In this document: positions 1 to 64,000 of the stretch, one piece after another
How positions within the stretch are numbered: the stretch's first letter is position 1
Layout of the letters: every line of letters starts with the position of its first letter
Assembly (NCBI GenBank): GCA_016342755.1
Contig: JAEINS010000025.1
Location: 1-64,000 of the forward strand
DNA from: Melioribacteraceae bacterium
GTDB lineage: Bacteria > Bacteroidota > Ignavibacteria > Ignavibacteriales > Melioribacteraceae
Direction: 5' to 3'
Length of the DNA: 64,000 nucleotides
Position numbers and translations under genes: made by a program
Notes under the pieces: generated by a model
The model's input: the letters and a program-made list of their open reading frames with translations, nothing else
Databases searched by the model: none
Told to the model about the DNA's origin: nothing

Positions 1-76
1 ATCTGAAGCTACGCTGCGTAAACTCCGCTCCGATTCAGATAAATTATTCCATTTACACAAAACTTTTTACACTACC
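1..76. mobile_element. Probable insertion-sequence end cut by the left window edge
   Basis: Read on the minus strand, the outer bases from about position 76 inward begin GGTAGTGTAAAAAGTTTTG and continue TGTAAATGG. This resembles the terminal inverted repeats of IS256/mutator-type elements as I remember them (GTGTAAA-rich ends). The inner 40 bases are richer in GC than the flanking DNA. Only one end is visible, so neither a transposase nor a target duplication can be checked. An alternative is that frame 2 of the plus strand (positions 2-127, open to the edge, ending in TAA) is the C-terminus of a gene; I could not recognise that peptide. Confidence 0.38.
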
Positions 77-142
77 ACGCCAAATGGTAAAGTCACGGTC
101 AATGTTTATACCGTATTTAATATTTAACAATCTATAGGTATA

Positions 143-337
143 CTAATTTTTCGCCCTTTTGAAAATTACAACTATATCTCTTGTTGAACCATGTGATTGA
201 TTTGTATCGAATGATGAAACTAATTCCCAACCTTGTTGTCCAAGCTGATTCATAAATTCATCCAATTCTTTTTCGTCAAACTTTCCACCTAGAAAACCTG
301 AAGCTGCAAGTTTTAAAGTTTTATATTCCCACTTCAT
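143..337 (-). CDS. DUF4177 family small protein
   Basis: This 64-residue protein fits the DUF4177 pattern: an N-terminal WEYKTLKL strand, a central LDEFMNQLGQQGWELVSS segment and a C-terminal VVIFKR strand. The family is short, widespread and has no agreed biochemical role; it is predicted to be a compact cytosolic alpha-beta fold. The start is supported by AGAGGTGAATT just before the ATG. It lies between the probable insertion-sequence end and the Mrr-type nuclease gene, so it sits in an accessory region, but nothing in the sequence ties it functionally to either neighbour. Confidence 0.8.
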   Translation of the reverse strand: MKWEYKTLKLAASGFLGGKFDEKELDEFMNQLGQQGWELVSSFDTNQSHGSTRDIVVIFKRAKN

Positions 338-391
338 AATTCACCTCTAATATTAAAAAAAACGAAACTGTTTTTATTGTATACGTTGTAT

Positions 392-403
392 TATGTTAAC
401 ATA
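392..403. repeat. Short perfect palindrome upstream of the DUF4177 gene
   Basis: TATGTTAACATA is a perfect 12-base palindrome about 55 bases upstream of the DUF4177 start codon. It is embedded in a looser inverted repeat, ATTGTAT (376-382) against ATACAAT (401-407). It could be an operator for the small gene. AT-rich palindromes of this size also arise by chance, so the call is weak. Confidence 0.25.
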
Positions 404-465
404 CAATTGACTGTTAAAATTAAATCCTTTTGTTTATCCGCCGTTTCTTTTGCCAATTTAAGAGT

Positions 466-1326
466 TTAAATTGCGCCTCGAAAATCATCAAAAAAGGAAT
501 CCTCAATTTCATAAACAGTTTTAGGTATTACACCTAGCTCTAAAGTTTGAAACATTTCAACAAGTTTATCTCCATCTACTAATTCAATGGGAGGCGCACC
601 ATCTCTTCTAGCTTCTTTCTTAGATTCTGCAGTAAATGTTCCAGTTGTTATAATAATACCTTTATCAGCCCTACCTTGCATTGCACCTCTAAAATCTCTA
701 ATTATACTTGGGCTTACACTGCCTTTAAATCTTTTGCATTGAAATAAAACATTAAAACTCACTAAAGGATTTACTTGTAAAACACCATAACCATCAATTC
801 CTCCATCTCCACTTTTACCGGTTACTTTGACTTCTTGAAATCCAGATTCTCTTAATAATCTTTGACATATTCTTTCAAATCCGTCAGGCGGTAAATCTTT
901 CAGAATATCTAATAATTCAATATCATCTTGCGAATCTGCAACTGAAATTTCTTCATTATCAACATCATCACTTATCTTTGTTTTACGAGCGTCACTAAAT
1001 TTTTTGCGCTGTTCTTGAATTATTAATTTTGCTTGTTCTCTTGTTAATCCTTCTTTTCTAGCTTTTTCAGTTAAGCTCCAAACACCTTTTTGTGATGAGG
1101 AAATATAACCAGCTTTTACTAAATATAACCTAGCAAACATAGCTTGGTTTCTAACCTTTGATCCACCACTTTTTAATGTTTCTTCTTGTTCAGATTCTGA
1201 AATTTCTAGTTTTTCAATAGCAAGATCAATTACTTCTGAGGGTATTCCCGAACCACCTAAATGATTTAGAGATTCTATAAGTGGGACGAAAAATCTTAAA
1301 AATACTGGGTTTATACTTTTAGCCAT
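466..1326 (-). CDS. mrr: Mrr-like restriction endonuclease
   Basis: This is a Type IV (modification-dependent) restriction enzyme homologue of 286 residues. The N-terminal ~90 residues match the Mrr_N winged-helix domain (FLRFFVPLIESLNHLGGSG). The C-terminal ~150 residues are an Mrr_cat PD-(D/E)xK nuclease domain: GDGGIDGYG supplies the acidic residue and FQCKRFKG the QxK pair, followed by IIRDFRGAMQGRADKGIIITTG. I chose the start at 1326 because AAAGGA lies 7 bases upstream and the protein then begins at the Mrr_N homology. A longer frame to 1434 would add 36 unrelated hydrophobic residues. Mrr proteins cut methylated foreign DNA. No methyltransferase is nearby, which fits a solitary Type IV enzyme. 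Confidence 0.88.
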   Translation of the reverse strand: MAKSINPVFLRFFVPLIESLNHLGGSGIPSEVIDLAIEKLEISESEQEETLKSGGSKVRNQAMFARLYLVKAGYISSSQKGVWSLTEKARKEGLTREQAKLIIQEQRKKFSDARKTKISDDVDNEEISVADSQDDIELLDILKDLPPDGFERICQRLLRESGFQEVKVTGKSGDGGIDGYGVLQVNPLVSFNVLFQCKRFKGSVSPSIIRDFRGAMQGRADKGIIITTGTFTAESKKEARRDGAPPIELVDGDKLVEMFQTLELGVIPKTVYEIEDSFFDDFRGAI

Positions 1327-1634
1327 AATTGAATCCTTTAACGAATTATTTTTAATAGCAACATAACACATCATTAACCGACTTAAAAACAAGATATACA
1401 AAAATGTAATCCGGCAAAAAAAATATTTATACAAATTTTCAACATCTGCAACTTTACATGTTCTAATACATTTTTAAGATTTTCGTTTACAGATTTTTAT
1501 TGAAATTATTTTTTTTGTGATGACTTTGTTACCCAGAACTTCACAAATATAATAAATGAGAAATAGTTAATAAAGTCTTTTCATCAAAAGAATTCAGTTA
1601 ATTATTAGTATGTACACAGTATCAAATTTATAAA
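1327..1634. other. Intergenic region between mrr and the nhaC-type gene
   Basis: These 308 AT-rich bases hold the presumed mrr promoter and the 3' end of the transcript from the antiporter gene. A reading frame continues upstream from the mrr start to 1434, but it codes for a hydrophobic, low-complexity peptide and has no ribosome binding site. I see no RNA gene, repeat or clear terminator here. Confidence 0.5.
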
Positions 1635-3506
1635 TTATCCCAAATCAGTCCTTGGCAGTTTCTTCCCAACTACAATTAAAACTACTGTTAACAATACACA
1701 AATAATAACATTAGCTATAATAGGATGAACTCCATAGGCAGTTGGCAGACTTCCAAATAATAGACATACAACCGCTATTAAGATTGCATAAGGCATTTGT
1801 GTGTTTACATGATCTAAATGATTACACCCTGAAGCCATGGAGCTTAGAATCGTTGTATCAGATATTGGCGAGCAGTGATCGCCAAATATTGCTCCGGCTA
1901 AGATTGAACTTATAACTCCGTATAAAAGATCGATGCTTAATTCTTGCGAAAAACCAAAATCAGCACAAAGTGTAAATGTAAGAGGAATTGCAATCGGCAT
2001 TACAATTGCCATAGTTCCCCAGCTTGTACCGGTGGCAAAACTTGTTAAGGCACAAATAACAAAAATAATTGCCGGTAAAAAGTGAGGATCAATTGATTCA
2101 CCAACAAGTGAAATTAAATAATCAGCCGTTTGAAGCTCGGTTGTTACAGAACTAATTCCCCATGCAAAAACTAAAATAACACAGGTAAATACAATTGATT
2201 TTAAACCTTTTTGCCAGGCAGTAACAGCCTGATTAAGAGTTGTTATTTTTTGAACTACTGACATAATTATAGCAACAACACCCGCAATAAAACATGCCCA
2301 GAACAATGAAAGATTTGATTCAGAATTACTTATTATATTTTGCAAGCCAAAATCCGTACTGCCGGCTTTATCAATATTTTCAATTCCGGTTAAAACAAGT
2401 CCAATCATAGTTCCAAATAAAAATATCATAATTGGAACAGCACCATTGTACCATTTAGCTTTGTCTTCATTTGCAAAAAGGTTTTCATCGTCCATCGATT
2501 CAGCATCTTTTGTATCAAATTCTTTCGACTTCTCACCTTTCCTGGCTTTGGCTTCGGCAGTGTACATCGGGCCAAAATCTCTTCGCAGATATGAAGTAAT
2601 AAAAACAAAAAATAAAACGGCTATCGGATAAAACCTTGAAGGGATAGTCTGAATAAAAACATCATAAGCATTCTGATCAAGACCAATTATTTTTAATCCT
2701 TCTTCAATAAGACCAATTTCATAACCAATCCAGGTGCTTACAATTGCAATGCTTGCAGTTGAGGAAGCAGTTCCGTCAACTATAAAAGCAAGTTTTTCTC
2801 TAGATATTTTTAGCTTATCGGTAATTGGTTTTACCATATTACCAATTATAAGTGTGTTTGCGTACTCGTCAAAGAAAATAACCAGTCCCATTGCCCAGCT
2901 CGAGATCATCCCGGATCTGGAAGTTTTTGCATATTTTGTAATGGTGTTTGCAAGTCCGGCTGTTCCGCCGTTGTAGGAAATTACTCCTATTACACCACCA
3001 ATTAAAAGTGTTATAGACATTATTAAAATGTGGGAAGGATCGGTTAAAGCGTTTAATACAAATGTATCTGCCAGACGAAGTACAGCTATAAATGGATTAT
3101 AATCGTATATAAAAAAAGCTCCTACAAATATTCCGGCAGCTAAAGAAACAAGAACCTGCTTAATTAGTAAGGCAAGGCAGATAGCTATAAACGGCGGCAG
3201 AACACTAAACCAGCCGGGCATAATTCTAATTTCACTTTTATGATTTCCACAAACTATTTGGTGAGTACCAATTCCGCTGATAGATAATGTTGTATCAACT
3301 TTATTGTTAATAACATTTAAACTTATAATCCGCGTATTATCATTCTTAACAAATAATAGTTTAATAATATCTAATGTATCCGGTATTTCTGAAATCTTAA
3401 CTTTGAACGATACATCGTTTAATCCATAGGATGGAATTTTAACTACCTGAGAAAAATTTTCTTTCGATAAGAATAGAAGTAATATGAGGATTATAAGTTT
3501 CTTCAA
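1635..3506 (-). CDS. nhaC: NhaC family Na+/H+ antiporter with N-terminal extracytoplasmic extension
   Basis: This 623-residue inner-membrane protein belongs to the NhaC / Na+:H+ antiporter superfamily (Pfam Na_H_antiporter). It has a signal-like N-terminus (KKLIILILLLFLS) and then about 70 hydrophilic residues predicted to lie outside the membrane. Many membrane helices follow, carrying typical motifs such as GGVIGVISYNGGTAGLA, IFFDEYANTLIIGN and IFGDHCSPISDTTILSS. Substrates in the family are Na+/H+ or amino acid/malate-lactate pairs; the exact one cannot be read from sequence. The first start codon is TTG, and a six-codon ATG frame immediately upstream ends in a TGA overlapping it (TTGA), which suggests translational coupling. 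A ~270-residue hydrophilic insertion sits between helix groups. Confidence 0.85.
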   Translation of the reverse strand: MKKLIILILLLFLSKENFSQVVKIPSYGLNDVSFKVKISEIPDTLDIIKLLFVKNDNTRIISLNVINNKVDTTLSISGIGTHQIVCGNHKSEIRIMPGWFSVLPPFIAICLALLIKQVLVSLAAGIFVGAFFIYDYNPFIAVLRLADTFVLNALTDPSHILIMSITLLIGGVIGVISYNGGTAGLANTITKYAKTSRSGMISSWAMGLVIFFDEYANTLIIGNMVKPITDKLKISREKLAFIVDGTASSTASIAIVSTWIGYEIGLIEEGLKIIGLDQNAYDVFIQTIPSRFYPIAVLFFVFITSYLRRDFGPMYTAEAKARKGEKSKEFDTKDAESMDDENLFANEDKAKWYNGAVPIMIFLFGTMIGLVLTGIENIDKAGSTDFGLQNIISNSESNLSLFWACFIAGVVAIIMSVVQKITTLNQAVTAWQKGLKSIVFTCVILVFAWGISSVTTELQTADYLISLVGESIDPHFLPAIIFVICALTSFATGTSWGTMAIVMPIAIPLTFTLCADFGFSQELSIDLLYGVISSILAGAIFGDHCSPISDTTILSSMASGCNHLDHVNTQMPYAILIAVVCLLFGSLPTAYGVHPIIANVIICVLLTVVLIVVGKKLPRTDLG

Positions 3507-3631
3507 ATAGTTTTGGCTTTCATTTTTTCAAAAATTTTCACACTTCTACAAGTTCAGTGTGACAACAAATTATTAATGCCGTGCAGGTATTCTACAATAC
3601 CTAAACTGTTTATATCTATTTGTTACTTAAG

Positions 3632-3657
3632 CCTCCGGGGTTTAAAAACCCCGAAGG
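3632..3657. repeat. Palindromic repeat, CCTCCGGGG family, copy 1
   Basis: Left arm CCTCCGGGGTTT and right arm AAACCCCGAAGG form an almost perfect hairpin with a two-base loop, 10 bases beyond the htpG stop codon. The same palindrome with small changes recurs at 42527 and 50769, always just after a gene. It may act as a transcription end or mRNA stabilising hairpin for htpG, although no U-tract follows. Confidence 0.65.
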
Positions 3658-3667
3658 TTGTAAAATA

Positions 3668-5569
3668 TTATTTATTTATCTCTGTGTACCAGTCCGAAGA
3701 ATTTTCAAGAAGTTTATTTATTCTTCCAACAAGTTTATGAGGGTCTGTTAAATATCCTTCTAACAATAATGAAGACTCATATAGCTGCTCAACCACCGTT
3801 ATAATGTAATCATCTTCAGCATTCTTATTATAAATTTTTATTAGATTTCTAACAAGTTTATGGTTCTTATTTATTTCAAATATTTTTTTAGGAACTGAAG
3901 CATCTTTGTTCATCATCTGCATCATCTTTTGCATGCTTGCCGACATTGAATCATCAGGGTTAACCAAACACGCAGGACTATCTTTTAATCGCTTAGATTC
4001 CTTAACATCAGTAACTCTGTCGCCTAAAATATTCTGAATTCTTTTTAATAATTTATCAAATGATTTTTCATCATCTTTAGTCATTTCTTCAGATTTATCT
4101 TCAACTTTTTCACTTTCAAATTTATCAAGTTTCGAAAGATCAGCCTGATCAACAGATTTCAATTCAAATTCTTTATACTTAGGAACCGCACTTACAGCAA
4201 ACTCATCAACAGGTTCTAGGAAAAATAGTACTTCTATACCTTTTGTTTTGAAGATCTCTAAATGCGGATCAAGTTCCACAGCTTCTCTGCTGCTTCCGGC
4301 TAAATAATAAATTTCCTTCTGATCTTCTTTAGCATTCTCAATGTATTCATCGAATGATACAAGTCCTTTGGCATCTTCACATCTGGAAGAGTTAAATCTT
4401 AACAAGGCAGAATATTTTTCCTGATTTGCATAATCGCTGTAACCAAGCTTAAAGACTTTACCATGTTCGCGCCATAACTCAGCAAATTTCTCTTTGTCAT
4501 CTTTACTTAATTTCTCGAGATAATTTAACACTGTTGAAGTTACGCTTGAGGAAATTTTAGTGAATACAAGATTCTCCTGAAGAGTTTCGCGGGAAATATT
4601 TAGCGGAAGATCCTCAGAATCAACAACACCTTTAACAAAGCTTAAATACTCAGGAAGCAAGTCTTTATTTTTATGCTGAATTAAAACCCTGCGTACATAA
4701 AGGTCTAAACCATAATCATCTCTGTTAAAGCCAAACATATCCATGTTTTTCTTTGGTATAAACAATAAACTATTAAACTGAATTGGAGCATCAACTGATC
4801 TGTGAATAGTTTCCATAGGTTCAGTATAATCCAGAGTTAAAAATTTATAGAACTCATCATACTGTTCTTTTGTAACAGATGATTTAGGCTCTCTCCAGAT
4901 TGCAGAAACTGTATTAACAACTTCGTCTTCAACTTTAATAGGAAATGAAATAAAATTAGAGTGTGTTTTAATTATATGCTCAATTCTATGTTTATCGGCA
5001 AATTCTTTCTCTTCTTCTTTAAGAGTGATTATAACTTCCGTTCCGCGTTTTTTATCGGATTCAAGTTCAACCAGATCATAACTTCCCAAGCCGTCCGAAG
5101 TCCACATAACTGCTTTTTCATCTTTCTTAAAGGACTTAGTTTTAAGTGTAACCTCTGAAGCTATCATAAAAACTGAATAAAATCCTACACCAAACTTACC
5201 GATTATATTATTAGCATCTTCTTTGCTATCGGAAAGCTGTTTTATAAAATCAGCCGAGCCTGACTTAGCAATTGTACCAATATTCTTAACTATTTCTTCC
5301 GCGGTCATACCAATACCGGTATCAGTAATGGTTAAAGTACCTTTCTCTTTATCAAACGCTATTTTAATTTCTAAATCCTGATCATTATCAATAATCTCAG
5401 AACCTTTATTCGATTCGAACCTAAGTTTATCGAGAGCATCGGATGCATTAGAAACAAGTTCGCGCAAAAATATTTCTTTGTTTGTGTATAATGAGTGAAC
5501 AAGAATATTTAGAAGCTGTTTTACTTCAGCTTTAAACTCATGATGTCCTGAAAGATTTTCTTTACTCAT
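3668..5569 (-). CDS. htpG: Molecular chaperone HtpG (bacterial Hsp90)
   Basis: HtpG is a cytosolic homodimeric ATPase that helps client proteins fold, especially under stress. The 633-residue product has the family length. The GHKL ATP-binding domain (about 1-225) carries [38 protein letters not shown] and [12 protein letters not shown]. The middle domain contains [10 protein letters not shown] with the catalytic-loop arginine. The C-terminal domain carries dimerisation helices and the protein ends without an MEEVD tail, as expected for bacteria. The start at 5569 follows GGAGGAAAA exactly, so five extra codons upstream are rejected. A 106-base gap separates it from the upstream gene, leaving room for its own promoter; no CIRCE-like repeat was seen. 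Confidence 0.97.
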
Positions 5570-5675
5570 TTTTCCTCCAATCATTTAATTTATATTTATA
5601 TTTATTTTAATCAGCACATTAAATTCCCTAAACCGAATTATCGCAACAAATCAGTTAAAGAAAACATTAGTAAAT

Positions 5676-5966
5676 TTACTTAACTACAAACTTTGAAATA
5701 ATAACCCTAATAATCATCCCGGATATTAAAGCAACAAGTAAATAAATGCCCAAAGTTTTAAAAGATGTTTTTGTAATATGGTAACCCGATTTGTATCCCC
5801 GCCAGTCGCATGATTTACAACGATAAATATTGAACATTGTAAATGTTTTAATAAAGCCTTCAAGACTAGTACGTCTCCTGGAACGTCTTAATCTGCCTGA
5901 TGCATTACAATTAGGACAATTTTCTATTGCCGGATCTTTCGGAATTAAAATTCTTAAATTTTTCAT
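5676..5966 (-). CDS. Small zinc-ribbon protein with one membrane helix
   Basis: I do not recognise a named family. The 96-residue protein has two CxxC pairs, C17/C20 (CPNC) and C50/C53 (CKSC), a layout expected for a structural zinc ribbon. A basic stretch (RLRRSRRRT) lies between them and one hydrophobic segment spans about residues 71-91. The predicted topology is a cytosolic ribbon tethered to the inner membrane. Its ATG overlaps the stop of the upstream TauE-like gene (ATGA), so the two are probably translated together. That linkage could mean an accessory role in export or simply operon position. Confidence 0.7.
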   Translation of the reverse strand: MKNLRILIPKDPAIENCPNCNASGRLRRSRRRTSLEGFIKTFTMFNIYRCKSCDWRGYKSGYHITKTSFKTLGIYLLVALISGMIIRVIISKFVVK

Positions 5967-6763
5967 TGTTTAAATAATATTATTAAAATTACAATTATTA
6001 AAAATACGGAAAATATCTTCTTAATGTAAATTGCTTTTACTTTGTTAAAAAGTTTTACTCCGGTAAACGAACCAATTAAGGCACCAATTCCTAAAAGCAA
6101 TCCTACATATATATTTATATATCCCATATAAAATCCTGATGAGATATCTGACTCAATTCTTGAAAACATAAACGAAGAACTTAACATGGTAGCGGCTACA
6201 ACAAAAGAACTTGTTCCAATGGCTTTTTTAATATCCATTTTATACAGATAAAAAAGCACCGGCACAAATATAACACCGCCGCCAAGTCCGGTAAACACAG
6301 CCATGGTTCCGGTTAAAAATCCCAAAACCGGTAAAACACTTGCAGGAATTTTAAACTTACTATCACTATTATCACTTTTATTTAGAAGCATATTAATAGC
6401 TACCAAAATCAAAATAACAAGTAAAATATACTTTAGTGTTTCCGGATAAACTTTTACCACATATTTAGGAAGAATTACAGCAGCACTACAACTGCCCAAT
6501 GCTAATAATAGTGCTTCCTTAAAATAAAGATTTCTTATTCTAAAATGATTATAACTTGCACCAGAAGCAGAGAAACTGCCGGCAAACAACGAAGTAGCAA
6601 GCGCTACATATGTAAGCTGAGATATTTCTAAACCAGTAAACGGTAATAAAAAAATTAAGGCCGGCACAAAAATAACTCCGCCGCCAATACCTAATAATCC
6701 CGATAACCCTCCTGTAACAAACCCAATAACAAGAAAGATTATTGTACTAATTATTTCATTCAC
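5963..6763 (-). CDS. TauE/SafE family (DUF81) membrane transporter
   Basis: The protein belongs to the TauE/SafE family of sulfite/sulfoacetate and related anion exporters. Two repeat halves each begin with the glycine-rich signature: GGLSGLLGIGGGVIFVPAL near the N-terminus and TGLGGGVIFVPVL in the middle. About eight hydrophobic helices are visible. The substrate cannot be inferred, though sulfur compounds are common for the family. I prefer the GTG at 6763, which gives 266 residues starting just before the first helix; an ATG-initiated frame to 6820 would add 19 residues inside the protease gene. It overlaps the upstream ctpA-like gene by 8 bases and the downstream zinc-ribbon gene by 4. 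Confidence 0.85.
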   Translation of the reverse strand: MNEIISTIIFLVIGFVTGGLSGLLGIGGGVIFVPALIFLLPFTGLEISQLTYVALATSLFAGSFSASGASYNHFRIRNLYFKEALLLALGSCSAAVILPKYVVKVYPETLKYILLVILILVAINMLLNKSDNSDSKFKIPASVLPVLGFLTGTMAVFTGLGGGVIFVPVLFYLYKMDIKKAIGTSSFVVAATMLSSSFMFSRIESDISSGFYMGYINIYVGLLLGIGALIGSFTGVKLFNKVKAIYIKKIFSVFLIIVILIILFKQ

Positions 6764-8411
6764 TAACAATCGACAGCATTTTGTTATACGCCTGATTATT
6801 ATTAAGCAGTTCCAGAGCAATTTTAAATTGTTTATCGTACTTTAACGATTCCTTTATTCTACCCTTTTTACCGTCAATTCTGGAAGCAACTTCTTTAACA
6901 ATTGAAGCAATAATAACATCTTTATTATTATTCAATTCTTCAGTTTTAACTTTATTAAATCTTTCTAAAAGATTTTCAATATCAGAAGTTAAATGCCCGT
7001 TATAACCTTCTTTTTTTATGGCAGTTTTTAGCTGCAAAACTAATTTCTCAGATTCTGATCTATATTCAAATTCCTGTGACTCCAGATATGTCATAAACTC
7101 AATAAATAATTTATCTTTATTTATTTCATCTAAAACAAGATTTTCGTGTGTATTAAAATAATAACTCGCAAATTGGAAAAACATTCCTTTAGCAAGTAAA
7201 TCCAAAATCTGATTAGATTCGGGTAAATTTGATACTAATGTGTCGGGCACAATTCCGCCGCCGGAATATACTACTCTGCTGTTTTCGGTTGTAAAAGTTG
7301 AATCTTCTTTAGTATACTTTTTATTAAAAATACTTTCCTTGTTAGAATAGTCAATCTTCTGAATACATCTTCCGCTAGGAGTGTAATATTTTGCTGTGGT
7401 AATTTTTAGCGATGTATTAAATGATAAAGGAATTACAGTCTGAACTAAACCTTTTCCAAACGATTTTCTGCCAACAACTATTCCTCTATCATGATCCTGA
7501 ATTGCTCCTGCAACAATTTCAGATGCTGAAGCTGAACCATTATCAACCAATATTGCTAACTTAGTATTACCGGCAATAGGCTCCTCATTTGAATATGAGT
7601 GTTTTACTTCGGTTGTATCACGTCCAATTACCGATACAATTAAATCACCTTTTTTTAGAAATTTTTCGCAAATATTAATTGCCGCGTCAAGTAATCCGCC
7701 CGGGTTGCCGCGTAAATCAAACACAACCGATTCAATTGATTTCTGCATGGCAAGTTCTTTTAAAGCTTTCCTTACTTCCTCTCCGGCTGTTCTGGAAAAT
7801 CCGCTTAATTTTAAGTATGCATTGTTAGAGTTTTCAGGTTCAAATCCGTAATAGGTTAAATTTTTAAGCTCAATCTCTTCACGAACAAGATTAAATATTA
7901 AATTATCAATTACACCTTCTCTTTTAATAGTTAATGTAACTGTTGTTCCCGGATCACCTTTTACAAAAGCACTAAGTTCATTATAATTTTCGCTATTTAG
8001 TTTTACAGAATCAATTCCCACAATTATATCGCCGACTCTTAAACCCTGCCTTTGAGCCGAATAACCTTCAATTAAGTCGATTATAGTTACCGATTCATCT
8101 CTTAAACCGATAGAAGCTCCAATACCGCCGTATTTCCCCCGTGTTATAACATCTATATCTTTCTGATGATTTTCGTCTATATAATTTGTGTACGGATCTA
8201 ACGATGATAACATTCCTTCTATTCCGGCCTGCATAAATTTTTCGGGATCAATATTATCAACATAATTAAGCATTATCTCTTTATAGACTCTGCCAAATAC
8301 ATCAATACTTTTAGAAAGTTTAAAATAAAAATCCGAATCGCTTTTTATAAATCCGCTAAATAAAACTAATATCAGTGGCAACAATAAATATTTATAACTT
8401 TTTCTACTCAT
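6756..8411 (-). CDS. ctpA: S41 family C-terminal processing peptidase (CtpA/Prc)
   Basis: This is a periplasmic serine protease that trims or degrades envelope proteins. The 551-residue product has an N-terminal signal anchor (YLLLPLILVLFSGF), a helical region, and a PDZ domain near residues 95-170 (GRYGGIG-like start here KYGGIGASIGLRD). An S41 catalytic domain follows, with the Ser motif DNGSASASEIVAGAI and the Lys motif GRKSFGKGLVQ. A ~150-residue C-terminal helical extension comes last. The start at 8411 sits one base after the tmk stop codon and follows a GGAAAAAA stretch. The run ybbR-tmk-ctpA-tauE is tightly packed, so co-transcription is likely. Confidence 0.92.
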   Translation of the reverse strand: MSRKSYKYLLLPLILVLFSGFIKSDSDFYFKLSKSIDVFGRVYKEIMLNYVDNIDPEKFMQAGIEGMLSSLDPYTNYIDENHQKDIDVITRGKYGGIGASIGLRDESVTIIDLIEGYSAQRQGLRVGDIIVGIDSVKLNSENYNELSAFVKGDPGTTVTLTIKREGVIDNLIFNLVREEIELKNLTYYGFEPENSNNAYLKLSGFSRTAGEEVRKALKELAMQKSIESVVFDLRGNPGGLLDAAINICEKFLKKGDLIVSVIGRDTTEVKHSYSNEEPIAGNTKLAILVDNGSASASEIVAGAIQDHDRGIVVGRKSFGKGLVQTVIPLSFNTSLKITTAKYYTPSGRCIQKIDYSNKESIFNKKYTKEDSTFTTENSRVVYSGGGIVPDTLVSNLPESNQILDLLAKGMFFQFASYYFNTHENLVLDEINKDKLFIEFMTYLESQEFEYRSESEKLVLQLKTAIKKEGYNGHLTSDIENLLERFNKVKTEELNNNKDVIIASIVKEVASRIDGKKGRIKESLKYDKQFKIALELLNNNQAYNKMLSIVSE

Positions 8412-8412
8412 T

Positions 8413-9027
8413 TTATTTTTTCCAATTTTCAATTTTTCCAATTATCTCAGAATGAATTTCTTCAACCGGTCTTAAACCATCTATTCTTACAAATCGTTCC
8501 TTTGTTTCCGAAAAATGTATAAACCCTTCTCTAACCCTTTCATAAAAGGAATTATCGGAAACTTCAATTCTATCAAGTTCAAGATTTTCCATTTTCGCTT
8601 TTCTATTTGCAACCTCTTCAAGCGGTATGTCTATAAAAAATGTTAAATCCGGTACAGCTTTTTCCAGGACAAAACTATTTAAGTCATTTATAAAATCAAG
8701 CGATATTCCGCGTCCGTAACCCTGGTATGCCGTCAGCGAATCATGAAATCTATCCGATATAACATATATCCCTTTTCCTAATGCAGGCAAAATAATTTCG
8801 CGTACTAATTGCGCTCTGCTTGCGGAAAACAACAACAGTTCCGTTTCCTTAACCATTTTACTGTGTTTTTTATTAAGCAGGATATCTCTTACTTCTTCAG
8901 AAATTATAGTACCGCCAGGTTCACGTATTATTTTAGTGACCTGGTTTTTAGATTCTAAATACTCTTTTAATAAATTCACCTGTGTTGATTTTCCGCAAAA
9001 ATCGAGGCCTTCAAAAGTTATAAACAT
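8413..9027 (-). CDS. tmk: Thymidylate kinase
   Basis: Thymidylate kinase phosphorylates dTMP to dTDP with ATP, the step before dTTP. The 204-residue cytosolic protein has the family length. The P-loop reads FEGLDFCGKST, the DR(Y/F/H) motif appears as DRFHDSLTAYQGYGRG, and REPGGT is the dTMP-binding signature. The gene begins one base after the ybbR-type gene ends and is followed directly by the S41 protease gene, so it sits in the middle of an operon. Confidence 0.96.
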   Translation of the reverse strand: MFITFEGLDFCGKSTQVNLLKEYLESKNQVTKIIREPGGTIISEEVRDILLNKKHSKMVKETELLLFSASRAQLVREIILPALGKGIYVISDRFHDSLTAYQGYGRGISLDFINDLNSFVLEKAVPDLTFFIDIPLEEVANRKAKMENLELDRIEVSDNSFYERVREGFIHFSETKERFVRIDGLRPVEEIHSEIIGKIENWKK

Positions 9028-9028
9028 T

Positions 9029-9943
9029 TTAATTCTTTTTCTTAATTATATACTCTAGTTTATTGGGTTCAGTCCTTACAAGTGATGTAAAGGTGGGATA
9101 AATAATACGAGGTTGAATTGCACCTAATGAGTCATCAATAGCTTGCTTATAATTTATATATGCTGTTATACTTTCTTTTTCTAACTTGGAAAGTTTATTA
9201 ATTCCGCCTCTTAAAATCACATCTACAGTTGATGGATACAATTGAAGATATTGAAAATAGGGAACTCCTCTGGTCTCAACCGGAACATCTTCAAATGTTA
9301 AATCAATAATTTTTTCTACTTCAAATTGAAGCAATGTTTTATCTAGTGAATAATTTATATTATCAATTTGTTCTAACTCAAGATATTCTGATACAGATTT
9401 ATCAAGGTCTTCAAATTCTTTTAATATAGTACTAATAGAGTTTATCTTAGTTAATTCGTTTTTTGTACCTGATATTAAAATAGAATCGGGTACAATTTTA
9501 ATATCTGAAACAACTCCGTAACCAACTCTGTAACCCGGTAAAATATTTGGGAAAATCGGGACCAGTTTTGAATTTACTTTATCAACCTTAAAATTAATTC
9601 TTTCAGGCAGCATTTCAATTACCTGAATAGTTGAAGGTAATCGGGAATTACGGTCTAGTTCATCCCTCAAAAAAATTTCATGCCTGCCACTGTCATTTTT
9701 TGCAGAAATATCATAATTAAAATCCGGGCCCCAGACTAACTTGGCTAAATCCCATCCCTGACCCTTAACTCTGATAGTTATATCGGATGATGAAATACCG
9801 GCTATATCATAATTCTCTGGTACGTTTGATACTCTCACTTCAGGAGTAATAGTAGTTCTGTACTCTCCCGATAAGGAAATATACCCCCAAAGTAAAATTG
9901 AGAATAAACTTATTAATACTATTGAAATAACTTTTGACTTCAT
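9029..9943 (-). CDS. YbbR-like domain membrane protein (CdaR-like)
   Basis: This 304-residue protein has one N-terminal membrane helix (VISIVLISLFSILLWGYISLS) and then extracytoplasmic YbbR-like beta domains. Repeats such as VRVSNVPENYDIAG / ITIRVKGQGWDLA and a later PVETRGVPYFQ segment support this. In Firmicutes the related CdaR regulates the diadenylate cyclase CdaA; no cdaA gene is next to it here, so that role is uncertain. I selected the ATG at 9943 rather than a TTG 15 bases upstream because TTTCGGGT precedes it. The gene starts 12 bases after the terminator of the BMC unit. Confidence 0.8.
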   Translation of the reverse strand: MKSKVISIVLISLFSILLWGYISLSGEYRTTITPEVRVSNVPENYDIAGISSSDITIRVKGQGWDLAKLVWGPDFNYDISAKNDSGRHEIFLRDELDRNSRLPSTIQVIEMLPERINFKVDKVNSKLVPIFPNILPGYRVGYGVVSDIKIVPDSILISGTKNELTKINSISTILKEFEDLDKSVSEYLELEQIDNINYSLDKTLLQFEVEKIIDLTFEDVPVETRGVPYFQYLQLYPSTVDVILRGGINKLSKLEKESITAYINYKQAIDDSLGAIQPRIIYPTFTSLVRTEPNKLEYIIKKKN

Positions 9944-9954
9944 ACCCGAAAGAT

Positions 9955-9982
9955 ACAAAAAAACTCCACATTTGCGGAGTTT
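9955..9982 (-). terminator. Intrinsic terminator after the BMC gene pair
   Basis: On the minus strand, AAACTCC and GGAGTTT form a 7-bp stem with an 8-base loop, followed directly by a run of seven U residues in the transcript. It is 26 bases beyond the stop of the acidic BMC gene and would separate that unit from the ybbR-tmk operon. Confidence 0.75.
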
Positions 9983-10008
9983 AATTCTGTGTAATATTTA
10001 TAAAAATG

Positions 10009-11193
10009 TCATAAAGTACGGAAATGATCTAGCAGTTCATTTTTATTTGCTTTCGAAATATCCCGCCCTTTAATTGGAAAGTCTTCAATACTTCTTGCAA
10101 GTCTTCTTAAATCCGGTACACTCATTTTTTGCAATTCATCTAATGAAATCGAATTCAGATCCGTATCAATTATTTTTTCTTCACCTAAATCAGTTTCATC
10201 ATCTTCAATTGAATCAGAATCTTCAATATCTTCTTCATCAACTGATTCTTCTACAATTTCCTCCTCTGGTTCCTCAGTTTCCCCAATATCCTCTGTTTTT
10301 AAAATAGATACTAATTCTTCCTCAACAGGAATATCTTCCTCATCAATTTTTTCAATCGATCCTAAATCTTCAGATTTTTCAAACTCAGTCTCATTCTCAA
10401 TCTTTTCTTCTGAAGTTTCATTTAATTCAGAATTATCCCCAGAATCTTCCCGATTATGAATAATTTCCTCTTCCGCAATTTCCTCTTCAATAATAAGATC
10501 ACTTAGTTCTGTCTCTTCCGGTATTTCACCGGCTTCATCCTCAGTACTCAATTGAGTAATAATTTCTTCATCTTCGTCAAGAACTTCATCAATAATATCA
10601 TTTACAAATCCATCATCAGGTTTTGTATCAGATTTCGCGTCATCAATGTTTTCTTCTATCGCCTCATTAAAATCATTATCAAAAAGAGACGGAATTGAAT
10701 TTTCTTCCTTTTTAACAGTCTTGGGTTTTACAGCAGGTATTGTGGTAAATTTAGATTCATCAAGTTCTTCTTCAAAATTATTTTCTTCTTCCGCAGAATC
10801 TTCTTCAGGAGATTTTATCTCTGTTATCTCTTCATCAGATTCAGTTTCATTATCATTAATTTCTTCAATAATATCAGAAGCAATTTCTTTAATATCTTTT
10901 TTTAGAGGAGCCCAAACCTTTTTTTTGTTTTCAATTAATCCTTTTAGATCATCATGAGGACGAGGTATAATATGTGCCGATACTAGCTGCCCGACTCTTT
11001 TAGCCGCAGCAGAACCAGCATCTAAAGCCGCTTTAACGGCTGCAACTTCACCAGTAATTTTAATTGTAATAAGGGCTGCAGAACTTTTTTCTCTGCTGAC
11101 TATTTTTATATCAGCTGCTTTAGCCATAGCATCAGCAGCTTCAATAGCACTAATCAACCCTTTGGTTTCAATTAATCCAAGAGCTTCATTCAT
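10009..11193 (-). CDS. BMC-domain shell protein with long acidic tail and Rho-N/SAP-like C-terminus
   Basis: Residues 1-92 form a BMC (Pfam 00936) domain: EALGLIETKGLISAIEAADA, AALDAGSAAAKRVG and HIIPRPHDDL all match hexamer-forming shell proteins. The pore-loop segment reads KSSAAL instead of the usual glycine-rich loop. Residues ~95-345 are an extreme Glu/Asp-rich, probably disordered region. The last ~45 residues (SLDELQKMSVPDLRRLARS, then KANKNELLDHFRTL) resemble the Rho N-terminal / SAP helical fold that often binds nucleic acid; this is pattern recognition only. The gene begins 8 bases after the canonical BMC gene and lacks a good ribosome binding site, so it may be translated at lower level by coupling. 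The closest analogy I know is EutK, a shell protein with a C-terminal nucleic-acid-binding-like domain. Confidence 0.85.
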   Translation of the reverse strand: MNEALGLIETKGLISAIEAADAMAKAADIKIVSREKSSAALITIKITGEVAAVKAALDAGSAAAKRVGQLVSAHIIPRPHDDLKGLIENKKKVWAPLKKDIKEIASDIIEEINDNETESDEEITEIKSPEEDSAEEENNFEEELDESKFTTIPAVKPKTVKKEENSIPSLFDNDFNEAIEENIDDAKSDTKPDDGFVNDIIDEVLDEDEEIITQLSTEDEAGEIPEETELSDLIIEEEIAEEEIIHNREDSGDNSELNETSEEKIENETEFEKSEDLGSIEKIDEEDIPVEEELVSILKTEDIGETEEPEEEIVEESVDEEDIEDSDSIEDDETDLGEEKIIDTDLNSISLDELQKMSVPDLRRLARSIEDFPIKGRDISKANKNELLDHFRTL

Positions 11194-11201
11194 AAAATAT
11201 A

Positions 11202-11480
11202 TTAAGCGCGTTTTGGAAGAATTGTTTCTACGTCTGTATGCGGACGTGGAATAACATGTACTGATACAAGTTCACCAACTCTTTGTGCAGCGGCTGCACC
11301 AGCATCTGTTGCTGCTTTTACTGCACCAACGTCTCCCCTAACCATTACAGTTACGAATCCGCCGCCAATTGTTTCTTTTCCTATAAGTTCAACTTTTGCT
11401 GCTTTTACCATAGCATCCGCAGCTTCTACAGCACCAACCAAGCCTTTGGTTTCTATCATTCCAAGTGCGTCTAAAGTCAT
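11202..11480 (-). CDS. Bacterial microcompartment shell protein, hexameric BMC-H type
   Basis: The 92-residue product is a classic single-domain BMC-H protein of the PduA/EutM/RmmH type. It begins [20 protein letters not shown], has the pore loop KETIGGGF, and ends with [16 protein letters not shown]. Such proteins form flat hexamers that tile the shell of metabolosomes and carboxysomes, with the central pore admitting small metabolites. GGAG lies 7 bases before the ATG. It is the first gene of a two-gene unit. No pentamer (BMC-P), trimer (BMC-T), aldehyde dehydrogenase or signature enzyme gene occurs in this window, so it would be a satellite shell locus. Confidence 0.96.
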
Positions 11481-11514
11481 AAATCTGCTCCAAATTTGGT
11501 TAAAATTCTTTTCG

Positions 11515-11543
11515 AAAATAATCTATATAGCTATAAATGTCAA
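11515..11543 (-). promoter_or_regulatory. Candidate promoter of the BMC gene pair
   Basis: On the minus strand, TTGACA (11543-11538) and TATTTT (11520-11515) are separated by 17 bases, matching a housekeeping-type -35/-10 pair. Transcription would begin near 11508, about 28 bases before the BMC-H start codon. Bacteroidota can use a different promoter consensus, so this needs mapping. Confidence 0.45.
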
Positions 11544-11570
11544 TTATAATTAAACTTTATTATCAATAAT

Positions 11571-11993
11571 TTACAATAACTTTTCCCTTAAATACTCTTC
11601 CAGAATAACGGCGGCGGCATTTTTATCAATTATGCCTTTATCGCGTCTTTTCTTTTTAGAAACAACCGATGCAATTACTCTTTCTTTAGCAATTGAAGAA
11701 GAATATCTTTCATCAACAAAAACCACTTGCTGCGATATTTTTTTCTCAAGTTCGTTTTTAAATTCTATTACATCGTCTGTTATATGCGATTTCTCGCCGT
11801 TTTCTCTTAATGGATATCCTAAAACTACTTCACAAACTTCATAATCAGAAAAAAGTTTTAAGAGATTTATCCAAAATCTATCATCATTTTTTAATGTGAT
11901 TAATGGAGACGCAAACATTTTAAGCGGATCGGTTATAGCAATACCAACTCTTTTTAATCCATAATCTATTGCTAAAATTCTTTCTTCTTTCAC
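11571..11993 (-). CDS. ruvX: Holliday junction resolvase-like RuvX (YqgF)
   Basis: RuvX/YqgF proteins have an RNase H fold and act on pre-16S rRNA 5' ends and/or Holliday junctions. The 140-residue length is normal. The N-terminal motif ILAIDYGLKRVGIAITDP carries the first catalytic Asp, VVLGYPLRENGEKS the second acidic region, and FVDERYSSSIAKE the third; KNAAAVILEEYL near the end supplies the last acidic position. The start codon is GTG, 4 bases after the relA/spoT stop, so it is translated with that gene. Confidence 0.93.
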   Translation of the reverse strand: MKEERILAIDYGLKRVGIAITDPLKMFASPLITLKNDDRFWINLLKLFSDYEVCEVVLGYPLRENGEKSHITDDVIEFKNELEKKISQQVVFVDERYSSSIAKERVIASVVSKKKRRDKGIIDKNAAAVILEEYLREKLL

Positions 11994-11997
11994 TTAG

Positions 11998-14175
11998 CTA
12001 CTTCAATAAATTATAACGTTCTACTGAATAAAGACCCTTTAATTTCTTTAGGCGTTCAATCAGTCTTTGTAAATGTTCAAGATCTTTTACATAAACCGCA
12101 ATAGTACCCAAAAATAAAGAACCCTGTGTATTAATATTTACCGCTTTAATATTAGTGCTTTTATAATTGGTTATTGAATTTGATATTTCAGTCAATAGTC
12201 CCGGTGAATCCTCCCCTTTTATATTTATTCCGGCAACAAAATCGGCAGAATCCATTTTAGGCCAATTTACAGGAACTAATCTATCCTCTTTATGATTAGA
12301 CATCTTCATCAAATTTCTGCAATCTTTACGATGTACCTTTATCCCCTCACCAATTGTAATATATCCAACAATTGGATCTCCCGGAATTGGATTACAGCAT
12401 TTTGCATAACTATATTCAATACCTTTATGATCACCTTCAATAACAACACCGCCGGCAGTCTTCCTTGCAATATCAGCAAACTGATCAAAATTATCCCCGG
12501 TTCTGATCTCTTCTTTTTTCTCTTCTTCTTCAGACGGATTTAATATTTCATTAAGATCAATTTTTTCATGATATATTGATTTAAAGAACTGGGCAGAATT
12601 ATCAAATTTAAGTTTGCGGGATAATTTAGCAATATCATCGGCAGTAAAATTAAGCTTCAGCTTTCTAATCTTACGTTCCCAAATCTCTTTACCGGCATCA
12701 ACAAATTTTTCTTCTTCTTTGTTTATATATTTTCTAATATACGATTTTGCTTTATGTGTCTTTACAAAACGAAGCCAGCCACGGTTTGGATGCTGATTTT
12801 TAGAAGTGATTATATCAACCACATCACCGCTGTTTAACTGAGTATCCAAAGGTACAATCTTACCATTTACCTTTGCTCCAATACATTGGTGACCAACCCT
12901 CGAATGAATATCGAATGCAAAATCGACTGAAGTGGAATTAACCGGCAGTCTTCTTAAATCGCCTTGCGGAGTAAATATATATATTTCGTCCTGATAAAGA
13001 TTCAGTTTAAAACTAGCCAGAATTTCTTTGGAAGCTTCGTCTCTATTAACATTTTCAAAAATATCACGAATCCAGTTAACCCAGTCTTCCATGTCTCTAT
13101 CGGACTGCATCATATTTTCTTTATATTTCCAATGAGCTGCAACACCTCGTTCTGCAATCTCATGCATCTTTCTGGTTCTTATCTGAATTTCAACTAATTT
13201 TCCGCCTGGTCCCACAACTGTGTTATGTATAGACTGATAATTGTTTTTTTTCGGGATAGAAATATAATCTTTGAACCTATCGGGAATTGGCTTGTACATT
13301 TGGTTTATAATACCCAGCACATAATAACACTCGTTTGGATCGTCATTTTCAAGGATAATACGGATTGCTAAAAGATCGTAAATCTCCTCCATACCGGTAT
13401 TTTGTTTTATCATTTTTTTATAGATGGAAAAAAAATGTTTTGCTCTTGATCCTAACTGATATTCAATACCGTGTTCTTTAAGTTTTTCTTTTATTGGTGT
13501 ATTGAATTTTTTTAAGTATTCTTCCCTTTCAAATCTTTTATCGTTTACTTCCCTTGTAATTTCAGAATAGGCTTCTTTATTAAGGTATTTAAATGAAAGA
13601 TCTTCAAGTTCCCATTTAACCTGACCCAAACCAAATCTATTTGCAAACGGGGCATATATTTCTAAAGTTTCCTGGGCAATTCTTCTCTGTTTTTCCGGCT
13701 TAACAAATTCTAATGTGCGCATGTTGTGAAGTCTGTCAGCAAACTTAACCAGAATAACACGAACATCTTTAACCATCGATAATAAAAGTTTTCTATAGTT
13801 TTCGGCCTGAGAAATCTCGTGTCCAATAAAAACACCGCCGATTTTTGTTACACCATTAACTATCTCTGCTACTTCGGCACCAAATTCTTTTTCAATAAAC
13901 TCAAGTTTAAACTCTGTATCTTCAACTACATCGTGTAATAAAGCAGCTATAACTGATATATCATCTAACGCAATTTCACTGGCTACAATTAAAGAAACTT
14001 CGTAGGGGTGCATAAAATAAGGCTCTCCCGAAGCTCTAAAATCATTTTTGTGTGCTTCAATGCTTAGCTTAAAAGCTTTCTTAAGGAGATCAACATCAAC
14101 ATTTGTTAAATTTGTCTCACAAACCTTAATAAGATTTTGAAGCATTTCATCCAATTTTTCTTTACTTACTTCCAT
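11998..14175 (-). CDS. relA/spoT: Bifunctional (p)ppGpp synthetase/hydrolase, RelA/SpoT family
   Basis: This enzyme makes and degrades the stringent-response alarmone (p)ppGpp. The 725-residue product has the full Rel order. An HD hydrolase domain carries ALLHDVVEDT. The synthetase domain has IPDRFKDYISIPK, where RFKD is the charge pattern of bifunctional enzymes rather than the EFDD of synthetase-only RelA, and EIQIRT. A TGS domain follows (IYIFTPQGDLRRLP) and a C-terminal ACT domain starts near INIKGEDSPGLLTEIS. A Cys/His segment (KCCNPIPGDPIVGY) lies before the ACT. Because the hydrolase motif is intact and no second Rel gene is seen, it is probably the main Rel enzyme. Confidence 0.96.
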   Translation of the reverse strand: MEVSKEKLDEMLQNLIKVCETNLTNVDVDLLKKAFKLSIEAHKNDFRASGEPYFMHPYEVSLIVASEIALDDISVIAALLHDVVEDTEFKLEFIEKEFGAEVAEIVNGVTKIGGVFIGHEISQAENYRKLLLSMVKDVRVILVKFADRLHNMRTLEFVKPEKQRRIAQETLEIYAPFANRFGLGQVKWELEDLSFKYLNKEAYSEITREVNDKRFEREEYLKKFNTPIKEKLKEHGIEYQLGSRAKHFFSIYKKMIKQNTGMEEIYDLLAIRIILENDDPNECYYVLGIINQMYKPIPDRFKDYISIPKKNNYQSIHNTVVGPGGKLVEIQIRTRKMHEIAERGVAAHWKYKENMMQSDRDMEDWVNWIRDIFENVNRDEASKEILASFKLNLYQDEIYIFTPQGDLRRLPVNSTSVDFAFDIHSRVGHQCIGAKVNGKIVPLDTQLNSGDVVDIITSKNQHPNRGWLRFVKTHKAKSYIRKYINKEEEKFVDAGKEIWERKIRKLKLNFTADDIAKLSRKLKFDNSAQFFKSIYHEKIDLNEILNPSEEEEKKEEIRTGDNFDQFADIARKTAGGVVIEGDHKGIEYSYAKCCNPIPGDPIVGYITIGEGIKVHRKDCRNLMKMSNHKEDRLVPVNWPKMDSADFVAGINIKGEDSPGLLTEISNSITNYKSTNIKAVNINTQGSLFLGTIAVYVKDLEHLQRLIERLKKLKGLYSVERYNLLK

Positions 14176-14221
14176 CTATATCTAACTTTTATTTCGCCAA
14201 TTATTAAAAACAAAAAATGAA

Positions 14222-15256
14222 TTATTCTTTCCGCGTTTTGTTGATCCTCTCAAAAGCCCTATCTTTAAGCTCTTTTACATCAACCAATTTATTTTCAAGC
14301 CTATTATTAACATATTCTGAGAGATTGTCAATACTTAAGATATTATTGCAAACAGAAAACGCCTCTTGATAATTGCCAAATCTAAAATGAAGTTCGGCTA
14401 TTTTCTTTTTCAGCTCAATTCTCTTCAGGTTATTTTCTATAACATATACAGGATATGAATTTAGTATTCTTGTGAATTCACCAATAGCTGAAACATCTTT
14501 TTTTATAGATAAAATATGCGCATACAGAAATCTGATATTTCTACTTTCCGGGAATTCTTCAATTAAAAGTTCGGATAACTCTAATGCGTCATCAAACCGC
14601 TCTTCATTCACATAAACCCAGAATAATTGATCACCAGTAAATGCTCTGCTATATTGCACTTTCTTAAAGGCAGTTTCTAAATTTAAAATCCCCTGTTCCC
14701 TTTTATCCGGTATTAATGGCAGCCAGTTAAATACACTTGTTTTATCACCCATCCAATATTGATAAGAACCAATTGCCCCTTGAGCTTCATAAAAGGTAGA
14801 ATCTATTTCCAGGCAATCTTTATAATAACTGTTGGATTCCGAAGCCCATGAAAAAGCGGCAAGGTAATTTTTGTTTAATAAATTGTAATAGGAATAATAA
14901 CCCGTGGATAAAGCTTTGTAATAAACAGTCCACAGTTTTGTTGATTTTTTTTCGAGTAATTTATCGCATTGTTTATTTGAGATTCTCAACAAACTATCAA
15001 TTTTTTCTTCTTCAAATGGAATTCCATAATCAATAGATTTGGCTATTAATAAAGCCGCTTCATACAAATTACCTATCGGAATTTCACTATACTCACTTTT
15101 AAATATATTAATTTCAGAATATGCAGAATCATAAAAATGATTAACAATCTTTGTAAGAGTAGTTTCCATTAATGAATCTACTCTTACATCAGGATGACTT
15201 TGACATTTGAAAGAATTATATAATAGCAGACTAAAAAGTACCGTACGTCCTATCAC
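14222..15256 (-). CDS. TPR-like exported protein of unknown function
   Basis: I do not recognise a named family. The ~344-residue protein begins with a short hydrophobic export segment (VLFSLLLYNSF) followed by a Cys (KCQSH), so it could be a lipoprotein or secreted protein. The rest is helical with TPR-like spacing, for example FYEAQGAIGSYQYWMGDK, FDDALELSELLIEEFPESRNI and LHFRFGNYQEAFSVCNNIL. I chose the GTG at 15256 because AGGAG lies 6 bases upstream; an ATG at 15262 directly abuts that AGGAG. It overlaps the end of upp by 26 bases, so it is translated with it. Confidence 0.75.
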   Translation of the reverse strand: MIGRTVLFSLLLYNSFKCQSHPDVRVDSLMETTLTKIVNHFYDSAYSEINIFKSEYSEIPIGNLYEAALLIAKSIDYGIPFEEEKIDSLLRISNKQCDKLLEKKSTKLWTVYYKALSTGYYSYYNLLNKNYLAAFSWASESNSYYKDCLEIDSTFYEAQGAIGSYQYWMGDKTSVFNWLPLIPDKREQGILNLETAFKKVQYSRAFTGDQLFWVYVNEERFDDALELSELLIEEFPESRNIRFLYAHILSIKKDVSAIGEFTRILNSYPVYVIENNLKRIELKKKIAELHFRFGNYQEAFSVCNNILSIDNLSEYVNNRLENKLVDVKELKDRAFERINKTRKE

Positions 15257-15857
15257 CAGCATCTCCTAAACCAGGAAGAATATATCCCTGTTCATTAAGT
15301 TCTCTATCAACAACAGCAGTGTATATTGGAACATCAGGATGATCCTTTCTAATTCTTGCTATTCCTTCGGGCGAAGCAATTAAACATGCAAATATTATAT
15401 CATTAGCTTCTTTGTTTTTGAGAAATGAAATTGCTGCTGAACCGCTGCCGCCGGTAGCAAGCATCGGATCAATTACAATTGTTTTCGAAATTTCTAAATT
15501 TTTTGGAGCTTTATAGTAATAATCAATTGGCTGTAAAGTTTCTTCATCTCTTTGAAGTCCAATATGCCCGACCTTTGCGTTTGGTATCATTTCAATAAAT
15601 GAATTTACCATACTTAAACCCGCACGCAAAACCGGCACCAAAACTGTCTGATGCGCAATATCATAACCTTTTGTTACTTCTAGCGGAGTTTCAACTTCAA
15701 TTTCTTTCAAAGTAAAATCTTTGCTTATCTCATTAACCAAAGCATAAGCTATTCTTCTTAAAGCAAGTCTAAACTGATACTCTTCTGTCTTATGGTTTCT
15801 AAGAATTGTTATATCTCTTTTTACTAACGGATTATCTACTACTGTCAAACTACTCAT
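15231..15857 (-). CDS. upp: Uracil phosphoribosyltransferase
   Basis: Upp converts uracil and PRPP to UMP in pyrimidine salvage. The 208-residue protein has the usual length. The PRPP-binding loop is VIDPMLATGGSGSAAISFL, and the uracil-binding C-terminal part is YILPGLGDAGDRTYGT. GAGGATAAAT precedes the ATG. It follows the CoA-disulfide-reductase-like gene by two bases and overlaps the TPR gene downstream, forming a three-gene run with no metabolic theme that I can see. Confidence 0.97.
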   Translation of the reverse strand: MSSLTVVDNPLVKRDITILRNHKTEEYQFRLALRRIAYALVNEISKDFTLKEIEVETPLEVTKGYDIAHQTVLVPVLRAGLSMVNSFIEMIPNAKVGHIGLQRDEETLQPIDYYYKAPKNLEISKTIVIDPMLATGGSGSAAISFLKNKEANDIIFACLIASPEGIARIRKDHPDVPIYTAVVDRELNEQGYILPGLGDAGDRTYGTF

Positions 15858-15859
15858 AT

Positions 15860-17227
15860 TTATCCTCTTATAATTTTTCTTCCTAAAACTGATAGTATAT
15901 TTATAAATGGAGACATTGGCGGAGTATAGTTAAAATCCATCTCTGCCAAAGATTCCACACTACTTTTATTATAAATTAAAGATGAAATTAAATCCGCATA
16001 TCCAACAACTTCTTTTTCACCGATAAACGAAGCACCTAAAATATTTTTTGAATAATCATCATATACAATCTTTGCAAATACAGATGAACTTTCCGGCATT
16101 ACTTTTACCAGATTTGGAATTTCGGCGCTAACAGATTTTACATTTCTATTAAACTTTAAAGCTTCCGATTCTTTTAATCCAACGGAAGTATATACTTTAT
16201 CAAAAACTTTAACCGCAATATTTTTTATTGCCGGATTAAGTTTATTAAATCCACCGGCAGCATTAGTGCCTGCAACGTGACCCTGTGCATGTGCCATTGT
16301 AGCCATTGGAAAATAGTCAGGACGATTTGTGATTTTGTTTTTTACTTCAATACAATCGCCGGCAGCATAAATGTGAGGATCGGAAGTCTTACATCTGTTA
16401 TCTGTTTTTATTCCTCCAAGCTTACCGATTTCTAATTTGCAACTTTTAGCTAAATCTATATTTGGTTCAATTCCCGCCGTAGAAAAAAACACATCAAATT
16501 CTTTTAAGTATCCATCAGCTTTAATCTTGGTTAATCTATTATTTTCTTTATATACCTGAAGATTTTCACATTTACCGTAAAATTCCACACCATTACTTTT
16601 AATATGATTTAAGATAATACTTTGAATCTCATCTTCAGAATCTGCCATCGGCATTTCATTAATATCAAAAAGAGAAACGCACAGATTCAATTTTTTCAAA
16701 GCTTCAGAAATTTCTACTCCGATGTAGCCGGCTCCAAAAACAGCAGCCTTTTTTACAGCGTTATCGGTTAAATAGTTTTCGATCTTAATTAAATCAGTAA
16801 CTGATTTTATTGTAAAAACATTATCGAGCGTAGAGGGAATATTTTCTATCTCTTTTGGTCTTGAACCTGTTGTTAATATAAGTTTATCATATTCAAAAGT
16901 TTTTGATTCCCCGATTTTTAGATCAATTACATTAACTAGTTTTGCCCGTTTATTTATTGATTCAACTTTGTGAAAATTAAATACTTTCACACCCTTTTCA
17001 TGGTAAAATTTTTCCGGTGTAAAAAATATAATTTCGTTATAGTCGCCAATTTTCCCAGATAGAACATAAGGCAATTCACATGTTCCGGTCGAAATAAACT
17101 CAGTAGCTTCAAACAAAATAACATTTGCTTTAGGATTTACTCTTTTGGCTTTTGCGGCAGCAGCCGAACCGGCAGCATTTCCACCTACTACAATTATATT
17201 TCCAGAATCAGAAAAATTCAATAACAT
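15860..17227 (-). CDS. FAD/NAD(P)-dependent disulfide oxidoreductase, CoA-disulfide-reductase-like
   Basis: This 455-residue flavoprotein belongs to the single-cysteine branch of the pyridine nucleotide-disulfide reductases (CoA-disulfide reductase, NADH oxidase, NADH peroxidase). FAD-binding GGNAAGSAAAAKAKR lies at the N-terminus. The redox Cys is C50 in STGTCELPYVLSGKI, matching the CoADR/Nox position. The NAD(P)-binding motif is FGAGYIGVEISEAL, and the second FAD motif is IYAAGDCIEV. There is no rhodanese domain at the C-terminus. It could reduce CoA disulfide, polysulfide or O2/H2O2; sequence alone cannot decide. AAGGA directly abuts the ATG, so the TTG at codon 3 is a possible true start. 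Confidence 0.85.
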   Translation of the reverse strand: MLLNFSDSGNIIVVGGNAAGSAAAAKAKRVNPKANVILFEATEFISTGTCELPYVLSGKIGDYNEIIFFTPEKFYHEKGVKVFNFHKVESINKRAKLVNVIDLKIGESKTFEYDKLILTTGSRPKEIENIPSTLDNVFTIKSVTDLIKIENYLTDNAVKKAAVFGAGYIGVEISEALKKLNLCVSLFDINEMPMADSEDEIQSIILNHIKSNGVEFYGKCENLQVYKENNRLTKIKADGYLKEFDVFFSTAGIEPNIDLAKSCKLEIGKLGGIKTDNRCKTSDPHIYAAGDCIEVKNKITNRPDYFPMATMAHAQGHVAGTNAAGGFNKLNPAIKNIAVKVFDKVYTSVGLKESEALKFNRNVKSVSAEIPNLVKVMPESSSVFAKIVYDDYSKNILGASFIGEKEVVGYADLISSLIYNKSSVESLAEMDFNYTPPMSPFINILSVLGRKIIRG

Positions 17228-17605
17228 TCCTTTTTAATCGATTGGCTAATATAATTATTTTTTATTATTTATACTCTTCCTGCAAATTGAAATATTAAGG
17301 ATTTAAGTTTTTAGTTAATAAACTGATGATATTTTTAATTACGAATTTGGAAATCTGAAAATCATCTGATCAAAGAATACATTAATTTAGAAACCAGAGC
17401 TGAATTAATTTCAACTTATTTATATAGTTTTACATGTACCGAATACCTGAAATAGTTAATCCAGGCATTTTAAGACATATTCCAGGCAATAACATTATTT
17501 GTATACTTCGATTTTAGATGGTTTTTAATGTTTTTTGATTATGGCACAATCTTTAATGATTATTAAGGGAAATGAATTCAATTTGTTAACCTTAAGGAGG
17601 AAAAA
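17228..17605. other. Divergent intergenic region upstream of the type IX secreted protein
   Basis: These 378 AT-rich bases separate the flavoprotein gene (minus) from the secreted-protein gene (plus) and must contain both promoters. The visible structure is a direct repeat of TCCAGGCA at 17460-17467 and 17481-17488, start to start 21 bases, about two helical turns. No RNA gene or longer repeat was seen. AAGGAGG lies 7 bases before the ATG at 17606. Confidence 0.5.
17460..17488. repeat. Direct repeat TCCAGGCA spaced by two helical turns
   Basis: TCCAGGCA occurs at 17460-17467 and 17481-17488, in phase on one face of the helix, about 120-145 bases before the start codon. CCAGGCAAT also occurs 79 bases before the GH13 gene (25146-25154). 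It could be an activator binding site; the short length makes chance a real possibility. Confidence 0.25.
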
Positions 17606-19507
17606 ATGAAATTCAGAAATTTACTTTCAATATTTATAATATTTTTGTTTTGTGCTGCTCTAAATGCCCAGACCGATATTCCACAAGATTTAACTGTAAA
17701 AGAAATTAATCACGGACACATGCCAATTGTCCAGCTTAAATGGGATTATTCGAAAAACACACTTTTCAACAGAATATCTTTTACAATTTATAGAAAGAAC
17801 CTTAATGAAACAGATAGTGAATTCATAAAATTATTTGTAATGCCGTTTGGCAAAATCTTTTATGATAAAATGGTAATTCCCGGAGGAAAATATAAATATT
17901 ACGTAACGGCAGTCGCCAACGGAGTTGAAAGTGATTCTTCTAATAATGTTCAAATTAATTTAAATGGTAAATTAAACCCGAATAAAAACGCGGTTGCTTT
18001 TGGAGTTGTAACAAATGAAACTGACGGTACTCCGGTTGCACATGCGCATCTTAAATTTATTGCCAAGAATATTTTTTCTACACAGAGTATTCATACAAAT
18101 GAAAACGGCGAATACTTATTAAACTTGTATCCCGGTGAATATTTTATGTATGTCGGGGCAAGAAGTTTTATACCCGAATTTTATGAAAACACTTTAAATA
18201 TCCAAGACGCTTCCTTTGTAACATTTAATGCCGAAGATTCTTTAGAATTCAACTTTGAATTAGAATCAATTGAGGAACCGGTTTTTAAAACTTTAAGCGG
18301 CAGAGTTACTGACTCACTTGGTAATCCGGTTAAAGCTCACCTGTTTGCCTCAAAAGTAATATTTAATTCCTTTCATAACAGAGTTAAACAAACACGAACT
18401 GATGATGACGGAAACTATAACATGCAGGTTATTGAAGGTGATACTCTTGTAGTTTATGCAAGACCAATTCCGTTAAAAGATTATATACCGGAATTTTATA
18501 ATGATAAGTTTACTTTAGCCGAAGCTGATAGAATTGTTATTGATGCCGATAAAGAAAACATAGATTTCATTTTAGGAAATCCTCCGCTATTTGAAAATGG
18601 AATTAGCGGAACTTTATCTGATACAGCAGGAAACAGTGTAATGGCGCACATATTAGCTGTAAAAGTTGATACAAGAATATTTCAGAATAGAAGAGTTGTT
18701 AGATGTATTGATAGTGATTCTTTAGGAAACTATGAATTATCTAATCTTGTTCCGGGAAATTATATTTTAGCTGCCAGACCGGAAAACGATTATATGCCAA
18801 CTTACTGGACTGCAGACAAAATTCAGACAATGAGATGGAAAGATGCTGATACTGTTTATGTTGATTCAGTCGGGATTATAGCAGATGTTAATTTTACACT
18901 TTATGAAAGACCTGATACCGGATTTGCAACTATAGAAGGAAATGTTGCGCGCAATGGCGGAAAAAACGGATCAAATAAGGAACAAAATATTTTTGGTGCT
19001 TATGTTTATGCGCTTGATGAAAACGGACAAGTTAAAAGCTACGGCATAGCTGATGGAAACGGGAAATACCAGATCACCGGATTAGTGCCTGGAACTTACT
19101 CAGTTGTTAGTGATGACGTTAATTTTTTATCGGAAGAAATTACAGAAATTACGGTTGATTACAGTGACAACTTAACTCAGAAAATAAATCTAAGTATGTC
19201 TGATGATCAGGTTACTGCCGTTGATGATAACAATAATATTCCTTCTGCATATTCATTAGATCAGAATTATCCAAATCCGTTTAACCCAGCAACAAGTATT
19301 AGTTTTAATATTGTACAAAACGGTAATGTTAAGCTAGAAGTATTTAATATTTTAGGACAGAAAGTTGTTACCTTATTAAACAAAGATATGAGCGCAGGTT
19401 ATCATAGAATAAATTTCAATGCCGCCAATCTTTCATCCGGAATTTATTTATACTCAATTAAAGCTAATGATTTTACTGCTGTTAGAAAAATGACTTTGCT
19501 TAAATAA
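17606..19507 (+). CDS. Secreted protein with carboxypeptidase-regulatory-like repeats and type IX sorting domain
   Basis: This 633-residue protein has a signal peptide (NLLSIFIIFLFCAALNAQ) and a fibronectin-III-like domain at about residues 25-125. Four related beta-sandwich repeats of the carboxypeptidase-regulatory type span about 130-550. Each begins near a GVVTNETDGTPVAHA or GRVTDSLGNPVKAH segment and continues ...GNYELSNLVPGNYIL. The C-terminal ~80 residues start YSLDQNYPNPFNPATSIS and end YSIKANDFTAVRKMTLLK, a type A sorting domain of the Por/type IX system. The protein is therefore expected at the cell surface or outside. Its molecular function is unknown; binding of glycans or adhesion is a guess. 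AAGGAGG supports the start. Confidence 0.9.
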   Translation: MKFRNLLSIFIIFLFCAALNAQTDIPQDLTVKEINHGHMPIVQLKWDYSKNTLFNRISFTIYRKNLNETDSEFIKLFVMPFGKIFYDKMVIPGGKYKYYVTAVANGVESDSSNNVQINLNGKLNPNKNAVAFGVVTNETDGTPVAHAHLKFIAKNIFSTQSIHTNENGEYLLNLYPGEYFMYVGARSFIPEFYENTLNIQDASFVTFNAEDSLEFNFELESIEEPVFKTLSGRVTDSLGNPVKAHLFASKVIFNSFHNRVKQTRTDDDGNYNMQVIEGDTLVVYARPIPLKDYIPEFYNDKFTLAEADRIVIDADKENIDFILGNPPLFENGISGTLSDTAGNSVMAHILAVKVDTRIFQNRRVVRCIDSDSLGNYELSNLVPGNYILAARPENDYMPTYWTADKIQTMRWKDADTVYVDSVGIIADVNFTLYERPDTGFATIEGNVARNGGKNGSNKEQNIFGAYVYALDENGQVKSYGIADGNGKYQITGLVPGTYSVVSDDVNFLSEEITEITVDYSDNLTQKINLSMSDDQVTAVDDNNNIPSAYSLDQNYPNPFNPATSISFNIVQNGNVKLEVFNILGQKVVTLLNKDMSAGYHRINFNAANLSSGIYLYSIKANDFTAVRKMTLLK

Positions 19508-19550
19508 AAAAAGACATTCATGAAGAATGCCTTTAATAATTACATATTAA

Positions 19551-19580
19551 GAACTCCGGTAATTTTGCCGGAGTTTTTAT
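19551..19580. terminator. Bidirectional intrinsic terminator between the secreted-protein gene and tyrA
   Basis: AACTCCGG (19552-19559) and CCGGAGTT (19568-19575) pair perfectly around an 8-base loop, and TTTTTAT follows on the plus strand. It lies between two convergent genes and can serve both. Confidence 0.8.
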
Positions 19581-19620
19581 TTCATTTGAAATCAGTAAAT
19601 ATTTATTAAGCTGAAAAAAC

Positions 19621-20715
19621 TTACTTCCCGTCCTGAATAACTTTTGTCTCGAAGCCAATTTCATGCATAACTTCCTGAGCAATTACAGCTTCACTTTCTG
19701 AGTTGAACGACATTCTAAATGTTCCGCCGGTGCCCTCTCTTATTTTTAAAAGCTCAATATCTTTTATATTAATGCCTACATTAAATAATGCAGTAGAAAT
19801 TTTACTTATCACTCCGGGAACATCACTTACAAAAACAAAAATATCAACTAACGGATTTAAAAAACCCTTTGTATTCTTTGGGATTTCATCACGTTTAATT
19901 CTTGAACTTTCAAACTTAGATTCAATTACAGGAAAATTCCCCTCATATATTTTATCTTTTAACGAATTTAATTCATTTATAAATTCGTCTAATGAATCTA
20001 ATATCCGGTCTTTATTCTTTTTTATTACCGGTTCCCAAATACTAAAATCACTTGACGCAATTCTTGTCATGTCGCGAAAACCGCCGGCTGCAAAATCCAG
20101 AAAGTTTATTTCGTTATCATTTTTTGCAGCGGTATTTACTAATGATACTGATAAAAGCTGAGGTAAATGACTAACATTAGCAACAACTTTATCATGAGTA
20201 TTGGCGTTAAGAAAAGTAATTCTGGCACCCAGTAACTTTATCACTTTCAAAAATTCATCCGCTAAAGGATTTGATTTTGCTGCTTCAGAAATTATATAAA
20301 CGGAATTTTCGAAAAGTAAAGGATCAGAATTATCATAGCCACCTTTTTCTTTACCAGTCATTGGATGTCCGCCAAAATATAATCCTTCACTTTCAAGCTC
20401 ATCCCAAAGATCCTGAAAAACAGACTTAACTCCGCAAACATCAGTAAGAACACTGTTCTTCTTAAGTCTGGGAGCTAATTCTTTAAAAAGTTTTATTGAA
20501 TAATCCACAGGAGTACATAAAAAAATCAGATCTGATTCAAGAGCTTCATCTATATTATAGAGCCTGTTGTCAATTGCTAAATCTAATTCTGCCTGTTCTA
20601 AAACTACTTCCCGGTCAAAAGCTTTAATCACAAACTCTCTTTCACATTTTCTTAATGCTTTAGCAATTGATCCGCCGATTAAACCTAATCCGATAATAGA
20701 AATGCTTTTGATCAT
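19621..20715 (-). CDS. tyrA: Prephenate dehydrogenase with ACT domain
   Basis: The enzyme oxidises prephenate to 4-hydroxyphenylpyruvate with NAD(P)+ in tyrosine synthesis. The 364-residue product has an N-terminal Rossmann motif (IIGLGLIGGSIAKALRK), the catalytic region GGHPMTGKEKGGYDNSD, the substrate His/Asn segment VANVSHLPQLLS, and a C-terminal ACT domain (VSDVPGVISKISTALFNVGI) that probably senses tyrosine. The start at 20715 lies one base after the stop of the DAHP synthase gene; a longer frame starting inside that gene is rejected. The pairing with DAHP synthase makes a small aromatic-amino-acid operon. Confidence 0.93.
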   Translation of the reverse strand: MIKSISIIGLGLIGGSIAKALRKCEREFVIKAFDREVVLEQAELDLAIDNRLYNIDEALESDLIFLCTPVDYSIKLFKELAPRLKKNSVLTDVCGVKSVFQDLWDELESEGLYFGGHPMTGKEKGGYDNSDPLLFENSVYIISEAAKSNPLADEFLKVIKLLGARITFLNANTHDKVVANVSHLPQLLSVSLVNTAAKNDNEINFLDFAAGGFRDMTRIASSDFSIWEPVIKKNKDRILDSLDEFINELNSLKDKIYEGNFPVIESKFESSRIKRDEIPKNTKGFLNPLVDIFVFVSDVPGVISKISTALFNVGINIKDIELLKIREGTGGTFRMSFNSESEAVIAQEVMHEIGFETKVIQDGK

Positions 20716-20716
20716 T

Positions 20717-21733
20717 TTATAATAACTTCCTGCCAATTGCATTTGCTATTAAGTTTAATTCCTGAACCAAAGTTTTATATTCTTCAGGCAATAATGCTTG
20801 CGGGCCGTCAGACATTGCATTTTCCGGATCATCATGAATTTCTATCATAATACTATCGGCACCGGCAGCAACAGCGGCTCTTGCCATTGGAGCAACCTGA
20901 TCTCTAAATCCGGTTGCATGAGATGGATCGGCTACTACAGGAAGATGGCTTTTTTTATGTACAACCGGAATCGCAGATAAATCGAATGTATTACGAGTAT
21001 ATGTTTCAAAAGTTCTGATTCCTCTTTCACACAGCATTATATCTTTGTTACCTTGTGCAAGCATATATTCTGCCGACATTAACCATTCTTCAATAGTTGC
21101 GGATAATCCTCTCTTAAGCATAATTGGAGTTGAAGTTTTCCCAAGTTCTCTAATAAGCGAGAAGTTTTGCATGTTACGCGCTCCTACCTGGAAAATGTCT
21201 GCGTACTTTTCAATCAACTCTATCTGACTAATTTCCATTACTTCGGTGATTACAATTAAACCATATTCATCCGCGGCAGCACGCATTAATTTTAAACCTT
21301 CTTCTCCCATTCCCTGAAAAGAATAAGGTGATGAACGCGGTTTAAATGCGCCACCTCTTAAAATTTTAGAGCCGGATTCAGCAACAACTTTTGCTAAACG
21401 GAAAATTTGATCTTCACTTTCTACCGAACAGGGTCCAGCCATCATTGCAATTGATGTTCCGCCAATCTCAACATCCTTCACTTTAATAATTGTGTTTCCT
21501 TCTTGAAAACTTCTACTGGCAAGCTTAAATGGAGCTGTTACACGATAAACATCTGAAACACCATCTAAAATTTTAACCTTTCTGGTATCAAAACCCGGCT
21601 TAACACCAATGGCTCCAATAATTGTTCTTTGAACACCAGATGATCTGTGGATCTGAAATCCATAATCTTCTAAATGCTTAACTATATTTTCTATTTGCTG
21701 CTCGGTAGCATTATTTTCTAATATTACAACCAC
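20717..21733 (-). CDS. aroF: 3-deoxy-7-phosphoheptulonate synthase, type I-beta with N-terminal regulatory domain
   Basis: DAHP synthase condenses phosphoenolpyruvate and erythrose 4-phosphate in the first step of the shikimate pathway. Residues 1-70 are a ferredoxin-like regulatory domain (VVILENNATEQQIENIVKHL...) as in Thermotoga-type enzymes, where tyrosine binding inhibits. The TIM-barrel domain shows AGPCSVES, GGAFKPRSSPYSFQGMG, QVGARNMQNF, MLKRG and DPSHATG, which are core metal- and PEP-binding motifs. The start codon is GTG with GGAG 8 bases upstream. It follows the DUF1684 gene by 15 bases and precedes tyrA by one. Confidence 0.96.
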   Translation of the reverse strand: MVVILENNATEQQIENIVKHLEDYGFQIHRSSGVQRTIIGAIGVKPGFDTRKVKILDGVSDVYRVTAPFKLASRSFQEGNTIIKVKDVEIGGTSIAMMAGPCSVESEDQIFRLAKVVAESGSKILRGGAFKPRSSPYSFQGMGEEGLKLMRAAADEYGLIVITEVMEISQIELIEKYADIFQVGARNMQNFSLIRELGKTSTPIMLKRGLSATIEEWLMSAEYMLAQGNKDIMLCERGIRTFETYTRNTFDLSAIPVVHKKSHLPVVADPSHATGFRDQVAPMARAAVAAGADSIMIEIHDDPENAMSDGPQALLPEEYKTLVQELNLIANAIGRKLL

Positions 21734-21748
21734 GTTATTACTCCATAA

Positions 21749-22375
21749 TTAATCATGAAAACTTTTTTCGCCCGCTTCAATTTTTATATCCAGATAATCC
21801 TCTTTTGTAGGCATTGCACAAGAATACTCTTTACTGTAAGCACAATAAGGATTAAACGCTAAATTGAAATCGATTTTATATTCATAATCACTCTCCGGTG
21901 ATTTCTTAAAATTCAAATAACGGCCAACACCGTATGTTTCTTTGCTAGATGTTTTATCCGTAAACCATATACTATAATATATATCCCCCTTATGAGAACT
22001 TTCATAAACATTAACTTTCCTTTCACCTTCTTTGAAATTAATGTTAAGATATCCAAACCTGACCGATTTTCTTTCCTCTCCTTTTGTTCCAAAAACAGTT
22101 ACAGTATCCTTAACATCATACTCGTATAACTTGCTTCTAAAAACATATTCAGGATCAGCATCGTAATATTTAAGAGGATGAAATTCTACTTTCCCCTTAT
22201 AATTAAACGGCGAGCTGGATTCATTTTTCATAGTTTCATTTTTTTCTGTTCTTTTATCTTCAATCTGATTGATGTATTCTTGTTCTTCCGGAGTATAATC
22301 TTTTCCGCATGATACAATAAACATCAATGCTAGAACAATTATTAATTTGATATTGTTCACATGAGTCCTTTTCAT
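21749..22375 (-). CDS. DUF1684 family lipoprotein
   Basis: The 208-residue protein has a lipoprotein signal (LIIVLALMFIVSC, lipid-bearing Cys near residue 23) and a C-terminal half matching DUF1684: GRYLNFKKSPESDYEYKIDFNLAFNPYCAYSK (positions about 21830-21930), ending IEAGEKSF. DUF1684 proteins are envelope beta-rich proteins with no established reaction. Its ATG overlaps the mutS stop by one base (TAATG), so it is translated with mutS, although no link to mismatch repair is implied. Confidence 0.85.
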   Translation of the reverse strand: MKRTHVNNIKLIIVLALMFIVSCGKDYTPEEQEYINQIEDKRTEKNETMKNESSSPFNYKGKVEFHPLKYYDADPEYVFRSKLYEYDVKDTVTVFGTKGEERKSVRFGYLNINFKEGERKVNVYESSHKGDIYYSIWFTDKTSSKETYGVGRYLNFKKSPESDYEYKIDFNLAFNPYCAYSKEYSCAMPTKEDYLDIKIEAGEKSFHD

Positions 22376-24990
22376 TATTTATTTTCGGTTACTTTTTTCT
22401 TTAACTCATTTAACTTATTAAGTGCTTCAAGCGGAGTTAAGTTATCAACTGATAGATCAGAAATTTCTTTCCTGATCTTATCATCCTTAACTTCAAAAAG
22501 ACTGAATTGAAGTTCATCATCACCTTTTCTGAATTTAGCTATCTTAGCCTTTTTAACATCGTAAGGAGTAAGTTCTTTACTCTCAAGATTTTCTAAAATC
22601 TCTTTTGCCCTATTAGTAACATACAACGGCAATCCCGCCATTTGCCCGACCTGAATACCGTAACTATGATCGGCACCGCCGGAAGATACTTTGTGAAGAA
22701 ATATTACCTTGTCGCCATATTCCCTTACTTCAACTTTAAAATTTCTAATACGCGGAAAGATTGTTGCCATCTCGTTTAATTCGTGATAGTGAGTTGCAAA
22801 CAAAGTCTTAGCCGCCACATTCGGATTTTCATGAAGAAACTCAGTTATAGACCATGCAATCGAGATGCCATCAAACGTACTTGTACCTCGCCCAATTTCA
22901 TCCAGCAGAATTAGGCTTTTATTTGTAGCATTATTCAAAATATTTGCCGCTTCCTGCATCTCAACAAGAAATGTACTTTCACCCGCAGTTATATTATCAC
23001 TTGCGCCAACACGAGTGTAGATTTTATCAACTAATCCGAGCTTTACAGATTCAGCCGGAACAAAAGAGCCTATCTGAGCAAGTAAAACTATTAATCCAAT
23101 CTGTCTTAGATATACAGATTTACCGGCCATATTAGGACCAGTTAAAACTATTATCTGATCTTCACTATTATTTAATTTACAATCATTAGAAGTAAACTTT
23201 TCACCGGGAGGTAAAATTCTTTCAACAACCGGATGCCGTCCTCCAACTATATCTAAATCATCCGATTCATCGATAATTGGTTTTATATAATTATATTCAA
23301 AAGCAGATTCCGCAAACGATAAATAACAATCGAGCATAGCTATTAAGTGAGCATTTCTCTGAATTGCTTCTGTTTGCTCCGCAACTTTTATTCTAACATC
23401 ATTAAATAATTCTGATTCAATCTTAACAATATTATCTTCTGCATTTAGGATTTTATCCTCGTAAACTTTCAGCTCCGGAGTAATATATCTTTCACTATTA
23501 ACAAGAGTCTGCTTACGAATATATTCTTCGGGTACTTTTCCGCGGTGAGCATTGCTTATTTCAATGTAATAGCCAAAAACCCTGTTATAACTGACTTTTA
23601 GCGATGAAATATTTGTTCTCTCTCTTTCATCCTTTTGCAGATTGGCTATCCATGTTTTTGCATTTATAGAAAGATCTCTTAACTCATCTAGTTCATAGTT
23701 ATAACCATTTCTTATAACATTACCATCGGTAACACTTAAAGGAGGTGTATCAGAAACCGCAAGTTCAACTATATCAACAATTTCTCTAAGTATATCTAGA
23801 TGAATATTGATTTTTTGAATTGAAGATGAATTCACATTTTCGAGCAAAGTTTTTATTTTGGGAATCTTTTTTAAGGAAGATTTAATATTAACAATCTCCC
23901 GGGGATTTGCGCGTCCGGTACAAACTCTTGAAATCAGTCTTTCAAGATCACCAATCTCTTTTAACTCAGTTCTTAAATCTTCTCTCAGATTTTTATTTTT
24001 ATAAAATTCCTCAACACAGTTTTGCCTGTCAATAATTGGGTCTATAGATCTTAATGGAGCTGAAATCCATTTCTTAAGCATCCTTCCGCCCATTGCAGTC
24101 TGTGTTTTATCGAGAATTGAAATTAATGATCCTTCTCTTCCGCCATCCTGCATCGAGAAAGTAATTTCCAAATTTCGTTTTGTTGCAAAATCAAGCAGCA
24201 TAAAATCGGAAGGATTATACTTTGATATCTTATTGATATGCGATAAATTCGCCTTCTGTGTTTCGTTTAGATAATTAAGTGTAGACCCGGCAGCAGAAAT
24301 TCCCGCAGTTAAATTTTCAATTCCAAATCCTTTTAAGTTTTTAGTCTTAAAATGATTTAAAAGAAGATCCTTGCCATAATCATAATTAAAAATCCAGTCA
24401 TCAATTTTAGTTATACGGATCGATGAATTTAGTTTAGTAATAATGGGCTCTAATTCATTTTTTTGTTTTTTCTGAACTAATATTTCGGCAGGATTTACAA
24501 GTCCGATTTGCTCAGTAATCTCATTTGCGTTTACTTCATAAGCGTAAAATTCACCGGTAGAGATATCACAAAATGAAAGTCCTATAATTTCATTTTGAAT
24601 AATTATTGAAAGAAGATAATTATTCTTTTTATGATCGAGCAGTTTATCTGATAAGGCAACACCCGGAGTAACTACTTCTACAACATCCCTTTTAACAATT
24701 CCTTTGGCTAGTTTAGGATTTTCAACTTGTTCGCAAATAGCAACTCTGAATCCGGCTCTTACAAGTTTTGGAAGATACGTATCAATAGCATGATGAGGAA
24801 ATCCGGCAAGCGGAGTTTCACTGGCTAATCCATTTGCTCTTTTGGTTAAGGTAATTCCCAAAGCCTTTGATGCCAGCTTTGCATCTTCATCAAAAGTTTC
24901 AAAAAAATCACCGACTCTAAAAAGCAAAAGTGTATCTGGATTACTTTCCTTAATCTTGTAATACTGGGTCATTAGTGGTGTTTTGGCCAT
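22375..24990 (-). CDS. mutS: DNA mismatch repair protein MutS
   Basis: MutS recognises base mismatches and starts repair with MutL. The 871-residue product is full length. The mismatch-contact Phe-x-Glu motif occurs in RVGDFFETFDEDA near the N-terminus. The C-terminal ATPase has TGPNMAGKSVYLRQ (Walker A), GESTFLVEM, LLDEIGRGTSTFDG (Walker B) and ATHYHEL. The helix-turn-helix dimerisation segment (GLPLYVTNRAKEILENLE) follows. I prefer the ATG at 24990 (MAKTPLM); an in-frame GTG lies two codons upstream. It leads a four-gene run with the DUF1684, DAHP synthase and tyrA genes, with gaps of -1, 15 and 1 bases. Confidence 0.97.
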   Translation of the reverse strand: MAKTPLMTQYYKIKESNPDTLLLFRVGDFFETFDEDAKLASKALGITLTKRANGLASETPLAGFPHHAIDTYLPKLVRAGFRVAICEQVENPKLAKGIVKRDVVEVVTPGVALSDKLLDHKKNNYLLSIIIQNEIIGLSFCDISTGEFYAYEVNANEITEQIGLVNPAEILVQKKQKNELEPIITKLNSSIRITKIDDWIFNYDYGKDLLLNHFKTKNLKGFGIENLTAGISAAGSTLNYLNETQKANLSHINKISKYNPSDFMLLDFATKRNLEITFSMQDGGREGSLISILDKTQTAMGGRMLKKWISAPLRSIDPIIDRQNCVEEFYKNKNLREDLRTELKEIGDLERLISRVCTGRANPREIVNIKSSLKKIPKIKTLLENVNSSSIQKINIHLDILREIVDIVELAVSDTPPLSVTDGNVIRNGYNYELDELRDLSINAKTWIANLQKDERERTNISSLKVSYNRVFGYYIEISNAHRGKVPEEYIRKQTLVNSERYITPELKVYEDKILNAEDNIVKIESELFNDVRIKVAEQTEAIQRNAHLIAMLDCYLSFAESAFEYNYIKPIIDESDDLDIVGGRHPVVERILPPGEKFTSNDCKLNNSEDQIIVLTGPNMAGKSVYLRQIGLIVLLAQIGSFVPAESVKLGLVDKIYTRVGASDNITAGESTFLVEMQEAANILNNATNKSLILLDEIGRGTSTFDGISIAWSITEFLHENPNVAAKTLFATHYHELNEMATIFPRIRNFKVEVREYGDKVIFLHKVSSGGADHSYGIQVGQMAGLPLYVTNRAKEILENLESKELTPYDVKKAKIAKFRKGDDELQFSLFEVKDDKIRKEISDLSVDNLTPLEALNKLNELKKKVTENK

Positions 24991-25224
24991 ATTCACTTAA
25001 ATTTTTTCAAACTTAAAATATAGTTTAATGAGACATCAAATTCAATTTACACTTTACGGTTAATTATTTACCATTATGAATATTTATTATGTATTCAGCA
25101 GAAAATATTATCATGTACAATTATGTTTCTTATTCAATATTAAAACCAGGCAATGAGAATTTCAAAATCTTTTTTTTTATATTAAAAGATTAAAAAAACT
25201 GAGCTATAATTCTGGAGAATCTCC

Positions 25225-28200
25225 ATGTCAATAAATAAATCAAGTATATTTCATCTAAAATCATCATTGGGTAATTTTGATTATTCAACAAAAGCTTTTC
25301 CTACATATGAATTTCATATTGCTAAGAATGTAAGAGAAAAATATTCCATCGATGAAACTTTATTTTCGATAAACGGGAATGTTATATTTGCTAATTTTAC
25401 TGAGATTAGAAAGTTCACTGGCAAAATAAATGAAAAACGAGCTAATGATCAAAAAGTGAAAAGTGGATTAATAAACGCGACAGGCCTGCTGGATGAAATA
25501 TTTCACTTTTTATTAAGAGAATATGAGATCTCTGAAAACCCGGGAGTATTTAGCAGAGCAGTTTTGCATCTTGAACAAAATATTGGCAATACGGAATTAA
25601 AATGGTTATTAACCGAATTTGTCGAGCTCTTCCCGCCAATTGCAGTGTACAAAGGCAAATTAAACACTTCGGAATATTTAAACAGCTCAACTGAAAATCG
25701 TTCTAATTATGAAATAACTCTTGAGGAACTATTATTACTCCATATCGCGAACTTTAATCCCGCAAACAAAGATATAATTGAACTATTTGATGAAAAATAT
25801 TTTTCTAATAAAGAAACTTATAAAAAGATTATATCAGCTCTTGATTCATTTTTCCAAAAAGAAAAAACCTTTGGCCCTTTTAAACATGATATTTTCTCAC
25901 TTCTAAAAGCTCCAATCTTAAACAGTCCGGATGATATTGAGGGACAACTTGAATTCATTAAAAATAACTTCGGCATTTTAATAGAAGATAAATTCTTAAA
26001 CAAAATTTTAAGGAGTAAAGATTTAATCCGCGAAGATATTCTATTGGGCGGATTTGGCGGCGGCGGTGCCCCGACTGTTGTTCCAAGTTTTAAAGGTTTA
26101 ACTGATAACGCAGATATATTCTCAATCGGGAAATCAGGATACAAATATGCAGTAGACGCGCATCTGGAATATGATGAACCGGAAAACTTTACTGAGGATA
26201 TTGGCTGGATGCCGCAAGTAGTTCTTCTGGCAAAAAATGCTTATGTGTGGCTCGATCAATTATCAAAAAAATATCAGAGACATATTCATAGATTAGACCA
26301 GGTGCCAAATGAAGAACTTGATATGCTTGCAGGATGGAATTTTAATAGTCTCTGGCTAATTGGAATTTGGGAAAGATGTGAAGCATCAAAAAAAATAAAA
26401 CACAAAATGGGTAATCCGGATGCTGTTGCATCGGCTTATTCTTTAGATGATTATGTAATTGCAAATGCACTTGGCGGTGATGAGGCTTATGATAACCTTA
26501 ACAAAAGAGCAAAAGAACGCGGTATCCGTTTAGCAAGCGATATGGTTCCTAATCACACTGGAATTTCTTCTAAATGGGTTGCGGAACATCCCGACTATTT
26601 TATTCAGACTGATTTTCCTCCATTCCCGGGATATAAATTTACAGGGGAAGATTTATCAGATCATCCGGATATACAAGTAAGAATTGAAGACGGTTATTAT
26701 AATCATTCGGATGCATCGGTTGTTTTCCAGAGAGTTGATAATAGAAATGGTGAGGTAGTATATATTTATCATGGAAATGATGGAACTGTGATGCCATGGA
26801 ATGATACTGCCCAGCTGAACATGCTTAAAGCTGAAGTTCGCGAAGCGGTTATTCAGAAAATATTCCATGTTGCCCGTAAGTTTTCAATAATTCGTTTTGA
26901 TGCAGCAATGACTTTAGCCAAAAAACATTTTCAAAGACTCTGGTTTCCCCAACCCGGAACAGGAGGCGATATTCCTTCACGTTCAGATCATGGTTTAACC
27001 CGACAAGAATTTGATAACTGGTTTCCAAAAGAATTTTGGAGAGAAGTTGTAGACAGAATAAATAGTGAAATGCCCGAAACACTTTTGTTGGCCGAAGCAT
27101 TCTGGTTAATGGAAGGATATTTCGTTCGTACTTTAGGAATGCATCGCGTTTATAACAGCGCGTTTATGCACATGTTAATGAAAGAAGAAAATAAAAAATT
27201 TAGAGGTCTAATTACAAACACTCTCGAATTTGAACCTGAAATATTGAAACGCTATGTTAATTTTATGAGTAACCCTGACGAAGAGACTGCTATTAAGCAG
27301 TTTGGAACTGATGATAAATATTTTGGTGTTTGTACATTGATGATAACGCTTCCCGGACTTCCAATGTTTGCTCATGGACAAATTGAAGGCTACACAGAAA
27401 AATACGGCATGGAATACCAAAGAGCTTATTACAACGAAACTCCGGTTAACTGGCTTATTGAACGCCACGAAAGAGAAATATTCCCATTAATGAAGAAAAG
27501 ATATCTGTTCAGCCAGGTGCAAAATTTCTGGTACTTTGATTTCAACGATGATCACGGCAGTAAAAACAGTAATGTCTTTGCTTACACTAATATGACTGGT
27601 CATGAGCGTGCTCTGGTTTTTTACAATAATAAATATGATTCAACTTCCGGGAAAATATATTCCTCGACTCCTAAAATTGATGGTGACGGAAATAAAACAA
27701 AAACTTTAGCAAATGCGTTGAATATTAGTTTGGATGATAAAGCCTACTATGTATTCCGTGAACATTCTTCCGGGCTGGAATTTATAAAACACGGTAAAAG
27801 TTTTGCAACTGATGGATTTCATGTACAACTTCAGGGATTTGAATATTTAGTATTTCTAGACTTTAAAGAAGTTTACGACAACACCGGAGAACTTGGAAAG
27901 TTAGCAAACGAGCTTGGTAACAGAGGTATCCCATCGGTTGAACATGCATTACGCGATAGAGCTTTAGCTCCAATTCATGAAGCGGTTGAAAATTTCCTTA
28001 GTGAAGAAGATTTAAATCTGTTTATTAACAAATTTATTCTTGATTCAGATAACGATCTTGATTCCAAATTTTTGATTGACAGATATTACTATTTATTAAA
28101 TAGCATTAAAAGCTACTATCATTTAGAAGCGAATGTAGATGATGTTATTAAAGAATTTGAGCCTTCAATTGAATGTGTTAAAACATTAAGCGAAATTCTA

Positions 28201-28872
28201 AAAAATGAACTTGATTACAACAAAGAATTAAAATCTATTTCTATCCATAATTCTATTACAATAAGTGAGAAATCAAACTATAGAGAAAATTCTTTAATAT
28301 ATCTGCTTCTCCTTTCAATTGTTAAAATGGAGGGATTGTTCACCAATTCTGAAGAGATTAATGTGAACAATTTCATGGATAAAATGGCACTTGGAGTTCC
28401 ACTTAAATATATTTTGTACAGATTAGGAAAGGGTGAAAACGATTTCTTTAAGGAAATGAGACTGCTAAAAACTCTTATTTATCATAGCGATAAATTCTTT
28501 GATGTATTTGATTATTACGAAAATAACAAATCGGGAAAACTATCTGTTAAGGCATATATAACCGGGTCAAAAAAGAAAAACTTTATAGATCTTTTTGATA
28601 TTGATTATATAAGCGAATTTCTAGGTGTTAATTCGCATGAGAATATTTCATTTTACAGTAAAGAAAGTTTCGAAGAACTAACAAACTGGTTTATGACAAT
28701 CTCAGTTTTAAACATTCTTAAGAAATATTATATAGTTGAACCTGATCTTGAAAAATCTGAATTGCTTGAGTTAATTAAATTTATTCATGAAATTAATTTA
28801 TTTATTAAAGAGACTTCAGCGCATTCGGGTTATAAACTTGAAGAGTTCAAAAAGCTTATCGGAAAGATTTAA
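25225..28872 (+). CDS. Large GH13 (alpha-amylase family) glycosidase with divergent active-site region
   Basis: This 1215-residue protein carries a GH13 catalytic barrel at about residues 325-800. Region I is D439 in DMVPNHTG, region II the nucleophile D559 in IRFDAAM, and region III the acid/base E624 in LLAEAFW. Region IV reads FMSNPDEE, so D685 is kept but the usual His before it is Pro. The N-terminal ~300 residues have no fold I recognise and end in a glycine-rich stretch (GGFGGGGAP). The C-terminal ~400 residues are helical and also unassigned. No signal peptide is visible, so the enzyme is probably cytosolic, acting on storage glucan, maltooligosaccharides or trehalose-type sugars; the substrate is unknown. 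GGAG lies 8 bases before the ATG. Confidence 0.85.
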   Translation: MSINKSSIFHLKSSLGNFDYSTKAFPTYEFHIAKNVREKYSIDETLFSINGNVIFANFTEIRKFTGKINEKRANDQKVKSGLINATGLLDEIFHFLLREYEISENPGVFSRAVLHLEQNIGNTELKWLLTEFVELFPPIAVYKGKLNTSEYLNSSTENRSNYEITLEELLLLHIANFNPANKDIIELFDEKYFSNKETYKKIISALDSFFQKEKTFGPFKHDIFSLLKAPILNSPDDIEGQLEFIKNNFGILIEDKFLNKILRSKDLIREDILLGGFGGGGAPTVVPSFKGLTDNADIFSIGKSGYKYAVDAHLEYDEPENFTEDIGWMPQVVLLAKNAYVWLDQLSKKYQRHIHRLDQVPNEELDMLAGWNFNSLWLIGIWERCEASKKIKHKMGNPDAVASAYSLDDYVIANALGGDEAYDNLNKRAKERGIRLASDMVPNHTGISSKWVAEHPDYFIQTDFPPFPGYKFTGEDLSDHPDIQVRIEDGYYNHSDASVVFQRVDNRNGEVVYIYHGNDGTVMPWNDTAQLNMLKAEVREAVIQKIFHVARKFSIIRFDAAMTLAKKHFQRLWFPQPGTGGDIPSRSDHGLTRQEFDNWFPKEFWREVVDRINSEMPETLLLAEAFWLMEGYFVRTLGMHRVYNSAFMHMLMKEENKKFRGLITNTLEFEPEILKRYVNFMSNPDEETAIKQFGTDDKYFGVCTLMITLPGLPMFAHGQIEGYTEKYGMEYQRAYYNETPVNWLIERHEREIFPLMKKRYLFSQVQNFWYFDFNDDHGSKNSNVFAYTNMTGHERALVFYNNKYDSTSGKIYSSTPKIDGDGNKTKTLANALNISLDDKAYYVFREHSSGLEFIKHGKSFATDGFHVQLQGFEYLVFLDFKEVYDNTGELGKLANELGNRGIPSVEHALRDRALAPIHEAVENFLSEEDLNLFINKFILDSDNDLDSKFLIDRYYYLLNSIKSYYHLEANVDDVIKEFEPSIECVKTLSEILKNELDYNKELKSISIHNSITISEKSNYRENSLIYLLLLSIVKMEGLFTNSEEINVNNFMDKMALGVPLKYILYRLGKGENDFFKEMRLLKTLIYHSDKFFDVFDYYENNKSGKLSVKAYITGSKKKNFIDLFDIDYISEFLGVNSHENISFYSKESFEELTNWFMTISVLNILKKYYIVEPDLEKSELLELIKFIHEINLFIKETSAHSGYKLEEFKKLIGKI

Positions 28873-28874
28873 AA

Positions 28875-28920
28875 AAACGGCAGGTCGCTTATTAAAACTT
28901 TGCGGCCTGCCGTTTACTAT
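28875..28920 (+). terminator. Strong intrinsic terminator after the GH13 gene
   Basis: AAACGGCAGGTCGC (28875-28888) and GCGGCCTGCCGTTT (28902-28915) form a 14-bp stem with one G-U pair, just after the stop codon. It also lies downstream of the convergent TetR gene and may serve both strands. Confidence 0.85.
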
Positions 28921-28943
28921 TAGAGGAGGATATTACTAAAAAT

Positions 28944-29534
28944 TTATTTAATTGAAATTCCAAATTTCGTTATATGCTTCACATTATGTCTAATCTTTTC
29001 TAAAGATATCTGATCTGGATCTTGTGCCCAGCGATGAAGAAGATTCCTGATAGCACCAAAAATGTATACTCTAAAAATAATTCTATCAAGCTGACTTGAA
29101 AACTGTTTTGCTTTTATTCCTTCCCGAAGAATAATTTCACCTAAATCCAGAAATTTGTCATAAAATATCTGAAACTTCCCTTCTTCGCTTAGGATTAGAT
29201 GATTTTGTTCATTCACAAAAACAATTGCTAAACTTGGATTAACAGAAAATACATCAAACAAAACATCAATCAGTTTATCCATTTTTTGATCAGGTGTAAG
29301 AGATTTACTGGAAACAGATTTTTTTGCTTCCTTATATAGAACTTCCCACAGATCCTCAAAAATTCTTAAAAGAACATCCTTTTTATTTTTGAAATAGACA
29401 TACACACTTCCGGTTGCAACGTTTGCCAATTCGGCAATTTTCGATATTTTAGCGTTATGGTAACCATATTCAGCAAAAACTTTAACCGCAGCCTGTAAGA
29501 TATCTTTTTCTTTATTTCCTTCTTTTATTCTCAT
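28944..29534 (-). CDS. TetR family transcriptional regulator (FadR/YsiA-like)
   Basis: This 196-residue one-component regulator has a TetR helix-turn-helix at about residues 8-55: ILQAAVKVFAEYGYHNAKIS followed by IAELANVATGSVYVYFKNK. The pattern is closest to the acyl-CoA-responsive FadR/YsiA group as I remember it, which controls fatty-acid degradation. The C-terminal helical domain would bind the ligand. It stands alone between the GH13 gene and the Nfn operon, so its target is not obvious; acyl-CoA genes elsewhere or the hydroxyacyl-CoA dehydrogenase at 36.9-37.9 kb are possible. No clear ribosome binding site precedes the ATG. Confidence 0.88.
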   Translation of the reverse strand: MRIKEGNKEKDILQAAVKVFAEYGYHNAKISKIAELANVATGSVYVYFKNKKDVLLRIFEDLWEVLYKEAKKSVSSKSLTPDQKMDKLIDVLFDVFSVNPSLAIVFVNEQNHLILSEEGKFQIFYDKFLDLGEIILREGIKAKQFSSQLDRIIFRVYIFGAIRNLLHRWAQDPDQISLEKIRHNVKHITKFGISIK

Positions 29535-29632
29535 GTATCAATATCTTTAGTTCAAAAATGAACCGTGATTCAAAAATAAATAAAGCCTTAATCACAGTCA
29601 AGAAATAAATATAATTATCGGGGTAAATATAA

Positions 29633-29666
29633 TAAAAAACTCCAGTTGAATTTAATCAACCGGAGT
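29633..29666 (-). terminator. Intrinsic terminator of the nfnAB operon
   Basis: On the minus strand, ACTCCGGTTGA and TCAACTGGAGT pair with one mismatch around a 6-base loop and are followed by a U run. It lies about 30 bases after the nfnB stop codon. Confidence 0.8.
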
Positions 29667-29694
29667 CTGATTTTCAAAATCTATATATTACTAA

Positions 29695-31194
29695 TTAAGC
29701 CTTTAACTCATCGGACAATTGTTTATTTATAGCGGCGGCAGCTCTTCTTCCCTCGCCCATTGCAAGTATAACAGTTGCAGCACCAAGAACTATATCACCG
29801 CCAGCATAGATTTTATTAACCGAAGATTTCTGCTCATCGTTTACAACAATATTACCCCACTTGTTAACACCAAGAGCGGGTGTAGTCTGGCTAATTAACG
29901 GATTGCTACCATTACCAATTGAAACAAGCACAGTATCAACATCCATTATAAATTCGCTTCCTTCAATAACAATTGGTCTGCGTCTGCCGGAAGCATCCGG
30001 TTCGCCAAGCTGATAACGCAAACATTCCATCGCTTTTACACGTCCGTCATCAGTGCCAATAATTCTTTTAGGATTCTGTAGAAAATTAAATTCAATTCCC
30101 TCTTCTTTAGCGTGTTCAATTTCTTCATTTCTTGCAGGCATTTCTTTTTCTGTTCTGCGATAAACAACTGAAACTTTTTCAGCACCAAGACGCAACGCCA
30201 TTCTTGCAGCATCCATTGCAACGTTTCCGCCTCCAAGTACAGCCACTTTTTTAGAAGCGTATATTGGTGTATCTGCATGATCTTTATCAAACGCACGCAT
30301 TAAATTTGCTCTTGTTAAATATTCGTTTGCCGAAAAAACACCAACTAAGTTTTCACCGGGAATTCCCATGAACATTGGTAATCCGGCTCCGGTGCCCACA
30401 AAAACAGCATCATAACCGTCTTTATTTATTAAGTCAACTAATTTTCGAGTTCTTCCAACAACAAAATTAGTTTCTACTTTAACACCCATTTTCTTTAATG
30501 TTTCAATTTCTTCATCAACAATATCGTTTGGCAGACGAAACTCTGGAATTCCGTAACGCATTACACCGCCAAGTTTATGAAATGCTTCAAATATTGTTAC
30601 GTCATGACCTTCACGGCGAACATCAGCAGCAACTACTAAACCAGCAGGACCACTTCCTACAACTGCAATTTTTTTACCAGTTGCAGCTTTAACCTGAGGA
30701 ATTCTAACATTACCGGTAGCACGTTCCCAATCAGCAACAAATCTTTCTAATCTACCAATTGCAACAGCCTTTTCAATATCTTTTAATCCTATACCAACTG
30801 TACATGCCATTTGGCATTGAGTTTCCTGAGGACAAACTCTTCCGCAAATTGCAGGAAGCAAACTTGTATTTTTAATAATGTTAATTGCCTCTTGGAAATT
30901 CCCGTCGGCTATTTCTTTAATAAATCCGGGAATATCAATTCCAACCGGACAATCATTTATACACTTTGCTTTTTTACATTGCAGGCATCTCATTGCTTCA
31001 AGTTGTGCCTGCTCTGCACTGTAACCAATTGAAACTTCTTCAAGATTTTTTGCTCTTTGAACAGGATCTTGATTCGGCATTTCCTGAGCAGGAATAGCCA
31101 TTCTATCTTTAGGTTTAAGAACTTCTTTCTTTTTTACTTCATTTAAATTTTCAACCGCGCTTTTCTGTATTTTTTCAGGAGAATGATAACTCAT
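29695..31194 (-). CDS. nfnB: NfnB-type NADPH-dependent oxidoreductase (GltD-like large subunit)
   Basis: This 499-residue flavoprotein is homologous to the glutamate synthase small subunit and to NfnB/NfnL. N-terminal cysteine groups (CLQCKKAKCINDCPVGIDIP and CGRVCPQETQCQMAC) bind two [4Fe-4S] clusters. FAD is bound through VVGSGPAGLVVAADVRREG and the C-terminal YAGGDIVLGAATV, NADPH through VLGGGNVAMDAARMALRLG. Together with the overlapping upstream gene (NfnA) it should form the electron-bifurcating NADH-dependent ferredoxin:NADP+ oxidoreductase, which balances NADH, NADPH and ferredoxin in anaerobes. No large glutamate synthase subunit is adjacent, which favours Nfn over GltD. Confidence 0.9.
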   Translation of the reverse strand: MSYHSPEKIQKSAVENLNEVKKKEVLKPKDRMAIPAQEMPNQDPVQRAKNLEEVSIGYSAEQAQLEAMRCLQCKKAKCINDCPVGIDIPGFIKEIADGNFQEAINIIKNTSLLPAICGRVCPQETQCQMACTVGIGLKDIEKAVAIGRLERFVADWERATGNVRIPQVKAATGKKIAVVGSGPAGLVVAADVRREGHDVTIFEAFHKLGGVMRYGIPEFRLPNDIVDEEIETLKKMGVKVETNFVVGRTRKLVDLINKDGYDAVFVGTGAGLPMFMGIPGENLVGVFSANEYLTRANLMRAFDKDHADTPIYASKKVAVLGGGNVAMDAARMALRLGAEKVSVVYRRTEKEMPARNEEIEHAKEEGIEFNFLQNPKRIIGTDDGRVKAMECLRYQLGEPDASGRRRPIVIEGSEFIMDVDTVLVSIGNGSNPLISQTTPALGVNKWGNIVVNDEQKSSVNKIYAGGDIVLGAATVILAMGEGRRAAAAINKQLSDELKA

Positions 31195-32045
31195 AATTCA
31201 GCCTCCTTTTTTGCAGCTTCTTTTTCAAGATTACATTCACTTTTATCGTGTTCAATCTTTTTATACGAACCTAACCGGGTAATCATATTATCAAAGTCCA
31301 CTTTATGTCCGTCAAACTCAGGGCCGTCAACACAAACAAACTTAACTTCATCACCAACATTTACACGGCATCCGCCACACATACCGGTTCCATCAACCAT
31401 TATTGTATTTAATGAAACCTGTGTAAACACTTTATATGGTTTTGTTGTTTCAGAACAGAATTTCATCATAACTGGCGGGCCAATAGCAATTGCCATATTA
31501 GGTTTTGGATCTCTTTCACAGATTTCTTTTAATGGCTCTGTGACTAATGCTTTTCTTCCGTATGAACCATCATCAGTACATATAATCAGTTCATCTGCAA
31601 TTGCGTCCATTTCTTTTTCTAAAATTATAAGATCTTTATTTCTTGCTCCGATAATAGTAATTACATGATTACCGGCTTTTTTAAGTGCCTGCGCAATTGG
31701 ATGAAGCGGAGCAACACCAATACCGCCGCCAATACAAACAACTGTACCAAAGTTTTCAATATGTGTGGGTTTTCCTAAAGGACCAACTAATGTCGGAATA
31801 AAATCTCCAACTTTGAACTTAGCCAATTCTTTAGTTGATTTACCTACAATTTGAAAAATAATTGTAATTGATCCTTCTTTTTCATCAGCGTCAGCAATAG
31901 TTAAAGGAATTCTCTCGCCAAAATCTTCATCAATTTGAAGCATAATAAATTGTCCGGCTTCCCTCTCTTCCGCAATTAAAGGAGCCTCTAGTCTCATTAG
32001 GAAGACATCTTCGGAAAGTTGTTCTTTGTAGATTACTTTGTTCAT
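31191..32045 (-). CDS. nfnA: NfnA-type ferredoxin-NADP+ reductase subunit (sulfide dehydrogenase-like)
   Basis: This 284-residue protein has the ferredoxin-NADP+ reductase fold shared by dihydroorotate dehydrogenase subunit K and NfnA/SudB. The FAD-binding beta barrel contains ERIPLTIADAD, the NAD(H)-binding domain VCIGGGIGVAPLHPIAQALK, and the [2Fe-2S]-binding cysteines lie in GTGMCGGCRVNVGDEVKFVC ahead of the conserved DGPEFDGH. It would bind NADH and carry electrons toward NfnB. The genes overlap by 4 bases (ATGA), so the subunits are made together. AAGG lies 7 bases before the ATG. Confidence 0.92.
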   Translation of the reverse strand: MNKVIYKEQLSEDVFLMRLEAPLIAEEREAGQFIMLQIDEDFGERIPLTIADADEKEGSITIIFQIVGKSTKELAKFKVGDFIPTLVGPLGKPTHIENFGTVVCIGGGIGVAPLHPIAQALKKAGNHVITIIGARNKDLIILEKEMDAIADELIICTDDGSYGRKALVTEPLKEICERDPKPNMAIAIGPPVMMKFCSETTKPYKVFTQVSLNTIMVDGTGMCGGCRVNVGDEVKFVCVDGPEFDGHKVDFDNMITRLGSYKKIEHDKSECNLEKEAAKKEAEL

Positions 32046-32336
32046 ATTAAACCTTAATTTTTATTATTTGCTGAAGCAATAAAAAATTTATTCTAAATAA
32101 TAACGTAATAAAACTAATAACTTAGAACAATAGTTATATTATTCTTTAGGAATTTATTTATGAATATTTATCAAGTAATTTTTAAATAAACTTAACCGTT
32201 AGTAATTTTGTGCACACATACAAATTCAAGATGATATATGAACTTGGGTTATAAATTTAGGCAGGTAATTTAATAGGACTAACTGATACAAATTAAATAC
32301 TGATTTTTCCTAACTTTTATAAACTGAAAATTTATT

Positions 32337-33098
32337 TCAATATAACTCAACACTTGCTGAAATTGAATTAATTGATTTAGCAAATGCTCCATTCATAAAA
32401 TTTTGATCAACCAAACCTTCAGCTACAGTACTTAGTTTAATATCAATTTTATAAATAGAATCATCAAAATTAAAATAGGATTTTGAAAGCTCATAAGAGC
32501 CATTCTTTGCGGAATACTCAGGGAAATTTATATTCAATGAACTTGTTTCTACATTATCATTTTCAATATAATAGACGGTTATATCAGCAGAGATGGCGTA
32601 ATATACATCAAACTTATTCCAGCTGATTAAAATATTTTCATTCTTGGGATATCTGGAAGCAACATTTAGTTCAGTAAATTCATTTGGCTGGGTTCTAATG
32701 CTAATATCATAATTATCGCCATTGTAAAACTCAACTTCAAAATAATAATTTTTAGGATAGCTAATATTTTTAATAATCTCTATACCTGAATAATATTTCG
32801 CGTCAGTAAGCCAATTATCCTTTAAAATCATTTCTTCGCCATTTAAATAAACATCACCATTCTTCAACTGAATCTGATCATGATTCTTATCATAAAGATA
32901 TACTTCAACTTCCTGATTAATATTATTTCCGTTCACTTCTTTTAAAATAGTAACTGTCGGTTTAATAACTGACGGATCATCAAATTCTAAATCAGATAGT
33001 GCAGAGTCTTCATCACAACTGCACAATCCAATTATAAAAAAAGAAAAAAACAATAATAGATATGGCTTAATTATATCATTAAAAATATTAGCGGACAT
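32337..33098 (-). CDS. Hypothetical lipoprotein
   Basis: I do not recognise a family. The 253-residue protein starts with a long signal segment (PYLLLFFSFFIIGLCSC) ending in a lipobox-like LCSC at about residues 25-28, followed by an acidic linker (DEDSALSDLEFDD) typical of exported Bacteroidota lipoproteins. The rest alternates short beta strands (VTILKEVNGNNINQEVEVYLY...) and could be a beta-sandwich. GAGGG precedes the ATG by 8 bases. It stands alone: 239 bases after the NfnA start region and 74 bases before the FAD protein gene end. Confidence 0.7.
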   Translation of the reverse strand: MSANIFNDIIKPYLLLFFSFFIIGLCSCDEDSALSDLEFDDPSVIKPTVTILKEVNGNNINQEVEVYLYDKNHDQIQLKNGDVYLNGEEMILKDNWLTDAKYYSGIEIIKNISYPKNYYFEVEFYNGDNYDISIRTQPNEFTELNVASRYPKNENILISWNKFDVYYAISADITVYYIENDNVETSSLNINFPEYSAKNGSYELSKSYFNFDDSIYKIDIKLSTVAEGLVDQNFMNGAFAKSINSISASVELY

Positions 33099-33172
33099 TA
33101 CAAAACCCTCATAAACATTTAGTTATTTGTATTAAAAAAAATTTTAATTATCAAAAAATCAATGCAACTGGT

Positions 33173-34726
33173 TTATCCCAATATTTTAGCAGCAGCTTCA
33201 GCACATTTTTCTCCATCAATTGCGGCAGAAATAATTCCGCCAGCATAACCGGCACCTTCACCAGCGGGGAATAATCCTTTAATTTCAACATGCTGATAAG
33301 TTTCTTTATCTCTAGGAATTCTTATTGGCGAACTTGTTCTTGTTTCCGCAGCTAATATTTGCGCCTCCGAAGTAAAATAGCCTTTCATTCGTTTTCCAAA
33401 TTGTTCAATTCCCTTTCTTAAACCAAAAGATATATTCTTTGGAAGAATTTCATGAAGAGGATAATTAACAGTTCCCGGAATGTAAGATGTTTTAGGAAGA
33501 TCGGCTGATTTTTTTTGATTCACAAAATCAGTAATTCTTTGTGCAGGCGCCTGCTGGGTTTTCCCGCCAGCTTCCCATGCTATATTCTCTATCATCTTTT
33601 GATATTCTAATCCCGCAAAAACACCTTTATCACTAAACTTTTTAAAATCTTTTTCATTAACCGAAACAACTAAACCGGAATTTGCAAAAGGAGAATTTCT
33701 TGTTGAAATTGACATTCCGTTTAGAACTAATTCATTTTGATCAGTTGAAGCCGGTACAATAATTCCACCCGGACACATGCAAAATGAATATACACCTTTA
33801 TCTTTTACCTGACAGGTTAGAGCATAACTTGCGGCTGGCAAATTAGGATGCCTTTCTGCAGAATGATACTGAATTTTATCTATTAGCGGTTGCGGATGTT
33901 CTATTCTAACACCGACCGCAAAAGGTTTTGCTTCAATTTTAATTTTATGTTTATCAAGAAGGTAATAAATATCTCTGGCCGAATGACCGGTTGCAAGAAT
34001 TACTGAATCAGCAAGGAATTCTTTTTCATCATTTATAACAACACCTTTTACAGTTTTGTCTTTCAAAATAAAATCTGTTACTCTGGAATTAAAATGAACT
34101 TCACCATTGTTAGCAATTATTCTGGCTCTAATAGCCTTAATAATATCCGGCAATTTATTTGAACCGATGTGCGGATGCGCGTCTATTCTAATATCTTCAG
34201 CCGCTCCATGCTGAATTAGCAATTCAATAATTCTATTTACATCACCGCGTTTTTTAGACCTTGTATAAAGCTTGCCGTCACTATAAGTACCTGCACCGCC
34301 TTCTCCAAAGCAGTAATTAGAATCCGGGTTTACAATACCTTTCTGCTGAATATTTCTCAGATCTTTTCTTCTGGATCTAACATCGTTTCCGCGCTCAAGA
34401 ACAATTGGTTTAATACCCAGTTCAATTAGTCTTAGAGCAGCAAATAAACCAGCAGGTCCGCTTCCTACAACTATAACTTTCTTATCGCCGGATACTGATT
34501 TATATTCAACTGTATTCGAAATTCTTTTTGGTTTTTCATCAATAAAAACTTCTGCCTTCAATCTGAAAATTGGAATTTTACTCCGCGAATCAATCGATCT
34601 TCTGATAATATTAATGGCGGTAATTTGTTTTATCGATAAATCTAATTTTGCAGCAATTATTTTTTTGTGTTTCTGATCATCATTAACTCTTGATGGATGA
34701 ACGGTAAATTCAATTTCTTTAAACAT
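33173..34726 (-). CDS. FAD-dependent dehydrogenase of the COG2509 group
   Basis: This 517-residue protein matches the uncharacterised FAD-dependent dehydrogenases (COG2509). An N-terminal ~90-residue alpha-beta domain (IEFTVHPSRVNDDQKHKKII) precedes the dinucleotide fold VVGSGPAGLFAALRLIELG. The family signatures NYCFGEGGAGTYSDGKLYTR and SFCMCPGGIIVPAS are present, and the C-terminal FAD motif is GLFPAGEGAGYAGGIISAAIDG. The physiological substrate is unknown for the family. AGGGGA lies 6 bases before the ATG. It may be co-transcribed with the SDR gene upstream, which ends 47 bases before it. Confidence 0.87.
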   Translation of the reverse strand: MFKEIEFTVHPSRVNDDQKHKKIIAAKLDLSIKQITAINIIRRSIDSRSKIPIFRLKAEVFIDEKPKRISNTVEYKSVSGDKKVIVVGSGPAGLFAALRLIELGIKPIVLERGNDVRSRRKDLRNIQQKGIVNPDSNYCFGEGGAGTYSDGKLYTRSKKRGDVNRIIELLIQHGAAEDIRIDAHPHIGSNKLPDIIKAIRARIIANNGEVHFNSRVTDFILKDKTVKGVVINDEKEFLADSVILATGHSARDIYYLLDKHKIKIEAKPFAVGVRIEHPQPLIDKIQYHSAERHPNLPAASYALTCQVKDKGVYSFCMCPGGIIVPASTDQNELVLNGMSISTRNSPFANSGLVVSVNEKDFKKFSDKGVFAGLEYQKMIENIAWEAGGKTQQAPAQRITDFVNQKKSADLPKTSYIPGTVNYPLHEILPKNISFGLRKGIEQFGKRMKGYFTSEAQILAAETRTSSPIRIPRDKETYQHVEIKGLFPAGEGAGYAGGIISAAIDGEKCAEAAAKILG

Positions 34727-34773
34727 AGATAGTCCCCTACTTATGAGGAAAAATTTGAGAGATTATTTAATTA

Positions 34774-35565
34774 TCAATATGCTGATTTTATGTATCCGCC
34801 GTCAACCGAAATTGTCTGACCTGTAATATATCCGGCTTGTTCTGATGCCAAATAGACAATCATAGAAGCAATTTCATCAGGGCGTGCAAGCCGGTTCATT
34901 GGAACGTCGAATGCCATTGATGCTAAAACGTGTTCGTGCGATTCATCTGTTTCTTTTGCTTTATTTACAGCAAGTTCGTAAAGTCTGGAAGTAAGTGTGT
35001 AACCTGGTGCTACATTATTAACCGTTATATTATATTTCCCAACTTCGTTGCTTAAAGATTTTGCCCAGGCTGTTAATCCGCTTCTAAAAGTATTAGAAAG
35101 CATTAACGAAACAATTGGCTGCTTAACAGAAATAGATGTTACATTTATAATTCTGCCAAATGATTTTTTTTTCATGGCTGGTAAAACATGCTTAGTAAAT
35201 CTAACAGCGCTCATTAAAACCTGTTCAAAACCTTTTTCCCAATCGGTTTCACCAAGAGTTTCGAATGTTCCCGGAGTTGGGCCACCACAATTATTAACCA
35301 AAATATCAATATCACCAAGTGAATCTTTTATAACATTTACAGCAGTTTCAATTTCACTGCTTTTATTAATATCGCAAACCACCCACACAGGTTCATAATC
35401 TAAACTTTTACTAATTTCTTCTGCTGATTTCTTTAAGTTTTCTCCGTTACTAGAAAGAATAGCAACCTTACATCCTTCTTTAATAAAACCTTCGGCTGTA
35501 GCTCTGCCAATACCTGTACTTGAAGCAGATACCAATACCGTTTTCCCTTTTATATTTAAGTCCAT
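34774..35565 (-). CDS. Short-chain dehydrogenase/reductase lacking the YxxxK motif
   Basis: This 263-residue protein has the classical SDR fold, with cofactor-binding SASSTGIGRATAEGF and the NNCGGPTPG strand-four motif. The catalytic Tyr-x-x-x-Lys is absent: where it belongs the sequence reads SNTFRSGL, and Ser is kept in VTSISVKQ. This is a known divergent subgroup of 3-oxoacyl-ACP-reductase-like SDRs with SNxxR instead of YxxxK. It probably still binds NAD(P)(H), but its reaction is unknown. The C-terminus ends with DGGYIKSAY, typical for the family. Confidence 0.85.
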   Translation of the reverse strand: MDLNIKGKTVLVSASSTGIGRATAEGFIKEGCKVAILSSNGENLKKSAEEISKSLDYEPVWVVCDINKSSEIETAVNVIKDSLGDIDILVNNCGGPTPGTFETLGETDWEKGFEQVLMSAVRFTKHVLPAMKKKSFGRIINVTSISVKQPIVSLMLSNTFRSGLTAWAKSLSNEVGKYNITVNNVAPGYTLTSRLYELAVNKAKETDESHEHVLASMAFDVPMNRLARPDEIASMIVYLASEQAGYITGQTISVDGGYIKSAY

Positions 35566-35691
35566 TAAAGAGCCTCGATAAAATTAGTAGAAATTGTTTT
35601 TGAGAGAAGAAGAACTTCTCAAAAATTAGAAAATTTACTTTAAATAGCACTAAAAATTTTATGGATAATATAGGAGAGTTAACTTTGTGTT

Positions 35692-35727
35692 AAAAAACAG
35701 CTGGCATCTTTTTAAAAGATGCCAGCT
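35692..35727 (-). terminator. Intrinsic terminator after ackA
   Basis: AGCTGGCATCTTT and AAAGATGCCAGCT (35699-35727) pair perfectly with a tiny loop; on the minus strand the stem is followed by a run of six U residues. It lies 11 bases after the ackA stop codon. Confidence 0.88.
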
Positions 35728-35737
35728 AAAAATCGAA

Positions 35738-36952
35738 CTAATTTTGTATCATCTGTTCATTAACTATTTTTTCGGTATCAAGAGCAATTACTAACTCTTC
35801 ATCAGTTGGAATACGCAATATTCTGGCTCTGGAATTTTCTGTTGCAACATCAGCATCGCCAACAGGCTTTTCATTTTTTTCTAAGTCAAGTTCTAAACCT
35901 AAATACTCCATGTTGCTGCAAACAGCTTTTCTAACCAGTGAAGAATTTTCACCAATACCGCCGGTAAATACAAGCGCATCAAGTCCGCCAAGAGCAGCTA
36001 TATAAGCACCTACATATTTTTTTATTCTATAGTTAAAAACATCAAAAGCTGTTGCCGCCATTTTGTGTGATCCGTCAATAACTGCATCTTCAATCTCACG
36101 CATATCACTGCTTAAACCGCTTAGACCAACAATACCGCTGTGTTTATTTAATAGTGTGTTTGCTTCAGATAAATTTAATCCTTCTTTTCCCATTACGTAA
36201 AGAATTAATGAAGGATCCATATCACCGCCGCGGGTTCCCATCAGTAAACCTTCAAGCGGAGTAAATCCCATTGATGTATCAATAGACTTACCACCTTTTA
36301 TTGCACTTATACTTGCACCATTTCCTAAGTGAGCTGTTATTAATTTAAGATCTTCTACCGGTTTTCCTAAAAATGCGGCAGCTCTTTCGGAAACAAATCT
36401 GTGTGAAGTACCATGGAATCCGTATCTTCTTATTTTATATCTTTTGTAAAGCTCGTACGGAATACCATAAAGGTAAGCGTAGTTTGGCATTGACTGATGA
36501 AATGCTGTATCGAACACACCGCACTGAGGAGTGTTTGGAAGATGTGATTTGGCAGCTTCAATACCTTTTATATTTGGAGGATTATGAAGCGGAGCTAACT
36601 CAATGTTATCGTTTAACGCTTTCATTACATGATCAGTTATAAGTACCGATCCGGAGAAAGTTTCACCTCCGTGCACAACTCTATGTCCAACGGCATCAAT
36701 TTCGTTTTTATCTTTAATCACACCGTGATTAGGACTTAGTAAAACCGCGATTACATACTCGATCGCAATTGTATGATCTAAAATTTCGCCAACTATTCTA
36801 ATCTTTTCTTTCCCATGCGGTGTATGAGTAAGCACTGCACTACTCATCCCTATTCTTTCAACTTGTCCTTTTGCTAATACAATTTTTTCTTCAGTATTAA
36901 TAAACTGATATTTAATTGAAGAACTACCACAGTTAAGTACTAATATTCTCAT
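35738..36952 (-). CDS. ackA: Acetate kinase
   Basis: AckA converts acetyl phosphate and ADP to acetate and ATP in the cytosol. The 404-residue product is full length. ILVLNCGSSSIKYQ is the first phosphate motif, RVVHGGE and FHQSMP lie near the substrate pocket, GTSHRFVSERAA and HLGNGASISAIKGGKSIDTS carry the catalytic region, and FTGGIGENSSLVRK is the adenosine motif. It overlaps the end of the hydroxyacyl-CoA dehydrogenase gene by 4 bases (ATGA). No phosphotransacetylase gene is visible in the window. Confidence 0.97.
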   Translation of the reverse strand: MRILVLNCGSSSIKYQFINTEEKIVLAKGQVERIGMSSAVLTHTPHGKEKIRIVGEILDHTIAIEYVIAVLLSPNHGVIKDKNEIDAVGHRVVHGGETFSGSVLITDHVMKALNDNIELAPLHNPPNIKGIEAAKSHLPNTPQCGVFDTAFHQSMPNYAYLYGIPYELYKRYKIRRYGFHGTSHRFVSERAAAFLGKPVEDLKLITAHLGNGASISAIKGGKSIDTSMGFTPLEGLLMGTRGGDMDPSLILYVMGKEGLNLSEANTLLNKHSGIVGLSGLSSDMREIEDAVIDGSHKMAATAFDVFNYRIKKYVGAYIAALGGLDALVFTGGIGENSSLVRKAVCSNMEYLGLELDLEKNEKPVGDADVATENSRARILRIPTDEELVIALDTEKIVNEQMIQN

Positions 36953-37908
36953 TTAATCACCTGCTTAATTTCTTCTGTTATTATTTTACCATCAGCACCA
37001 TATTTGTAAAATCCTTCGCCGGTCTTCAAACCAAGTTTTCTTTCTCTTACAAGTTTTCTTAATATGGGACAAGGTCTGTATCTTGGTTCTCCTAAAGCAT
37101 TCCAAAGGTTCTCCATCCAATCCAGAACTCTGTCTAAGCCCATCTGATCGGCTAATTCGAGAGGTCCGTTTTGAAAATTATACCCAAGTTTCATAGCAGT
37201 ATCTATATCTTTTGCAGAGGCAATACCTTCTAAAAGAATGTGCATCGCTTCATTTAATAAAGGAACAATTGCACGAGTTGTTACAAACCCCGGGAACTCA
37301 AAAACTTCGACGGCGGTTTTTCCAATTACTTTTGCAAAACATTTCATTATTTCAACAGTCTTTTCAGATGTTTCATAACCTTTAACCAATTCAACTAAAG
37401 GAATTTTTGGAACTGGATTTAAGAAATGAACTCCAATTATATTGTCTCTTCTTTCAGTAGCTTCCGCAATTTTAGTAAGACTTAATGTAGAAGTATTAGA
37501 AACCAGGATACACTCTTCTTTAATGATACTGCCAAGCTGCCCGAAAAGATTCTGTTTCTTTTCTAAGTTTTCTTCAATGGCTTCAATTACTAAATCACAC
37601 TCAGCAACTAAATTTAAATCGGTAGACCATTGTATTCTGCTTAAAATTGATTTCATTTCGCTATTGGTCATTGCCCATCTTGCAATTTCCCTTTCCATAG
37701 TTTTTTTAAGTGCCAATTCGGCGCTTTTAATTATGTCTTCACTTTGTTCGATGATAAGAACATCTAAACCAGAGGAGGAGATTGTTTGTGCAATACCCTG
37801 CCCCATTAATCCGGCACCAATAATTGCAACATATTCAATTCTGTCTGACTCTTCATTAGCAGATTTGGCAGACAGCAAATCCTCAAGTTTCAAATTTTCA
37901 TCATTCAT
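36949..37908 (-). CDS. hbd: 3-hydroxyacyl-CoA (3-hydroxybutyryl-CoA) dehydrogenase
   Basis: This 319-residue enzyme interconverts 3-hydroxyacyl-CoA and 3-oxoacyl-CoA with NAD(P)+. The Rossmann motif is IIGAGLMGQGIAQTISSSG, the catalytic His lies in GVHFLNPVPKIPLVELVKG, and the C-terminal domain contains GFVTTRAIVPLLNEAMHIL and LGYNFQNGPLELADQMGLD. The N-terminus carries about 25 extra residues (NLKLEDLLSAKSANEES) before the Rossmann fold that most relatives lack. AGGAT lies 5 bases before the ATG, which supports that long start. Overlap with ackA suggests an acyl-CoA/acetate fermentation or beta-oxidation unit. Confidence 0.92.
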   Translation of the reverse strand: MNDENLKLEDLLSAKSANEESDRIEYVAIIGAGLMGQGIAQTISSSGLDVLIIEQSEDIIKSAELALKKTMEREIARWAMTNSEMKSILSRIQWSTDLNLVAECDLVIEAIEENLEKKQNLFGQLGSIIKEECILVSNTSTLSLTKIAEATERRDNIIGVHFLNPVPKIPLVELVKGYETSEKTVEIMKCFAKVIGKTAVEVFEFPGFVTTRAIVPLLNEAMHILLEGIASAKDIDTAMKLGYNFQNGPLELADQMGLDRVLDWMENLWNALGEPRYRPCPILRKLVRERKLGLKTGEGFYKYGADGKIITEEIKQVIK

Positions 37909-38031
37909 GATTTATCCTGATAAATTAAATAAATTATTATCGAAATTTTTGAACGGATATTCAATAAAGTGTGGGATTTTACAATAATTATGCCACCAAA
38001 TAAATACGCTGCTTTTTCAGTTTAAGAGTGT

Positions 38032-38850
38032 TTAATAATCCTTTTTACTAAAAATAGTAATACTTGTGGCAATTGTGAGAATAATAAATGTGAATGCAAG
38101 AATTACCGGCATCCAGTCGGGAACACTTCCACCGGCGGCAAGTTCGCTATTTATAGTACTAAGATCTTGAGTTTTGGGCAGAACATAATAAAGAGTTTCA
38201 AGAATATACTCTGTAGTTTTACTCTCTATAAAACTAAAAATGTTATCCCTATAAGATAATATTGGCGAGATTATAAAATAAATTAAATAAGTAAGCATCA
38301 TTGCCAGAACTGAACTTTGTGTAATTATCCCAATAAGAATCAGTAACGAATACAACTCAGCAAATGCAAACACAATTGTAGGAATAGTTAATAAAAACGA
38401 CGGGTCCCAGTTCCCGAATTTTATCCCGATCAAAAACCAGCTCCCTAAAATTAAAAATGCAATATTAATAAACACAACAGCAATACCGCCAAAATATTTT
38501 CCCAATATAACTTGTGATCTGGAAACCGGTTTCGATAATAACAGATCGATACTGCCTTTTTCTAACATGTGCGGAATAAAACTTGAGGTTGAGAAAATAG
38601 CGAGGAAAATTCCTATACCAAATAAAGGAACAACAATAACAAGCTTTAATACTTCTACTATTTTATCGAATATTTCTAATTGACTTCCATTAACATTAAC
38701 CATACCCTGAAAATCATCAACACTGACAAAACTAAATATAAGCGCCGCAACAGCAAGAATAAATAACGTAACTCCGGAAAACATAATAAATATTTTTCTA
38801 GAAAATGCTTCACGCAAAGTAAACTGTGTAAGTATTAATATATTTTTCAT
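38032..38850 (-). CDS. ABC transporter permease (ABC-2 type)
   Basis: The 272-residue membrane protein has about six helices, for example IFIMFSGVTLFILAVAALIF and LVIVVPLFGIGIFLAIFSTS, and the ABC-2 segment SKPVSRSQVILGKYFGGIAV. It should pair with the ATPase encoded immediately upstream to form a two-protein exporter. I chose the ATG at 38850 (MKNILILTQ), one base after the ATPase stop; a longer frame inside the ATPase gene is rejected. The substrate is unknown. Confidence 0.87.
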   Translation of the reverse strand: MKNILILTQFTLREAFSRKIFIMFSGVTLFILAVAALIFSFVSVDDFQGMVNVNGSQLEIFDKIVEVLKLVIVVPLFGIGIFLAIFSTSSFIPHMLEKGSIDLLLSKPVSRSQVILGKYFGGIAVVFINIAFLILGSWFLIGIKFGNWDPSFLLTIPTIVFAFAELYSLLILIGIITQSSVLAMMLTYLIYFIISPILSYRDNIFSFIESKTTEYILETLYYVLPKTQDLSTINSELAAGGSVPDWMPVILAFTFIILTIATSITIFSKKDY

Positions 38851-38851
38851 A

Positions 38852-39781
38852 TTATTTATTTTCTTCCGATTCTTTAATAAGTGAAATAAACATATCTTCC
38901 AAAGTATTTTTCTGAGGTACAACTGATTTAATCAAAACACCGTCATTCCTAAATCTATCGAGCAATTTATTTAACTCCCTTGTATCGTTTACAGTAACAG
39001 TAAGTTTTGAACCCTTGTGCCCGATAATAGAAAATTGCTCTTTATACAGATCAATATTAGCGTTAACAAAATTTTCAAATTCAAAATTATAGATTTCTTT
39101 ATCAGTTGTTAACTCTTCAACCGTTCCTTCTTTTAACAACACACCTTTATCTAAAATTGCAACTCTGTCGGTTACCATTTCAACTTCAGAAAGTAAATGG
39201 CTATTTAAGAAAATAGATTTCCCTTCGTTTTTCAATTCAAATAAAATATCACGAATTTCTTTTCTGCCAATCGGATCAACACCGTCAGTTGGTTCATCAA
39301 GAAAAATCAGTTCAGGATCGTTAACCATTGCCTGTGCAAGTCCTAACCTCTGCATCATACCTTTAGAATAGGCTTTCACTTTAGTGTTTTTCCATTTATT
39401 CATTTTTACTTGTTTTAACAAATGCTCAATTCTTTTATCCAATTCGGAATGTGAATAACCACTTAGCTTTGCATAGAATTTAAGTACCTGCTCTCCTGTT
39501 AAATAAGGCGGATACTTATGACTCTCAGGTAAATAACCAACTTTCCTTTTTACTTTATAATTTAAAATATCTTCACCAAGAATTTTTGCGTCACCAGTTG
39601 AAGCATAAGTAATACCAAGAAGTATTTTAATTAAGGTGGTTTTACCGGCTCCGTTAGGTCCTAATAATCCGAATATTGTCCCGTTAGGAATACTAAGATT
39701 AAAGTCGTTTAATGCGGCAACTGCTTTTTTAGTATTTGGATTAAAAATTTTTGAGAGATTATTTATTTCAATACAATTCAT
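38852..39781 (-). CDS. ABC transporter ATP-binding protein
   Basis: This 309-residue ATPase has GLLGPNGAGKTTLIKILLG (Walker A), a Q-loop near YLPESHKYPPY, the signature YSKGMMQRLGLAQAM, LIFLDEPTDGVDP (Walker B plus D-loop) and the H-loop in LNSHLLSEVE. The C-terminal extension after residue 215 is usual for ABC-2 exporters of the drug/antibiotic/gliding type. It starts the two-gene exporter unit with the permease. Confidence 0.94.
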   Translation of the reverse strand: MNCIEINNLSKIFNPNTKKAVAALNDFNLSIPNGTIFGLLGPNGAGKTTLIKILLGITYASTGDAKILGEDILNYKVKRKVGYLPESHKYPPYLTGEQVLKFYAKLSGYSHSELDKRIEHLLKQVKMNKWKNTKVKAYSKGMMQRLGLAQAMVNDPELIFLDEPTDGVDPIGRKEIRDILFELKNEGKSIFLNSHLLSEVEMVTDRVAILDKGVLLKEGTVEELTTDKEIYNFEFENFVNANIDLYKEQFSIIGHKGSKLTVTVNDTRELNKLLDRFRNDGVLIKSVVPQKNTLEDMFISLIKESEENK

Positions 39782-39943
39782 ATAGTTTCTCTAAATGGAA
39801 TTTATTTTTTTTGATTACCCAGATTAACATATAGATAATGACGCAAAAAGAAAAATATAATTTTAATAAAATGTCTTACTAATTATTTTGTAAATTTGAT
39901 TTGATATTATGACGATTTTAATAAAAATAAGTTCGCGCGTTTA

Positions 39944-42520
39944 ATGAATATAGATGAAATTCTTCTTGAACAATTTGGTTATACCGGTTTCAGATCCGGG
40001 CAAAGAGAAATTATTGAAGCAATAAATATAGGAAAAAATGTTCTCGCTATTTTGCCAACCGGCGGCGGTAAATCATTATGTTATCAAATTCCGGCATTAA
40101 TGAGTAATTCATTTTCTATTGTTATTTCACCTTTAATAGCATTGATGAAAGATCAGGTTGACGCAATAAACAAAGGGACAAAAATTGCCGAGTTTATTAA
40201 TAGTACTTTGGATTATAATCAGATAGAAGAAATACTTAGAAACGTTTCTAACGGCGAAACAAAACTTTTGTACCTGGCACCGGAAAAACTGGAGAACACC
40301 AGATTTGCTGAACGGATTAAATCACTTTCTCCTTCTAGAATTTTTATTGATGAAGCACATTGCATTAGCGAATGGGGACATAATTTTAGACCCAGTTATA
40401 GAAACATAACCCAGTTCTGTAAATTTGTCGGTGTTAAAGAAATATCCGGTTTTACAGCTACAGCAACTCCGGAGGTTCGTAAGGATATAATAAATCAGCT
40501 GGAACTGGAAGACCCAATAATTTTTATCCGCGGATTTGAAAGGGACAATCTTTTTCTAAACTGTGAATACTCGCAGCAAAAAAAAGAAAGAACTTTAGAA
40601 CTTCTTGAACAGCACAATTCCCCCGCTATAATTTATACATCAACAAGAAAAAACGCAGAAGAATTAACAGATTATTTAAAACTTAGAAATGTGAACTGCA
40701 ATTTTTATCATGCCGGTCTCAGCTCAGAAATGAGACGTATGATTCAGGATGATTTCCTTAACGATAACATAGATGTAATTATAGCAACAAATGCTTTTGG
40801 AATGGGCATTGATAAAAAAGATATTCGTCTGATAATACATTTGAACATGCCTGGCTCAATTGAAAGTTACTATCAGGAAATTGGCAGAGCCGGACGCGAT
40901 GGAAACCACTCTCATGTTTATATGCTTTATGACACAAAGGATAAACGTATACAGGAATTCTTTATTCAAAACTCAACTGTAAGTTTGGAAAAAATAAAAC
41001 TAACATACTCTTTAATTTGTGACTATGGAAGAATTGCTGTTGGGAATGCTTATTCAAAATATATTCCCATTGATAAACAGTTATTGGGAATACTTTCGGC
41101 AAATGGTATTTCACGCGTACTTTTATCAACCGCACTAAATATATTAGCTGCTGCTGAATACCTTAAAGTTAACTCCGGTTTTGAAAATGATTATTATATA
41201 GAATTTAATCTTGGTCAAGAGCAGTTAAAAAAATATGTTAAGACAATAAAAAACAATTTGAACAAAGATATTCTCCTTTTATTACTGCGTTCATACGGAA
41301 ATCAATTATTTAATAACAGAGTAAAAGTAAGAATAAAAAACATCCAAAAACTTTCTGGAATTTCCGCAAACGATATAATTGAAACGCTGGATGAACTTTC
41401 TAATATTGGAATTATTGAATTCGAGAAGCCTCTAAATTCTCAATCAGTTTCAATTCTGGGTACACGTGTCCGTCAGGAATCACTGATTGTAAATATAGAT
41501 TTAATAAATAAAAATCATGCCTCCGCAAAACATAAGCTAGACGCAATAATAAAATTATGTTATAGTAAAGAATGCAGATTTAAAGATATATTAGAATATT
41601 TTGGTGAAGATGATAATTATACTTGCGGAAAATGCGATAATTGCAGAGGTCAAAATAAAGATCAGATTAATGAACAAGAATATTTAACTGAGATTATTAC
41701 AAATTCTATTAAACAAGCCGACGGCAAATATCCCCAGAAAAAACTGACAAATATTTTACTTGGTCTGGAAAACGGTGAACAAGCGAGAATATTCCCAACC
41801 TACGGAGCTTTAACAAATTATAATGAGAATATTATTTCATCAGTTATAAACGAGCTTATTAGCAAAGGGATTGTTAATTCTCATTCAAATAAAATTTACA
41901 TTTCAAAAACAAAAGCTGAAGATTCTGACAAAAAGAAAAGTATCCCGGATGATAAAAATTATGAAGACAGACTTGAGCTTTTTAATAAACTGCGGCAAGT
42001 GAGAAAACAAGTTTCCCAAAAATTTGGACAAACTCCGGAGCTAATTTGTTCAGACGATATTTTAAGGGATATTGCTTCACAAAAGCCAAATACTGCTTCA
42101 GAACTTATGATGGTAAAAGGTTTTAATAACAGGAAATTTAATAAAATGGGTGAGGATTTTTTAGAAGTTCTTGTTAAACATAATCAGACAAAAACACAAA
42201 AAAAGGAAATAGTTGAAAGATCTGTTCCTAAAACTCTTGAAACAACATTAAATTTAATTCAGAAAGGATACAGTTTTAAGGATATTTCTGAATTGCAAAA
42301 ACTGCCGGAATCTGTTGCGTCACTTCAAATTGAAACATTGCTGGGTTATTTTACTGATTTGGATATATCAAAATTATTTGAGAAGAGTGAATACAATCTG
42401 ATAGTTAAAGAATTTGAAAATGGGAATACTACCTTAAGCGAACTAAAAAATGTATTGCCAAATAATATAACATTTTCAAAAATTAGAATTGTCGCGGCTA
42501 AGTTAAAAAATGCCCGGTAG
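39944..42520 (+). CDS. recQ: ATP-dependent DNA helicase RecQ, long form
   Basis: RecQ unwinds DNA during recombination repair. The 858-residue protein has helicase motif I LPTGGGKSLCYQIP (K43), motif II IDEAHCISEWGHNFRPSY (DEAH at 136-139), motif VI EIGRAGRDG and the RecQ zinc site CRFKDILEYF...CGKCDNCRG. An HRDC domain lies near residues 665-745 (FNKLRQVRKQVSQKFGQTPE) and an additional C-terminal HTH_40-like domain follows (ETTLNLIQKGYSFKDISELQ). This long architecture is common in Bacteroidota. It is the only plus-strand gene between 29 and 46 kb. Confidence 0.95.
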   Translation: MNIDEILLEQFGYTGFRSGQREIIEAINIGKNVLAILPTGGGKSLCYQIPALMSNSFSIVISPLIALMKDQVDAINKGTKIAEFINSTLDYNQIEEILRNVSNGETKLLYLAPEKLENTRFAERIKSLSPSRIFIDEAHCISEWGHNFRPSYRNITQFCKFVGVKEISGFTATATPEVRKDIINQLELEDPIIFIRGFERDNLFLNCEYSQQKKERTLELLEQHNSPAIIYTSTRKNAEELTDYLKLRNVNCNFYHAGLSSEMRRMIQDDFLNDNIDVIIATNAFGMGIDKKDIRLIIHLNMPGSIESYYQEIGRAGRDGNHSHVYMLYDTKDKRIQEFFIQNSTVSLEKIKLTYSLICDYGRIAVGNAYSKYIPIDKQLLGILSANGISRVLLSTALNILAAAEYLKVNSGFENDYYIEFNLGQEQLKKYVKTIKNNLNKDILLLLLRSYGNQLFNNRVKVRIKNIQKLSGISANDIIETLDELSNIGIIEFEKPLNSQSVSILGTRVRQESLIVNIDLINKNHASAKHKLDAIIKLCYSKECRFKDILEYFGEDDNYTCGKCDNCRGQNKDQINEQEYLTEIITNSIKQADGKYPQKKLTNILLGLENGEQARIFPTYGALTNYNENIISSVINELISKGIVNSHSNKIYISKTKAEDSDKKKSIPDDKNYEDRLELFNKLRQVRKQVSQKFGQTPELICSDDILRDIASQKPNTASELMMVKGFNNRKFNKMGEDFLEVLVKHNQTKTQKKEIVERSVPKTLETTLNLIQKGYSFKDISELQKLPESVASLQIETLLGYFTDLDISKLFEKSEYNLIVKEFENGNTTLSELKNVLPNNITFSKIRIVAAKLKNAR

Positions 42521-42526
42521 TTTAAT

Positions 42527-42559
42527 AAACCTCCGTGGTTTTAAAAACCGCAGAGGTTT
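42527..42559. repeat. Palindromic repeat, CCTCCGGGG family, copy 2
   Basis: AAACCTCCGTGGTTTT and AAAACCGCAGAGGTTT form a 16-bp imperfect stem with a one-base loop, between the convergent recQ and HEAT-repeat genes. It is related to the copies at 3632 and 50769 and may act as a bidirectional terminator. Confidence 0.7.
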
Positions 42560-42572
42560 AAAGTATTAATAT

Positions 42573-42980
42573 CTATTTTATTTCGCGTCTAACAACATGC
42601 ATATCCCAAAAGATTTTACACATTTTTTTTACGTGCTTATTATCATCTTGTTCCGACATACCTTTTATTAAGTTCATTCCTCGTTCGTCGCCAATTTTGA
42701 ACAATGAAAGAGCCGCCATAATTCTTTCACCTTCATCTTTATTTTCGCGCAACATTTTCATTAAAGGAATAACAGCTTTATCAGATTTAGCTTCTCCCAA
42801 ATAATAGGCTGAACTAATTCTCAAACCATCATTCTCAGAATCTACACCAACTAAAAGGTTGTCTTCAACTTTTTCAACATCAACCTTCTTTTTAACTTTA
42901 TCAACTTCCTGCGCAAAATTATAACTGGAAAAACTAATTAGTACAGACAACAAAATGCATAAAGTAGTAACTCTTTTCAT
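42573..42980 (-). CDS. Exported HEAT-repeat protein
   Basis: The 135-residue protein has a signal peptide (LCILLSVLISFSSYNFA, cleavage near AQ). Two to three HEAT-like helical repeats follow (LLVGVDSENDGLRISSAYYLG, DKAVIPLMKMLRENKDEGER and IMAALSLFKIGDERGMNLI). It is probably periplasmic and may bind another protein; the function is unknown. The start at 42980 follows GGGAG by 5 bases, which excludes four codons upstream. Confidence 0.8.
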   Translation of the reverse strand: MKRVTTLCILLSVLISFSSYNFAQEVDKVKKKVDVEKVEDNLLVGVDSENDGLRISSAYYLGEAKSDKAVIPLMKMLRENKDEGERIMAALSLFKIGDERGMNLIKGMSEQDDNKHVKKMCKIFWDMHVVRREIK

Positions 42981-43048
42981 AACAACTCCCATGTTATTTT
43001 TGAAAAATGTGTTAATTGAATAAATTAATTACTTCTACTTATATGAGT

Positions 43049-43348
43049 CTATTTTTTACTATCTCTTAACCTTACTAAGTAAGCCTGAGAGCTATCATAA
43101 AAGCTTTGCCAATCTTCATTATCAGTAAGCAAACTATTTAGATCCTTGTTATACTTTGTTTCTGAATAGTTATACTTGGTAAATATACTATCTTTTACTT
43201 TTACAAAAGTTAAGTAATTGTTACTATATTTTTCTTTAGCTATAAGAATTTCAACATAGGATTTTGATAATTTTGTTTTATCAAGTTCCTCTTTCTGGCA
43301 TCCCGCAGCCATAAGAATAATAATAAAGATATAAAAAAGATTTTTCAT
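43049..43348 (-). CDS. Small hypothetical lipoprotein
   Basis: The 99-residue protein has a lipoprotein signal (LFYIFIIILMAAGC, lipid-bearing Cys at residue 17) and a mostly helical mature part rich in Lys, Asp and Tyr (KYNYSETKYNKDLNSLL). It is loosely like the DUF4296 lipoproteins of Bacteroidota, but I would not assign it. Its ATG overlaps the rhomboid stop by one base (TAATG), so the two are translated together. Confidence 0.65.
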   Translation of the reverse strand: MKNLFYIFIIILMAAGCQKEELDKTKLSKSYVEILIAKEKYSNNYLTFVKVKDSIFTKYNYSETKYNKDLNSLLTDNEDWQSFYDSSQAYLVRLRDSKK

Positions 43349-44244
43349 TACTTCTTTTTACTAGCTTCAAATAATATTTTTTTTTCCTTTTCTGTCAGAT
43401 TTTGATAACCACTTTCAGAAATCTTATCTAAAATTCGGTCAATATCATCCTGAGATACGTTATCATTTTTATTGATCTCATAAAACTCAGCGTCTCTAAC
43501 ACCAGCTGATCGGTCGGTTGAATGAAATGGTTTACGGAAAGTATGCTCGGTTTTTGATTTTGCGTTTTTGCCGGCATTTTTGAATGCATCAAATATTTTA
43601 TCTACATTTATAGAATTTCGTCTATCAAACATAACAAATATAAATCCGGTTAAAGCTCCGCCTAAATGCGCTAAATGAGCTACTAAACTCATATCGCCCA
43701 CAGACATAAATTCTATAACAATCCAGAATACAATTAAATATTTTGCTTTAACGGGAAGTAAAAAATAAATATATATTAGTCTGTTTGGAAAAAACATTGC
43801 AAAGGCAACCATTATTCCATAAACAGCTCCTGAAGCACCTATTGTAGGGGCATCGGCAAATAAAAGCTGAAGAATTCCGGCTCCGACGCCACATAATAAA
43901 TAGTATAATAAAAATTTACGGGAACCCCATATATTTTCTATCTCCATACCAAACATCCATAAAATAAACATGTTCATAAAGATGTGCATGAAATTTACTG
44001 TACTGTGCATAAACTGATATGAAAACAATTGCCAGATCTGGAAATTCCCACCAACAGGGTTTAACGCAAACCAATAACTAAACCAACTGCTTCCTCTAAC
44101 TCCGTCAAAAGTTATATTAGAAAGCAGAATCTGCACTAAATAGACAGCAATATTTATTATCAAAAGTTTTTTTATAACCGGAGGGAAAAATGAAAATCCG
44201 CCAAATCCTGTAGGCCTATGATAATCTCGAGATTCGTAACCCAT
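43348..44244 (-). CDS. Rhomboid family intramembrane serine protease
   Basis: This 298-residue membrane protease cleaves membrane-embedded substrates. Six helices are visible. The catalytic Ser is S138 in TIGASGAVYGIM, the His is H193 in AHLAHLGGALTGF, and the helix-2 motif is FMHSTVNFMHIFMNMF. The C-terminal ~90-residue soluble tail ending DIDRILDKISESGYQNLTEK (with EKKILFEASKKK) is typical of Bacteroidota rhomboids. AGGA lies upstream of the ATG. Confidence 0.93.
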   Translation of the reverse strand: MGYESRDYHRPTGFGGFSFFPPVIKKLLIINIAVYLVQILLSNITFDGVRGSSWFSYWFALNPVGGNFQIWQLFSYQFMHSTVNFMHIFMNMFILWMFGMEIENIWGSRKFLLYYLLCGVGAGILQLLFADAPTIGASGAVYGIMVAFAMFFPNRLIYIYFLLPVKAKYLIVFWIVIEFMSVGDMSLVAHLAHLGGALTGFIFVMFDRRNSINVDKIFDAFKNAGKNAKSKTEHTFRKPFHSTDRSAGVRDAEFYEINKNDNVSQDDIDRILDKISESGYQNLTEKEKKILFEASKKK

Positions 44245-44299
44245 TAAAATTCCTATTATGTGAACAATCTAAACTATTAAATTAAGAAATTTTCTTTAA

Positions 44300-44340
44300 A
44301 TAAAAAGAAGCAATCTAAGAGTGTTAGACTGCTTCTTTAA
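44300..44340 (-). terminator. Intrinsic terminator after pgk
   Basis: On the minus strand AAGAAGCAGTCTAA and TTAGATTGCTTCTT form a long stem with one mismatch and a 5-base loop, followed by U residues. It lies 20 bases after the pgk stop codon and closes the glycolytic unit. Confidence 0.82.
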
Positions 44341-44359
44341 AATTAAGTTTCAATAGAGA

Positions 44360-45559
44360 TTATTTTTGATCTGAAAGTGCGGCTACACCTGGCAGAACTT
44401 TACCTTCTAAAAATTCTAATGAAGCACCGCCGCCAGTTGAAACGTGAGAAACTTTATCATCTAAACCGGCTTTTTTAATTGCCGCAGCAGAATCGCCGCC
44501 GCCAATAATAGTTATAGCACCTTTTTCAGTTGCTTCAACCAATGAAACAGCAATTGCGTCTGTACCTTTTGCAAAGTTATCAAATTCAAAAACTCCCATT
44601 GGACCGTTCCAAACAACAGTTTTACTTTCGCTAACAATTTTTTTGAACATCTCCTGAGATTTTGGACCAATGTCCATTCCCATTTTATCAGCAGGAATTC
44701 CATCTATAGCAACTACCTCGAATGGTGCATCCGCAGAAAATTCCGGTGTTACTACACAATCTATTGGAAGCAAAAAGTTCACATCCATATCTTTAACTCT
44801 TTTAAGAATTTCTTTTGCAACGTCAATCTTTTCAGCTTCTAATAATGATGAGCCAATTTCGTGTCCCATTGCTTTATAGAATGTATAAGCCATTCCTCCG
44901 CCAACAATAAGATTATCTACTTTTGGAAGTAAACTTTCTATCACATCAATTTTACCGGAAATTTTAGCACCGCCTAAAATAGCTGTAAACGGGCGTACTG
45001 GTTCAGCAACTGCTTTGCCCAGATAGTCTAATTCTTTCTGTAACAAGTAACCTGCAGCACAAATATCAATATACTTTGTAACACCTTCTGTAGAAGCATG
45101 CGCTCTATGGGCAGTACCAAAGGCATCGTTTATATAAACATCACCATAAGCCGCTAATTTTTCGGCAAACTCAGGATCGTTTTTAGTTTCTTCATTATAA
45201 AATCTTAAATTTTCCAGAAGCAGAACATCACCGTCAACCAATGAGTTTACTAATGCAGTAACTTCATCACCAATACAGTCAGAGGCAAATTTAACTTCTT
45301 TTCCTAATAATTCGCTTAACCTATCCGCACATGGTTTTAAACTCATTTTAGGATTTTTTTCACCTTTTGGTCTTCCTAAATGACTCATTAATATTGCTTT
45401 CCCGCCTTCTTCAACAATTTTTTTGATTGTTGGCAAAGCAGCAGAAATTCTAATATCATCAGTGATTTGTTGTTGTTCATTAAGAGGTACATTAAAGTCA
45501 ACACGGACTAATACTTTTTTTCCCTTAAGCTCAACATTTTCAATAGAAAGCTTATTCAT
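44360..45559 (-). CDS. pgk: Phosphoglycerate kinase
   Basis: Pgk transfers phosphate from 1,3-bisphosphoglycerate to ADP. The 399-residue product has the normal length. [13 protein letters not shown] is the N-terminal 3-phosphoglycerate-binding signature, SHLGRPKG and [10 protein letters not shown] carry substrate-contact residues, [19 protein letters not shown] leads into the nucleotide domain, and [15 protein letters not shown] is the C-terminal nucleotide motif. The start at 45559 follows GAGG; five codons of a longer frame are rejected. It lies downstream of gap, but an intrinsic terminator sits in the 73-base gap. Confidence 0.97.
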
Positions 45560-45587
45560 TTTATATTTCCTCAATTTTTATTTTAAT

Positions 45588-45612
45588 CAAAAAAGGCGGC
45601 TAAAGCCGCCTT
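45588..45612 (-). terminator. Intrinsic terminator between gap and pgk
   Basis: AAGGCGGC (45593-45600) and GCCGCCTT (45605-45612) pair perfectly around a 4-base loop and are followed on the minus strand by a U-rich run. It would stop part of the gap transcripts before pgk. Confidence 0.85.
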
Positions 45613-45632
45613 AATTAAAAGTATATTGCTAA

Positions 45633-46646
<1,014 letters not shown>

Positions 46647-46782
46647 TTATTTTATTTGATTAAATAGATAAAAATTTCTCAATAAGTCTTTTTATAAGAT
46701 TTTAAATATAACTATTTACCAATATAATTTCAATTTAATAACTGTTAATAAATTATGAACTTAATTATTTAGAAAAATGTAA

Positions 46783-46800
46783 AAAATAGCCTGCTATTTT
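46783..46800. repeat. Perfect inverted repeat in the gap/crp divergent region
   Basis: AAAATAGC (46783-46790) and GCTATTTT (46793-46800) are exact reverse complements separated by CT. The site lies 152 bases upstream of gap and 76 bases before the Crp/Fnr start codon. It could be an operator or a weak terminator-like hairpin. Confidence 0.3.
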
Positions 46801-46836
46801 GATATTTTTTGACAATATTATGAAGTTAAAATTTGC

Positions 46837-46856
46837 ATTGTGATTAGAGTCACAAT
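46837..46856. promoter_or_regulatory. CRP-type operator, probable autoregulatory site
   Basis: ATTGTGATTAGAGTCACAAT is a perfect 7-6-7 inverted repeat containing the CRP consensus TGTGA-N6-TCACA. It ends 19 bases before the start codon of the Crp/Fnr-family gene, within the expected transcript leader or transcription start. The encoded regulator keeps the residues that read this sequence, so self-binding, most likely repression, is predicted. Confidence 0.75.
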
Positions 46857-46875
46857 ATTAAACACAGAGGATAAT

Positions 46876-47556
46876 ATGTCAAATACAAATTTTCTTGCGT
46901 CTGTTCCGGTTTTCAGTGATTTGGATGAATCAGCTCTAGAAAAAATTATTGAAGTTGGTCACCAAAAAAAATATTCTAAAGATTCTATAATCTTAATGGA
47001 AGAAGAAGACGGCACCGCATTCTTTATAATTATAAGCGGGAAAGTGAAAATTGCCAGAACAAGCGGTGATGGGCGTGAAGTAATTTTATCTATCCTTGGT
47101 GAATCAGATTTTTTTGGAGAAATGGCAATACTTGATGGAATGAACAGATCGGCAACAGTGATAGCTGTTGAGGATTCTGAATTGTTCTTGATACAGCACG
47201 ATGAATTTTACAACTTGCTAAAAAGACACCCTGAAATTTCAATTGCGCTTCTTGAAGAATTAACAAAACGTCTTAGAAATGCCGATATGAAAATTAAAGC
47301 TCTGTCGCTTAAAGATGCCGAAGGTAAAGTTGCAACGGTAATTTTACAGCTTGCCGATGACATTGGTACAATAAGAAAAGGAATTGTTGAGATAAGCAAA
47401 CTTCCTCTGCAACAGGATTTAGCCAACATGGCCGGAACCTCCCGCGAAACTATTTCCCGAACACTGCATTCATTTGCTAAAAAAGAATTGATTGAATTGG
47501 AAGGATCGAGATTGCGAATTTTAAACTATGAAAAATTTAAAGAACAGTATACGTAA
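46876..47556 (+). CDS. Crp/Fnr family transcriptional regulator
   Basis: This 226-residue one-component regulator has an N-terminal cyclic-nucleotide-binding beta barrel with the phosphate cassette FFGEMAILDGMNRSATV (G81-E82, R91-S92 at the cAMP-contact positions). A dimer helix and a C-terminal winged helix (HTH_Crp) follow. The recognition helix TSRETISRTL keeps R190, E191 and R195, equivalent to R180, E181 and R185 of E. coli CRP, predicting a TGTGA half-site. No cysteine is present, so it is not an Fe-S FNR. GAGG precedes the ATG at 46876; a GTG frame from 46840 would begin inside the operator and is rejected. It is followed after 3 bases by a PHP phosphatase gene. Confidence 0.93.
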   Translation: MSNTNFLASVPVFSDLDESALEKIIEVGHQKKYSKDSIILMEEEDGTAFFIIISGKVKIARTSGDGREVILSILGESDFFGEMAILDGMNRSATVIAVEDSELFLIQHDEFYNLLKRHPEISIALLEELTKRLRNADMKIKALSLKDAEGKVATVILQLADDIGTIRKGIVEISKLPLQQDLANMAGTSRETISRTLHSFAKKELIELEGSRLRILNYEKFKEQYT

Positions 47557-47559
47557 TCT

Positions 47560-48372
47560 ATGATTAAAGCAGATCTTCATGTACATACAAATTATTCCGA
47601 CGGTGAACATCATCCTTTCGACGTTTTAAGACGGGCAAAGGCTGTAGGGATTGATGTAATCAGTATAACTGATCATGATTGCATTGGAGCAATTGAACCG
47701 GCAAAATCATTCGCGCCAGAGCTAAACATAACCGTAATTCCCGGAATTGAAATTAGTACTGATATTGATGATAAGGAGATACATTTACTCGGCTATTTTA
47801 TTGATTACACAAATAAAGAATTACTTAATTACTTAGAGTTTTTTAGAGCCGAGCGAATCAACAGAGCTAAATTAATTATTATAAAACTAAATGAACTCGG
47901 CTTAGAAATAACACTTGATGATGTTTTAAAACAGACTAAATCTTCAGTAATTGGACGACCGCACATTGCGTTTACTTTAGCAGAACTTGGATATGTAAAA
48001 AATATTTGGGAAGCATTTGAAAAATATTTAAGTGATGACGGACCCGCTTATCAAAAGAAAATACATGTATCTCCCCAATCAGCTTTAAATATAATTAAGG
48101 ATGCCGGCGGCCTTTCTTCAATTGCGCATCCGGGTGATATAAAAGAAGAGTTGTTAAAAAAGCTTATTGATTGTGGACTTGACGGAATTGAGGTTACACA
48201 TCCGTCACATACACGTGAACAAACCAGATTATACAAAAGTATAGCAAATGAATATTATCTTCTTCAAACTGGCGGATCAGATTTTCACGGCGGGAAAAAA
48301 TATGATGATTCAAATTTTGGAAAATATTTTGTAAACGAAAAAAATATTTCTGCAATGAAACACCGGTTGTAA
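47560..48372 (+). CDS. PHP-domain phosphoesterase (RnaM/TrpH/YciV-like)
   Basis: This 270-residue metal-dependent phosphoesterase has the PHP motifs DLHVHTNYSDGEHHP, ISITDHDCIG, VIPGIEIST, LSSIAHPGD and TGGSDFHGG, which hold three metal ions. The YciV/TrpH group hydrolyses 3',5'-nucleoside bisphosphates such as pAp or processes rRNA ends. The gene starts 3 bases after the Crp/Fnr gene, so the two are co-expressed. That makes a link to nucleotide signalling or sulfur metabolism (pAp removal) conceivable. Confidence 0.9.
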   Translation: MIKADLHVHTNYSDGEHHPFDVLRRAKAVGIDVISITDHDCIGAIEPAKSFAPELNITVIPGIEISTDIDDKEIHLLGYFIDYTNKELLNYLEFFRAERINRAKLIIIKLNELGLEITLDDVLKQTKSSVIGRPHIAFTLAELGYVKNIWEAFEKYLSDDGPAYQKKIHVSPQSALNIIKDAGGLSSIAHPGDIKEELLKKLIDCGLDGIEVTHPSHTREQTRLYKSIANEYYLLQTGGSDFHGGKKYDDSNFGKYFVNEKNISAMKHRL

Positions 48373-48509
48373 AACTAATTCATGCAGTCAATATTTAACT
48401 TTTAAAACATGTACCAATTTTATGCCTACCGATATTTAAAAAAAATATTAAATTTAAGCTTTCTAATTTTAATTTATTGTTTTCTAAACCTCTTCTAAAA
48501 AGGGATTAT

Positions 48510-50747
48510 ATGAAAAACCTTAAGCCGTTTTTTATTCTAATATTTATTTTCAGTAACATAATTGCGCAAGATTTAGACAAATGGAACAGCTTCACTTCAT
48601 TCACAAACGTAAATAAAATTACAAGTAATAATGAAGTTATCTGGGCAGCAACAAACGGAGGAGCATTTTCGTTTAATTACAGCGAGAATAGTTTTATAAC
48701 CTTAAATAAATCAGTTGGTTTAAGCAGCCATCAAATAACATCGGTGGCTATTGATAATAATGGATTTGTCTGGCTTGGCGATAAGCTGGGTGTGTTAAAT
48801 ATCTATGATCCGGAAACTGGTTTAATACAAAAAATTCTGGATATAAAAAGTTCTAATAAAACTATTAAACAAATAAATGAAATAAGTATAAGCGGTGACA
48901 CTGCTTTTGTATCGACCGCGTTTGGTCTTTCACTTGTTAATACTGAATCATTAAGTTTTATTGAGACAATTGTAAAGCTTGGTGATTTTACAACCGAGAC
49001 AAATGTAAATAGTGTTTTTCTTAAAGATGTTTTATATGTCTGCTCAGATAAAGGAATTGCTAAACAAAAAAGCGGATATGATAATTTATCGGCTCCTGAA
49101 GCATGGGAAAATATTTCACTTAGCACAGAAAGAAAAATAAATAAAATAGCAGAGTTTAATAATACACTCTATGCGGCAACAGAACACGGATTACTAATTG
49201 AAGATAATGGTGTCTGGTCCAATTTTCTGTTTAGCGGTTATAATGTTAAAGATATAAAAATATTTAACAACGAATTTTACGCGGTACTGCAAAACTCAAT
49301 TCACAAAATTGAGAATCAATCTGCGACAAAAATATATTCAAATTCCGGGTACACATTTAATAATCTTACGATGGTTAATAATCAATTCTACATAGCCACT
49401 GATAAAGGACTCTTTGCAATCATAGATAATCAGGCAAATATAATTCTGCCAGACTCTCCCCTTTCAAATTCCTTTTTAAATATATCAATTGATAATAACA
49501 GCAATGTATGGATTGGAACCGGCTTTAATGGCAAAGGCAAAGGAATTGCAAAGTTCGATGGTAATGAATGGATAAACTATTCCCGTGAAAATTTTGATAA
49601 ACTAAATACAAATGATTTTTTTAATGTTCATACTTCTGATGATGGAACAGTTTATTTTTGTTCATGGGGTTTTGGCTTCACAACCTTATTTGAAGATAAC
49701 TTAGAGACTTATACTGTTCAAAACACCGGTATGACCGGGATTCCGAGTGCAACAAACTTTCTTGTAATATCTGATATTAAAACCGATGCCGATAATAATG
49801 CATGGGTGTTAAATTATCTTTCCGGCAATCAGGAAGCTTTAAGTGTTATGACAAAGGATAAAACATGGATTCATTATAAATTCGGGTCTCCATATTTTTC
49901 CAAAATTATAAATACCGAAAAATTAATTATCGATCAGTATAATAGTAAATGGTTTACATCTATTGGTGAGGAAGCCGGTTATAGTGATAAAGGCTTATAT
50001 AGATTTAACGAAAATGGAACACTCGAAAATACTTCTGACGATACATGGCTTAAACTAACAACATCTGACGGTTTGCACAGTAATGATATAACCGCGATTA
50101 CAATTGACAATTACGGAGAATTATGGATTGGTACAACTTCCGGATTAAACTTTATTAATAATCCCTCTGATAACGATCCAATTATAAGAGATGTTTCGTA
50201 CACAGGTAAAACGCTTTTTGAAAGCAAACCAATTACATGTATTGCGGTTGATGCCATTAACGAAAAATGGATTGGTACTAACGAAGGTGTTTATCACATG
50301 AATTCTGATTGCTCTCAGCTATTAGAAAATTTTGATTCAGAGAATAGTCCTTTGCCTGTTGATGCCATCAAAAGTATTGCAATTGATGATAACACCGGAA
50401 TAATATATTTTGGTACTGACTTTGGTTTAACTTCTTTTCAAACCTCCGCGCAAAAACCATCAACAAAGTTTAGTGAGTTGTTTTCATATCCAAGTCCGTA
50501 TATTATTGATAATAGCAAAGACAACAGACTTAAAATAAGCGGTCTTGTAAAAAACAGCATAATTAAAATTTTAACTGTTTCTGGGAATCTTGTTCGTACA
50601 TTAGAAACTCCGGGCGGCGGATTAGCATACTGGGACGGCAGAAATGAAGCCGGAGGTTTGGTTGCCAGCGGTATTTATATAATTCTTGCCTACGATGAAG
50701 GTGCTGAAAATTCCACTTCTTCAAAAATTGCTGTGATTAGAAAATAA
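48510..50747 (+). CDS. Exported beta-propeller protein with FlgD/type-IX-like C-terminus
   Basis: This 745-residue protein has a signal peptide (PFFILIFIFSNIIAQ) and many repeats of the two-component-regulator propeller type, seen as recurring FVWLGDKLGVLNIYD, VWIGTGFNG, LWIGTTSGLNFI and EKWIGTNEGVYHM. These should form one or two 7-bladed propellers. The last ~80 residues (NRLKISGLVKNSIIKILTVS, then GNLVRTLETPGGGLAYWDGR and SGIYIILAYDEGA) match the FlgD-Ig / Por-sorting C-terminal fold, so secretion by the type IX system is likely. No histidine kinase domain is attached, so it is not a hybrid sensor. AAGGG lies 7 bases before the ATG. Confidence 0.88.
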   Translation: MKNLKPFFILIFIFSNIIAQDLDKWNSFTSFTNVNKITSNNEVIWAATNGGAFSFNYSENSFITLNKSVGLSSHQITSVAIDNNGFVWLGDKLGVLNIYDPETGLIQKILDIKSSNKTIKQINEISISGDTAFVSTAFGLSLVNTESLSFIETIVKLGDFTTETNVNSVFLKDVLYVCSDKGIAKQKSGYDNLSAPEAWENISLSTERKINKIAEFNNTLYAATEHGLLIEDNGVWSNFLFSGYNVKDIKIFNNEFYAVLQNSIHKIENQSATKIYSNSGYTFNNLTMVNNQFYIATDKGLFAIIDNQANIILPDSPLSNSFLNISIDNNSNVWIGTGFNGKGKGIAKFDGNEWINYSRENFDKLNTNDFFNVHTSDDGTVYFCSWGFGFTTLFEDNLETYTVQNTGMTGIPSATNFLVISDIKTDADNNAWVLNYLSGNQEALSVMTKDKTWIHYKFGSPYFSKIINTEKLIIDQYNSKWFTSIGEEAGYSDKGLYRFNENGTLENTSDDTWLKLTTSDGLHSNDITAITIDNYGELWIGTTSGLNFINNPSDNDPIIRDVSYTGKTLFESKPITCIAVDAINEKWIGTNEGVYHMNSDCSQLLENFDSENSPLPVDAIKSIAIDDNTGIIYFGTDFGLTSFQTSAQKPSTKFSELFSYPSPYIIDNSKDNRLKISGLVKNSIIKILTVSGNLVRTLETPGGGLAYWDGRNEAGGLVASGIYIILAYDEGAENSTSSKIAVIRK

Positions 50748-50768
50748 ATTTTTCACCATAAAAAGTTC

Positions 50769-50800
50769 AAACCTCCCGGGTTTATAAATCCCGGAGGTTT
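50769..50800. repeat. Palindromic repeat, CCTCCGGGG family, copy 3
   Basis: AAACCTCCCGGGTTTA and TAAATCCCGGAGGTTT form a 16-bp near-perfect stem with no loop, 21 bases after the propeller gene. It is related to the copies at 3632 and 42527. A terminator or transcript-stabilising function is likely. Confidence 0.7.
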
Positions 50801-50901
50801 CCAATCCATATATTTTTCACTTCTACTTTCCTTATGAACAAACTTAAGTTTTTCGTATTTTTGTTGATCTTTTTTTTGAGTTAAAGCAGGTTAATTACGG
50901 A

Positions 50902-52839
50902 ATGATTGATTTAGTTGATTTATCTATTCAATATACAGGCAGATATCTTTTTGATAATGTAAATTTGAAAATTAATAAGGGTGATAGAATATCACTTGTC
51001 GGATCTAACGGAACCGGGAAATCGACTCTTCTTAGACTTATAGACGGACAAGAAGCGCCAGAGACCGGTAAAATCCTTATTCAGAAAGGAATTAAAGTTG
51101 GTTACCTTCCTCAGGAATTTTCAAATCTTCATGGCAACACACTTTTTGACGAAGTTAAAAATTCGCTAACCCACATTATAAACATCAGCAGACGCGAAGA
51201 TGAAATAAATAGTTTATTGAACGCCGATTTACCCGAAGATGAACATTTAAAATTAGTTGAGGAACTTGGCGGACTTAATCATGAAAAAGAAAAAGTGGAA
51301 TATTACAGTATTGATTCACAAATTGAAAAAGTACTTGAAGGGTTAGGTTTTAAAGTAAACGATTTCACTCGCAGAACAGAAGAGTTTTCAGGCGGCTGGC
51401 AAATGAGAATTGAACTTGCAAAAATTCTTCTTGGCAACAATGATATAATTCTTCTCGATGAACCGACTAACCATCTTGATATAGATACTCTTCAATGGCT
51501 TATCGGCTTCCTAAAGAATTATCGCGGCAGTATACTTCTTGTTTCGCATGACAGGTTTTTTGTTAACGCAATAACAAACAAAACTCTTGAGATATTTAAT
51601 AAGCAGCTCTCCTTCTATAATGGTAATCTTGATGCTTATCATAAATTTAAAGAAGAACGTGATATTCAGCTGGAAGCACAGTTTGAACAGCAGCAGAAAA
51701 AAATTAAAGAAACTGAAAAATTTATTGAACGATTTAGATATAAATCATCAAAAGCTAAACAGGTTCAGAGCAGGGTTAAACAGTTAGAAAAAATTGATAG
51801 AGTTGAACTATCCTCATCCGAAAAAGAAATAAATATACGATTCCCGGATCCTCCCAGAAGCGGCGCAATCCCTATTGAATTATTAAAGATTGACAAGGCT
51901 TTTGGTGACAACATTGTGTTTAAGGGTAATAACCTTACAATTGAGCGTGGAGAAAAAATTGCATTTGTTGGACCAAATGGTGCCGGTAAAACTACACTTG
52001 CAAAAATTATAGCCGGTAAAAGCAATATTGATGCGGGTGAAGTAAACATTGGATATAATACTTCTGTTTCTTACTATGCACAGGAAGTAGCAGAAAATCT
52101 TGATAAAGAATTGGACGTACTGGAAACTCTGGATTCAATAGGGACTGATCACACACCCGGTCAGTTAAGAGGCTTGCTTGGCTCATTCCTCTTCTCTGCT
52201 GAAGATGTTTTCAAGAAGGTGAAGGTATTATCCGGTGGTGAAAAAAGCCGTGTAGCATTAGCTAAAATTCTTTTAACTAAAGCCAATTTAATTGTACTGG
52301 ATGAGCCGACCAACCATTTGGATTTTGCATCGAAGAAAATTCTTCAGAAAGCTCTTGTTGAGTTTAAGGGATCACTAATTATTGTATCGCATGATGTCGA
52401 TTTTCTTGAACCAATTGTACATAAAGTAATAGAAATTAGAGACAGAAAATTAAAAGTTTTTCATGGTGATATTGAATATTATCTACAAAAGATAAACGAA
52501 ATTGGGGATGAAAAAAATACAGTTTCAAATCAGGCTGATGCGAGCTTAAGTAAAAAAGATCTTAAAAGAATTGAAGCTGAAAACAGGCAAAAAAAGTTTA
52601 AAGCGACTAAAGATATAGTGAAAAAAATTGATGAGTTTGAGGCTAAGATTGAAAAATTAGAAATAAAAAAATCTGAAATTGAAAATGATTTAGCCGATGA
52701 AAAAGTTTTCTCTAATCCTGAATTATCGAAACAAAAAAATTCTGAGTATGAAGATATTAAGGAAAAATTAGATATTGTATTTTTAGAGTGGACTGAATTA
52801 ACTGAGCAGTTAGAGGAAATTGAAAAAGAGTTTGAGTAA
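50902..52839 (+). CDS. ABC-F family ATPase (ribosome-associated)
   Basis: This 645-residue soluble protein has two ABC ATPase domains and no membrane part. Walker A motifs are GSNGTGKSTLLRLI and GPNGAGKTTLAKII; the linkers are EFSGGWQMRIELAKILL and LSGGEKSRVALAKILL; both Walker B motifs read DEPTNHLD. The interdomain P-site tRNA interaction region (about 240-310) is rich in Lys and Gln, and a C-terminal coiled coil (about 560-645) is present. ABC-F proteins act on the ribosome in translation or antibiotic protection; the Uup/YdiF-like group fits best. ATTACGG lies before the start codon. Confidence 0.92.
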   Translation: MIDLVDLSIQYTGRYLFDNVNLKINKGDRISLVGSNGTGKSTLLRLIDGQEAPETGKILIQKGIKVGYLPQEFSNLHGNTLFDEVKNSLTHIINISRREDEINSLLNADLPEDEHLKLVEELGGLNHEKEKVEYYSIDSQIEKVLEGLGFKVNDFTRRTEEFSGGWQMRIELAKILLGNNDIILLDEPTNHLDIDTLQWLIGFLKNYRGSILLVSHDRFFVNAITNKTLEIFNKQLSFYNGNLDAYHKFKEERDIQLEAQFEQQQKKIKETEKFIERFRYKSSKAKQVQSRVKQLEKIDRVELSSSEKEINIRFPDPPRSGAIPIELLKIDKAFGDNIVFKGNNLTIERGEKIAFVGPNGAGKTTLAKIIAGKSNIDAGEVNIGYNTSVSYYAQEVAENLDKELDVLETLDSIGTDHTPGQLRGLLGSFLFSAEDVFKKVKVLSGGEKSRVALAKILLTKANLIVLDEPTNHLDFASKKILQKALVEFKGSLIIVSHDVDFLEPIVHKVIEIRDRKLKVFHGDIEYYLQKINEIGDEKNTVSNQADASLSKKDLKRIEAENRQKKFKATKDIVKKIDEFEAKIEKLEIKKSEIENDLADEKVFSNPELSKQKNSEYEDIKEKLDIVFLEWTELTEQLEEIEKEFE

Positions 52840-52843
52840 TAAA

Positions 52844-52880
52844 AAGATGACATCTTTTAAATAAGATGTCATCTTAAAAT
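52844..52880. terminator. Bidirectional intrinsic terminator between the ABC-F and ROK genes
   Basis: AAGATGACATCTT (52844-52856) and AAGATGTCATCTT (52863-52875) pair perfectly around 6 bases, with A/U tracts on both sides. It lies between two convergent genes. Confidence 0.82.
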
Positions 52881-52889
52881 AAAATCATT

Positions 52890-53855
52890 TTACGCTAAAA
52901 ATTCATCCGCAAGAGAAACACCGCCGTAAATAGCAGCATCATCACCTAATTTTGTAGGAACAATTTTACAATCTTTACCAGGCTCTTTTAATACAGCTTT
53001 GTAAAACGCGTCTTTAATTTTCGGAAGTGTATATTCTTCCATAGCTTCAATTACACCGCCTCCTAAAACTATGGTATCAACATTTAATAAAGTAGTTATA
53101 CTTCCTAAAACTGTTCCGGTAATTTTACAGGCTCTATCAATATGTTTAATTGTTACTTCATCTTCTTTTGCAACTGCCTTAGCTAAAGATTTGCTTTTTA
53201 TCTTTTCGCCTTTATTTAAAATTTTACTTAATTTGCTTTTTTTACCGGCGGCAATATCTTTTTCAATTGCTTTAACTACTGCTGTTCTGCTCGCTAAATT
53301 TTCAAAGGTACTTAGGTTATTGGCATCGCCTGAAAAACTTCCATTTTCATTTACAAGCATATGGCCAATCTCACCAGCGAAGAATGATGAACCTCTGTAC
53401 ATACGTCCATTAAAAATAAGACCGCTGCCAATTCCGGTTCCAAGAAATACTACAAGCATATTTTTTACATCATCTTTGAATTCAAATTTCTTAATGCCAA
53501 GAGCGGCAAGGTTTACATCATTTTCAATAAAAACCGGTATTTCAAAAAATTTCTGCAAAGCTTCTCTAATATTAAAAGATTTAATCTGCAAATTTGGAGC
53601 ATTTCCAATAATGCCTTCAGGATTTACCGTACCGGGAACACCCATGCAAATTGCTTTAACCTCTTCCTGAGGAATGTTTGTTTCACTAAGAATAGTTCTT
53701 ACACATTCTGCAACCGAGTTTACTAAATAATCAGCTCCTTTTGTTGCATCAGTTTCAATTTTATATCTTTTTACAATATTAAGTTCACCGTCTAAAATTG
53801 CCGATAATATTTTTGTACCACCCAAATCAACACTAATTACATATTCTTTAGTCAC
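52890..53855 (-). CDS. ROK family sugar kinase (glucokinase-like)
   Basis: This 321-residue cytosolic kinase has the ATP-binding VDLGGTKILSAILD, CMGVPGTVNPEG, ENDVNLAALG and the GTGIGSGLIFNG loop of ROK hexokinases. GEIGHMLV carries the sugar-contact region. The CxCGxxGC zinc motif that follows in most ROK proteins is missing: the sequence reads NENGSFSGDANNLSTFEN, with no cysteine. It may phosphorylate glucose or N-acetylhexosamine; the substrate is not decided. The start codon is GTG with GAGGAG 6 bases upstream. Confidence 0.88.
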   Translation of the reverse strand: MTKEYVISVDLGGTKILSAILDGELNIVKRYKIETDATKGADYLVNSVAECVRTILSETNIPQEEVKAICMGVPGTVNPEGIIGNAPNLQIKSFNIREALQKFFEIPVFIENDVNLAALGIKKFEFKDDVKNMLVVFLGTGIGSGLIFNGRMYRGSSFFAGEIGHMLVNENGSFSGDANNLSTFENLASRTAVVKAIEKDIAAGKKSKLSKILNKGEKIKSKSLAKAVAKEDEVTIKHIDRACKITGTVLGSITTLLNVDTIVLGGGVIEAMEEYTLPKIKDAFYKAVLKEPGKDCKIVPTKLGDDAAIYGGVSLADEFLA

Positions 53856-54009
53856 TTTTTACTCCTCTTACAAATTGGTCTTCTATTTTGTAAAACTAAT
53901 TATTTAAAATCACTTATGAAATAAACAGAAAAATTATAAAAATTCATATAGTATTAAACTAATTATGAAGTAAAAACCTTATCTTTATTACTCAAAAATT
54001 AGACTAATT

Positions 54010-54804
54010 ATGAATAAAGTAGCACCTTTAAAAAAATTCGGACAAAACTTTCTTGTTGATAATAATATTATATTAAAAATTATTAACGAAATTTCACCTA
54101 CAATGGACGACAATTTTGTAGAAATTGGACCCGGACAAGGTGCGCTTACCAAACATCTTATTGAAAAATCTAAATCGCTTACAGCAGTTGAAATTGATAA
54201 ACGTGTGATTGAAGATTTAACGGAAAGTTACCCTGCACTAAAAATTATTAATCAGGATATATTAAAAATAAACTTCGCGGATCTTGAAGCAACAAAAGAA
54301 TCGAAGATCCGGGTTGCCGGAAATATTCCTTATAATATTACTTCTCCAATAGTTTTTAAGCTTATTGAAAACAGAAAATTTATTAAGGATGCTGTTTTGA
54401 TGGTACAATATGAAGTAGCCAGACGATTTGTCGCGAATAAGGATACAAAAGATTATGGTATTTTGGCTGTACTTCTGCAATATTTTGCCGATGTAAAATT
54501 TTGTTTTAAAGTATCGCCAAATGTTTTTTTCCCAAAACCAAAGATAAACTCGGCAATTGTACATTTTAGGTTTAATAAGAGGGATAACGTTAATCTGGAT
54601 GAAAAACAATTCATTAAAGTTGTAAAGGCAGCATTTGGAAATAGAAGAAAAACTTTAAAAAATTCGCTAAGTAATAGTATATTTAATACTTGCAATTTTG
54701 AAAATTCGCCCGTTGATTTATCAAAAAGAGCAGAACAATTAACTATAAATGATTTTATTATTTTAACACAATTTCTTAGTGAGCAGATAAATGTTAGAAG
54801 CTAA
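54010..54804 (+). CDS. rsmA: 16S rRNA (adenine1518/1519-N6) dimethyltransferase
   Basis: RsmA/KsgA dimethylates two adjacent adenines at the 3' end of 16S rRNA during small-subunit assembly. The 264-residue product begins with KKFGQNFLVDNNII, the family signature. SAM binding is by VEIGPGQGALTKHL, and the catalytic motif IV is NIPYNITSPI. The C-terminal helical domain (RRKTLKNSLSNSI) is present. It overlaps mgtE by 14 bases, an unusual but frequent pairing in operons of this phylum. Confidence 0.97.
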   Translation: MNKVAPLKKFGQNFLVDNNIILKIINEISPTMDDNFVEIGPGQGALTKHLIEKSKSLTAVEIDKRVIEDLTESYPALKIINQDILKINFADLEATKESKIRVAGNIPYNITSPIVFKLIENRKFIKDAVLMVQYEVARRFVANKDTKDYGILAVLLQYFADVKFCFKVSPNVFFPKPKINSAIVHFRFNKRDNVNLDEKQFIKVVKAAFGNRRKTLKNSLSNSIFNTCNFENSPVDLSKRAEQLTINDFIILTQFLSEQINVRS

Positions 54805-56182
54805 CAAAGATAAGATTGAAGTAAAACCTGTTATTAAAGTTGATGCAGAACTTACTAATAATATTTCAGAACTAATAAGAGATCATGCAGCTAAAAGTAT
54901 TCTTAATATTTTTAATGATCTTCATCATGCTGATATTGCTGAAATAATTAATCATTTAAGTCATGAAAACGCGACGTATGCGTTTAACCTGCTTAATACA
55001 GAAACTGCCGGCGAAGTTATAACAGAACTGGATGAAAATCTTAGGGAAAGAATACTTAAATTTATTGATCCGGTTAAAATAACCGAAATTGTTGATGCGT
55101 TAGACTCAGATGATGCTACCGATATTATAAGCGATTTACCAAATGAAGTTGCCGAACATGTTCTTGAAAACATTGATGAAATTTCTTCTGAAGGTGTAAA
55201 AGAACTATTAAAATATGATGAGGAATCTGCCGGCGGTATAATGAACAGTGATTTCGTTTTTGTAAACGAAAATGCTGATATAAAAGACGCCATAAAAGAA
55301 GTAAGAAATAACGCCGCTGAATTTGATCAAATATACCACATATATGTATTATCCAGGGAAAATAAATTAGTTGGTGTTGTATCATTAAAATCACTGCTGC
55401 TGCACCCTTTTCACACACAGGTAGATTCCATAATGCAGGAAGATTTAATTTATGTTACTTCTGAAGTTGATCAGGAAGAAGTTGCTAACATTATGGAAAA
55501 ATATGATCTTGTTGCAATTCCTGTTGTTGATGAAAGTAAAACTATGATTGGCCGGATTACAATTGATGACATTGTGGATGTTATTCAGGATGAAGCTGAA
55601 GAAGATATTCAAAAAATTGCCGGTTTATCTGAAGAACAGGAAAGCAGCGATTCAATTTTTAGAATTTCCAGAATTAGATTACCATGGCTGATAATTGCTT
55701 TTGTAATTGAGTTTTTTGGATCAATTGTTTTGGATTCTTATCAGGACGCGTTAAGTCTGTTTACAACCGCGGTAGTTTTTATTCCAATAGTTATGGCAAT
55801 GGGCGGCAGTTCGGGATCTCAGGCAGCTATTGTTATGGTTAGGGGTTTAACTTCGGGTGATATATGGTTAAGAAACAGTCTCAAAAATTTAAGGAAAGAT
55901 TTTTTTGTAGCCTTGTTAAACGGACTTGTTTTAAGCTCGTTACTTTTATTGGCAACTATATTATTTTTCAAGGAAACATTCGCTATTGCACTTCTTGTAT
56001 CTTCTTCGCTTATAATAGTAATTATAGTTGCGACCATGATGGGTTCAATAATTCCAATATTATTACGGAAAATGAATATTGATCCGGCTATTGCTACCGG
56101 GCCATTTGTTTCAACTTCAAATGATATACTTGGCTTAATTATTTATTTAACAATTATTCAAATTTTCTATCCGCTTATATGA
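54791..56182 (+). CDS. mgtE: Magnesium transporter MgtE
   Basis: This 463-residue Mg2+ channel/transporter has the cytosolic MgtE_N superhelix (FNDLHHADIAEIINHL repeats, residues 1-130) and two CBS domains near 135-255 (SLKSLLLHPFHTQVDSIM and VVDESKTMIGRITIDDIVD). A membrane domain of about five helices follows (IIAFVIEFFGSIVL, MAMGGSSGSQAAIVMVRGL). The acidic N-terminus senses Mg2+ and gates the pore. It overlaps the rsmA gene upstream by 14 bases and the PAP2-type gene downstream by 4. Confidence 0.96.
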   Translation: MLEANKDKIEVKPVIKVDAELTNNISELIRDHAAKSILNIFNDLHHADIAEIINHLSHENATYAFNLLNTETAGEVITELDENLRERILKFIDPVKITEIVDALDSDDATDIISDLPNEVAEHVLENIDEISSEGVKELLKYDEESAGGIMNSDFVFVNENADIKDAIKEVRNNAAEFDQIYHIYVLSRENKLVGVVSLKSLLLHPFHTQVDSIMQEDLIYVTSEVDQEEVANIMEKYDLVAIPVVDESKTMIGRITIDDIVDVIQDEAEEDIQKIAGLSEEQESSDSIFRISRIRLPWLIIAFVIEFFGSIVLDSYQDALSLFTTAVVFIPIVMAMGGSSGSQAAIVMVRGLTSGDIWLRNSLKNLRKDFFVALLNGLVLSSLLLLATILFFKETFAIALLVSSSLIIVIIVATMMGSIIPILLRKMNIDPAIATGPFVSTSNDILGLIIYLTIIQIFYPLI

Positions 56183-57120
56183 TCAGAATCAAAGATTATT
56201 TTTTAAGCTTATCTGCTACTGATCTGTTAGTTGTAATATTTTATGTTCTTTTAACAGTAATCAATCTAGTCTTTTGTAATAAAATTGATAGTTGGAATCT
56301 ATTAATTGTTTTTAATATTGCCGTAATTTTATTTGTATTTTGGATTGCAAACTTCGAGAAAATCAACAAGTCGTTTTTAGTCCATCAAATACACGGCTGG
56401 TATTTAATCCCCTTAATTTTTGTAACCTTTAAAGAATTATATCTTGTAAACGGACCAATCCATGGTTCTGATTACGATAACATCCTAATAGCTATCGATA
56501 GATATATATTTGGAACCGACCCGACTCATGTACTTTATAAAATATCACATCCGGCATTAACCGAGTTACTGCAGTTTTCGTACCATTTATTCTATTTCTT
56601 CCCGATTTTATTGGGTGTAGAACTTATAAGAGACAAAAAAACAGATAAATTTCATTTTTTAATATATTCATTAGTTTATGGATTTTTCCTTTCGTATATA
56701 GGTTATTTACTGGTTCCGGCAATTGGACCGCGATTTACATTGCATGATTTCAATTTAATTAATACAGAACTTCCCGGACTTTGGATAACAAATTTTCTGC
56801 GTGACTGGGTAAATGCCGGAGAATCTATTTATCCATGGACTATTAATCCAATTGAAGTTGTACAGCGCGATGTATTTCCAAGCGGACATACACAAATGAC
56901 TTTAATAATTATGTTTCTCTCTTTAAAATTTAGAACCAAGTCCAGACCATTTAATCTGGTTTTTGGCTCATTGTTAATTTTTTCTACAGTATATTTAAGA
57001 TATCATTACGTAATTGATGTGTTTGCCGGAATTGTATTAATGATTTTTACAATGTGGTCCGGGTTTAAGATTTATAATTGGTGGAAAAATATTAAAAATG
57101 AAAAACTATTTAGATACTAA
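56179..57120 (+). CDS. PAP2-superfamily membrane phosphatase / AUR1-like protein
   Basis: This 313-residue membrane protein has about six helices and the PAP2 phosphatase motifs late in the chain: YLLVPAIGPRFT, FPSGHTQMTLIIMF and the final RYHYVIDVFAG, giving the Arg/His/His catalytic set. The arrangement resembles the inositolphosphorylceramide synthase (AUR1) branch, so lipid phosphate or sphingolipid-type transfer is possible; phosphatidate phosphatase is the alternative. It overlaps mgtE by 4 bases (ATGA) and precedes the menaquinone methyltransferase gene. Confidence 0.85.
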   Translation: MIRIKDYFLSLSATDLLVVIFYVLLTVINLVFCNKIDSWNLLIVFNIAVILFVFWIANFEKINKSFLVHQIHGWYLIPLIFVTFKELYLVNGPIHGSDYDNILIAIDRYIFGTDPTHVLYKISHPALTELLQFSYHLFYFFPILLGVELIRDKKTDKFHFLIYSLVYGFFLSYIGYLLVPAIGPRFTLHDFNLINTELPGLWITNFLRDWVNAGESIYPWTINPIEVVQRDVFPSGHTQMTLIIMFLSLKFRTKSRPFNLVFGSLLIFSTVYLRYHYVIDVFAGIVLMIFTMWSGFKIYNWWKNIKNEKLFRY

Positions 57121-57140
57121 ATTAAATATTGAGCAGGTTT

Positions 57141-57821
57141 ATGGATAAAAAAACACAAGTAAGAAAAATGTTCGATTCTATTTCGTATAGATATGATTTG
57201 TTGAATCATTTGTTAAGTGCCGGTATTGATATCTATTGGCGAAAACAGGCATTATCAATTACTAAACCTGAAAAGAATTCTATATTGCTTGATATAGCTT
57301 GCGGAACAGGCGACTTTGCAAATACTTCAAAAAAAATTGGTGTTGAAAAAATAATTGGTGCTGATTTATCATTCAACATGCTTAAGATCTTTTCTGAGAA
57401 GTTAGATTGGAGCAAAGGAAATCTTACTCAGATGGCGGCAGAACAGCTTCCGTTTAAAAATGATCTCTTTACAAATATTACCGTAGCTTTTGGAGTAAGA
57501 AACTTTTATAACATTCCAAATGCGTTTAACGAATTCAACCGGGTTCTAAAATCTAAAGGGAAAGTAACAATCCTCGAATTCAAACTTCCATCAAATATAC
57601 TTGTCCGAAAGGTTTATCAACTCTACTTTAAATATATGCTGCCGCTTATAGGTAAAATAATATCTAAAGATAAATCGGCCTATCAATACTTGCCCGATTC
57701 TGTGGAAGAGTTCGATAAAAAGGTAAACTTGAAAGAAATTCTCTCTCGATGCGGATTTTCTAAAATAGAAATAAAACAACTTACTTTTGGAATTGTGCAA
57801 GTTGTTGTTGCCCAAAAATAA
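57141..57821 (+). CDS. menG: Demethylmenaquinone methyltransferase
   Basis: This 226-residue SAM-dependent enzyme methylates demethylmenaquinone to menaquinone (UbiE/MenG family). VRKMFDSISYRYDLLNHLLS is the family N-terminal signature, DIACGTGDFA the SAM motif, and VAFGVRNFYNIPNAFNEFNRVLK the following motif. I chose the ATG at 57141, because the longer frame starts at TTG and adds only four residues; AGCAGG lies 4 bases upstream. Its presence implies a menaquinone-based respiratory chain. The stop codon touches the convergent response regulator gene with no gap. Confidence 0.94.
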   Translation: MDKKTQVRKMFDSISYRYDLLNHLLSAGIDIYWRKQALSITKPEKNSILLDIACGTGDFANTSKKIGVEKIIGADLSFNMLKIFSEKLDWSKGNLTQMAAEQLPFKNDLFTNITVAFGVRNFYNIPNAFNEFNRVLKSKGKVTILEFKLPSNILVRKVYQLYFKYMLPLIGKIISKDKSAYQYLPDSVEEFDKKVNLKEILSRCGFSKIEIKQLTFGIVQVVVAQK

Positions 57822-58256
57822 TTATGCGTCAGGTATCTTAACAATTGTTAAGAACAGACCTAGTTTAGCCAAAACATCAATAAACTTTTCGTAATCAACC
57901 GGCTTTGTTATATAGTTATTACATCCCAGAAAGTGACATCTATTTATTTCATCCGGATTATCGGTTGTAGTAAGCATTGTGATAGGAATATTATTTAACT
58001 CCTTATCGGCTTTCACTTTTTTTAGAACTTCAATTCCGTCAACTCTTGGCATTCTTATATCTAAAAGCATCATATAAGTCTGGTCAGGTTTCCTGTGCGG
58101 GCCATCGCCATTAAAAAATAAATAATCAAGAATTTCCTGCCCGTCTTTAAAATGAAGGTATTTGTTTTTAATTCCGGCTCTACGCAGATTTTTCTGAATT
58201 AATGTCGCATGTCCTTCATCGTCTTCAACAAGTAAGATTACTAATTCCCGATTCAT
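57822..58256 (-). CDS. Single-domain response regulator, Rcp1-like
   Basis: This 144-residue receiver-only protein has the acidic pair in LLVEDDEG, phosphoacceptor D66 in MMLLDIRMPRVDG, T96-T98 and K118 in ITKPVD. The long loop GDGPHRKPDQ before the phospho-Asp strand is typical of the Rcp1/cyanobacterial-phytochrome group. It would relay a phosphate signal to a partner or regulate by binding. AAGGAG precedes the ATG. No histidine kinase gene is in the window. Confidence 0.93.
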   Translation of the reverse strand: MNRELVILLVEDDEGHATLIQKNLRRAGIKNKYLHFKDGQEILDYLFFNGDGPHRKPDQTYMMLLDIRMPRVDGIEVLKKVKADKELNNIPITMLTTTDNPDEINRCHFLGCNNYITKPVDYEKFIDVLAKLGLFLTIVKIPDA

Positions 58257-58335
58257 ATTTCTCCTTAGTAAAATAGACCTTTTTATCTGAGTTAGATAAT
58301 TTAATATTATGAACCTTTAATTTCAATACACACAG

Positions 58336-58920
58336 CTATAATTGAATCATTTTTTCTTTTAAGTTATTAAAAGCTTTAGCTCTATGACTAATTTTATTTT
58401 TTTGCTCAAGACTCATTTCAGCTAAAGTTGTTTTTTCACCATCCGGTACAAAAATTGGATCGTAACCAAAACCATATTCCCCTGCCTTTTCGTTAATTAT
58501 TCTGCCGGGAAACTCACCTTTAACTACAATTTCATTCTCCCCGTCAAAATAAACAGCATAACATACAAACTTGGCATTATGTGGTTCATCCTTATCTGCT
58601 AACTCTGTAATTAGTTTATTATTGTTATCATCATACGAACAATTTTCACCAGCGTATCTTGCTGAATAAACTCCCGGAGCGCCATCTAACTGTTCAACTT
58701 CAAGTCCGGTATCATCAGCAATAACCGGCACTTTATATTTTTCATAAATGAAGCGGGCTTTTATTAGAGCGTTTTCTTTAAGAGTCAATCCGTCTTCAAC
58801 TATATCAGAATAATCGCCAATATCTTTAAGTGATTTAATATCAAATTTTGTTTTAGAATATATATTTTTTACTTCTTTTGCTTTTCCATCATTTCCAGTC
58901 GCGAATAAAACAGTTACCAA
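58336..58920 (-). CDS. rdgB: XTP/dITP diphosphatase (RdgB/HAM1)
   Basis: This 194-residue housekeeping enzyme hydrolyses non-canonical purine triphosphates such as dITP and XTP. FATGNDGKAKEVKNIY is the N-terminal motif, VIADDTGLEVEQLDGAPGVYSARYAG the substrate pocket, and YGFGYDPIFVPDG and SHRAKAFNNLKE complete the signature. The start codon is TTG: AGGGAG lies 8 bases upstream and an in-frame TAA directly precedes it, so no longer start exists. It lies 12 bases after the amidohydrolase gene. Confidence 0.95.
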   Translation of the reverse strand: MVTVLFATGNDGKAKEVKNIYSKTKFDIKSLKDIGDYSDIVEDGLTLKENALIKARFIYEKYKVPVIADDTGLEVEQLDGAPGVYSARYAGENCSYDDNNNKLITELADKDEPHNAKFVCYAVYFDGENEIVVKGEFPGRIINEKAGEYGFGYDPIFVPDGEKTTLAEMSLEQKNKISHRAKAFNNLKEKMIQL

Positions 58921-58932
58921 TTATTATTCTCC

Positions 58933-60288
58933 CTAATTTACAGTGGTTCTTTTCAATAATTTTTTTAATTCTTCTTTTGCTTTAATAACCAGTTCCAGTT
59001 CGTCTGTTAACAACGATTTACCTTTACTAACAACCCAGTCTCCTTCAATCATTACTTCGCTTATATTATTTTTTGAAGATGAATAAACAATATTTGAATA
59101 TAAACTTTCATCACTTTCACTAACTGACATTTCAACTTTATCCATATCCATCAGTACCAGATCAGCTTTTTTACCAACTTCAATACTTCCAATTTCGTTT
59201 TCAAGATTTAACGCCTTTGCTCCTTCAATAGTAGCTAATCTAAAAACAGTTTTGGCATCCATTGCGGTTGGTCCGAATATTGGTTTCTGAATTAAGGCAG
59301 CTAAACGCATTTCTGTTAACATCGATAAATTATTGTTACACGGAGCTCCATCTGCACCTATCGAAACAGAGATTCCCTCTTTTATGTAATTTGGAATTTC
59401 GGCAATGCCGGAACCAAGCTTAAGATTAGACGACGGACAGTGGGCAACCTTTGTATTAGTATTCTTAAGCAGTTCTTTTTCTTTATCGCTTAAATGAATA
59501 CAATGCGCGAGAACAGTATTATTCGAAAGTATTCCCAAAGAATTTAGAAACTCAACGTTCTCCATTCCATACATTTTTTTAACTTCTAATATTTCATTTT
59601 TATTTTCTGATGAATGAGTATGATAAACCGAGCCATCAAAATCTTTCATTATTTCTTTTGTCTCTTTTAACAAATATTCCGTACATGATAAAACAAATCT
59701 GGGAGCAAAACCATATTTTATCTTTCCATTGTTGCTGTTATGATATGATTCGGCAAGTTCTTTTGTCTCCCGCAGACAGTCGTTTGTTGTTTGCTTAAAG
59801 GGGAGATAAAGATCATTTTTATCTACCATACATTTTCCGGCAATTGCTCTCATTTTGAATCTGTTCAGCTCTTCGAATACTGACTCTTGATGATTTATTG
59901 TTCCCATATCAAGAATTGTAGTTGTACCCGAAGTTTGCAGTTCACACAATCCAAGCCGGGCTGATAATCTTAATGATTCTTTTGTATGAGAATTTTCATA
60001 CGGGAATATTTTTTTTGTTAACCAGTCAAGTAACTCAAGATCGTCTGCTAATCCGCGGAAAAGTGTTTGACAGAGGTGTGTATGTGTTTGTACAAAACCC
60101 GGAATTAAGATGTGATTCGGGTATGAAAAAATCATCCCGTCATAATTTTTTAACTTAACATTATCCCGTTCAAAGATATTAATAATTTTACCGTTTTCAA
60201 TTTCAACCGCATAGTTTCTAAGTACATCATCCTTATCATTTGCGGTTATAATTGCCTTTGGAATAATAACTATTTTTTTCTTTCGCAT
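58933..60288 (-). CDS. Amidohydrolase, SAH/MTA/5'-deoxyadenosine deaminase type
   Basis: This 451-residue metal-dependent hydrolase of the cytosine/adenosine-deaminase (MtaD/DadD) group has the metal His pair in FVQTHTHLCQTLFRG, further His in VYHTHSSENKNE and LAHCIHL, the Asp in SIGADGAPCNNNLSM, and the CPSSNLKLGSGIA loop. Typical substrates are S-adenosylhomocysteine, methylthioadenosine or 5'-deoxyadenosine, all products of SAM-dependent and radical-SAM reactions. Guanine or other purine deaminases are alternatives. Pairing with rdgB suits nucleotide housekeeping. Confidence 0.88.
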   Translation of the reverse strand: MRKKKIVIIPKAIITANDKDDVLRNYAVEIENGKIINIFERDNVKLKNYDGMIFSYPNHILIPGFVQTHTHLCQTLFRGLADDLELLDWLTKKIFPYENSHTKESLRLSARLGLCELQTSGTTTILDMGTINHQESVFEELNRFKMRAIAGKCMVDKNDLYLPFKQTTNDCLRETKELAESYHNSNNGKIKYGFAPRFVLSCTEYLLKETKEIMKDFDGSVYHTHSSENKNEILEVKKMYGMENVEFLNSLGILSNNTVLAHCIHLSDKEKELLKNTNTKVAHCPSSNLKLGSGIAEIPNYIKEGISVSIGADGAPCNNNLSMLTEMRLAALIQKPIFGPTAMDAKTVFRLATIEGAKALNLENEIGSIEVGKKADLVLMDMDKVEMSVSESDESLYSNIVYSSSKNNISEVMIEGDWVVSKGKSLLTDELELVIKAKEELKKLLKRTTVN

Positions 60289-60342
60289 AATATTAAAATT
60301 ATCTTGTTAATTAAATCTTCCGTTAATATACAAAAATTTATG

Positions 60343-63183
60343 TTAAACTTTTCTTGACAACTCTTTTTTAAGATAATTCCCGGTTAAACTTTTTTCATCT
60401 TTCGCAACTTTCTCCGGAGTTCCCGCAGAAATGATCTTACCGCCGTGCTCTCCTCCGCCTGGACCCAGATCAATAACCCAGTCAGCCAGTTTAATTACAT
60501 CCAGATTATGTTCAACAACAATAACAGTATTACCTTTATCCACAAGTTTATTAAGTACTTTCATCAAAATTCTGACATCTTCAAAATGAAGTCCGGTTGT
60601 AGGTTCATCTAAAATATAAATTGTATTCCCGGTACTTACTTTACTAAGCTCGGTTGCCAGTTTAACTCTCTGGGCCTCACCTCCAGAAAGAGTTGTTGCC
60701 TGCTGTCCTAATTTAATATATCCTAAGCCAACATCATAAAGCGATTTTATTTTTCGTTTTATTCTTGGAAGATCTTCAAAAAATTTAAGAGCTTCTTCAA
60801 TTGTTAAATCAAGTACATCTGAAATTGATTTTGTTTTATATAGAATCTCTAATGTCTCGTGGTTATATCTTCTTCCGTGACAAACTTCGCACTCAACATA
60901 TATGTTTGGTAAAAAGTTCATTTCAATTTTTTTAAGTCCCGCGCCTTCACACTCTTCGCATCTTCCGTCCTTAACATTAAAACTAAAACGGCCGGGTTTA
61001 TACCCGCGTACGGCGGCCTCAGGAAGCTGGGTAAATAAATCTCTTATAAATGTAAAAACGCCGGTATATGTAGCCGGATTTGATCTTGGAGTTCTGCCAA
61101 TGGGCGACTGGTCTATTTCTATTATCTTATCAACGTTTTCAAGACCTATAACTTTCTCAAACTTTAATGGAACAACTTTAGAATTGTAAATTTTCTTCAT
61201 TAAAATTTTTACCAGAGTCTCATTAATTAAAGTCGATTTACCGGAACCACTAACTCCCGTAACAGTTGTTAATGTTCCAAGTGGAATTTTCAAATCAACA
61301 TTTTGAAGATTATTCCCTTTTGCACCGGTAATTTTTATGAATTTATCATTACCTTTTCTTCGTTTCTCCGGAAGCTCTATTTGTTTTTCATCTCTTAGAT
61401 AATCAAGAGTTAAGGAATTACATTCATTTTTAAAATCCATAATTTCTTTTGTAAAACCGGTCAGGCTAACTTCACCGCCGTGTTCTCCGGCAAGCGGTCC
61501 CAAATCTATAATAAAATCTGAGGATTCAATAGTTTCCCTGTCATGTTCAACTACAATAACTGTATTTCCAAGATCGCGCAAATTCTTTAACGATTCAATA
61601 AGTTTAACATTATCATTCTGATGTAAGCCAATACTTGGCTCATCAAGCACATAGAGCACTCCTGCAAGCTGAGAACCAATCTGTGTGGCTAATCTTATTC
61701 TCTGCGATTCGCCGCCTGACAATGTACGGGCTGATCTGTTAAGTGTTAGATAATCTAATCCTACATTCAGTAAAAATTCTAATCTGGAATTTATTTCTTT
61801 CAAAATTTGATTGGAAATTAATTCCTGTCTTTCCGTTAAATCCAGTACTGAGAAAAACTCCTTTGCCCTTTCAATTGAAAGAGAAGTAATTTCACTAATA
61901 TTTTTTTTATTGAAAGTTACGGCAAGGGATTCTTTTTTTAATCTTCCGCCGCCGCATACCGAGCATGTTTTTGTATTCATGAATGATTCGGCCCATTCGC
62001 GAATTTTTACAGAGGAAGTTTTATTATAATAATGTTTTATATACCCAAGAACTCCGGAAAACTTATGCATATATTTTACAGCTTTACCTTCACCAAAAGT
62101 ATAAAGGAATTCAATTTTTTCTTTACTGCCATTAAGCAGAATATTCATCTGCTCTTCTGAAAGATCTTTTAACTTATCGTTAAAAGTAAAATCATACTTT
62201 TTAGCTACACCTTCCAGTTGATTAAAGAACCAGATATTTCTAGGTTTTCCTAAAGCGGCTATTCCCTCTTCATTTATACTCTTTTCAAGATCAGGAAGAA
62301 TTAAATCAAGATCTATCTCTTTTTTTTCACCAAGCCCGTCACATTCGGAACAAGATCCGTACGGTGAATTAAATGAAAAAGAATTGGGAGCCATTTCCTG
62401 ATAACTTATTCCACAATCGTTACATGATAAATCGCGGCTGAATAAATAATCATTTTCAGAATCATTTATTATAACTACTCCGTTTCCGTAATTTAACGCA
62501 ACTTCAACTGATTCACCTAATCTGTGTCTCGAGTTTCCCTTTATAGACAGCCTGTCAACTACAATTTCTATGTTATGAATTTTATATCTATCAACTTTAA
62601 ATCCATCAACAATCTCATGAATTTCGCCATCCACACGTACTCTTAAAAATCCATCGCGTAAAATATCTTCAAAAAGTTCACGGTAATGTCCTTTTCGGCC
62701 TCTAACAACCGGAGCGTAAATATGAAGTTTTTTCCCTTCATTTTTCTGCAAGATTGTATCAATAATCTGTTCGGAAGTTTGTTTTTTTAATTCCTTGCCA
62801 CACTCTGCACAATGCGGTGTACCAACTCTGGCAAAAAGAAGTCTTAAATAATCATAAATCTCTGTCACAGTTCCTACAGTAGATCTGGGATTTCCGGCAG
62901 TTGCTTTTTGTTCTATAGAAATGGCCGGACTTAAACCTTCAATTAAATCAACATCAGGTTTTTCAAGCTGATCTAAAAACTGGCGTGCATAAGCTGAAAG
63001 TGATTCAATGTAACGCCGCTGTCCTTCTGCGTAAATAGTATCAAAAGCCAGAGACGATTTACCTGAACCAGACAGTCCCGTTATAACAATAAATTGATCC
63101 CGCGGGATATCAACATTTATATTTTTAAGGTTGTGCTCTCTGGCACCTTTTATTTCAATTTTATCTTGGAATTTCATTTTCAT
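60343..63183 (-). CDS. uvrA: UvrABC system protein A
   Basis: UvrA is the damage-recognition ATPase of nucleotide excision repair. The 946-residue product is full length. It has two ABC ATPase modules (GLSGSGKSSLAFDTIYAEG and GVSGSGKSTLINETL), signatures LSGGESQRIRLATQIG and LSGGEAQRVKLATEL, and Walker B LDEPSIGLHQND and LDEPTTGLHFED. The CEECEGAG...CEVCHGRRY zinc finger is present, as are CAECGKEL and CNDCG...CSECDGLG. No good ribosome binding site precedes the ATG; the next Met is two codons inside. Confidence 0.97.
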   Translation of the reverse strand: MKMKFQDKIEIKGAREHNLKNINVDIPRDQFIVITGLSGSGKSSLAFDTIYAEGQRRYIESLSAYARQFLDQLEKPDVDLIEGLSPAISIEQKATAGNPRSTVGTVTEIYDYLRLLFARVGTPHCAECGKELKKQTSEQIIDTILQKNEGKKLHIYAPVVRGRKGHYRELFEDILRDGFLRVRVDGEIHEIVDGFKVDRYKIHNIEIVVDRLSIKGNSRHRLGESVEVALNYGNGVVIINDSENDYLFSRDLSCNDCGISYQEMAPNSFSFNSPYGSCSECDGLGEKKEIDLDLILPDLEKSINEEGIAALGKPRNIWFFNQLEGVAKKYDFTFNDKLKDLSEEQMNILLNGSKEKIEFLYTFGEGKAVKYMHKFSGVLGYIKHYYNKTSSVKIREWAESFMNTKTCSVCGGGRLKKESLAVTFNKKNISEITSLSIERAKEFFSVLDLTERQELISNQILKEINSRLEFLLNVGLDYLTLNRSARTLSGGESQRIRLATQIGSQLAGVLYVLDEPSIGLHQNDNVKLIESLKNLRDLGNTVIVVEHDRETIESSDFIIDLGPLAGEHGGEVSLTGFTKEIMDFKNECNSLTLDYLRDEKQIELPEKRRKGNDKFIKITGAKGNNLQNVDLKIPLGTLTTVTGVSGSGKSTLINETLVKILMKKIYNSKVVPLKFEKVIGLENVDKIIEIDQSPIGRTPRSNPATYTGVFTFIRDLFTQLPEAAVRGYKPGRFSFNVKDGRCEECEGAGLKKIEMNFLPNIYVECEVCHGRRYNHETLEILYKTKSISDVLDLTIEEALKFFEDLPRIKRKIKSLYDVGLGYIKLGQQATTLSGGEAQRVKLATELSKVSTGNTIYILDEPTTGLHFEDVRILMKVLNKLVDKGNTVIVVEHNLDVIKLADWVIDLGPGGGEHGGKIISAGTPEKVAKDEKSLTGNYLKKELSRKV

Positions 63184-63261
63184 ATATTTGTTAAAGTCGA
63201 AACACCAATTTTAGCTATTGTATATTAGAAAATCAATTTTAAGGATTTAAAATATTTAGAT

Positions 63262-63885
63262 ATGAATGAAGAAAAAGAGATTTTTACTGTAGAAAGTTTT
63301 AATGAATATAAATTTAAAGAGAAAGGTTCTGAATTTATTGGACAGGTTTTTCATGTTGAATGTGAAGAAGAAGCAGATGAAATTCTAAAATCGGTTAAAA
63401 AAAAGTATTACGATGCCAGACATCATTGTTACGCTTTCCAGTTATTTGACGGTTCATTTAGATATTCTGACGATGGTGAGCCAAATGGAACTGCCGGAAT
63501 TAGAATTCATAATGCTATAAAACACTTCAATTTATCAAATGTTTTAATAATAAGTATCAGGTACTTTGGCGGAGTAAAACTTGGTGTGGGGCCTTTGGGT
63601 AAAGCTTATTATAATTCCGCGTTTTTTGCGGTTAAAAATGCCGATATAATCAAAAAAGAAGAGTTCTATAAAATTAAAATTCTGTACGATTATAACCATA
63701 CAAGACATATTCATCATTTTTTAGAAACCTATAAAGCTAAAATAACCGGGGATAGTTTTGCCGGAAAGCCTGTAATTGAATGCCTGATACGACCTAAGTT
63801 TATTGAAAAATTATCAGATGATTTTTCTGCCGCTTCAAATAACCAAATTAAGCTTGAAGTAGATGAAACAATAATTCTTTTATAA
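63262..63885 (+). CDS. yigZ: YigZ/IMPACT family protein
   Basis: This 207-residue protein has the UPF0029/IMPACT N-terminal fold: FKEKGSEFIGQVFHV, DARHHCYAFQLFDGSFRYSDDGEPNGTAG (positions about 63415-63500) and ISIRYFGGVKLGVGPLGKAYYNSA. The C-terminal ~80 residues are a ferredoxin-like domain. IMPACT proteins in eukaryotes modulate GCN2; the bacterial role is unclear, with nucleic-acid or ribosome association suggested for the fold. It is divergent from uvrA with a 78-base gap that must hold both promoters. Confidence 0.93.
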   Translation: MNEEKEIFTVESFNEYKFKEKGSEFIGQVFHVECEEEADEILKSVKKKYYDARHHCYAFQLFDGSFRYSDDGEPNGTAGIRIHNAIKHFNLSNVLIISIRYFGGVKLGVGPLGKAYYNSAFFAVKNADIIKKEEFYKIKILYDYNHTRHIHHFLETYKAKITGDSFAGKPVIECLIRPKFIEKLSDDFSAASNNQIKLEVDETIILL

Positions 63886-64000
63886 TGGATAATTTGATTC
63901 TGTTAATTGAGATTAAACATGATTTATTTTATCCAGTAAAATCGTTTTAATTTAGATAGAATTTATATTTATTTTCACCTTAAATTAGCCTTAATTCAAA

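Follow-up and report, generated by a model that had tools for sequence, protein, structure and literature searches.

In the window, which is the whole stretch of 64,000 nucleotides that was analysed, a gene on the minus strand encodes a protein of 394 aa with an N-terminal BMC domain, a long acidic linker and a small C-terminal module. It lies between a plain BMC-H gene and a YbbR-like gene on the same strand. The features at this locus are as follows.

9029..9958, minus strand: YbbR-like gene, directly downstream of the module gene with a gap of fifty bases; members of the family in its cluster match PF07949.
10009..11193 (stop codon included), minus strand: BMC–linker–Rho_N/SAP-like gene, 394 aa; an ORF with an ATG start, with the same gene in relatives.
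10012..10155, minus strand: predicted C-terminal Rho_N/SAP-like module, approximately residues 347-394; based on the module profile (E 2.9e-24), Pfam Rho_N and an AF2 model.
10156..10941, minus strand: acidic low-complexity linker, approximately residues 85-346; defined by composition, with an SLFD motif at residue 169.
10957..11184, minus strand: BMC domain, the shell-tile part, residues 4-79; Pfam PF00936, with the edge motifs KAAD and PRPH read.
11202..11480, minus strand: plain BMC-H (92 aa), which precedes the module gene by 8 bases; Pfam BMC E 1e-29.
11571..11993, minus strand: ruvX/yqgF-like gene, part of the upstream context; named by reading only.

The ORF that a preliminary description of this DNA had placed at 10009-11193 is real. 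No strand was given there, and the gene is on the minus strand; the plus strand over the same interval has stops throughout. A Pfam scan of the full protein locates the BMC domain, previously assigned to the first 92 residues, at residues 4-79 (87.5 bits, E 5.9e-25, cut-off 24.5), and in a profile search of the bacterium's own genome the same domain scores 91.5 bits. A single BMC domain that exceeds the curated threshold places the protein in BMC-H (PF00936). Its edge motifs are KAAD, which is one letter off, and PRPH. The adjacent 92-aa BMC-H matches the NCBIfam EutM model with 138.3 bits, above the cut-off of 133.

The BMC genes of the genome containing the window are found at several locations, namely the window pair on one contig (C35), a tandem BMC-T on another (C14) and three BMC-P, identified as PF03319 matches, at two places on a third (C28). 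In the sections of Sutter et al. 2021 (PMC8217296) that deal with them, FRAG BMCs are described as having a BMC-P triplet and shell genes spread over as many as six places, with most of their genes remote from known enzymes; Ignavibacteriae are among their hosts and their function is unknown. Scattered shell genes, the BMC-P triplet and the host group are all shared with the genome examined here, which fits the FRAG BMC type. However, while C-terminal extensions on BMC-H are noted in those sections, a Rho_N/SAP module on them is not. For Melioribacter roseus, seven BMC-P in five loci have been listed (Axen et al. 2014, PMC4207490). The neighbours of the shell genes in the own genome are, by reading, housekeeping genes, except for a PduS-like (RnfC-like) gene that adjoins the only BMC-T gene (C14, L008:8754-10630; names by reading) and may be a hint at redox chemistry in FRAG BMCs. 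One of the BMC-P lies directly upstream of a gene that was read as dprA-like (C28, L041:988-1263 and 1278-2393).

The distribution of the module was examined in two sets of genomes. Among 97 related genomes, a BMC domain was found in 92, BMC-P in 84 and the module in 88. BMC-P and the module occur together in 80, BMC-P alone in four (G021, G054, G065 and G076) and the module without BMC-P in eight, and five genomes (G053, G057, G080, G090 and G096) contain neither a BMC domain nor the module. In a draw of 395 genomes from the phylum, 76 have the module, 74 have BMC-P and 80 have a BMC domain; the module is present in 72/74 genomes with BMC-P and in 4/321 without, counts that are not independent, as the genomes are related and the 97 relatives overlap this draw. 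Every module-bearing genome in either set has a single copy. In this phylum the module accompanies BMC-P almost without exception, as a single copy.

Loci were also read individually. In all 30 of those with the best BMC matches among the 97 relatives, a short BMC-H is accompanied by a longer BMC protein that ends in the module. A further 40 loci were chosen by place, and the module ORF was found in 39, the remaining locus being truncated where its contig stops. Reading these 39 ORFs showed an N-terminal BMC domain, either plain or diverged, in 38. The N-terminal part encoded at L078 (genome G283) may be a far-diverged BMC domain. With the module shared by 30/30 loci, 88/97 relatives and 76/395 genomes, the C-terminal feature goes beyond chance, and a survey of the kind suggested in the preliminary description finds the combination of BMC domain and module conserved.

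Two genomes in the phylum draw, G315 and G403, have BMC-P and lack the module. G403 is 81 % complete and no BMC domain was found in it. G315 (L171 and L178) has seven BMC matches, five of them on one contig, and represents a different BMC arrangement in the same class. A BMC domain without the module was found in G155, G208, G315, G342 and G450. Three of these belong to genus g146 (L173 in G450, L174 in G342 and L175 in G208), where only plain BMC-H of 89-106 aa are present, with neither BMC-P nor the module; there is one BMC match per genome, and a second in G450, whose assembly shows 13 % contamination. Here too, a BMC-domain protein occurs in the absence of pentamers. A contig scan with the whole protein found two loci with BMC-H (L009 and L010), with no module in the ORFs read. 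L009 contains two BMC-H-like ORFs (3751-4041 and 7983-8270) and is on a chromosome filed as Candidatus Heimdallarchaeota.

The module is about 48 residues long in the window protein (residues 347-394). The consensus is x-L-x-x-M-T-V-x-E-L-R-x-L-A-R-x5-P-I-x-G-R-E-I-S-R-A-N-K-x-x-L, and in an alignment of 42 diverse rows the positions V, L, R, A, R, G and R are invariant. The loop between the helices is strongly conserved and includes the invariant G-R. From residue 356 on, the window module has a net charge of +3, and among 83 members the charge is above zero for the module in 82 and for its 35-residue core in 79.

The Pfam scan of the full window protein lists neither Rho_N (PF07498) nor SAP (PF02037) at E≤1, and a PF07498 search of the own genome found matches elsewhere (contig C23), with the window module not among them. 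When the last 45-52 aa were scanned in isolation, Rho_N was the best Pfam family (15.9-16.4 bits, E 0.009-0.013), below its cut-off of 24.9. Each of the 42 diverse modules was scanned against Pfam, and Rho_N was found at E≤0.1 in 23 (best 1.2e-5), SAP was second with 15 and the next family was found in two. For ten modules scanned with scores, Rho_N was listed for seven and absent for three, and two, both from distant relatives, passed the cut-off (25.6 and 25.0 bits). An hhalign comparison of the module with 30 Rho N-termini of relatives gave a score of 11.4 (E 0.029, probability only 0.9 %), which is above all 30 column shuffles (best 6.9). The alignment is collinear, with approximately five extra residues in the module.

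An AF2 model of residues 338-394, made from the single sequence, has three helices and a pLDDT of 72.4. The best Foldseek match in the PDB was Rho, at a non-significant E of 3.2. After structural realignment, Rho residues 1-41 took the first four places (Z 4.5-4.9; rmsd 1.4-1.6 across 41 residues), and the SAP domains of FAN1, Tho1 and MKL1 ranked below Rho. Under the rule applied, rows no more than 1 Z apart are tied and Z <8 can reflect a common arrangement, and lysyl-tRNA synthetase (Z 4.3, rmsd 4.0) and TFIID (Z 4.3, rmsd 1.9) tie with Rho. A PDB sequence search using the module profile recovered 16 sequences at E≤10, the best being fumarate hydratase (E 0.035), and none was useful.

Each of these lines is weak singly; in combination, a Rho_N/SAP-type fold is likely for the C-terminal module. 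The Rho_N/SAP-like module named in the preliminary description is thus probably what is present, with Rho_N and SAP profile matches across the family, a model that ranks Rho first and conserved relatives in 88 of the 97 genomes. Profile search and structure prediction, both suggested there, gave mixed results. Two distant members pass the Rho_N cut-off but the window module does not (16.4 versus 24.9 bits), and Rho residues 1-41 rank first (Z 4.9) but are tied with unrelated rows. The helix, loop, helix pattern is that of Rho_N and SAP, and the model can be superposed on Rho residues 1-41. However, the extra residues lie in and after the inter-helix loop, the region with the invariant G-R, and the module is fused to a BMC domain. 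From the fold class, nucleic-acid binding is the most likely prediction for the module, and among the sequence features it is the net positive charge in 82/83 members that bears on it.

Two known shell proteins resemble the window protein. EutK consists of a BMC-H domain and a C-terminal domain that has been suggested to bind nucleotides and to act like ParB, and its loss leaves Eut compartments polar and more static, according to the passages on EutK in PMC12487888. The preliminary description had cited EutK as a partial precedent, and it is the right one. However, the NCBIfam EutK model matches the window protein at model positions 1-94 of 166 only, scoring 81.4 bits against a cut-off of 218, and the protein is not a whole-length EutK. 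The window module is Rho_N/SAP-like, is carried on a long linker and is found in a system with scattered shell genes. No eut genes were recognised among the neighbours read. In concept the protein follows EutK by pairing BMC-H with an end domain, but that domain apparently has another fold. PduK, a minor component of its shell, has a C-terminal extension that is placed on the concave, cytosol-facing side; it is needed for the distribution of Pdu compartments, which remain at the poles without it (PMC9132943). The PduK extension, however, is described as flexible (PMC9132943) or disordered (PMC12487888) and of unknown function, and the passages concerned mention no Rho_N/SAP module. In the open-access literature, no paper was found that joins a microcompartment with Rho termination factor, and a search that paired microcompartment with SAP domain found unrelated titles only.

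We propose, at a probability of roughly 45 %, that the protein is a specialised FRAG shell tile that displays a nucleic-acid-binding module toward the cytosol and probably positions the organelle, as EutK and PduK do. The BMC domain would sit in the hexagonal facet layer beside the plain BMC-H. Judging from papers on other BMC-H proteins, the concave face of the tile should be turned to the cytosol and the C-terminus should exit there, where a flexible linker would hold out the small basic module with its likely Rho_N/SAP fold. Given that fold, the module may grip nucleic acid, either nucleoid DNA or RNA, from outside the shell, and by analogy with what has been proposed for EutK and PduK this grip could tether or space the organelle. 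One point against this reading is that eight genomes without BMC-P keep the protein, which positioning of a shell alone does not explain.

The module might instead be a protein-docking device, with a positioning ATPase, a cargo enzyme or the YbbR-like neighbour as its partner, rather than a nucleic-acid binder. We consider this unlikely, though it is a serious candidate. The module profile matches only once in the own genome, even at E≤10, and that match is the module protein itself; a single occurrence confined to a BMC protein is also what would be expected of a docking module dedicated to BMCs. The conserved loop with its invariant G-R (42 rows) may likewise point to a specific partner. In 34 of the 46 loci, out of 61, that were readable for this count, the YbbR-like gene lies next downstream of the module gene on the same strand (L131 and L132 do not contain the module gene, and the remaining unreadable loci were truncated or masked by overlapping ORFs), and it is kept in distant families in which the neighbourhood is otherwise different. 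However, the best fold and profile matches are to domains associated with nucleic acids, and the module is net positive in 82/83 members. In addition, ybbR is independent of the module protein, because ruvX lies directly upstream of ybbR in four genomes that have no BMC genes. The pair formed by the module gene and BMC-H can be cleanly absent between ruvX and ybbR. By reading, the other near neighbours (tmk, ruvX and spoT) are housekeeping genes.

Across both draws, nine genomes contain the module and no BMC-P. One of these, G051, was left out, as it is 87 % complete, its BMC score is ordinary and an assembly gap is likely. The eight that were kept (G007, G017, G041, G062, G069, G088, G091 and G283) belong to seven genera. 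G069 consists of one contig and is 99 % complete, making an assembly gap unlikely. A search with PF00936 found no BMC-T in any of the eight. There is a single PF00936 match, the module protein itself, in G017, G041 and G062, two matches (BMC-H and the module protein) in each of G007, G069, G088 and G091, and none in G283.

For these genomes to fit the shell-positioning reading, the protein would need a second role, and a further reading is therefore kept open. The protein may not be primarily a shell part; six copies would form a hexamer base of BMC domains topped by their Rho_N/SAP heads, giving a nucleic-acid-binding ring that is free-standing but also joins shells where they are present. 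We regard this as rather improbable. The retention in eight genomes from seven genera speaks for it, as does the fact that the module protein provides the sole BMC-domain match in three of them (in G041 from a gene split over two contigs). The inter-hexamer edge motif, I-P/A-R/Q-P, is also absent from 7/7 proteins that come from BMC-P-free genomes and have a whole N-terminal domain, and present in 67/74 proteins from genomes with BMC-P, a count that covers 81 of the 83 members (G041 and G094 were omitted owing to contig ends, and G046 has no whole ORF). The seven exceptions with BMC-P are three from genus g37 (G058, G087 and G093) and four that show K or N in the motif. The G041 protein, when pieced together from two contigs, also lacks the motif. 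However, the association with BMC-P is very strong (72/74 versus 4/321). In addition, genus g47, to which G069 belongs, also contains two of the five relatives without BMC domain and module, and g18, the genus of G017 and G041, contains one; for this reason the module protein without BMC-P could be a stage toward loss.

Six proteins from BMC-P-free genomes have BMC scores of 52-109. The others score 123-152, except for the g37 trio (101-103) and G094, whose gene runs into a contig end. For the module, the corresponding ranges are 73-84 and 64-101. Both comparisons cover the 51 of the 97 relatives for which the sequence was read and favour the others, as the profiles were built without the BMC-P-free genomes. 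For G017 and G041, the BMC domain gives a dN/dS ratio of 0.16 (bootstrap 0.07-0.32) and the module one of 0.09 (0.04-0.28; 351/500 resamples usable). Both domains are under purifying selection in genus g18, the sole BMC-P-free genus so compared, and this also favours a free-standing ring. The g37 trio have one BMC-P each, apparently from another BMC locus, and their three pairs give ratios of 0.02-0.04 for the BMC domain and 0.12-0.23 for the module, with the module evolving faster than the BMC domain, contrary to expectation. The low ratios in the trio and those for G017/G041 disfavour a pseudogene or decaying relic in the BMC-P-free genomes. Against the ring stand five deeper comparisons, in which the ratio for the BMC domain is 0.41-0.79 and the module is saturated, leaving room for weaker constraint on the BMC domain after the loss of BMC-P.

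A quick tree of 25 genomes, built from three neighbour proteins, also bears on this reading and supports it. The BMC-P state changes at least six times on the tree, with four of the changes forced by well-supported branches; scoring the g37 trio as a loss of the FRAG set gives five changes. It is doubtful, though conceivable, that the BMC fold has been reused in this way, as the hexamer base of a free-standing six-headed nucleic-acid binder that selection has maintained in five or six lineages since their loss of BMC-P and BMC-T.

The acidic tail of approximately 250 residues reported earlier is present, as the window linker is 257-276 aa long depending on the cut used, with D+E 40 % and a net charge of -87 to -88. 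Across the 83 members, the linker ranges from 17 to 342 aa and from -88 to +12 in net charge (median -6). It is zero or positive in 20 members, and the window linker is the most acidic of all 83. The strong acidity of the window linker is a local extreme. In genus g18 (L073:3087-4322, L114 and L176), the linker has expanded into repeats of an acidic unit, and the gene in G041 is broken by a contig end inside such repeats. Two patterns, both picked after inspecting the sequences, recur in the 51 linkers of the order. The first, I-x-R-L-R-x-E-A-L, is helix-like and was found in 29/51 (at most 2 in 200 shuffles), and the second, LF followed by D/E/T/S/A/N, was found in 30/51 (at most 11 in 200 shuffles). 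These recurrent motifs resemble short binding peptides. The window linker has the second, as SLFD at residue 169, and lacks the first.

The recurrence of the first motif would agree with a tail that is a luminal assembly element and recruits enzymes, its linker helix playing the part of an encapsulation peptide. This is quite improbable, as that motif is missing from the window linker, the concave face of BMC shell proteins is turned toward the cytosol according to the relevant text of PMC10902431, and the PduK extension is on the cytosolic side (PMC9132943). It is very improbable that the long acidic tail is itself the active part, repelling or mimicking nucleic acid or condensing or tethering cargo, much as the preliminary description had suggested it could be; a net charge of -88 over 276 residues in the window agrees with such a role, but wide variation across the 83 members, with linkers that are zero or positive in 20/83 and, by the cut used, as short as 17 aa with the module still there, shows that neither length nor charge is conserved and leaves a function of the polyanionic tail unsupported.

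The preferred reading remains that of a FRAG shell tile with a module that probably binds nucleic acid and positions the organelle. FRAG BMCs have no known function and no telling gene neighbourhood, and a near-constant, single-copy tile provides a marker for them in the phylum. The module tile is a near-constant part of this unexplained class of BMC and offers an experimental handle on it. If the module binds nucleic acid, the protein would join EutK as a second, differently built shell protein that connects metabolosome and nucleoid, and metabolosome positioning would become a testable question. If the protein survives without the rest of the shell, it would show that BMC-domain proteins can act outside compartments.
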